A stretch of 10,962 bases of DNA from an uncultured Mucispirillum sp. (lineage in GTDB: Bacteria; Chrysiogenota; Deferribacteres; Deferribacterales; Mucispirillaceae), in contig CAMEZN010000022.1 of NCBI GenBank assembly GCA_945947845.1, forward strand, positions 1 through 10,962. The letters are read 5' to 3'. Position 1 is the stretch's first letter, and each line of letters begins with the position of its first letter. The translations under genes were made by a program, and so were the position numbers. Below the pieces are notes generated by a model, which was not told the origin of the DNA, searched no databases, and was given only the letters and a program-made list of their open reading frames with translations. Shown here piece by piece: positions 1 to 10,962 of the stretch.

Positions 1-103
1 CAAAAAATATTTCAAGTAGAACAATTGAACTAGGTATGAATAAATCAAGTGTTTCTTCTGCAAGTCTGCCTTTTGGCAGTGCTACTCGTATTCTGTTATT
101 CAT
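1..103 (-). CDS. hisG: ATP phosphoribosyltransferase, N-terminal fragment (runs off window)
   Basis: This is the start of HisG, the enzyme that condenses ATP with PRPP as the first committed step of histidine synthesis in the cytosol. Only about 34 codons lie in the window; the rest continues beyond base 1. Translation from the ATG at 103-101 gives MNNRIRVALPKGRLAEETLD, and the VALPKGRL stretch is the typical N-terminal strand and loop of HisG. The ATG overlaps the end of murA by 8 bases (ATGAATAA, the TAA being the murA stop), which implies translational coupling and a shared transcript with murA. No strong Shine-Dalgarno is seen in front of it. Short-form versus long-form HisG cannot be decided from this fragment. 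Confidence 0.85.
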   Translation of the reverse strand, partial: MNNRIRVALPKGRLAEETLDLFIPSSIVLLEIFF

Positions 104-1358
104 TATCTTCTGCCCTGATTATTTTTGCCCCAAGACTATTTAATTTTTTTTCAAACCCTTCATAGCCCCTGTCTAAATGGTATATTCTATGCACTGAGCT
201 TGTATGGTCTGCCATAAGTGCGGCTATAACTAAACCAGCACTTGCTCTTAAATCTGATGCCATAACAGGTGCTCCGCTAAATGATTGAACACCTTTCACA
301 ACAGCATTAGAATCATTTAGTGATATATCTGCACCCATTCGTTTAAGTTCTGGAACATGCATAAATCTATTTTCAAATATAGATTCATTAATTACTGATA
401 CACCATCACTTTTAAGCATTACTGCCATAAACTGAGCCTGCATATCTGTTGGAAATGCAGGGTATGGTGCTGTCTGCACATTTACTGCTTTTATTTTTCC
501 ATTCATTTTTGCATTTATTGTTTCATTATCAATAATATTTATTTCAAGCCCCGCAAGACGAAGTTTTTCTATTACAGCATCAAGTGCATAAACTGGACAT
601 TTTTTTAAAGTAATATCTCCACCAACACCAGCTACTGCACATAAAAAAGTGCCTGCTTCTATTCTGTCTGCCATAACTTCATGGTCTGCACTATGCAGCT
701 CTTTCACACCATGTATTATAATAGTATTTGTGCCGTCGCCTTCTATTTGTGCTCCCATTTTACGAAGAAAATCTGCTAAATCCTGCACTTCGGGCTCTTG
801 GGCAGCATTTTTTAAAATTGTTGTCCCTTCTGCCAATGATGCTGCCATCATAATATTTTCTGTTCCTGTAACTGTTACTTTATCAAATATTATTTCACAG
901 CCTGAAAGCTTACTGCATTCTGCAAAGATATAACCGTCTTTTACTTCTATTTTTGCACCCATTTTTTCAAGTGCTGCAATATGTAAATCAACTGGTCTTT
1001 CTCCTATTGCACAGCCACCGGGAAGCGATACTTTTGCTCTGCCTTTCTTTGCAAGTAAAGGACCTAAAACTAAAATAGACGCCCGCATTGTTTTTACAAG
1101 TTCATAAGGTGCTTCATAATCTTGTGTATTATTATTTGTTAAAACTGCACTGTTATTTTCAAAATTAGAATCTATCCCAACATTTTTAAGAAGCTTAAAC
1201 ATTGTTCTTATATCCCTTAATGCTGGAATATTACTTATATGATATGAGCCGGCTGCTAATATTGTTGCAGCTAAAATAGGAAGTGATGAATTTTTTGCTC
1301 CACTTATGATTACTTCACCATGTAATGATGGACAGCTTTCTATAATTAATTTTTCCAT
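96..1358 (-). CDS. murA: UDP-N-acetylglucosamine 1-carboxyvinyltransferase
   Basis: MurA transfers enolpyruvate from PEP to UDP-GlcNAc, the first committed cytosolic step of peptidoglycan synthesis. The protein has 420 residues, the usual length for the family, and looks intact. Visible signatures are the N-terminal GAKNSSLP with K22 and N23 (UDP-GlcNAc/PEP binding), the active-site loop PGGCAIGERPVDLH with C116 as the catalytic cysteine (the fosfomycin target in the family) and R121, and the APYPAFPTDMQAQFM segment near residue 298 holding the conserved catalytic aspartate region. The start ATG at 1358-1356 overlaps the prmC stop as TAATG, with an AAGGGG ribosome site upstream. It ends 8 bases inside hisG. 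An A8 run codes for FEKKL near the C terminus. Confidence 0.97.
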   Translation of the reverse strand: MEKLIIESCPSLHGEVIISGAKNSSLPILAATILAAGSYHISNIPALRDIRTMFKLLKNVGIDSNFENNSAVLTNNNTQDYEAPYELVKTMRASILVLGPLLAKKGRAKVSLPGGCAIGERPVDLHIAALEKMGAKIEVKDGYIFAECSKLSGCEIIFDKVTVTGTENIMMAASLAEGTTILKNAAQEPEVQDLADFLRKMGAQIEGDGTNTIIIHGVKELHSADHEVMADRIEAGTFLCAVAGVGGDITLKKCPVYALDAVIEKLRLAGLEINIIDNETINAKMNGKIKAVNVQTAPYPAFPTDMQAQFMAVMLKSDGVSVINESIFENRFMHVPELKRMGADISLNDSNAVVKGVQSFSGAPVMASDLRASAGLVIAALMADHTSSVHRIYHLDRGYEGFEKKLNSLGAKIIRAEDNE

Positions 1359-2182
1359 TAAATACCCCTTTTACTGTTTGTAACTACAATTACTCTGTCA
1401 TTACCGCTGTAATCTTTTATACACTCAGCATAAAGACTGCATGCAGCAGCATATTCAATAACACTATCAGCCTGATATGCACCTATCTCAAAAAATATTA
1501 CTCCGTTACTTTTACACAATATTTCAAAATTACTCAATATTTTTTTATAAAAAATAAGCCCATTATCTTCTGCAACTAAGGCATGATAAGGCTCTTTTTT
1601 GACTTCTTCCTGCAAAAAACCATACTCTTTTTCTGAAATATATGGCGGATTGCAGACTACTATATCATATTTTTTTTCAGTAGTATAGTTTAATATATCA
1701 TCACATATAAATTCTATATTTTTTTTAAGATTAAATTTTTCTGCATTATGCTTTGATACTTGTAATGCTTGACTGTCTATATCTAAAAGTGTCAGGAAAG
1801 AAATATTCAGCTCCTGCATAAGAGTTAACCCTATGGCTCCACTGCCAGAGCATATATCTATAAGTTCTATGTTATTAATATCTTTATATCTTTTAATTAC
1901 TTCTTCCACTAATATTTCAGTTTCTATTCTCGGTATAAGAGTATTATGGTTTACTATAAACTCCCTGCCGTAAAACTCCCTTCTGCCTGTAATATATGCA
2001 GCAGGCACTCTTTCTTCAAGAAGTGCTAATATATTTTCTGCCATTTTGTCATCTACTTCATAATTACAAGCATTTTTTGCCTGAGAATATTCAATATGCA
2101 GCATAAATGAAACTAAATCATAAATTTGGGAAATGGGCAGATTATATTTTTCCGCCCTTTGCATAAACCTGCTGACAATCAA
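1358..2182 (-). CDS. prmC: Peptide chain release factor N5-glutamine methyltransferase
   Basis: PrmC methylates the glutamine of the GGQ motif in release factors RF1 and RF2, using S-adenosylmethionine; its substrate RF1 is encoded directly upstream. Seen: a small N-terminal helical domain (about residues 1-75), the PR-x-ETE signature near residues 84-89, the SAM-binding DICSGSGAIGL (109-119) and the catalytic NPPY (178-181). The length of 274 residues is normal. The start is uncertain: the frame opens with TTG at 2182, two bases after the prfA stop, and an ATG follows at 2164. Neither has a strong ribosome site. The longer form is kept because it gives an N-terminal domain nearer the family length. 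The stop overlaps the murA start by one base. Confidence 0.93.
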   Translation of the reverse strand: MIVSRFMQRAEKYNLPISQIYDLVSFMLHIEYSQAKNACNYEVDDKMAENILALLEERVPAAYITGRREFYGREFIVNHNTLIPRIETEILVEEVIKRYKDINNIELIDICSGSGAIGLTLMQELNISFLTLLDIDSQALQVSKHNAEKFNLKKNIEFICDDILNYTTEKKYDIVVCNPPYISEKEYGFLQEEVKKEPYHALVAEDNGLIFYKKILSNFEILCKSNGVIFFEIGAYQADSVIEYAAACSLYAECIKDYSGNDRVIVVTNSKRGI

Positions 2183-2184
2183 TA

Positions 2185-3252
2185 CTATAAACCAGCACTT
2201 TTTAATCGTTCTGCTTGGTCATAAGCTGCCAATGCTTCTAAAATTTCTTCCAATTCTCCTTCCATAACTTTATCAAGACTGTATACTGTTAAATTAATTC
2301 TATGGTCTGTAAGCCTGTTTTGTGGGAAATTATATGTTCTTATCCTTTCAGAACGGTCTCCTGAACCAACTTGCAGTCTTCTTTCTTCTGAACGTTCAGT
2401 TTCTGCTTTTCTAATTTCTTCTTCTAAAAGCCTTGATTTTAATAACTTCATTGCTTTTTCTTTATTTTTTATCTGGCTTCTTTCGTCCTGACATGTTACC
2501 ACAATATTTGTAGGCAGGTGAGTTATCCTGACTGCTGAATCTGTTGTATTTACATGCTGCCCGCCAGCACCACCGGAACGATATACATCTATTCGCAAAT
2601 CTTTTGGCTCAATCTGCACTTCCACATCATCAGCTTCTGGGAGCACAGCAACAGTGCATGCAGATGTATGTATTCTGCCGGAAGACTCTGTATCTGGTAT
2701 CCTTTGAACTCTATGACCACCGCTTTCATATTTTAGCTTGCTGTATACAGATTTACCACGAATTGCTACAATGATTTCCTTATAACCGCCTACACCAGTT
2801 TCATTCATTTCCACAATCTCAAACTTCCATCTGTTAAGCTCAGCATATCTTGTATACATTCTAAAAAGATTAGCAGCAAAAAGAGATGCCTCATCACCAC
2901 CTGTGCCAGCCCTGATTTCAAGATATATGTTTTTATCTGCATAAGGGTCTTTTGGTAAAAGAAGAAGCTTTAATTCATGCTCCAAGGCAGGAATTGTTTC
3001 CTTTGCTTCCTCTATCTCCATTTCTGCAAGTTCTTTTAATTCTTTATCATCACCTTTTAATATTTCATGAGCATCTTCTACTGCCTGTTTTACTTCCTTT
3101 AACTTTAAAAAAGTTTCAACAATAGGCCGTTTTTCAGCATGTTCTTTTGAATATTTTGCAAAAGCTGCTTGGTCTTTTAATATTTCAGGGTCAGAAAGCA
3201 TTGCCGTTAATTCATCATATCTTTTAGCAACTTCCTCTAATTTATCATACAT
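2185..3252 (-). CDS. prfA: Peptide chain release factor 1
   Basis: RF1 recognises UAG and UAA stop codons in the ribosomal A site and triggers release of the finished peptide. The protein has 355 residues, standard for bacterial RF1. The GGQ catalytic motif is at residues 230-232 inside [18 protein letters not shown]. The stop-codon-reading tripeptide is P186-D187-T188 in [17 protein letters not shown]; PxT marks RF1, whereas RF2 has SPF. The N-terminal coiled region (1-100) is rich in E and K. The start ATG at 3252 is preceded by AGGAG. Eighteen bases separate it from the DUF1385 gene and two bases from the prmC frame, so it belongs to one operon with its own modifying methyltransferase. Confidence 0.98.
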
Positions 3253-3269
3253 CTTCTCTATCTCCTAAA

Positions 3270-4202
3270 TTAATTACAATACTCTACATTCTCTGGCTTT
3301 TTATATGTTTCATCATCATCTTTTCTTAAAGCTTCCTTAATAGATACAATAGCAACTTCAAGCATAGAATCATCTGGTTCCCTTGTTGTTATCCGTTGCA
3401 GCCAAAGCCCTGGTGCTATTAATATTTTAACAATAAAATTATCTGCATGCTTACCACTTAATTTAAGTATCTCATAACTAATACCAGCAATAAGTGGCAA
3501 AAATACAATCCTTGAACCAAGCTTAATTAAAAAATGAGAATCCTTTGGAATTAATGAAAATATAAATATAGATACTATCAATACAATAAGCAGAAAACTA
3601 GTGCCGCATCTTGGGTGAAATCTGCTCATTTTCCTTGCATTTTCAACTGTTAACTCCTGCCCTTTCTCATATGTAAAAATACATTTATGCTCTGCACCAT
3701 GATATGAAAATACCCGCTTTATATCCTTCATCTGCGATATAATAAATAAATAAAGCACAAAAAATACTATTCTTAAAACTCCATCAACCAGATTAAAAAC
3801 TAAAAAAGAATGTTCCACAATAGGAAATAATTTTTTTGAAAGCTCTGTAAGCTGCAATGGCAGATATAAAAATAATGCAATACCTAAAAGCAGCCCAAGT
3901 GCCATAGAAAAAAATGTTTCTAATTTAGAAGATTTACCGTCTTTTTCAAATTCATCTGGCATAGCTTTTTCTGCTGAAAAATTTAACGCTTTAATACCTA
4001 AAACTAATGCATCATATAAGCCTATTAAACCACGAAGAATTGGTTTTTTTAATATTTTATTAGAATCAAGCTTTATATCATCTCGTTTAACTGCAATTGA
4101 ACCGTCTGGCTGGCGGACAGCAATAACAAACTTACTAGGTGCTCTCATCATTACACCTTCAATTACGGCCTGTCCTCCTATACTTTTCTTTTCTTCACTC
4201 AT
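3270..4202 (-). CDS. DUF1385 (YqhQ-like) integral membrane protein
   Basis: Member of the DUF1385 family (YqhQ of Bacillus subtilis), annotated as a predicted metal-dependent membrane enzyme; the function is not established. Seen: the N-terminal family signature GGQAVIEGVMMR (residues 9-20), a central YHGAEHKCI (167-175) whose two histidines, glutamate and cysteine are suitable metal ligands, RFHPRCGTSF (194-203), and a C-terminal TREPDDSMLEVAI block. About four membrane segments lie near 98-116, 134-156, 202-219 and 231-246. The start was moved to the ATG at 4202: a GTG in frame 9 bases upstream lies within AAAGGTGA, which is the ribosome site for this ATG. It heads the operon DUF1385-prfA-prmC-murA-hisG, 18 bases before prfA. 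Confidence 0.9.
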   Translation of the reverse strand: MSEEKKSIGGQAVIEGVMMRAPSKFVIAVRQPDGSIAVKRDDIKLDSNKILKKPILRGLIGLYDALVLGIKALNFSAEKAMPDEFEKDGKSSKLETFFSMALGLLLGIALFLYLPLQLTELSKKLFPIVEHSFLVFNLVDGVLRIVFFVLYLFIISQMKDIKRVFSYHGAEHKCIFTYEKGQELTVENARKMSRFHPRCGTSFLLIVLIVSIFIFSLIPKDSHFLIKLGSRIVFLPLIAGISYEILKLSGKHADNFIVKILIAPGLWLQRITTREPDDSMLEVAIVSIKEALRKDDDETYKKPENVEYCN

Positions 4203-4301
4203 TATATTCACCTTTTTAATTTTAATATTAGTTTTTTATTACTTCTAATAAATTTTATATCCAATAATAGCTAATTTAATATAATAATAAATACATTTTT
4301 T

Positions 4302-4320
4302 AAAAAAAGACACTTTTTCT
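4302..4320 (-). terminator. Possible weak terminator after thyX
   Basis: On the minus strand AAAAAG (4309-4304 complement side) and CTTTTT flank a three-base loop, followed by two more T. The stem has a single G-C pair, so it would be a feeble terminator. It lies about 40 bases past the thyX stop in the 156-base AT-rich gap before the DUF1385 gene. That gap probably also holds the promoter of the DUF1385-prfA operon, but no convincing -35/-10 pair could be fixed. Confidence 0.22.
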
Positions 4321-4358
4321 TCAAGAATAATAATATGAAATGAATAAGATAAGCTAAG

Positions 4359-5075
4359 CTAATGTTTTTTTAGAGATGCGATACGCTTGCGAACAAGGGC
4401 TGCCTGACCACATGTAAACTTTCCTTCTGTGCAGCCTTTATTAACACAACCCGGACCTGCTTTTTCAAATATTGCTGGTGCAACAGCATAGCATAAAGCA
4501 AGCATTCTATCAGAAAGTTCTCTTATTTCCCATTGAGCCCTGTTACATGACCTTAATGCAAAAAAGTGCATAAGTTCTCTCGCATTCATTGTAACAATAA
4601 TCTTTGTCTCACACCCATTTGGCAGAACATATCTTGCATCTTCTGCTGGAATATTCAGTGCGGAAAGTTTATTATAACATTCTGCAATATGACTCATTGC
4701 ATTATTATAAATTTCCAAAGCTTCACTATTCTCTTTTATTGTATGTGGTATAATGTATGGAAATTCGCTGCCAGCTTTAACATAACGCTGAGATTTTTGA
4801 GAATAACTTGCAAGCCTGTGGCGAACAAGTTGATGAGTTAAGGCACGAGAAACACCCTCTATGCCAAAAGAAAACGACACATGCTCAAATACAGAAAAAT
4901 GACCCATACTAATTAATTTTTGTATAAACTCTGTCTGCTCTGCATTAGAAACTTTTTCCTGCAAATCAGAAAGCTCTGCACCAGAATAGCATAACTTTGC
5001 TGCAAGTGCTGCTATCATCTCAGGTTCTGCATTATGTTGCAGAAGTTCTACTTTTAACTCTGTATTTTTTTGCAT
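4359..5075 (-). CDS. thyX: FAD-dependent thymidylate synthase
   Basis: ThyX makes dTMP from dUMP using methylene-tetrahydrofolate, with reduced FAD as hydride carrier; it replaces the unrelated ThyA. The ThyX signature RHRLASYSQKSQR (residues 85-97) is present, as are GHFSVFEHVSFSF (58-70) and NARELMHFFALRSC followed by AQWEIRELS (164-188), the dUMP/FAD site region. The length of 238 residues is normal. The C-terminal tail contains a cysteine-rich GPGCVNKGCTEGKFTCG (207-223). The start ATG is supported by AAGGA upstream. It lies 74 bases after rpmE on the same strand, so it may share the rpmE transcript, although a small hairpin lies between them. Confidence 0.96.
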   Translation of the reverse strand: MQKNTELKVELLQHNAEPEMIAALAAKLCYSGAELSDLQEKVSNAEQTEFIQKLISMGHFSVFEHVSFSFGIEGVSRALTHQLVRHRLASYSQKSQRYVKAGSEFPYIIPHTIKENSEALEIYNNAMSHIAECYNKLSALNIPAEDARYVLPNGCETKIIVTMNARELMHFFALRSCNRAQWEIRELSDRMLALCYAVAPAIFEKAGPGCVNKGCTEGKFTCGQAALVRKRIASLKKH

Positions 5076-5111
5076 TTATTTTCCTTGCTTACTACTAATA
5101 CATAATATAAA

Positions 5112-5137
5112 TACAGCCTATAAAATTATAAGCTGTA
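5112..5137 (-). other. Small hairpin between rpmE and thyX
   Basis: TACAGC (5112-5117) and GCTGTA (5132-5137) form a 6-bp perfect inverted repeat, and an AT-only inner repeat extends the stem. On the minus strand it is followed by TTTATATTATG, not a clean U-run, so it is at most a weak or partial terminator that lowers thyX relative to rpmE. It could also be an RNA-processing site. Confidence 0.3.
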
Positions 5138-5149
5138 ATTATATAAAAA

Positions 5150-5380
5150 CTATTTTTTACCTTTTTTATCAGTTTGTTTTTGTGCCTGCTCATATTTGCG
5201 CATAAATTTTTCAACTCTGCCGGCAGTATCAACAAATTTTTGTTTACCAGTATAAAAAGGGTGGCAGTTTGAGCAAATTGCAATAGATGTTTTTGTAGTA
5301 GTAGAACGAGTTTTATGCTCTGCTCCGCAGGCACATTTAAATACTACTTCATGATAATCTGGGTGAATTCCTTCTTTCAT
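5150..5380 (-). CDS. rpmE: 50S ribosomal protein L31 (zinc-binding C+ type)
   Basis: L31 is a small protein of the large ribosomal subunit that bridges to the 30S head. The product has 76 residues starting [12 protein letters not shown]. Cysteines C16, C18, C36 and C39 (KCACG and [13 protein letters not shown]) are the four zinc ligands of the C+ form, which tends to be made under zinc-replete conditions; no zinc-free paralogue lies in this window. The tail is lysine-rich. The ribosome site AAGGAG (5395-5390) lies 9 bases before the ATG. A G+C-rich hairpin lies just upstream of it in the leader, and thyX follows 74 bases downstream. Confidence 0.97.
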
Positions 5381-5402
5381 TTTCAGGGCTCCTTAATATA
5401 TT

Positions 5403-5421
5403 TGACGGTTTCTGACCGTCA
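5403..5421 (-). promoter_or_regulatory. rpmE: Hairpin in the rpmE leader, candidate L31 regulatory element
   Basis: TGACGGT (5403-5409) and ACCGTCA (5415-5421) form a perfect 7-bp stem with a 5-base loop, conspicuous in an otherwise AT-only spacer. On the minus strand it is followed by AAATATATTAAGGAG, the rpmE ribosome site, and no U-run, so it does not look like a terminator for the upstream glycosylation operon. Leader RNAs that let L31 control its own synthesis are known in several phyla; this one is not recognised as any of them. A role here is inference. Confidence 0.45.
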
Positions 5422-5444
5422 TAGTCCTAATAAAATAGAAAATA

Positions 5445-5473
5445 CTTCTATCATATAATATAATAAATTTCAA
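5445..5473 (-). promoter_or_regulatory. rpmE: Candidate sigma-70-type promoter for rpmE
   Basis: On the minus strand TTGAAA (5473-5468) is followed after 17 bases by TAGAAG (5450-5445). The -35 box is good and the -10 box matches only four of six consensus positions. Transcription starting near 5438 would give a leader of about 58 bases that contains the 5403-5421 hairpin. It lies just past the end of the glycosylation operon. Confidence 0.3.
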
Positions 5474-5490
5474 GAGATTTTTTTGCATTA

Positions 5491-7329
5491 TCACTTTTCA
5501 CTGTTATTTGATATTATCTCACTATTATTTCTATTAGTAAGCATCATAATTAGCATAGGGAAAATAATTATCAAATAATATGTATACCTTGAATATACAA
5601 TCGGTCCTAATAAAACTGTAATCGTATATCCAAGCAATATTAAAAGCAGTAATACATTTCTATATTCCTTTTTATAAATAAAATAAATAAAAGTAAATAA
5701 AAATATATAAAAGTAAAAACTTTGATTATAAAAATAAAAAATAAAAAATGAAAAGTATCTATCATTGAGTACATTACCAACATCTTTATAAAATTGTTTA
5801 TTTTTCGTATCAATAATATCATCAACTTTTAAATTTAAACTTCCTACATTTACAATCCAAAGCGATGGATACCCATTCCATGTAATGTTACTAAACAAAT
5901 TCCATAGTGGTGCACTCATAAGTAAAACAGAATTTAAATAAGTATTTGGATAAGTAATACCTATTTTAAAATATTGAATAATACTATCTTTATTTAAAAA
6001 AACATCTGTTTGAAACCCATTTATTATAGGATCAGATAAATGAGATTGATATTCTGTTAAATTTTTAGAATTTATAACTGATTCTATGTACTCTTTATTC
6101 TCATCAGATAAAGTATCATACTGATATTTATATACTCTTGCAAGCTGCTGTGCTGGTAAAGATAAACTTGCTCTTTTATTTCCTTCACTGGCATGAGTAA
6201 CAAAAACCAAGATTTCATTGAAACTAATATATAATATGAAAATAATTGTAAAAATAAAAAATATTTGTTTTCTATAATTTTTTACCACTAATAAAAATAC
6301 AGGCAATATCATAAATAATGCATAAATCATATTATGCCTTAATAAACAAACTGTGATTGTTATTAAGAGATATTTGATAATAAATCTTTTGTTCTTAAAT
6401 AAATCAGGTGTATATATTAATATTAAAGTTTCTGTTAAAAAAATGATAAGCATAATAAAAAATAATATATCTTTTGCAATTACGATTGACCAAAGAGGAT
6501 GAATAGGAAATAATGCACAATACAATATTAATAAAATATAGATGATATCATTTATCTTAAATAAGTTATATATTTTATATAACATATATGCAAAAGCAAA
6601 AGATAAAGGAATCATTTGCATTAATAAAACATATAATGCCAAACTTAATATTCCATTATTCGTAAGCTTAAATATAAACATTGTAAAATAGTGTATTAAT
6701 GTAGATAAAACTGGATGATGACTACTAAATTGTCCTACAAATACCTGCAATATTTGATTTGATACATCATGAACAATATATCCAGGATATAATAAAATAA
6801 AATACGGAAGCCAGCATATTAATATAAAAAGCCATACTATATATAAAGAATTATATTTCTTTGGTATTATTACCTTATAACTAAATATATTGTTGAAATA
6901 ATATGGCACTCTATCATATATAAATAACACAAACCCAAAACATATAAACCAAAGAGAAGGAATATGTGATAAAGATTGAATAAAAGCCTGTAATGAAAAA
7001 TCAGGATATTTTCCACTTGCAGAACCCCACAAATCTTTACCAATAGCATTTCCTTCATAATAATAACTTAAAATTATTGTAAATGTTAAAAATAATCCTA
7101 AAATAGCACTTGTAATTATCAGTCTTCTATTTATACCACTCTTTAATAGATTTAATGTATAATCAATTAATAAATACACTGCTGCAATTACAAAAAGAAA
7201 TGTTATATTCACATAAAATTCTGACTCTATATGCTTTAATTTAAACAGATATTTTAATGAGTATAATGTATATATTGTTAAAATTATTTTTATAAATAAT
7301 AAGTAATTTGTTTTAAAAAATTCTTTCAT
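5491..7329 (-). CDS. Large polytopic membrane protein, DUF6020/GT-C-like; putative GtrX-type transferase
   Basis: A 612-residue, very hydrophobic protein with about 13-14 predicted membrane segments: roughly eleven up to residue 375, an extracytoplasmic loop of about 145 residues (380-525), and three more at the end. The sequence resembles the DUF6020 family: LLYPGYIVHDVSNQ with D188 in an early loop, SSHHPVLSTLIHY (202-214), an AKD at 285-287, RHN at 331-333 and SLPAQQLARVY (390-400). The layout (acidic residue in the first large loop, soluble domain near the C terminus) is that of GT-C glycosyltransferases using lipid-linked sugars. Its start overlaps the gtrA-like stop as ATGA. By position it would be the specificity-determining transferase of a Gtr module; substrate and acceptor are unknown. 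Very AT-rich, in places under 15% GC. Confidence 0.75.
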   Translation of the reverse strand: MKEFFKTNYLLFIKIILTIYTLYSLKYLFKLKHIESEFYVNITFLFVIAAVYLLIDYTLNLLKSGINRRLIITSAILGLFLTFTIILSYYYEGNAIGKDLWGSASGKYPDFSLQAFIQSLSHIPSLWFICFGFVLFIYDRVPYYFNNIFSYKVIIPKKYNSLYIVWLFILICWLPYFILLYPGYIVHDVSNQILQVFVGQFSSHHPVLSTLIHYFTMFIFKLTNNGILSLALYVLLMQMIPLSFAFAYMLYKIYNLFKINDIIYILLILYCALFPIHPLWSIVIAKDILFFIMLIIFLTETLILIYTPDLFKNKRFIIKYLLITITVCLLRHNMIYALFMILPVFLLVVKNYRKQIFFIFTIIFILYISFNEILVFVTHASEGNKRASLSLPAQQLARVYKYQYDTLSDENKEYIESVINSKNLTEYQSHLSDPIINGFQTDVFLNKDSIIQYFKIGITYPNTYLNSVLLMSAPLWNLFSNITWNGYPSLWIVNVGSLNLKVDDIIDTKNKQFYKDVGNVLNDRYFSFFIFYFYNQSFYFYIFLFTFIYFIYKKEYRNVLLLLILLGYTITVLLGPIVYSRYTYYLIIIFPMLIMMLTNRNNSEIISNNSEK

Positions 7330-7775
7330 TTTATATACTCCCCACTTTTAAATGTCCATATTTTTTGACCTGCAAAATTAATCAAGGTAAATAAGACTTG
7401 TGCAAATAATATGGCTATCTGCTCTATTACACTTATTGATAAACATGAATTCATTATTGAAAATAGATAGAGAAATAATCTATGAGTTAATGTAAAAGCT
7501 ATTAAATAACTGAATAAAATAACTGTAAAAAACTTTACCATTGATGAAAATATTTTACAGTTTGATAAGAAAGTAAACCTTCTGTTTAAGAAAAAACCAA
7601 GAACTGCTGCACTAAATGTGCCTGTAAATGAAGATACATAATACCCTGCATGCAGTAAATTATATATTGAATATGTTACAATCATTGCAAAAATAGTATT
7701 AAATAATCCTATTAATAAAAATATCATAAATTCTTTATTAAGAAAGAAAGTTATAATATTATTGATCAGCTTCAT
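7326..7775 (-). CDS. gtrA: GtrA-like flippase family membrane protein
   Basis: A 149-residue protein with four membrane segments (about 15-38, 46-64, 80-103 and 115-136), the size and topology of the GtrA/DPMS family. The family motif GFFLNRRFTF (60-69) after the second helix and NFAGQKIWTF (133-142) after the fourth are present. In phage and bacterial gtr clusters GtrA is thought to flip undecaprenyl-phosphate-sugar from the inner to the outer face of the cytoplasmic membrane. Here it sits between the GT2 enzyme, whose stop overlaps its ATG as TAATG, and the polytopic transferase candidate, whose ATG overlaps its TGA. An AAGGGA ribosome site lies within the end of the GT2 gene. The sugar cannot be read from the sequence. 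Confidence 0.85.
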   Translation of the reverse strand: MKLINNIITFFLNKEFMIFLLIGLFNTIFAMIVTYSIYNLLHAGYYVSSFTGTFSAAVLGFFLNRRFTFLSNCKIFSSMVKFFTVILFSYLIAFTLTHRLFLYLFSIMNSCLSISVIEQIAILFAQVLFTLINFAGQKIWTFKSGEYIK

Positions 7776-8710
7776 TATTTATTTCCCTTTTTAAATATAG
7801 TTACCATATTTAAAAATATTTCAAACTGCTGCCTGCTGTTTTTCCTTACACTGTCTAATATTAATGATACACTAAATGATAATGCACTAACTACAAATAA
7901 GGCAGTTGATACAATTAATGATGGAAATTTCGGCACAATCCCTGTTTGTGCATAATCTATAAATACTGGTATAAAAAATAAAACTGATAATATTAAAAAT
8001 AATACTGCAAATATTGAGAAAAATTGAAATGGTTTATAAAGACGGTATAAATTAAGTATAGTCATTATTACTTTAAAACCGTCTGTATATGTATTTAATT
8101 TAGACTGGCTGCCTTCTGGTCTATCTCTATATTGAATAGGTATTGATACTATTGAGAAGTTTTTATCAAGAGCATGTATAGTCATTTCTGTTTCTATTTC
8201 AAAACCTTGGGACAGCACTGGAAATGTTTTTACAAATTCGTAGCTGAATGCTCTGTATCCTGTCATTATGTCTTTGATATCACTTTTAAAGAATCTGTTT
8301 ATAAGATTTTTTACAAGCACATTGCAAGAATTATGAAATGGGCGTTTATTCTCTGTAAAATATGTAGAAGATAATCTATCTCCTATTACTAAATCCCCCC
8401 CCCATTCTAATATAGCGGAAACAAGTTCTGGTGCTGCTTCTGCTGGATATGTATCATCACCATCTACTAATATATAACATTCTGCTTCTATATCGCGAAA
8501 CATACTCCGCATAACATTACCTTTACCCTGCTTTCTTTCATACCGCACTATTGCACCATTTGCTTTTGCAATCTCTGCTGTTTTATCTTTGGAATTATTA
8601 TCATATACATATATGACAGCCTCAGGTAAAGATTTTTTAAAATCCTGTATAACTTTTCCTATTGTTAATTCTTCATTATAGCAGGGAATTAATACTGCTA
8701 ATTTATCCAT
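7775..8710 (-). CDS. gtrB: GtrB/DPM1-like family 2 glycosyltransferase with in-frame G9 tract
   Basis: A GT2 enzyme expected to transfer a sugar from a nucleotide donor to undecaprenyl phosphate at the inner membrane face. Seen in 311 residues: LIPCYNEE (7-14), YDNNSKD (36-42), KQGKG, the nucleotide/metal-binding VDGDDTYP with D83-G-D85, GDRLSSTYF, DIMTGYRAF, QGFEIETEM, YRDRPEGSQSKL, then two C-terminal helices (about 228-250 and 263-285) as in GtrB. The start is the ATG at 8710: GTG at 8722 is in frame, but GTGGAG there is the ribosome site, 6 bases before the ATG. Codons W103-G104-G105-D106 contain nine consecutive G. As sequenced the gene is in frame (ON). It is first in the operon, 96 bases after the TPR gene. 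Confidence 0.9.
   Translation of the reverse strand: MDKLAVLIPCYNEELTIGKVIQDFKKSLPEAVIYVYDNNSKDKTAEIAKANGAIVRYERKQGKGNVMRSMFRDIEAECYILVDGDDTYPAEAAPELVSAILEWGGDLVIGDRLSSTYFTENKRPFHNSCNVLVKNLINRFFKSDIKDIMTGYRAFSYEFVKTFPVLSQGFEIETEMTIHALDKNFSIVSIPIQYRDRPEGSQSKLNTYTDGFKVIMTILNLYRLYKPFQFFSIFAVLFLILSVLFFIPVFIDYAQTGIVPKFPSLIVSTALFVVSALSFSVSLILDSVRKNSRQQFEIFLNMVTIFKKGNK
8395..8403 (-). repeat. gtrB: Homopolymeric G9 tract (C9 on plus strand), likely phase-variation site
   Basis: Nine consecutive C on the plus strand, read as TGG GGG GGG GAT (W-G-G-D) on the minus strand. It is the only G/C homopolymer of this length in a window dominated by A/T. Losing one G gives TGG GGG GGG ATT TAG, a stop after residue 106; gaining one gives a stop after residue 111 (G-F-S-N-R-R tail). 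Both products lack the second half of the enzyme and its membrane anchor. Poly-G tracts in surface-glycan genes are established slipped-strand switches in Campylobacter and Helicobacter; that this one switches is inference. Confidence 0.8.
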
Positions 8711-8734
8711 AAAACACTCCACTTATTAATATTT

Positions 8735-8763
8735 TATATAACATATTTATATAATTATTACAA
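8735..8763 (-). promoter_or_regulatory. Candidate promoter for the gtrB-gtrA-DUF6020 operon
   Basis: On the minus strand TTGTAA (8763-8758) is followed after exactly 17 bases by TATATA (8740-8735), each matching four of six consensus positions. Start of transcription near 8728 would give a leader of about 18 bases containing the GGAG ribosome site. The whole spacer is AT-only, so chance matches are likely. No GATC sites are present, so Dam/OxyR-type control as in Salmonella gtr clusters is not indicated. Confidence 0.33.
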
Positions 8764-8806
8764 TAAAATTATTATAAAAAAATGATTATTATATGGTTAA
8801 TATTAA

Positions 8807-10501
8807 TTAATTTCCTAGCTTTTTAACTCTTGATGATGCCTGCTTTTTCATATTCTCTGGTGATGAACTGTTATTAATAATATACTGATACATTGTAACA
8901 GCATCACTATTTTTCCCCTGCTCTTCAAAACACAGTGCAGCATAATATGCAGAACTTACATCAGCTGGGTTTACTGCCATTGCATCTTTATAATACTTAA
9001 CTGCTGTATCATACTGTTTTTGAGACTGAGCATAATATCCATTAGCAAATAATATATATGACGATTTTTCTAGTGTATTTGCATATTGCAGTAATTTATT
9101 GCTTTCTAAAAAATACTTAGAGTTAATCATTCTAACAGCTAATGCACTAATTAATTTAGCATCAGTCATTCCATTTTTAACTGTAACTTGGAATGCCATA
9201 TTGGGATTTTTTAATTCTAAATACATATTGGCAATATTAGCTGATAACACATCATTCTTATTTAATGCAAGAGCATTTGTATAATACTCAATAGCTCTCT
9301 CATAACTGCCTTCATTTTTTGCTTTATTACCTGTTGATACATACTGATTATACAAAGAAATTGTGCTAGCAGAAACTGTTCCTACTGGGTCTTTTGTTTT
9401 TATTGCTTTAACTTCCGCTATTTCCGTTTTTGCGGAATATTCCTTACTGTTATCTTTATTAATATTATTATTTTGCTGAACTTGTGCATTTACCTGTGTT
9501 ACTTGATTTGATGTAATATTATCCTGCTGATTTTGTGCATTTATTACAGGCATAGACTGTTTAACATTTCCATTATCAAATAATTCCTTTTGGACAAATT
9601 CTTCTAAATTTTTCTTATCTTCTGGGCTTAAATTCTTTGCAACATAAAGCTGACCTTTTTGAGCATTTTCATTCATATTAAATTTACTCATATCAACTTT
9701 ATCATATCCAGCAGCACTCATTATTTTATCATCAATCTGCTTTTTTACACTAGTTTGTTCAGAATTTGTTTGAGTTGATTTTACACTGCTTTCTTTTTTA
9801 TTTTCAATTTTAATATTTTCTTGCTTGGTGCCTGTATTATCAACAGCTGGTGGTGTAATCAAAAAAAGCTGATTAGCAGGAATAATATTTGCTGGACCTT
9901 GTTTGACCTGAGCATTACTTCCTTTATTTGCTCCACTTACCTGTGCACTATCTGGCATTGATGACATTGATGATTGTGTTTTTCTGCCATTGATATTATT
10001 TGTCTGCTGTGCAGCAGTCCCTGTTTCAGTAGTCTCCATATTTGCTGTCTGCTGATTAACCTGTTGAACCTGAACTGGTTTTTGAGGTGCTGCATTATTA
10101 CTTTTAATATCTGTTGAAGCAGACTGAGCATTAGGATTATAGGGCTTGCCAAGGGATTTTATTTCACTATTACTAGTAACTGTATTATTAACCTGTGCTG
10201 GCTGTTGACCACCAGATATTACACCAGCCTGCTTAACAAGAGAATCATCTTCCTTATTTAAAAAATAGAAAGTTACTGTGCCAATTACTGCAACAAGAAT
10301 AACACTAACTATTACAAAACCTTTTAATGGTGCCTTATTACCATGAATATCTTTAATTTCTGCATTTTTTACAAATTCCTGATATTTTTTTGTATTTACA
10401 ACAGCATTACGAAGTGCAGGTGGAGCCATCATTTTATCTTCATTTTCTTCACTGCCCTGCTCTTTTTTCATTTTATTAAGAGTATCTGTAATAAGGCTCA
10501 T
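8807..10501 (-). CDS. TPR-repeat inner-membrane protein, GspB/MshN-like
   Basis: A 564-residue protein with a bitopic layout: a cytoplasmic N terminus beginning MSLITDTLNKMKKEQ, one membrane helix at 60-81, a long low-complexity linker (about 95-375) rich in Q, N, S and T, and C-terminal TPR-like repeats from about 383 to 548 (GNKAKNEGSYERAIEYYTNALALNK and YYAQSQKQYDTAVKYYKDAMAVNP are clear copies). The short N-terminal helix of the MS-x-I-x-x-L type, then a membrane span and a periplasmic TPR domain, recalls MshN of MSHA pili and GspB-type assembly factors of type II secretion; this is a fold-level resemblance, not proof. No pilin or secretin genes adjoin it. The ribosome site GGAGA lies 6 bases before the ATG. 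Alternative: a generic TPR scaffold. Confidence 0.6.
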   Translation of the reverse strand: MSLITDTLNKMKKEQGSEENEDKMMAPPALRNAVVNTKKYQEFVKNAEIKDIHGNKAPLKGFVIVSVILVAVIGTVTFYFLNKEDDSLVKQAGVISGGQQPAQVNNTVTSNSEIKSLGKPYNPNAQSASTDIKSNNAAPQKPVQVQQVNQQTANMETTETGTAAQQTNNINGRKTQSSMSSMPDSAQVSGANKGSNAQVKQGPANIIPANQLFLITPPAVDNTGTKQENIKIENKKESSVKSTQTNSEQTSVKKQIDDKIMSAAGYDKVDMSKFNMNENAQKGQLYVAKNLSPEDKKNLEEFVQKELFDNGNVKQSMPVINAQNQQDNITSNQVTQVNAQVQQNNNINKDNSKEYSAKTEIAEVKAIKTKDPVGTVSASTISLYNQYVSTGNKAKNEGSYERAIEYYTNALALNKNDVLSANIANMYLELKNPNMAFQVTVKNGMTDAKLISALAVRMINSKYFLESNKLLQYANTLEKSSYILFANGYYAQSQKQYDTAVKYYKDAMAVNPADVSSAYYAALCFEEQGKNSDAVTMYQYIINNSSSPENMKKQASSRVKKLGN

Positions 10502-10533
10502 TAATTTTCTCCATATTATAATATAATCTTTAA

Positions 10534-10562
10534 TTAATATATGTAATGTGTTTAAATTGCAA
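10534..10562 (-). promoter_or_regulatory. Candidate sigma-70-type promoter for the TPR gene
   Basis: On the minus strand TTGCAA (10562-10557) is followed after 17 bases by TATTAA (10539-10534). It lies downstream of the rpsI terminator and about 30 bases before the GGAGA ribosome site, so it is well placed to start a new transcript. The AT-rich surroundings make a chance match possible. Confidence 0.4.
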
Positions 10563-10649
10563 GTATTTTATAAGAAAATATACTTATTTTTTACATGATA
10601 ATATCATTTTTGATTAAATAGTAATAAGATGAATAAATTATCTGTATAT

Positions 10650-10686
10650 AAAAAAATTATGCCACCTGCATATGCAAATGGCATAA
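10650..10686 (-). terminator. rpsI: Rho-independent terminator of the rpsI transcript
   Basis: TTATGCCA (10657-10664) and TGGCATAA (10679-10686) form a perfect 8-bp stem; the loop contains the palindrome TGCATATGCA (10667-10676), which could stack on top. On the minus strand the stem runs directly into seven T (10656-10650). There is no T-run on the other side, so it works for minus-strand transcription. It ends the ribosomal protein operon about 120 bases after the S9 stop. Confidence 0.85.
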
Positions 10687-10807
10687 ATATATATAATACA
10701 GTGATATTTTATTTTTCTGCCCTGCCCCATTGCATATTTTACAAGAGGAATAATAAAACATATAGGGCAAGGATATGAAATATCGTAAAAGCAAATACCC
10801 GCTGCGA

Positions 10808-10962
10808 TTAACGTTTTGAGTATTGGTCGCTTTTTCTTGCTTTTGGTTTCCCGTATTTTTTTCTTTCAACCATACGAGAATCCCTTGTCATAAAGCCTGC
10901 TTTTTTCATTTCAGAACGAAATTCTGGGTTAAATTGTTCTAATGCTCTTGCAAGACCATGAC
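10808..10962 (-). CDS. rpsI: 30S ribosomal protein S9, C-terminal fragment (runs off window)
   Basis: The last 50 codons of S9, a small-subunit protein whose basic C-terminal tail reaches the P-site tRNA. Seen: [15 protein letters not shown], then [24 protein letters not shown] and the terminal DQYSKR before TAA. The R-D-x-R-x-V-E-R-K-K-x-G signature and the final S-K-R are diagnostic of S9. About 80 N-terminal residues lie beyond the right edge, where rplM (L13) would usually precede it. A terminator follows about 120 bases downstream. Confidence 0.97.

What the first reader, a model, noticed from the sequence alone, without database searches (positions are those of the whole stretch)
8395..8403. 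G9 homopolymer inside a glycosyltransferase: candidate phase-variable switch
An uninterrupted run of nine G in the coding strand is striking in a region of about 30% GC or less. It sits mid-gene in a GtrB-like enzyme, encodes W-G-G-D at the variable segment just before the conserved VIGDRL, and both single-base slips give immediate stops (after residue 106 or 111). Poly-G contingency tracts in glycan genes are established in epsilonproteobacteria; one in this lineage would suggest ON/OFF variation of a surface sugar decoration.
Basis: partly seen in the sequence, partly recalled or inferred. Interest (0 to 1): 0.78.

Follow-up and report, generated by a model that had tools for sequence, protein, structure and literature searches.

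The report
Slippery G-run switching a sugar gene
A run of nine G's inside a sugar-transferring enzyme gene of a Mucispirillum gut bacterium very probably works as a random on/off switch, and it is one of dozens of similar G-runs in the genomes of its close relatives.

Summary
Confirmed. C9 at 8395-8403 is G9 on the coding strand of a 311-aa family-2 glycosyltransferase (GtrB-like), first gene of a gtrB-gtrA-DUF6020 cluster in a Mucispirillum MAG. Both other frames of the unaltered sequence stop at once. The site varies in nature: M. schaedleri ASF457 has G11 there and a split gene; public assemblies hold open alleles with 2, 3 or 4 glycines in otherwise identical proteins, and truncated alleles with the two predicted tails. 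Both flanks are under purifying selection (dN/dS 0.04-0.08). The tract is one of 22 G8+ runs in this MAG and 49 in ASF457. Ten genomes of the genus hold 306 runs of 8 or more against 15 of exactly 7 (geometric expectation 1.3); 30 genomes of other families of the order fit expectation (251 vs 246). Fifty poly-C tracts sit between TTGACA and TAWAAT. So Mucispirillum has a poly-G/C phasome, with promoter and coding tracts, not reported in the papers I could search. It includes DMSO-reductase-like enzymes sharing a tract-bearing Tat leader (8 of 22 in frame). Switching within a clone and the sugar phenotype are inferred; no reads were examined; ASF457's third cluster gene is also broken, which leaves decay possible there.

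The parts
8395..8403 (-). G9 tract (C9 on +) in the coding strand; the proposed slip switch
   Evidence: varies in length and frame state in relatives
7775..8722 (-). gtrB-like family-2 glycosyltransferase, 315 aa from GTG 8722 or 311 aa from ATG 8710; open frame in this MAG
   Evidence: Pfam PF00535 E 4.5e-16; homologues use the 311-aa form; nearest solved structure 5mlz, E 3.2e-13
7326..7775 (-). gtrA-like membrane protein, 149 aa (GtrA_DPMS_TM), putative flippase
   Evidence: Pfam PF04138 E 4.1e-12
5491..7329 (-). 612-aa multi-pass membrane protein, DUF6020; candidate third, cluster-specific transferase
   Evidence: Pfam PF19484 E 1.2e-12; only 46-48% identical to its counterparts in G007 and G009, against 86-92% for gtrB

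Best explanation
The G9 tract is a slipped-strand contingency switch in gtrB. Replication slippage changes its length. At nine G's the frame is open and a full polyprenyl-phosphate sugar transferase is made; a one-base slip gives a 106- or 111-residue fragment lacking the second half of the catalytic domain and the C-terminal hydrophobic stretches, so the GtrA and third-gene steps have no activated sugar. Cells of one population would then carry or lack a side sugar on a surface glycan, most likely the O-antigen. Shown here: the tract, the premature stops, open and split alleles at this site in nature, purifying selection on both flanks, and the genus-wide excess of such tracts. Inferred: reversible switching within a clone, the lipid-linked sugar, the glycan target and the benefit (escape from phage or antibody).
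For: Exact tract, 0 of 200 shuffles. Both other frames stop at once. ASF457 (G007) has G11 at the same site and is split exactly there; the window's copy is open with G9. In M. schaedleri-type proteins P0056, P0067 and P0074 differ by single glycines at the tract and nowhere else, and the truncated P0121 shares their N-terminal piece. Nine of the 120 listed short homologues (of 4092 found) end in the two predicted tails, several with an open partner of the same flanking residues. dN/dS 0.062-0.068 before and 0.036-0.080 after the tract, the ASF457 downstream piece included. Genus-wide: 306 runs of 8 or more vs 15 of exactly 7, geometric expectation 1.3; 30 genomes of other families of the order 251 vs 246 expected. 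Modal length 9 in all three genomes read, as in Campylobacter (PMC6321876, passages). Three further shared tracts show opposite frame states in two species.
Against: No raw reads, colonies or passages were examined, so reversibility in a clone is not shown. G009 keeps an intact gene without a tract, and no close copy of the gene was found in the other seven genus genomes (two of these are under 90% complete). The third gene of the ASF457 cluster also carries what is most simply an in-frame stop, which fits decay. mutS1 is kept in the genus, so tracts should be less unstable than in bacteria without mismatch repair. Protein tails give the frame, not the DNA, so tract lengths outside genomes read directly are inferred.
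Confidence: 0.87

Rival explanations
1. Irreversible decay: the tract is only a frameshift hot spot, and split copies such as that of ASF457 are pseudogenes of a cluster being lost, with no back-and-forth switching.
For: The ASF457 third gene is interrupted as well (453 + 143 aa against 612); no close gtrB was found in seven of ten genus genomes.
Against: dN/dS stays 0.05-0.08 downstream of the tract in the split ASF457 copy. Truncated alleles seen break at the tract in the two predicted frames and have open partners. The excess of runs of 8 or more across the genus is not expected of decay.
Confidence: 0.07
2. Mutational bias: the lineage simply lengthens G runs, and tracts are passengers without a role.
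For: Some tracts lie in no obvious place: 16 of 49 in ASF457 and 5 of 22 in the MAG are loose or unclear; a few sit beside or in housekeeping-type genes such as an amino acid kinase and, 173 bp upstream, uvrB.
Against: Runs of 6 and 7 are rare (185 and 15 in ten genomes) while runs of 8 or more number 306. Fifty tracts lie precisely between promoter hexamers, against 1 for the reversed pattern.
Confidence: 0.03
3. Programmed frameshifting: polymerase or ribosome slips on the G run so that split alleles still make some full enzyme, giving graded rather than ON/OFF output.
For: Long homopolymers can cause transcriptional or translational slippage (recalled, no call).
Against: No conserved tract length or frame offset: open and both kinds of shut alleles exist, and G009 has no tract. 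Not tested directly; it could act together with genetic switching.
Confidence: 0.01
4. Assembly or sequencing error in the homopolymer.
For: Homopolymers are error-prone; the window is one contig of a 336-contig MAG, 75% complete.
Against: G9 keeps the frame of a conserved protein; a 99% identical protein comes from another contig (P0002); the ASF457 split product stands for 54 member sequences on 14 contigs.
Confidence: 0.02

Closest known systems
Campylobacter poly-G/C phasome (PhasomeIt, PMC6321876; passages seen)
   Same: Poly-G/C runs mostly of 9 or 10 (53% and 26% there), many inside coding regions of a genome of about 30% GC; same slip logic.
   Different: Different phylum (Deferribacterota). 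Promoter-spacer tracts and molybdoenzyme leaders are prominent here. mutS1 is kept here; its absence in Campylobacter is recalled.
Neisseria meningitidis lgtG and porA poly-G switches (PMC3639595; passages seen)
   Same: lgtG: poly-G inside a glycosyltransferase frame. porA: poly-G between -35 and -10; both layouts occur in Mucispirillum.
   Different: The modal promoter spacer here is 15 bp (35 of 50 sites); effect on expression untested.
Salmonella gtr O-antigen glucosylation operons (PMC2909390; passages seen)
   Same: gtrA flippase, gtrB bactoprenol glucosyltransferase and a variable third gene; expression phase-varies.
   Different: Gene order here is gtrB-gtrA-third gene, and the third is DUF6020. 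Salmonella switches by Dam methylation and OxyR at the promoter; here the candidate switch is a slip tract inside gtrB. The O-antigen target is untested.

Membership tests
Simple-sequence-repeat phase-variable (contingency) locus | Uninterrupted repeat of a length known to be unstable, inside a gene or its promoter | tested here: met
   G9 in codons 103-106
Simple-sequence-repeat phase-variable (contingency) locus | One-unit changes abolish the product | tested here: met
   Both other frames of the unaltered sequence stop within 4 to 9 codons
Simple-sequence-repeat phase-variable (contingency) locus | Repeat length or frame state differs between isolates | tested here: met
   DNA: G9 open, G11 split, no tract in G009. 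Protein: 2, 3 or 4 glycines and truncated alleles
Simple-sequence-repeat phase-variable (contingency) locus | Reversible switching within a clone at high frequency | not testable with these tools
   No reads or cultures
Simple-sequence-repeat phase-variable (contingency) locus | Tracts over-represented in the genome | tested here: met
   306 vs 1.3 expected in ten genomes; control families 251 vs 246
gtr (serotype-conversion type) cluster | Polyprenyl-phosphate glycosyltransferase GtrB with C-terminal membrane stretches | tested here: inconclusive
   Glycos_transf_2 and DPMS-like; hydrophobic C-terminus seen in the sequence; no GtrB-specific model scored over cut-off
gtr (serotype-conversion type) cluster | GtrA flippase next door | tested here: met
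   PF04138 E 4.1e-12
gtr (serotype-conversion type) cluster | Third, highly variable transferase | tested here: inconclusive
   DUF6020 protein 46-48% identical between species, gtrB 86-92%, gtrA 76%; transferase activity not shown, and the TPR neighbour also diverges (62%)
gtr (serotype-conversion type) cluster | Modifies the O-antigen | not testable with these tools
   No biochemical data
AglJ (TIGR04182) | Curated NCBIfam cut-off of 325 bits | tested here: not met
   204.5 bits: related, not a member

The most novel reading that the evidence does not exclude
Mucispirillum (Deferribacterota) runs a large mixed phasome, 18 to 49 G/C runs of 8 or more in nine of ten genomes examined, that varies not only surface glycans but also the respiratory repertoire. 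DMSO-reductase-like molybdoenzymes share a near-identical, apparently exchangeable Tat leader that ends in a G8-10 tract. Of 22 leader copies with a tract in six genomes, 8 are in frame and 14 out of frame, close to the one third expected of free-running switches. Random choice of terminal reductase would be bet-hedging for a gut whose electron acceptors change with inflammation.
Probability: 0.6. Interest if true: 0.8.

Novelty: new member of a known kind. Interest (0 to 1): 0.63.

Why it matters
M. schaedleri ASF457 is a member of the altered Schaedler flora used in gnotobiotic mice (PMC3983311, abstract in the listing). If dozens of its genes switch at random, colonies and mice given the same strain could differ in surface sugars, restriction-modification and perhaps respiration, and its reference genome shows one frozen combination of states, with gtrB and three of four tract-bearing reductases out of frame. 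It would extend poly-G phase variation to a phylum for which I found no such report in the library searched, in bacteria that keep mutS.

Tried and rejected
Loss of mismatch repair as the cause of unstable tracts: not supported. mutS1 is over the family cut-off in 7 of 10 genus genomes, present as a fragment in 2 (G000, G005) and not found in 1 (G002, 86% complete). mutL was not searched.

Phage origin of the gene: 1001 bases across it gave no match in 50,697 phage records. The best relatives in genome contigs (80 kept of 588, 60-68% identity) are mostly gut Bacillota MAGs by record title (records very near the window's genome may be left out there), which hints at gene exchange; no tree was built. 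AglJ membership: below cut-off. Structure prediction was not run.

Phase-variable molybdoenzymes in print: one search listed two papers, and the passages showed cofactor-synthesis genes only, moeB and mobA; one search listed five papers, seen as titles and abstract starts only. Mucispirillum with phase variation or homopolymeric: three and one papers, unrelated by title, not opened. One search found 298 papers with two of six terms; of the 15 listed none held Mucispirillum. One search listed 10 of 190; of these I opened PMC4060949 (passages, a survey naming Deferribacteres without poly-G), PMC3639595 and PMC6321876. The library lacks most subscription journals.

Full report
WHAT IS THERE. Positions 8395-8403 are nine C on the plus strand, nine G on the coding strand of a minus-strand gene. 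C9 occurs once in the window and in none of 200 dinucleotide shuffles; window GC is 0.303. The gene (7775-8722) is a family-2 glycosyltransferase (Pfam Glycos_transf_2, E 4.5e-16); its only match among solved structures at E 0.001 is dolichol-phosphate mannose synthase (5mlz, E 3.2e-13). It is followed by a GtrA/DPMS transmembrane protein and a 612-aa DUF6020 membrane protein. The best database homologues are 311 aa long, matching the ATG at 8710. In that numbering the tract starts in codon 103, just before the conserved (V/I)GDRL, in a segment of variable sequence and length (34-sequence alignment). The two other frames of the unaltered sequence read GGGI* and GGGFSNRR*, 106 and 111 residues, so either one-base slip would remove half of the catalytic domain and the C-terminal hydrophobic stretches (the latter read directly from the sequence).

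WHOSE IT IS. The window is contig C22 of a 1.93-Mb MAG in 336 contigs, 75% complete. Named homologues at 92% identity are Candidatus Mucispirillum faecigallinarum and Mucispirillum sp.. The phylum is Deferribacterota.

DOES THE TRACT VARY. Of ten genus genomes (own included) three hold a close copy of this gene. The window's has G9 and an open frame. ASF457 has G11 and is split exactly there, into frames of 112 and 215 aa. G009 has interrupted codons, no tract and an intact gene. In public protein sets the M. schaedleri form exists with two, three or four glycines at the tract: P0056 (104 contigs), P0067 (258 contigs) and P0074 differ at no other residue, and the truncated P0121 shares the last 100 residues before the tract. 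A search with the short ASF457 piece found 4092 proteins, of which 120 are listed; nine of the 120 end in the tails that slips predict, six in GGI or GGGI and three in FSNRR or FSSRR. A tenth, P0161, also ends in GGGI but is only 75% identical. Several have an open partner with the same residues before the tract (P0122/P0023, P0123/P0066, P0127/P0097). Tails show the frame, not the DNA, so tract lengths outside the genomes read directly are inferred. Nonsynonymous to synonymous rates are 0.062-0.068 before and 0.036-0.080 after the tract, with the downstream piece of the split ASF457 copy included.

IT IS ONE OF MANY. The MAG has 22 G/C runs of 8 or more, ASF457 49 and G009 18; the commonest length is 9 (18 of 22, 33 of 49, 10 of 18). 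Over the ten genus genomes there are 185 runs of exactly 6, 15 of exactly 7 and 306 of 8 or more, where geometric decay predicts 1.3. Thirty genomes of other families of the order have 7665, 1256 and 251, with 246 predicted. In the 14 more distant genomes, left out of that sum, runs of 8 or more never outnumber runs of 7 (one tie, G054). G011, of another genus of the family, also has an excess (250, 11, 73); four genomes of genus g2 have a small one (54, 7, 14); one genus member, G005 (57% complete), has only two runs of 8 or more.

TWO LAYOUTS. By my reading, 20 of the 49 ASF457 tracts lie in an open frame read on the G strand, 6 lie where a long frame is broken at the tract, 7 match a strict promoter pattern, and 16 are looser or unclear. 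In the window MAG the figures are 8, 1, 8 and 5 of 22. The pattern TTGACA-C7+-TAWAAT gives 50 sites in 9 of 10 genus genomes, 3 in G011 and none in the other 48 genomes; the reversed pattern gives 1. The spacer is 15 bp in 35 of 50 and the run is C9 in 37 of 50. Length changes would then alter promoter spacing, as in meningococcal porA (PMC3639595, passages); here that is inference.

WHICH GENES. I scanned 69 proteins or pieces at or beside tracts of the three genomes: 45 had a Pfam match at E 1e-4, 24 had none. Matches include glycosyltransferases (families 2 and 9, GtrII, RgpF), MBOAT acyltransferases, sulfatase-fold proteins, FdtA, a methylase beside a type III Res subunit, a split type I specificity subunit, a chemotaxis receptor, histidine-kinase proteins, Big_2 and PKD proteins, VgrG-like and M66-peptidase-like proteins, and molybdopterin oxidoreductases. 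Less expected ones are an amino acid kinase, a GNAT protein and uvrB (173 bp from its tract). No enrichment test against a full annotation was done, and not every G009 tract gene was scanned. Four shared tracts have opposite frame states in two species: this gtrB, a Big_2 protein (matched by its downstream flank only), an MBOAT gene (the MAG copy lies near a contig end) and a molybdoenzyme; most other shared tracts have equal lengths.

THE RESPIRATORY SURPRISE. The molybdoenzymes hit the DMSO/selenate reductase subfamily model, far below its cut-off (103.6-185.4 bits against 777.7). They share a Tat leader (SRRSFLKG...GCSKD...IIY) that ends in the tract. In ASF457 the leader DNA of one copy is 98% identical to two paralogues and 87% to a third, while for L177 and L188 the similarity stops at the tract. 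A DNA search found 29 copies in 6 of 15 family genomes. Of the 24 with the motif in held DNA, 22 have a G8-10 run, 8 in frame and 14 out of frame; two have no run, and five partial hits could not be judged. Loy et al. 2017 (PMC5285517, passages only) report a DMSO-reductase-like system among the genes raised in inflammation; whether it is one of these is not known. Phase vari-, homopolymer and slipped do not occur in that paper's main text.

HOW IT MOST LIKELY WORKS. Slippage of the G tract toggles gtrB; without the lipid-linked sugar donor the GtrA and third protein have nothing to move or attach, so a surface glycan loses a side group. Shown: tract, stops, natural open and shut alleles, selection, the genus-wide set. 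Inferred: reversibility within a clone, lipid carrier, glycan target, benefit.

AGAINST. ASF457's third cluster gene carries what is most simply an in-frame stop, which fits decay; seven of ten genomes gave no close gtrB; mutS1 is kept; no reads were seen.

KNOWN OR NEW. The mechanism is that of Campylobacter and Neisseria poly-G switches (PMC6321876 and PMC3639595, passages) acting on a gtr-like cluster whose Salmonella counterpart is switched by Dam and OxyR (PMC2909390, passages). I found no report of it in Mucispirillum or its phylum in the library searched, which lacks most subscription papers. The single tract is a new member of a known kind; the phasome and its respiratory branch are the more surprising part.

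Noticed in passing
L185:3030-3210 (-), loci L251-L279: A Tat leader ending in a G8-10 tract is shared by several DMSO-reductase-like molybdoenzymes: 29 DNA hits in 6 of 15 family genomes, 22 with a readable tract, 8 of these in frame.
   Followed up: partly
L216, L217, L220, L221, L223, L224, L230 (window genome); L183, L193, L195, L204, L205, L208, L209 (G007): Poly-C tracts lie exactly between TTGACA and TAWAAT, usually with a 15-bp spacer; 50 such sites in 9 of 10 genus genomes.
   Followed up: partly
L227:1809-6400 (-): A DNA methylase with an in-frame G9 sits next to a type III Res subunit, a candidate phase-variable methylation system.
   Followed up: no
L180:2368-3563 (-): A type I specificity subunit (Methylase_S) of ASF457 is split at a G8 tract; both pieces match the family.
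   Followed up: no
L144:7332-9170: The third gene of the ASF457 gtr cluster is interrupted (453 + 143 aa), most simply by an in-frame stop and not at a G tract.
   Followed up: partly
L210 (2958-2967) and L214 (3026-3034): Two ASF457 G tracts lie just before an ATG, where a ribosome-binding site would be, the second before a VgrG-like gene.
   Followed up: no
genomes G011 and G005: G011, of another genus of the family, also has 73 runs of 8 or more, while G005 of the same genus (57% complete) has only 2; gain and loss of the phasome might be traced.
   Followed up: no
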